Source of the DNA: a bacterium
Lineage (GTDB): Bacteria > CSSED10-310 > JAJRTK01
Direction of reading: 5' to 3'
Length of the DNA: 5,207 nt
NCBI GenBank assembly: GCA_024278345.1
Contig: JAJRTK010000134.1
Span: 1-5,207 of the forward strand
This document shows, one piece after another, positions 1-5,207 of the stretch. The first letter of the stretch is position 1, and each line of letters starts with the position of its first letter. A model generated the notes under the pieces. It saw only the letters and a program-made list of their open reading frames with translations. It was not told the DNA's origin and made no database searches. The position numbers and the translations under genes are program-made.

Positions 1-191
1 GCGCGAACCCCCCGCCGAGGGTCGCGGTGGCAAAGGAGTGTCCAACTGTCCGGCTTTGTGTGGATGCCCGTACGACATGCTGTGAAAATCCGTTAGCCAC
101 CTGCGCCGGAGCGGGAAGAATTCCTGGCGCGGGCCTGGATGGCGCACCCGCTTTGGGGGCATTTGCACAAGGAAAGCTCATTTCACTTCGA
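1..191. other. Left-edge non-coding stretch, nothing recognised
   Basis: No convincing gene is seen on either strand. A GTG-started plus-strand frame from 27 to 266 is open, but it has no ribosome binding site, runs into the palindrome at 255-274 and looks like no protein family. One weak fold is visible: GCGCC at 103-107 can pair with GGCGC at 126-130 around a small GGAA-GAA-TTCC hairpin (114-124). The far end of a gene lying outside the window cannot be excluded. Confidence 0.5.
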
Positions 192-399
192 TGGGCCTCG
201 TCCATCGTTTCGGCCACAAAAAGACGACGCAGAGCGTCGTACATAAATGTGGGTCCAGGGAGCTAGCTCCCTGGCGTGGGTCTGGGAGCAGCGCTCCCAG
301 CGGAGGTTCGGAGGCGGAGCCTCCGCGGGGTTCCAGGGCCGGAGGCCCTGGCGCTGTGTCCGGATTTCGCAGCGTGGCCGAAACGATGGACGAGGCCCA
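192..399. repeat. 208-bp multi-hairpin element closed by a 26-bp perfect inverted repeat
   Basis: The left arm (192-217, beginning TGGGCCTCGT and ending TTCGGCCAC) is the exact reverse complement of the right arm (374-399). The 156 bp between them are filled with smaller hairpins: ACGACGC-AGA-GCGTCGT (224-240), ACAT-AA-ATGT (241-250), a 20-bp perfect palindrome (255-274), an 8-bp stem with AGC loop (282-300), a 7-bp stem with GGA loop (309-325), an 8-bp stem with GGA loop (333-351), and CGCTG/CAGCG around 13 nt (352-374, sharing one base with the outer arm). A closed multi-branch fold is therefore possible in either strand as RNA or single-stranded DNA. Near-duplicate flanks (CACTTCGATG at 184-193, CACTCGATG at 398-406) suggest a mobile MITE-like origin. 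In the minus-strand operon transcript it would lie about 125 nt beyond the last stop codon. No U-tract follows, so it is not a classical terminator. Its function is unknown. Confidence 0.85.
251..355 (+). repeat. Tandem array of four hairpin units
   Basis: Four adjacent units of 23-28 bp (251-277, 278-304, 305-327, 328-355) share a layout: a GG(G)TYC lead, a perfect 7-9 bp stem, a tiny loop, and a GCG-containing tail. Stems are CCAGGGAGC/GCTCCCTGG around TA, CTGGGAGC/GCTCCCAG around AGC, CGGAGGC/GCCTCCG around GGA, and CCAGGGCC/GGCCCTGG around GGA. Stem sequence changes between units while pairing is kept, so both arms changed together. Similar short GC-rich hairpins are dispersed in many GC-rich bacterial genomes, but I cannot assign these to a named repeat family. 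Confidence 0.8.
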
Positions 400-523
400 C
401 TCGATGTTCAAGTTTTTCGCCTTTGCTGCAGGTCCTTCGGGAGCCATCAAGCTGTAAGTGTCTGATTCTACACGATCCAGCCTTACAAACATGCCTGAAG
501 TGACGATCAATGAAGTCAATGAC
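400..523. other. Trailer between the minus-strand operon and the hairpin element
   Basis: This 124-bp spacer follows the TAA stop of the last operon gene on the minus strand. No hairpin followed by a T-run, and hence no intrinsic terminator, was found in it. The only internal structure noted is a short direct repeat of AATGA near 509-523. Confidence 0.4.
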
Positions 524-1753
524 TTACGAAAAACTAGAACATCGAGTTTCAAGGAGCTGCTTGGCATTCTTTCCCACCACCGGATCGGGGCTTTTTATGA
601 GTTCTTCCAGCACTTGGGAGTAGATCTCCGGGCGGTTGGACGCGGCTGCCTGCCAGCAAAGTTGGAGGATGGCTCTCCGTCGGACAGGAGCCGCCCGGTG
701 GGCCGTGAGCCGCAACAGCGGCTCGATTCGGTCGGCTTCCGGGAGGCAGGGCAGGCAGCGGAGAAGCTCCAGGTAGAGTGCATCAATTTCCGGTCCATGA
801 GAGAACGGGGCCTTGGCTCTTTTCCAAATCCAGGCGGCACCCCGAGCAAGCCGCCGGGAGATCCGGCTCCGGAACCCCCCGGCGCTCCCCGGCGGGGCAA
901 GGGCGTTTTCTCGCGGGTGAGGGCGAGGCTTCCGGGCGCTTGTCTCGAAGGACTCGGCGTCCCGGGCGGCGGATTGGCACCGATGGAGTGCCCGGGCCAC
1001 CCACGGCGGTCTTGGCAGCGTGGAGCAGATCTCGCCGGCCGTCGCCTGGATGAAGGGTGCGACGCTCCGGCGCTCTTCCTCCGGCCGGTTTGCCAGGAGC
1101 TGGAGGATCGCGGCCCGGACCATTGGAGAGCGCTCCAGGCGGAAGGCCTCCACCAGGGCGCGTGGTGGGCAGAGCGCCAGGCCCCTCGACGGCTCGCTCC
1201 CCGAGAGGGCCAGCCGGATCCGTTGGATCACCTGTTCGCCAGACGAGACTTTTTTTCGGGCTTCGCGCCACGCCTCGGCAAACGCCTCGCCCCGCCGGCG
1301 CAGGATCGATCCTTCTTCTTGACCCAATGCCGCGGTCAAATCGCCAGCGACCGGGAGATCGAGAGTAAAGCCCACGACCACAGCCGCCGCCAGAAAATCC
1401 CTGGGCAGTCCCACCTCAGCCTGAGCGGACTCGCCGGTGGCAATTCCTGATCCCGGTTCTCCTCCGTCGCCGGGTTGAGTCTCGTCCTTCCGCGACTCAC
1501 CAGCCTCGATGCCAACTCCATCTCCCAGGGGCCTCTTCCTTTGTCGAAACTTTTGGGCCAACGCTTGGAGATCGGCCTCGAGCCGCGCTTTCCACGGGCC
1601 GCGTTCCTCTTCGGGCAAGGTCCGGTGGAGCCCCAGGAGATAGCGGGTGTGCTCATGGACGAAGTCGTCTCCGGGACACCCGCAGCCCCGGCCGCTGGCC
1701 ACATAGTCGGACAGAAGCCGAAAGACCGACAGCTCTTTGGAAGGCACGGACAA
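524..1753 (-). CDS. Unrecognised helical protein with HEAT-like segments, second gene of the radical SAM operon
   Basis: This 409-residue protein is not one I recognise. Residues 1-72 look helical and contain a short cysteine motif, CGCP, at 24-27. Residues 75-112 form a Gly/Glu/Asp-rich linker. Residues 118-235 are mostly helical, with a HEAT-like stretch at about 204-235 (PMVRAAILQLL). Residues 270-300 are rich in Arg, Pro and Ser. Residues 335-403 look like two HEAT-type helical pairs (APVRRRAILQL, then DPVVGKNAKQLLE). There is no signal peptide or membrane span, so it is probably cytoplasmic. The start is TTG at 1753, two nt after the TGA of the radical SAM gene, pointing to translational coupling. 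An in-frame stop lies just upstream, leaving CTG (1759), TTG (1753) or GTG (1747) as possible starts. HEAT folds usually mediate protein contacts, so a scaffold or partner role for the upstream enzyme is the inference. A run of seven A residues in the coding strand falls at codons for Lys167-Lys168. Confidence 0.85.
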   Translation of the reverse strand: MSVPSKELSVFRLLSDYVASGRGCGCPGDDFVHEHTRYLLGLHRTLPEEERGPWKARLEADLQALAQKFRQRKRPLGDGVGIEAGESRKDETQPGDGGEPGSGIATGESAQAEVGLPRDFLAAAVVVGFTLDLPVAGDLTAALGQEEGSILRRRGEAFAEAWREARKKVSSGEQVIQRIRLALSGSEPSRGLALCPPRALVEAFRLERSPMVRAAILQLLANRPEEERRSVAPFIQATAGEICSTLPRPPWVARALHRCQSAARDAESFETSARKPRPHPRENALAPPGSAGGFRSRISRRLARGAAWIWKRAKAPFSHGPEIDALYLELLRCLPCLPEADRIEPLLRLTAHRAAPVRRRAILQLCWQAAASNRPEIYSQVLEELIKSPDPVVGKNAKQLLETRCSSFS

Positions 1754-1755
1754 AC

Positions 1756-3555
1756 TCAGCTCGCCCCAGGTTCAAGGACAAAGAGATCGACCCAGCTTGG
1801 TTCCGAACCGCGTTGGGAAAACCAGGTTTCGAACTCCTTGACCATATCGAATTCCAGCCGATAGGCCCCAGGCTTTATGGGCGCCGTAAGCCGCATTTTC
1901 ACAAGCTCTCGGTCGTCGGGCTGAAGCTCTTGCACGAGATCGGCGCGACCGAAATCCATGATGAACTCGCCGTTTTCCCGGTAGAGCTTGACCCCAGCCC
2001 GGACGGGGTGGTCCCCCGTGATTGGCCAAGAGTGATTATCGTAGCAACGGAGTTCGAGTTGCGCCGAAAACTCCTGCCCGGGGCTCACTTGTTCCGGGAT
2101 CTCAAGGACCTTCACCAGCGGCGCCGGCCGCACTTCCAGAGGAATCCAGGCCGGCTCGGAGCCCTCCGCCTCGAACCACGCACCCTGTTCCCGGAGCATG
2201 TCCAGCTTCACCTGGTATCGCCCCACTTCCCGAGGCGCCCGAAGGAGCATCTTGATCTCCACGGATTCGCCAGGCGCCACGTTGCGGGATAGCGCCGCCC
2301 GACCTAACTCCTTGAGGAATTGTTTCTCCTTGCCATAGATTTTAGCCCCCACCAGGAGGGTTCCATCCGATGCCTGCCAGGATCGGCCTTCCACTAGATT
2401 TGTCACCCGGAGCAAGATCTGGAATTGATGGCTCATCTTCACCGAAATCGGTGCCTTCAGAACCTCGATTTCCGGCTGTCTTCGGGCTGGCCGTTTCGAG
2501 GTCGGCGCCCACTTCTCGGGGTCCGCGGTGCCCGCGTAATAGGCGGGAGCTTCGATGAGCTCCACGCCAACTTCTCCAGCCAAGCGGTGGGCCGCGGGAA
2601 TTTGGTGCTCGTTGTGGCGAAACACAAGATACTGCCAATAGATCTTGGGCGTGGCACTCCCAAGCTCCTCTTTCACCGACACCAGCATCTGGAGCCGCTT
2701 CAGGAACTCCTGGAAGTCCCCGCGGCGGCGGTACTGGACGTAAACTTTCTGATCAGCCCCATCGGCGCAGGCAACCAGGATGTCCAGCCCCGACTCCACC
2801 AGGTTCCGCGCTTTCTTTTCGTCCAGGAGCAAGAGGTTGGTGGAGATCTTCGTCCGAATCCCGTAGTCCGCCGCCAGCCGGATCATCTGGCAAACCCGCC
2901 GGTTCGCCAGCGGCTCGCCGTACCGGTAGAGCTCCACCTCGAACAAGTAGTCTCCGATCTCGGAGAGGATCCTTTCAAACGTATCGAGGCTCATGACGCC
3001 TGTCGGGTGCGGCAGGGTCTCCGTTCCCACCTGGCAAATGGGGCAACGGAGGTTGCAGATGTTGGCCATGTCGATGGTCGCCTTGAGCGGGTAGGTGCAG
3101 ACCGAGCCCGTGAGCCGCCGGTGGCGAAGATTCGAACGAAGGAAGTTCAGATATTTTTTGATCCGCTTGCTCAGCGGCCTGTGCCGGCTTTTGGGCGACC
3201 GGAACAGAGCGTCGAAGACCGGTCGAAAATCCTCCAGCGGAAGAATCCTGTGGTTCTTCACCGGGCATGCGCGGCAAGGTCCGAAAACTTTTTGCTCGAT
3301 GATCGGCGGCTTGCCGGTCTGCTGGAAGGTTCGAAGGAATCGGCGCGAGGCCTGGTAGTTGGGCGAGTCCAGGACCGGCAGAACCCCGCCGCCGGATACG
3401 TTTCCCGCCGTGACATCACTGACGTTGGCACAGGAACAAGGCTCGACGTCGCCATTCCAACGGATGCTGATCCCGCGCCAAAGGTGGTGGCACGGAGAGT
3501 TGGGCGGATCGGCCTCGAGCCACGTGATCAGTTTTCGCAAGAGTCGTTTCAGCAT
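1756..3555 (-). CDS. Radical SAM protein with N-terminal SPASM-like region and two C-terminal Ig-like domains
   Basis: This 599-residue enzyme has the radical SAM cluster motif CNLRCPIC at Cys167/171/174 (CX3CX2C), which binds the [4Fe-4S] cluster that cleaves S-adenosylmethionine. RYGEP (211-215) and ISTN (237-240) fit later core strands. Residues 22-97 look like a SPASM-type auxiliary cluster region: Cys22-X12-Gly35-X4-Cys40, Cys42, a GN at 51-52, and Cys94-X2-Cys97. That region normally follows the core; here it precedes it, and no matching cysteine cluster is seen after the core. From about 370 to 595 there are two tandem beta-rich Ig-like domains, each ending in a WF...GSEPxW signature (460-470 and 578-588). 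The resemblance is to Ig-like domains attached to bacterial surface-polysaccharide proteins. No signal peptide is apparent, so it is cytoplasmic. The ATG start at 3555 has a GAGAGG ribosome site 6 nt upstream. It is the first gene of a two-gene operon. The class is secure; the substrate is unknown. Confidence 0.93.
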   Translation of the reverse strand: MLKRLLRKLITWLEADPPNSPCHHLWRGISIRWNGDVEPCSCANVSDVTAGNVSGGGVLPVLDSPNYQASRRFLRTFQQTGKPPIIEQKVFGPCRACPVKNHRILPLEDFRPVFDALFRSPKSRHRPLSKRIKKYLNFLRSNLRHRRLTGSVCTYPLKATIDMANICNLRCPICQVGTETLPHPTGVMSLDTFERILSEIGDYLFEVELYRYGEPLANRRVCQMIRLAADYGIRTKISTNLLLLDEKKARNLVESGLDILVACADGADQKVYVQYRRRGDFQEFLKRLQMLVSVKEELGSATPKIYWQYLVFRHNEHQIPAAHRLAGEVGVELIEAPAYYAGTADPEKWAPTSKRPARRQPEIEVLKAPISVKMSHQFQILLRVTNLVEGRSWQASDGTLLVGAKIYGKEKQFLKELGRAALSRNVAPGESVEIKMLLRAPREVGRYQVKLDMLREQGAWFEAEGSEPAWIPLEVRPAPLVKVLEIPEQVSPGQEFSAQLELRCYDNHSWPITGDHPVRAGVKLYRENGEFIMDFGRADLVQELQPDDRELVKMRLTAPIKPGAYRLEFDMVKEFETWFSQRGSEPSWVDLFVLEPGAS

Positions 3556-3556
3556 G

Positions 3557-3576
3557 TTATGCCTCTCAAAGCATAA
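3557..3576. promoter_or_regulatory. Inverted repeat TTATGC-N8-GCATAA at the radical SAM start region
   Basis: Two perfect 6-bp arms (3557-3562 and 3571-3576) separated by 8 nt span the interval between the proposed minus-strand -10 box and the ATG. The arms cover part of the -10 box and the ribosome site region. It could be a repressor operator. If transcription starts further upstream than proposed, it could instead be an RNA hairpin exposing or hiding the ribosome site. Chance is also possible with arms this short. Confidence 0.35.
3562..3567 (-). promoter_or_regulatory. Shine-Dalgarno site of the radical SAM gene
   Basis: On the minus strand GAGAGG lies 6 nt before the ATG at 3555, a normal spacing. 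It supports this start over internal alternatives. It sits within the spacer and right arm of the small inverted repeat at 3557-3576. Confidence 0.6.
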
Positions 3577-3603
3577 TATAGGTCAATACGCAACTTTTGG
3601 GAA
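3575..3603 (-). promoter_or_regulatory. Candidate sigma70-type promoter for the radical SAM operon
   Basis: On the minus strand a TATATT -10 box (3575-3580, five of six consensus matches) lies 17 nt downstream of TTCCCA (3598-3603, four of six matches to TTGACA). The predicted transcript would start near 3568, giving a leader of only about 13 nt. The AT-rich composition stands out against the GC-rich surroundings. It was judged by eye without a scoring matrix. Confidence 0.4.
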
Positions 3604-3726
3604 TGATCATTTGAAATGCTTTTCTTTCTTTTGGTTGAGTCCGCTCGCGTCGGCACGACCCACGCCTTTGGCTCGAGTTCCCCCGTCCGCCGCCACTCGC
3701 CTTTTTTCGGGCCCCATCCGTGCCAT

Positions 3727-3731
3727 GGAAG
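3727..3731 (+). promoter_or_regulatory. Ribosome binding site favouring the ATG start of the secreted protein
   Basis: GGAAG lies 6 nt before the ATG at 3738. No comparable site precedes the GTG at 3720, and only a weak one precedes the GTG at 3819. The long region before the signal core that results (about 35 residues) remains a reason for caution. Confidence 0.45.
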
Positions 3732-3737
3732 CCTAAG

Positions 3738-4556
3738 ATGATCAAGGAATTAGCAACCACGAGGATCACCGTGGCCAGAAAAAAACTACCAGAAAATTAT
3801 CTCTGTTTCAGAAACTTGGTGCTCCGGCTTCCCGCCAGGAGGGCTGCACTTCTTTTGTTCCTGGCATTGATGGTTCCGGAGTTTGCCCTCAGCCAGACAA
3901 GGGATCCTTTCGTCGGCTCGTTCCGTGGCAATGGACTCCAGCTTGAACTCCAGACCACCCTTTCCATGTCCGGCACGAAATACGCCGGTCGGTTGACCAT
4001 GAGCAATGTTGACTACTGGATCCATGGCTGGAGAAATGGTGCGACTGTGGAAGGCCAAGTGGCTACGAATCCGCCGACCCGGTTCCGAAGTTTTTTTCAG
4101 GGGCCAAACCTCTATCTTACCGTTGGAAGACAGGTTTACGTTCTCCAGCGCTTCAATCCGGCTGCCCAGAATGCGGCTCGGCGGGAAGCGGAGCGAATCC
4201 GGGCCGGCGGCCCTCTCCCGACGACTCAGGCCGCCACGAAGATACAGCTCACGCGGAGTTCCTGGTACCGGCAGCTCGGAGGTCCCACCCGCGGGTCGAG
4301 TCTCTACTTTGTTTTTGCGCCTGGCGGCGCGGTCCAAAGGATCACCACGGTCTCCATCTGGACGGGAACCTTCAGCAATTTGATGGTGACGCAACGTCTT
4401 GTGGGCAACTACCAGGTAGGTTCCGGCGTGGTTCTGGTACAACTCCAGCGAGACGCCAACACAGGCCGGTGGGTTCGTGAGTCTTACCAACTGCGGTTTC
4501 GAGATGGCGCGACTCTGGTGGATCTCCGAAACGGCGACCTCTGGTTCTTGCGGTAA
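3738..4556 (+). CDS. Secreted two-domain beta-rich hypothetical protein
   Basis: The product is 272 residues from the ATG at 3738; numbering below uses that start. A hydrophobic signal segment (AALLLFLALMVPEFA, about 36-50) follows an Arg pair, with probable cleavage after ALS at about residue 52, so it is likely exported. Mature residues 55-140 show an alternating pattern of the form GSFRGNGLQLEL, YAGRLTM, EGQVA, LYLTVGRQVYVLQR, as in small beta-barrel or lipocalin-like repeats common in hypothetical secreted proteins. After a linker (141-172), residues 173-272 form a second beta-rich unit, from SSWYRQLGG to a closing DLWFLR. No catalytic motif is visible. The ATG has GGAAG 6 nt upstream. 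GTG at 3720 lacks such a site. GTG at 3819 would give a more usual signal peptide length (245 residues) but has a weak ribosome site. The gene is divergent from the radical SAM operon. Function is unknown. Confidence 0.85.
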   Translation: MIKELATTRITVARKKLPENYLCFRNLVLRLPARRAALLLFLALMVPEFALSQTRDPFVGSFRGNGLQLELQTTLSMSGTKYAGRLTMSNVDYWIHGWRNGATVEGQVATNPPTRFRSFFQGPNLYLTVGRQVYVLQRFNPAAQNAARREAERIRAGGPLPTTQAATKIQLTRSSWYRQLGGPTRGSSLYFVFAPGGAVQRITTVSIWTGTFSNLMVTQRLVGNYQVGSGVVLVQLQRDANTGRWVRESYQLRFRDGATLVDLRNGDLWFLR

Positions 4557-4855
4557 CGGGCGTGAAGTACCTGAACCGCGGACCATCGAGACCTTGGGCG
4601 GCCGTCTTGAGGGCACAGAAAGAGAAAAAAGCCATCGACGCTGATCATGCCCTTGAAGCATCCCACGCCCGGACTTTGGGTGTTGCTCCAGCCTAGGGCA
4701 GTGGATCGAAATCGGCGACAATGGCGAGTAGCGGGAGCGGCTGCGACCGATGGGAGCGGAACGTAAGGCAAAGAAAAGGATTCACTGTGATCGAAGCTCT
4801 CAGCGAAGAGCGGGATGGGATCTTGGGGCTGAGGGGTATCCACGCAAGGCGGGAC
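4557..4855. other. Non-coding spacer after the secreted protein gene
   Basis: No gene with a ribosome site or recognisable product was found. No intrinsic terminator is evident directly after the TAA at 4554-4556. The best pairing is AGGGCA (4610-4615) with TGCCCT (4648-4653) around a 32-nt loop, too loose to call. A run AGAAAAAA lies at 4623-4630. Confidence 0.4.
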
Positions 4856-5038
4856 ATTCCCGGGACTGTGGAATCGCAAGCGTCCGGGCAACGCCTCGCT
4901 ATCGCTCGGCGGGTCACGCTGCGCGTTACCCGAAGGTCGTCCGGGGACTCCGTCCCCGGTCCCCTGGCAGGGCTTCGCCCCGCACCCACCAGGGAGCGCG
5001 CTCATCTTCCCGTTGCAACGAAGGGCAACGGGATCCCA
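4856..5038. repeat. Right-hand hairpin-dense block
   Basis: At least six short hairpins follow one another: ATTCC/GGAAT (4856-4874); CGCC and GGCG arms with internal GC pairs and a four-base loop (4892-4911); CGGGTCACGC with GCGTTACCCG around TGC (4910-4932, one mismatch, two bases shared with the previous stem); CCGGGGAC-TCC-GTCCCCGG (4941-4959); CCCTGG/CCAGGG (4962-4994) enclosing GGGC-TTC-GCCC (4970-4980); and TCCCGTTGC with GCAACGGGA around 8 nt (5008-5033). A 10-bp palindrome, GAGCGCGCTC, lies at 4994-5003. TGGGATC at 4816-4822 could loosely close the block with GATCCCA at 5032-5038. Read on the minus strand, three of the loops are GCA, GGA and GAA flanked by C and G. It may be a set of dispersed repeats, a structured RNA or a single-strand DNA folding site. 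Confidence 0.75.
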
Positions 5039-5156
5039 GCCCACGTTTTTGTACGCTACGCGTTTTCCTTTTTTTTCGGGACCTATCAGATCCGGTTGAC
5101 AAGTCCACGCACGCAAGGAACCCACCGTTCAATTCCGTGAATCCCGTCCGGCCCGC
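5039..5156. other. T-rich spacer before the right-edge palindrome
   Basis: The stretch holds two T-runs, five T at 5046-5050 and eight T at 5069-5076. The first lies 12 nt after the hairpin at 5008-5033, which is too far for a typical intrinsic terminator. No gene is visible. Confidence 0.35.
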
Positions 5157-5175
5157 CACCGGCAAGATGCCGGTG
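5157..5175. repeat. PVC-type intergenic palindrome, 8-bp stem with AGA loop
   Basis: CACCGGCA (5157-5164) and TGCCGGTG (5168-5175) pair perfectly around AGA. On the minus strand this gives the reading GTGILPVAG, a string that recurs in spurious translations of intergenic DNA from planctomycetes and verrucomicrobia. It is followed by further palindromes, CCATGG (5179-5184) and GCGGCGCCGC (5184-5193). The lineage association is from memory and was not searched. Confidence 0.65.
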
Positions 5176-5207
5176 CCACCATGGCGGCGCCGCGGAGTGT
5201 AAAGCAA

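Follow-up and report, generated by a model that had tools for sequence, protein, structure and literature searches.

Bacterial MITEs such as Correia, RUP, and ERIC are short, noncoding, TIR-bounded elements that are present in high copy number, have target duplications, and are probably moved in trans. REP, REPIN, and BIME sequences are described as many dispersed palindromic repeats (PMC3116915, PMC2817692). The protein family DUF6399 (PF19936) is listed in Pfam as a family of unknown function. Here, we analyzed a window of 5,207 nucleotides, contig C53 of a host assembly of 6.06 Mb in 550 contigs, and the feature that it carries at positions 192 to 399. This feature is of a known kind, a MITE, with an unusual interior, and it is a useful lead on DUF6399.

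Results

Ends and folding of the feature

A mechanical repeat search of the window re-found the perfect 26-nt inverted repeat (arms at 192 to 217 and 374 to 399, enclosing 156 nt) that a sequence-only reading of this DNA had described. That reading took all 26 bp as the closing stem. The repeat stands, but the end of the element does not coincide with it: the TIRs are 24 bp long (194 to 217 and 374 to 397), and the outer TG/CA pairs are flank, outside the element. The closing stem is perfect because of TIR symmetry, and both ends change together between subfamilies. The window copy is 204 bp long, and the commonest subfamily is 201 bp long. Its features are as follows.

184 to 193, unstranded: left target-site duplication CACTTCGATG, imperfect (flank comparison)
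194 to 217, + strand: left TIR GGCCTCGTCCATCGTTTCGGCCAC (copy boundaries in the alignment)
224 to 240, + strand: hairpin 1, subfamily specific, then a T-run on the - strand (structure and alignment)
255 to 274, + strand: hairpin 2, CCAGGGAGC-NN-GCTCCCTGG
282 to 300, + strand: hairpin 3, with compensatory changes among copies
309 to 325, + strand: hairpin 4
333 to 351, + strand: hairpin 5, with one compensatory pair (U-A / C-G) between subfamilies
374 to 397, - strand: right TIR, a perfect inverted copy of 194 to 217
398 to 406, unstranded: right target-site duplication CACTCGATG (flank comparison)

The five hairpins inside the repeat are all perfect, and with the closing stem they form the stable structure set. 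The nested hairpins of the sequence-only reading were thus borne out; its count of seven stems was not, since the number varies with the strand and the fold model. We found that the + strand folds as RNA at -146.9 kcal/mol, compared with -91.4 ± 4.9 for shuffles (z = -11.5), that the z score for the - strand as RNA is -12.4, and that those for the two strands as DNA are -9.9 and -10.7. The controls were dinucleotide shuffles (n = 200), and 0 of 200 was as low as any real fold. By this comparison, which the sequence-only reading had proposed for RNA and single-stranded DNA on both strands, the real sequence is 10 to 12 SD better. Short ORFs in the ORF lists cross the element, and none was taken as a gene.

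Next to the feature, a second inverted repeat (399 to 419 and 527 to 547; 21 nt, 95%) runs from the right edge of the MITE to the 3′ end of ORF 524 to 1753. The stretch from 398 to 550 has two weak relatives in the genome, on contigs C511 (72%) and C116 (partial), so the MITE may have inserted at the border of an older one. The ORF at 524 to 1753 (- strand, 409 amino acids) has no Pfam match and adjoins a gene at 1756 to 3555 (- strand) for a radical SAM/SPASM protein that additionally carries an Ig-like (N_BRCA1_IG) domain.

Copies and target-site duplications

Using positions 185 to 405, we found 479 first-look candidate places in the host genome, of which 40 were scored. The 40 distinct copies aligned as a conserved block with GGCC at its start and GGCC at its end, between unrelated flanks. 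Subfamilies are distinguished by the TIR (GTCCATCGTTTCGG versus GGTCATGGTACCGG) and by hairpin 1. The TIR of the window subtype has 47 or 56 host sites with up to 3 mismatches, depending on the precise pattern used, and that of the sister subtype has 233, also with up to 3 mismatches; reversed-pattern controls gave 0 sites in the host genome. Copy numbers rest on these pattern counts, and one site may count in both subtype sets, so the roughly 140 element-equivalents obtained at two ends each are an upper figure. When at most 2 mismatches are allowed, the hairpin 2 pattern has 297 occurrences in the genome. The window element is one of over a hundred copies in the genome. Many TIR sites are no more than about 140 bp from a contig end, and some of the fragmentation of the host assembly is probably due to these repeats.

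The two TIRs pair at 24 of 24 positions in the window copy and at 19 to 24 of 24 among 31 copies. We compared the flanks of 31 distinct elements that are complete and have sequence on both sides. A perfect duplication of 8 bp borders 11 of them, and one of 9 bp borders 5; when flanks were mispaired as a control, 2 of 930 matched. L057 and L063, both among the 11, are flanked by the same sequences and may represent a single locus present in two contigs; this would also account for the two control matches. The flanks of the window copy (CACTTCGATG and CACTCGATG) differ by a single-base indel. Judged from its sequence, the feature is a MITE, a nonautonomous DNA transposon of 201 to 204 bp with precise 24-bp TIRs. 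"MITE-like element" had been one of three candidate identities in the sequence-only reading; the many dispersed copies in the host, a further point that it had raised, agree with that identity, as do the precise TIRs at both ends and the 8- to 9-bp target duplications.

In a wider contig search, the exact TIR was found in one contig, from a Candidatus Schekmanbacteria MAG. A genome of the same phylum (G003) has 81- and 127-bp elements with the TIR type of the window, and the 127-bp element has a perfect duplication, GAGAAAAC. At L041 (1298 to 1522) and L039, family 1 ends include additional sequence similar to CCGAGCGACAGCGAGAGCTGCCGAAGGCAC, which may be another inserted repeat.

A second MITE family in the window

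The window also holds a copy from a second family.

4834 to 5060, + strand: second-family MITE copy, with left TIR GGGTATCCACGCAAGGCGGGACA at 4834 to 4856 and a hairpin core

This copy is without a right TIR, and its right boundary at 5060 is not fixed. The TIR GGGTATCCACGCAAGGCGGGACA has 413 sites, and 8-bp duplications were read from the alignment at L139 (TCGAGTTC) and L157 (GGCTCCAG). The two window copies share only 9 nt exactly, which does not establish that their cores descend as wholes from one ancestor. The family 1 element L064 contains 39 nt that match family 2 exactly, and in L027 a 30-nt stretch that includes hairpin 2 of family 1 is joined to 59 nt of family 2. As read from these single copies, hairpin blocks are exchanged between the two families. 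At 5080 to 5107, GGGACCTATCAGATCCGGTTGACAAGTCCAC stands where the right TIR of the second-family copy would be. The same sequence is found next to the right end of L053, a first-family copy truncated there, and may be a third repeat or mark a recombination junction.

Conservation of the hairpins

Across the 31 complete copies, 90.3% of cells can pair as in the structure listed above, compared with 30 to 43% when the partners are slid. Hairpin 1 occurs only in some subfamilies, with 30% of cells paired compared with 96 to 99% in the other helices. Arm pairing, by which the sequence-only reading had wanted close relatives compared, is kept among the copies. Both partners have changed at ten pairs, of which six lie in the TIR, three in hairpin 3, and one in hairpin 5. 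This pair count is only modestly above that in shuffles, 27 of 500 of which equal or exceed it; counted by cells, double changes are more numerous than in any shuffle, a figure that related copies inflate. Mean diversity is 0.052 in stems, 0.276 in loops, and 0.199 in linkers, so that stems are about 4 to 5 times lower. Among 40 young copies, the rate of changes seen in a single copy is 2.5 per 1,000 bases for stems, 8.4 for linkers, and 14.7 for loops; the contrast of stems with linkers and loops has P values of 0.003 to 0.008, from small counts (6 versus 18 and 6).

Because stems vary less than loops and linkers and there are a few compensatory changes, the pairing of the hairpins seems to be maintained. 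The low variability of the stems could fit selection for propagation, a function at each site, or re-templating of arms with exposed loops. We think that the likeliest reason for the kept pairing is selection among copies for hairpins that aid propagation. The mechanics of mutation alone, with one arm re-templated on the other in replication and no selection, are a serious though less likely alternative: this process would yield perfect arms and compensatory double changes, and hairpin blocks do move between families, but it does not on its own account for the lower overall variability of stems relative to linkers.

DUF6399 as the candidate transposase

At two contig ends of G003 (C56 and C87), we found a type 1 TIR beside the end of a gene that matches DUF6399 proteins by tblastn and PF19936. 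In the host, a decayed DUF6399 gene end (C80, 2668 to 2772) is followed by GTGGTCGGTACTATGACCAAGGCC, and the second TIR type also follows a DUF6399 gene on contig C188. On a Thiodictyon plasmid, a DUF6399 gene lies between GGCCTTGATCATAAATCCGGCCAA and GTGGCCGGAACGATGATCAAGGCC, with a perfect 8-bp duplication, GTCCAACC, on each side; in this complete element, the one gene fills the space between matching TIRs. A Crinalium DUF6399 element is bounded by the second TIR type, with an 8-bp duplication, CGTTTTCT, in its flanks. In blastn comparisons, the MITEs and the DUF6399 elements share above-chance similarity at the 24-bp ends only. An origin of the MITE by internal deletion of a DUF6399 element was considered and ruled out, as the blastn similarity is at the ends only.

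The PF19936 profile matched in 3 of 386 genomes (controls, 0 of 14), and viral contigs and phages gave no DUF6399 matches. By sequence, comparison with solved structures returned chance-level matches only. NCBIfam models did not match a C-terminal DUF6399 fragment; with full DUF6399 proteins, they gave only IS3 and IS630, via the N-terminal HTH and far below the cutoff. Three diverged DUF6399 proteins, the only ones compared, share invariant D147, E148, D201, D221, and E474, within the common motifs D147-E148-T149-F150, S200-D201, D221-L222-F223-H224, and E474-G475-R476-N477. These residues are compatible with a DDE enzyme, though not a demonstration of one. None of the papers searched mentions DUF6399 or joins Schekmanbacteria with transposable elements; an IS entry may already exist in ISfinder. 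At host locus L214, a sister-subtype MITE (1650 to 1898) has CGAAAGCGA on both sides. Its neighbor is a remnant of the N-terminal part of a DUF6399 gene, and a TIR resembling type 1 lies farther upstream.

The shared ends strongly suggest that DUF6399 is the partner, and the MITE is probably moved by enzymes of this family. It is unlikely that a different, undetected transposase moves the MITE and that DUF6399 is an accessory or a coincidence. That explanation would suit the host genome, in which our search for DUF6399 turned up fragments, several of them at contig ends, but not an intact gene, and it would suit a family whose catalytic role is putative. Against this, the complete Thiodictyon element holds a single DUF6399 gene with matching TIRs and a perfect duplication, and the link between DUF6399 and TIRs recurs in G003, in the host, and, with the second TIR type, in Crinalium.

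Discussion

Taken together, we consider it likely that the feature is a MITE of 201 to 204 bp on which DUF6399 acts in trans and that its hairpins are modules with maintained pairing. The transposase would bind the TIRs, cut the element out or copy it, and insert it at a new site with duplication of 8 to 9 bp. The enzyme would be a DUF6399 (PF19936) protein supplied in trans, as the shared ends suggest, and the hairpin interior, which is not derived from the DUF6399 element, would be a set of modules. More tentatively, DUF6399 could be an unrecognized transposase family with two TIR types, with the hairpin array an exchangeable, maintained module that MITEs of both types carry and that aids their propagation.

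We think it quite unlikely that the copies serve the host at their sites, as structured RNA or as transcription or mRNA stability elements that were spread by transposition. The very stable RNA fold would suit such a role, as would the lower variability of stems, which holds even when single-copy changes alone are counted, but loops may simply mutate more, and the private counts are small. Only one terminator-like site was found (hairpin 1, with the T-run on the - strand), with 0.6 expected by chance. The unrelated flanks of the copies, with no covariance model match at the gathering score in an Rfam scan of the window, also speak against the "structured RNA downstream of the operon" of the sequence-only reading. 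Its third candidate, a single-strand DNA folding site, here one of an HUH-type element (REP/REPIN or IS200/IS605-like), has a strong single-stranded DNA fold behind it but is highly improbable given the long, symmetric 24-bp TIRs and 8- to 9-bp duplications, as such elements are not known to make a target duplication, and REP/REPIN units are short palindromes that lack long TIRs.

On the preferred reading, a MITE with DUF6399 as its partner, DUF6399 gains a concrete and testable function for which both the element ends and the target duplication have been defined, and the copies are a natural multicopy data set for asking why a MITE keeps a row of hairpins.

The window element resembles Correia, RUP, and ERIC in being short and noncoding, with TIRs, high copy number, and duplications. 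It differs in that its interior consists of successive hairpins whose stems vary little, that its TIRs match those of DUF6399 elements, and that two TIR families swap hairpin blocks. The DUF6399 element of the Candidatus Thiodictyon syntrophicum plasmid (NZ_CP020371.1; duplication GTCCAACC) has a type 1 TIR like that of the window MITE, and that of the Crinalium epipsammum plasmid (NC_019737.1; duplication CGTTTTCT) has a type 2 TIR like that of the second family in the window. Unlike the MITEs, both carry a gene of 524 to 558 codons, and only the ends are in common. Compared with REP, REPIN, and BIME repeats (PMC3116915, PMC2817692), the window element is likewise dispersed and palindromic, but it is bounded as a whole by 24-bp TIRs with a target duplication.
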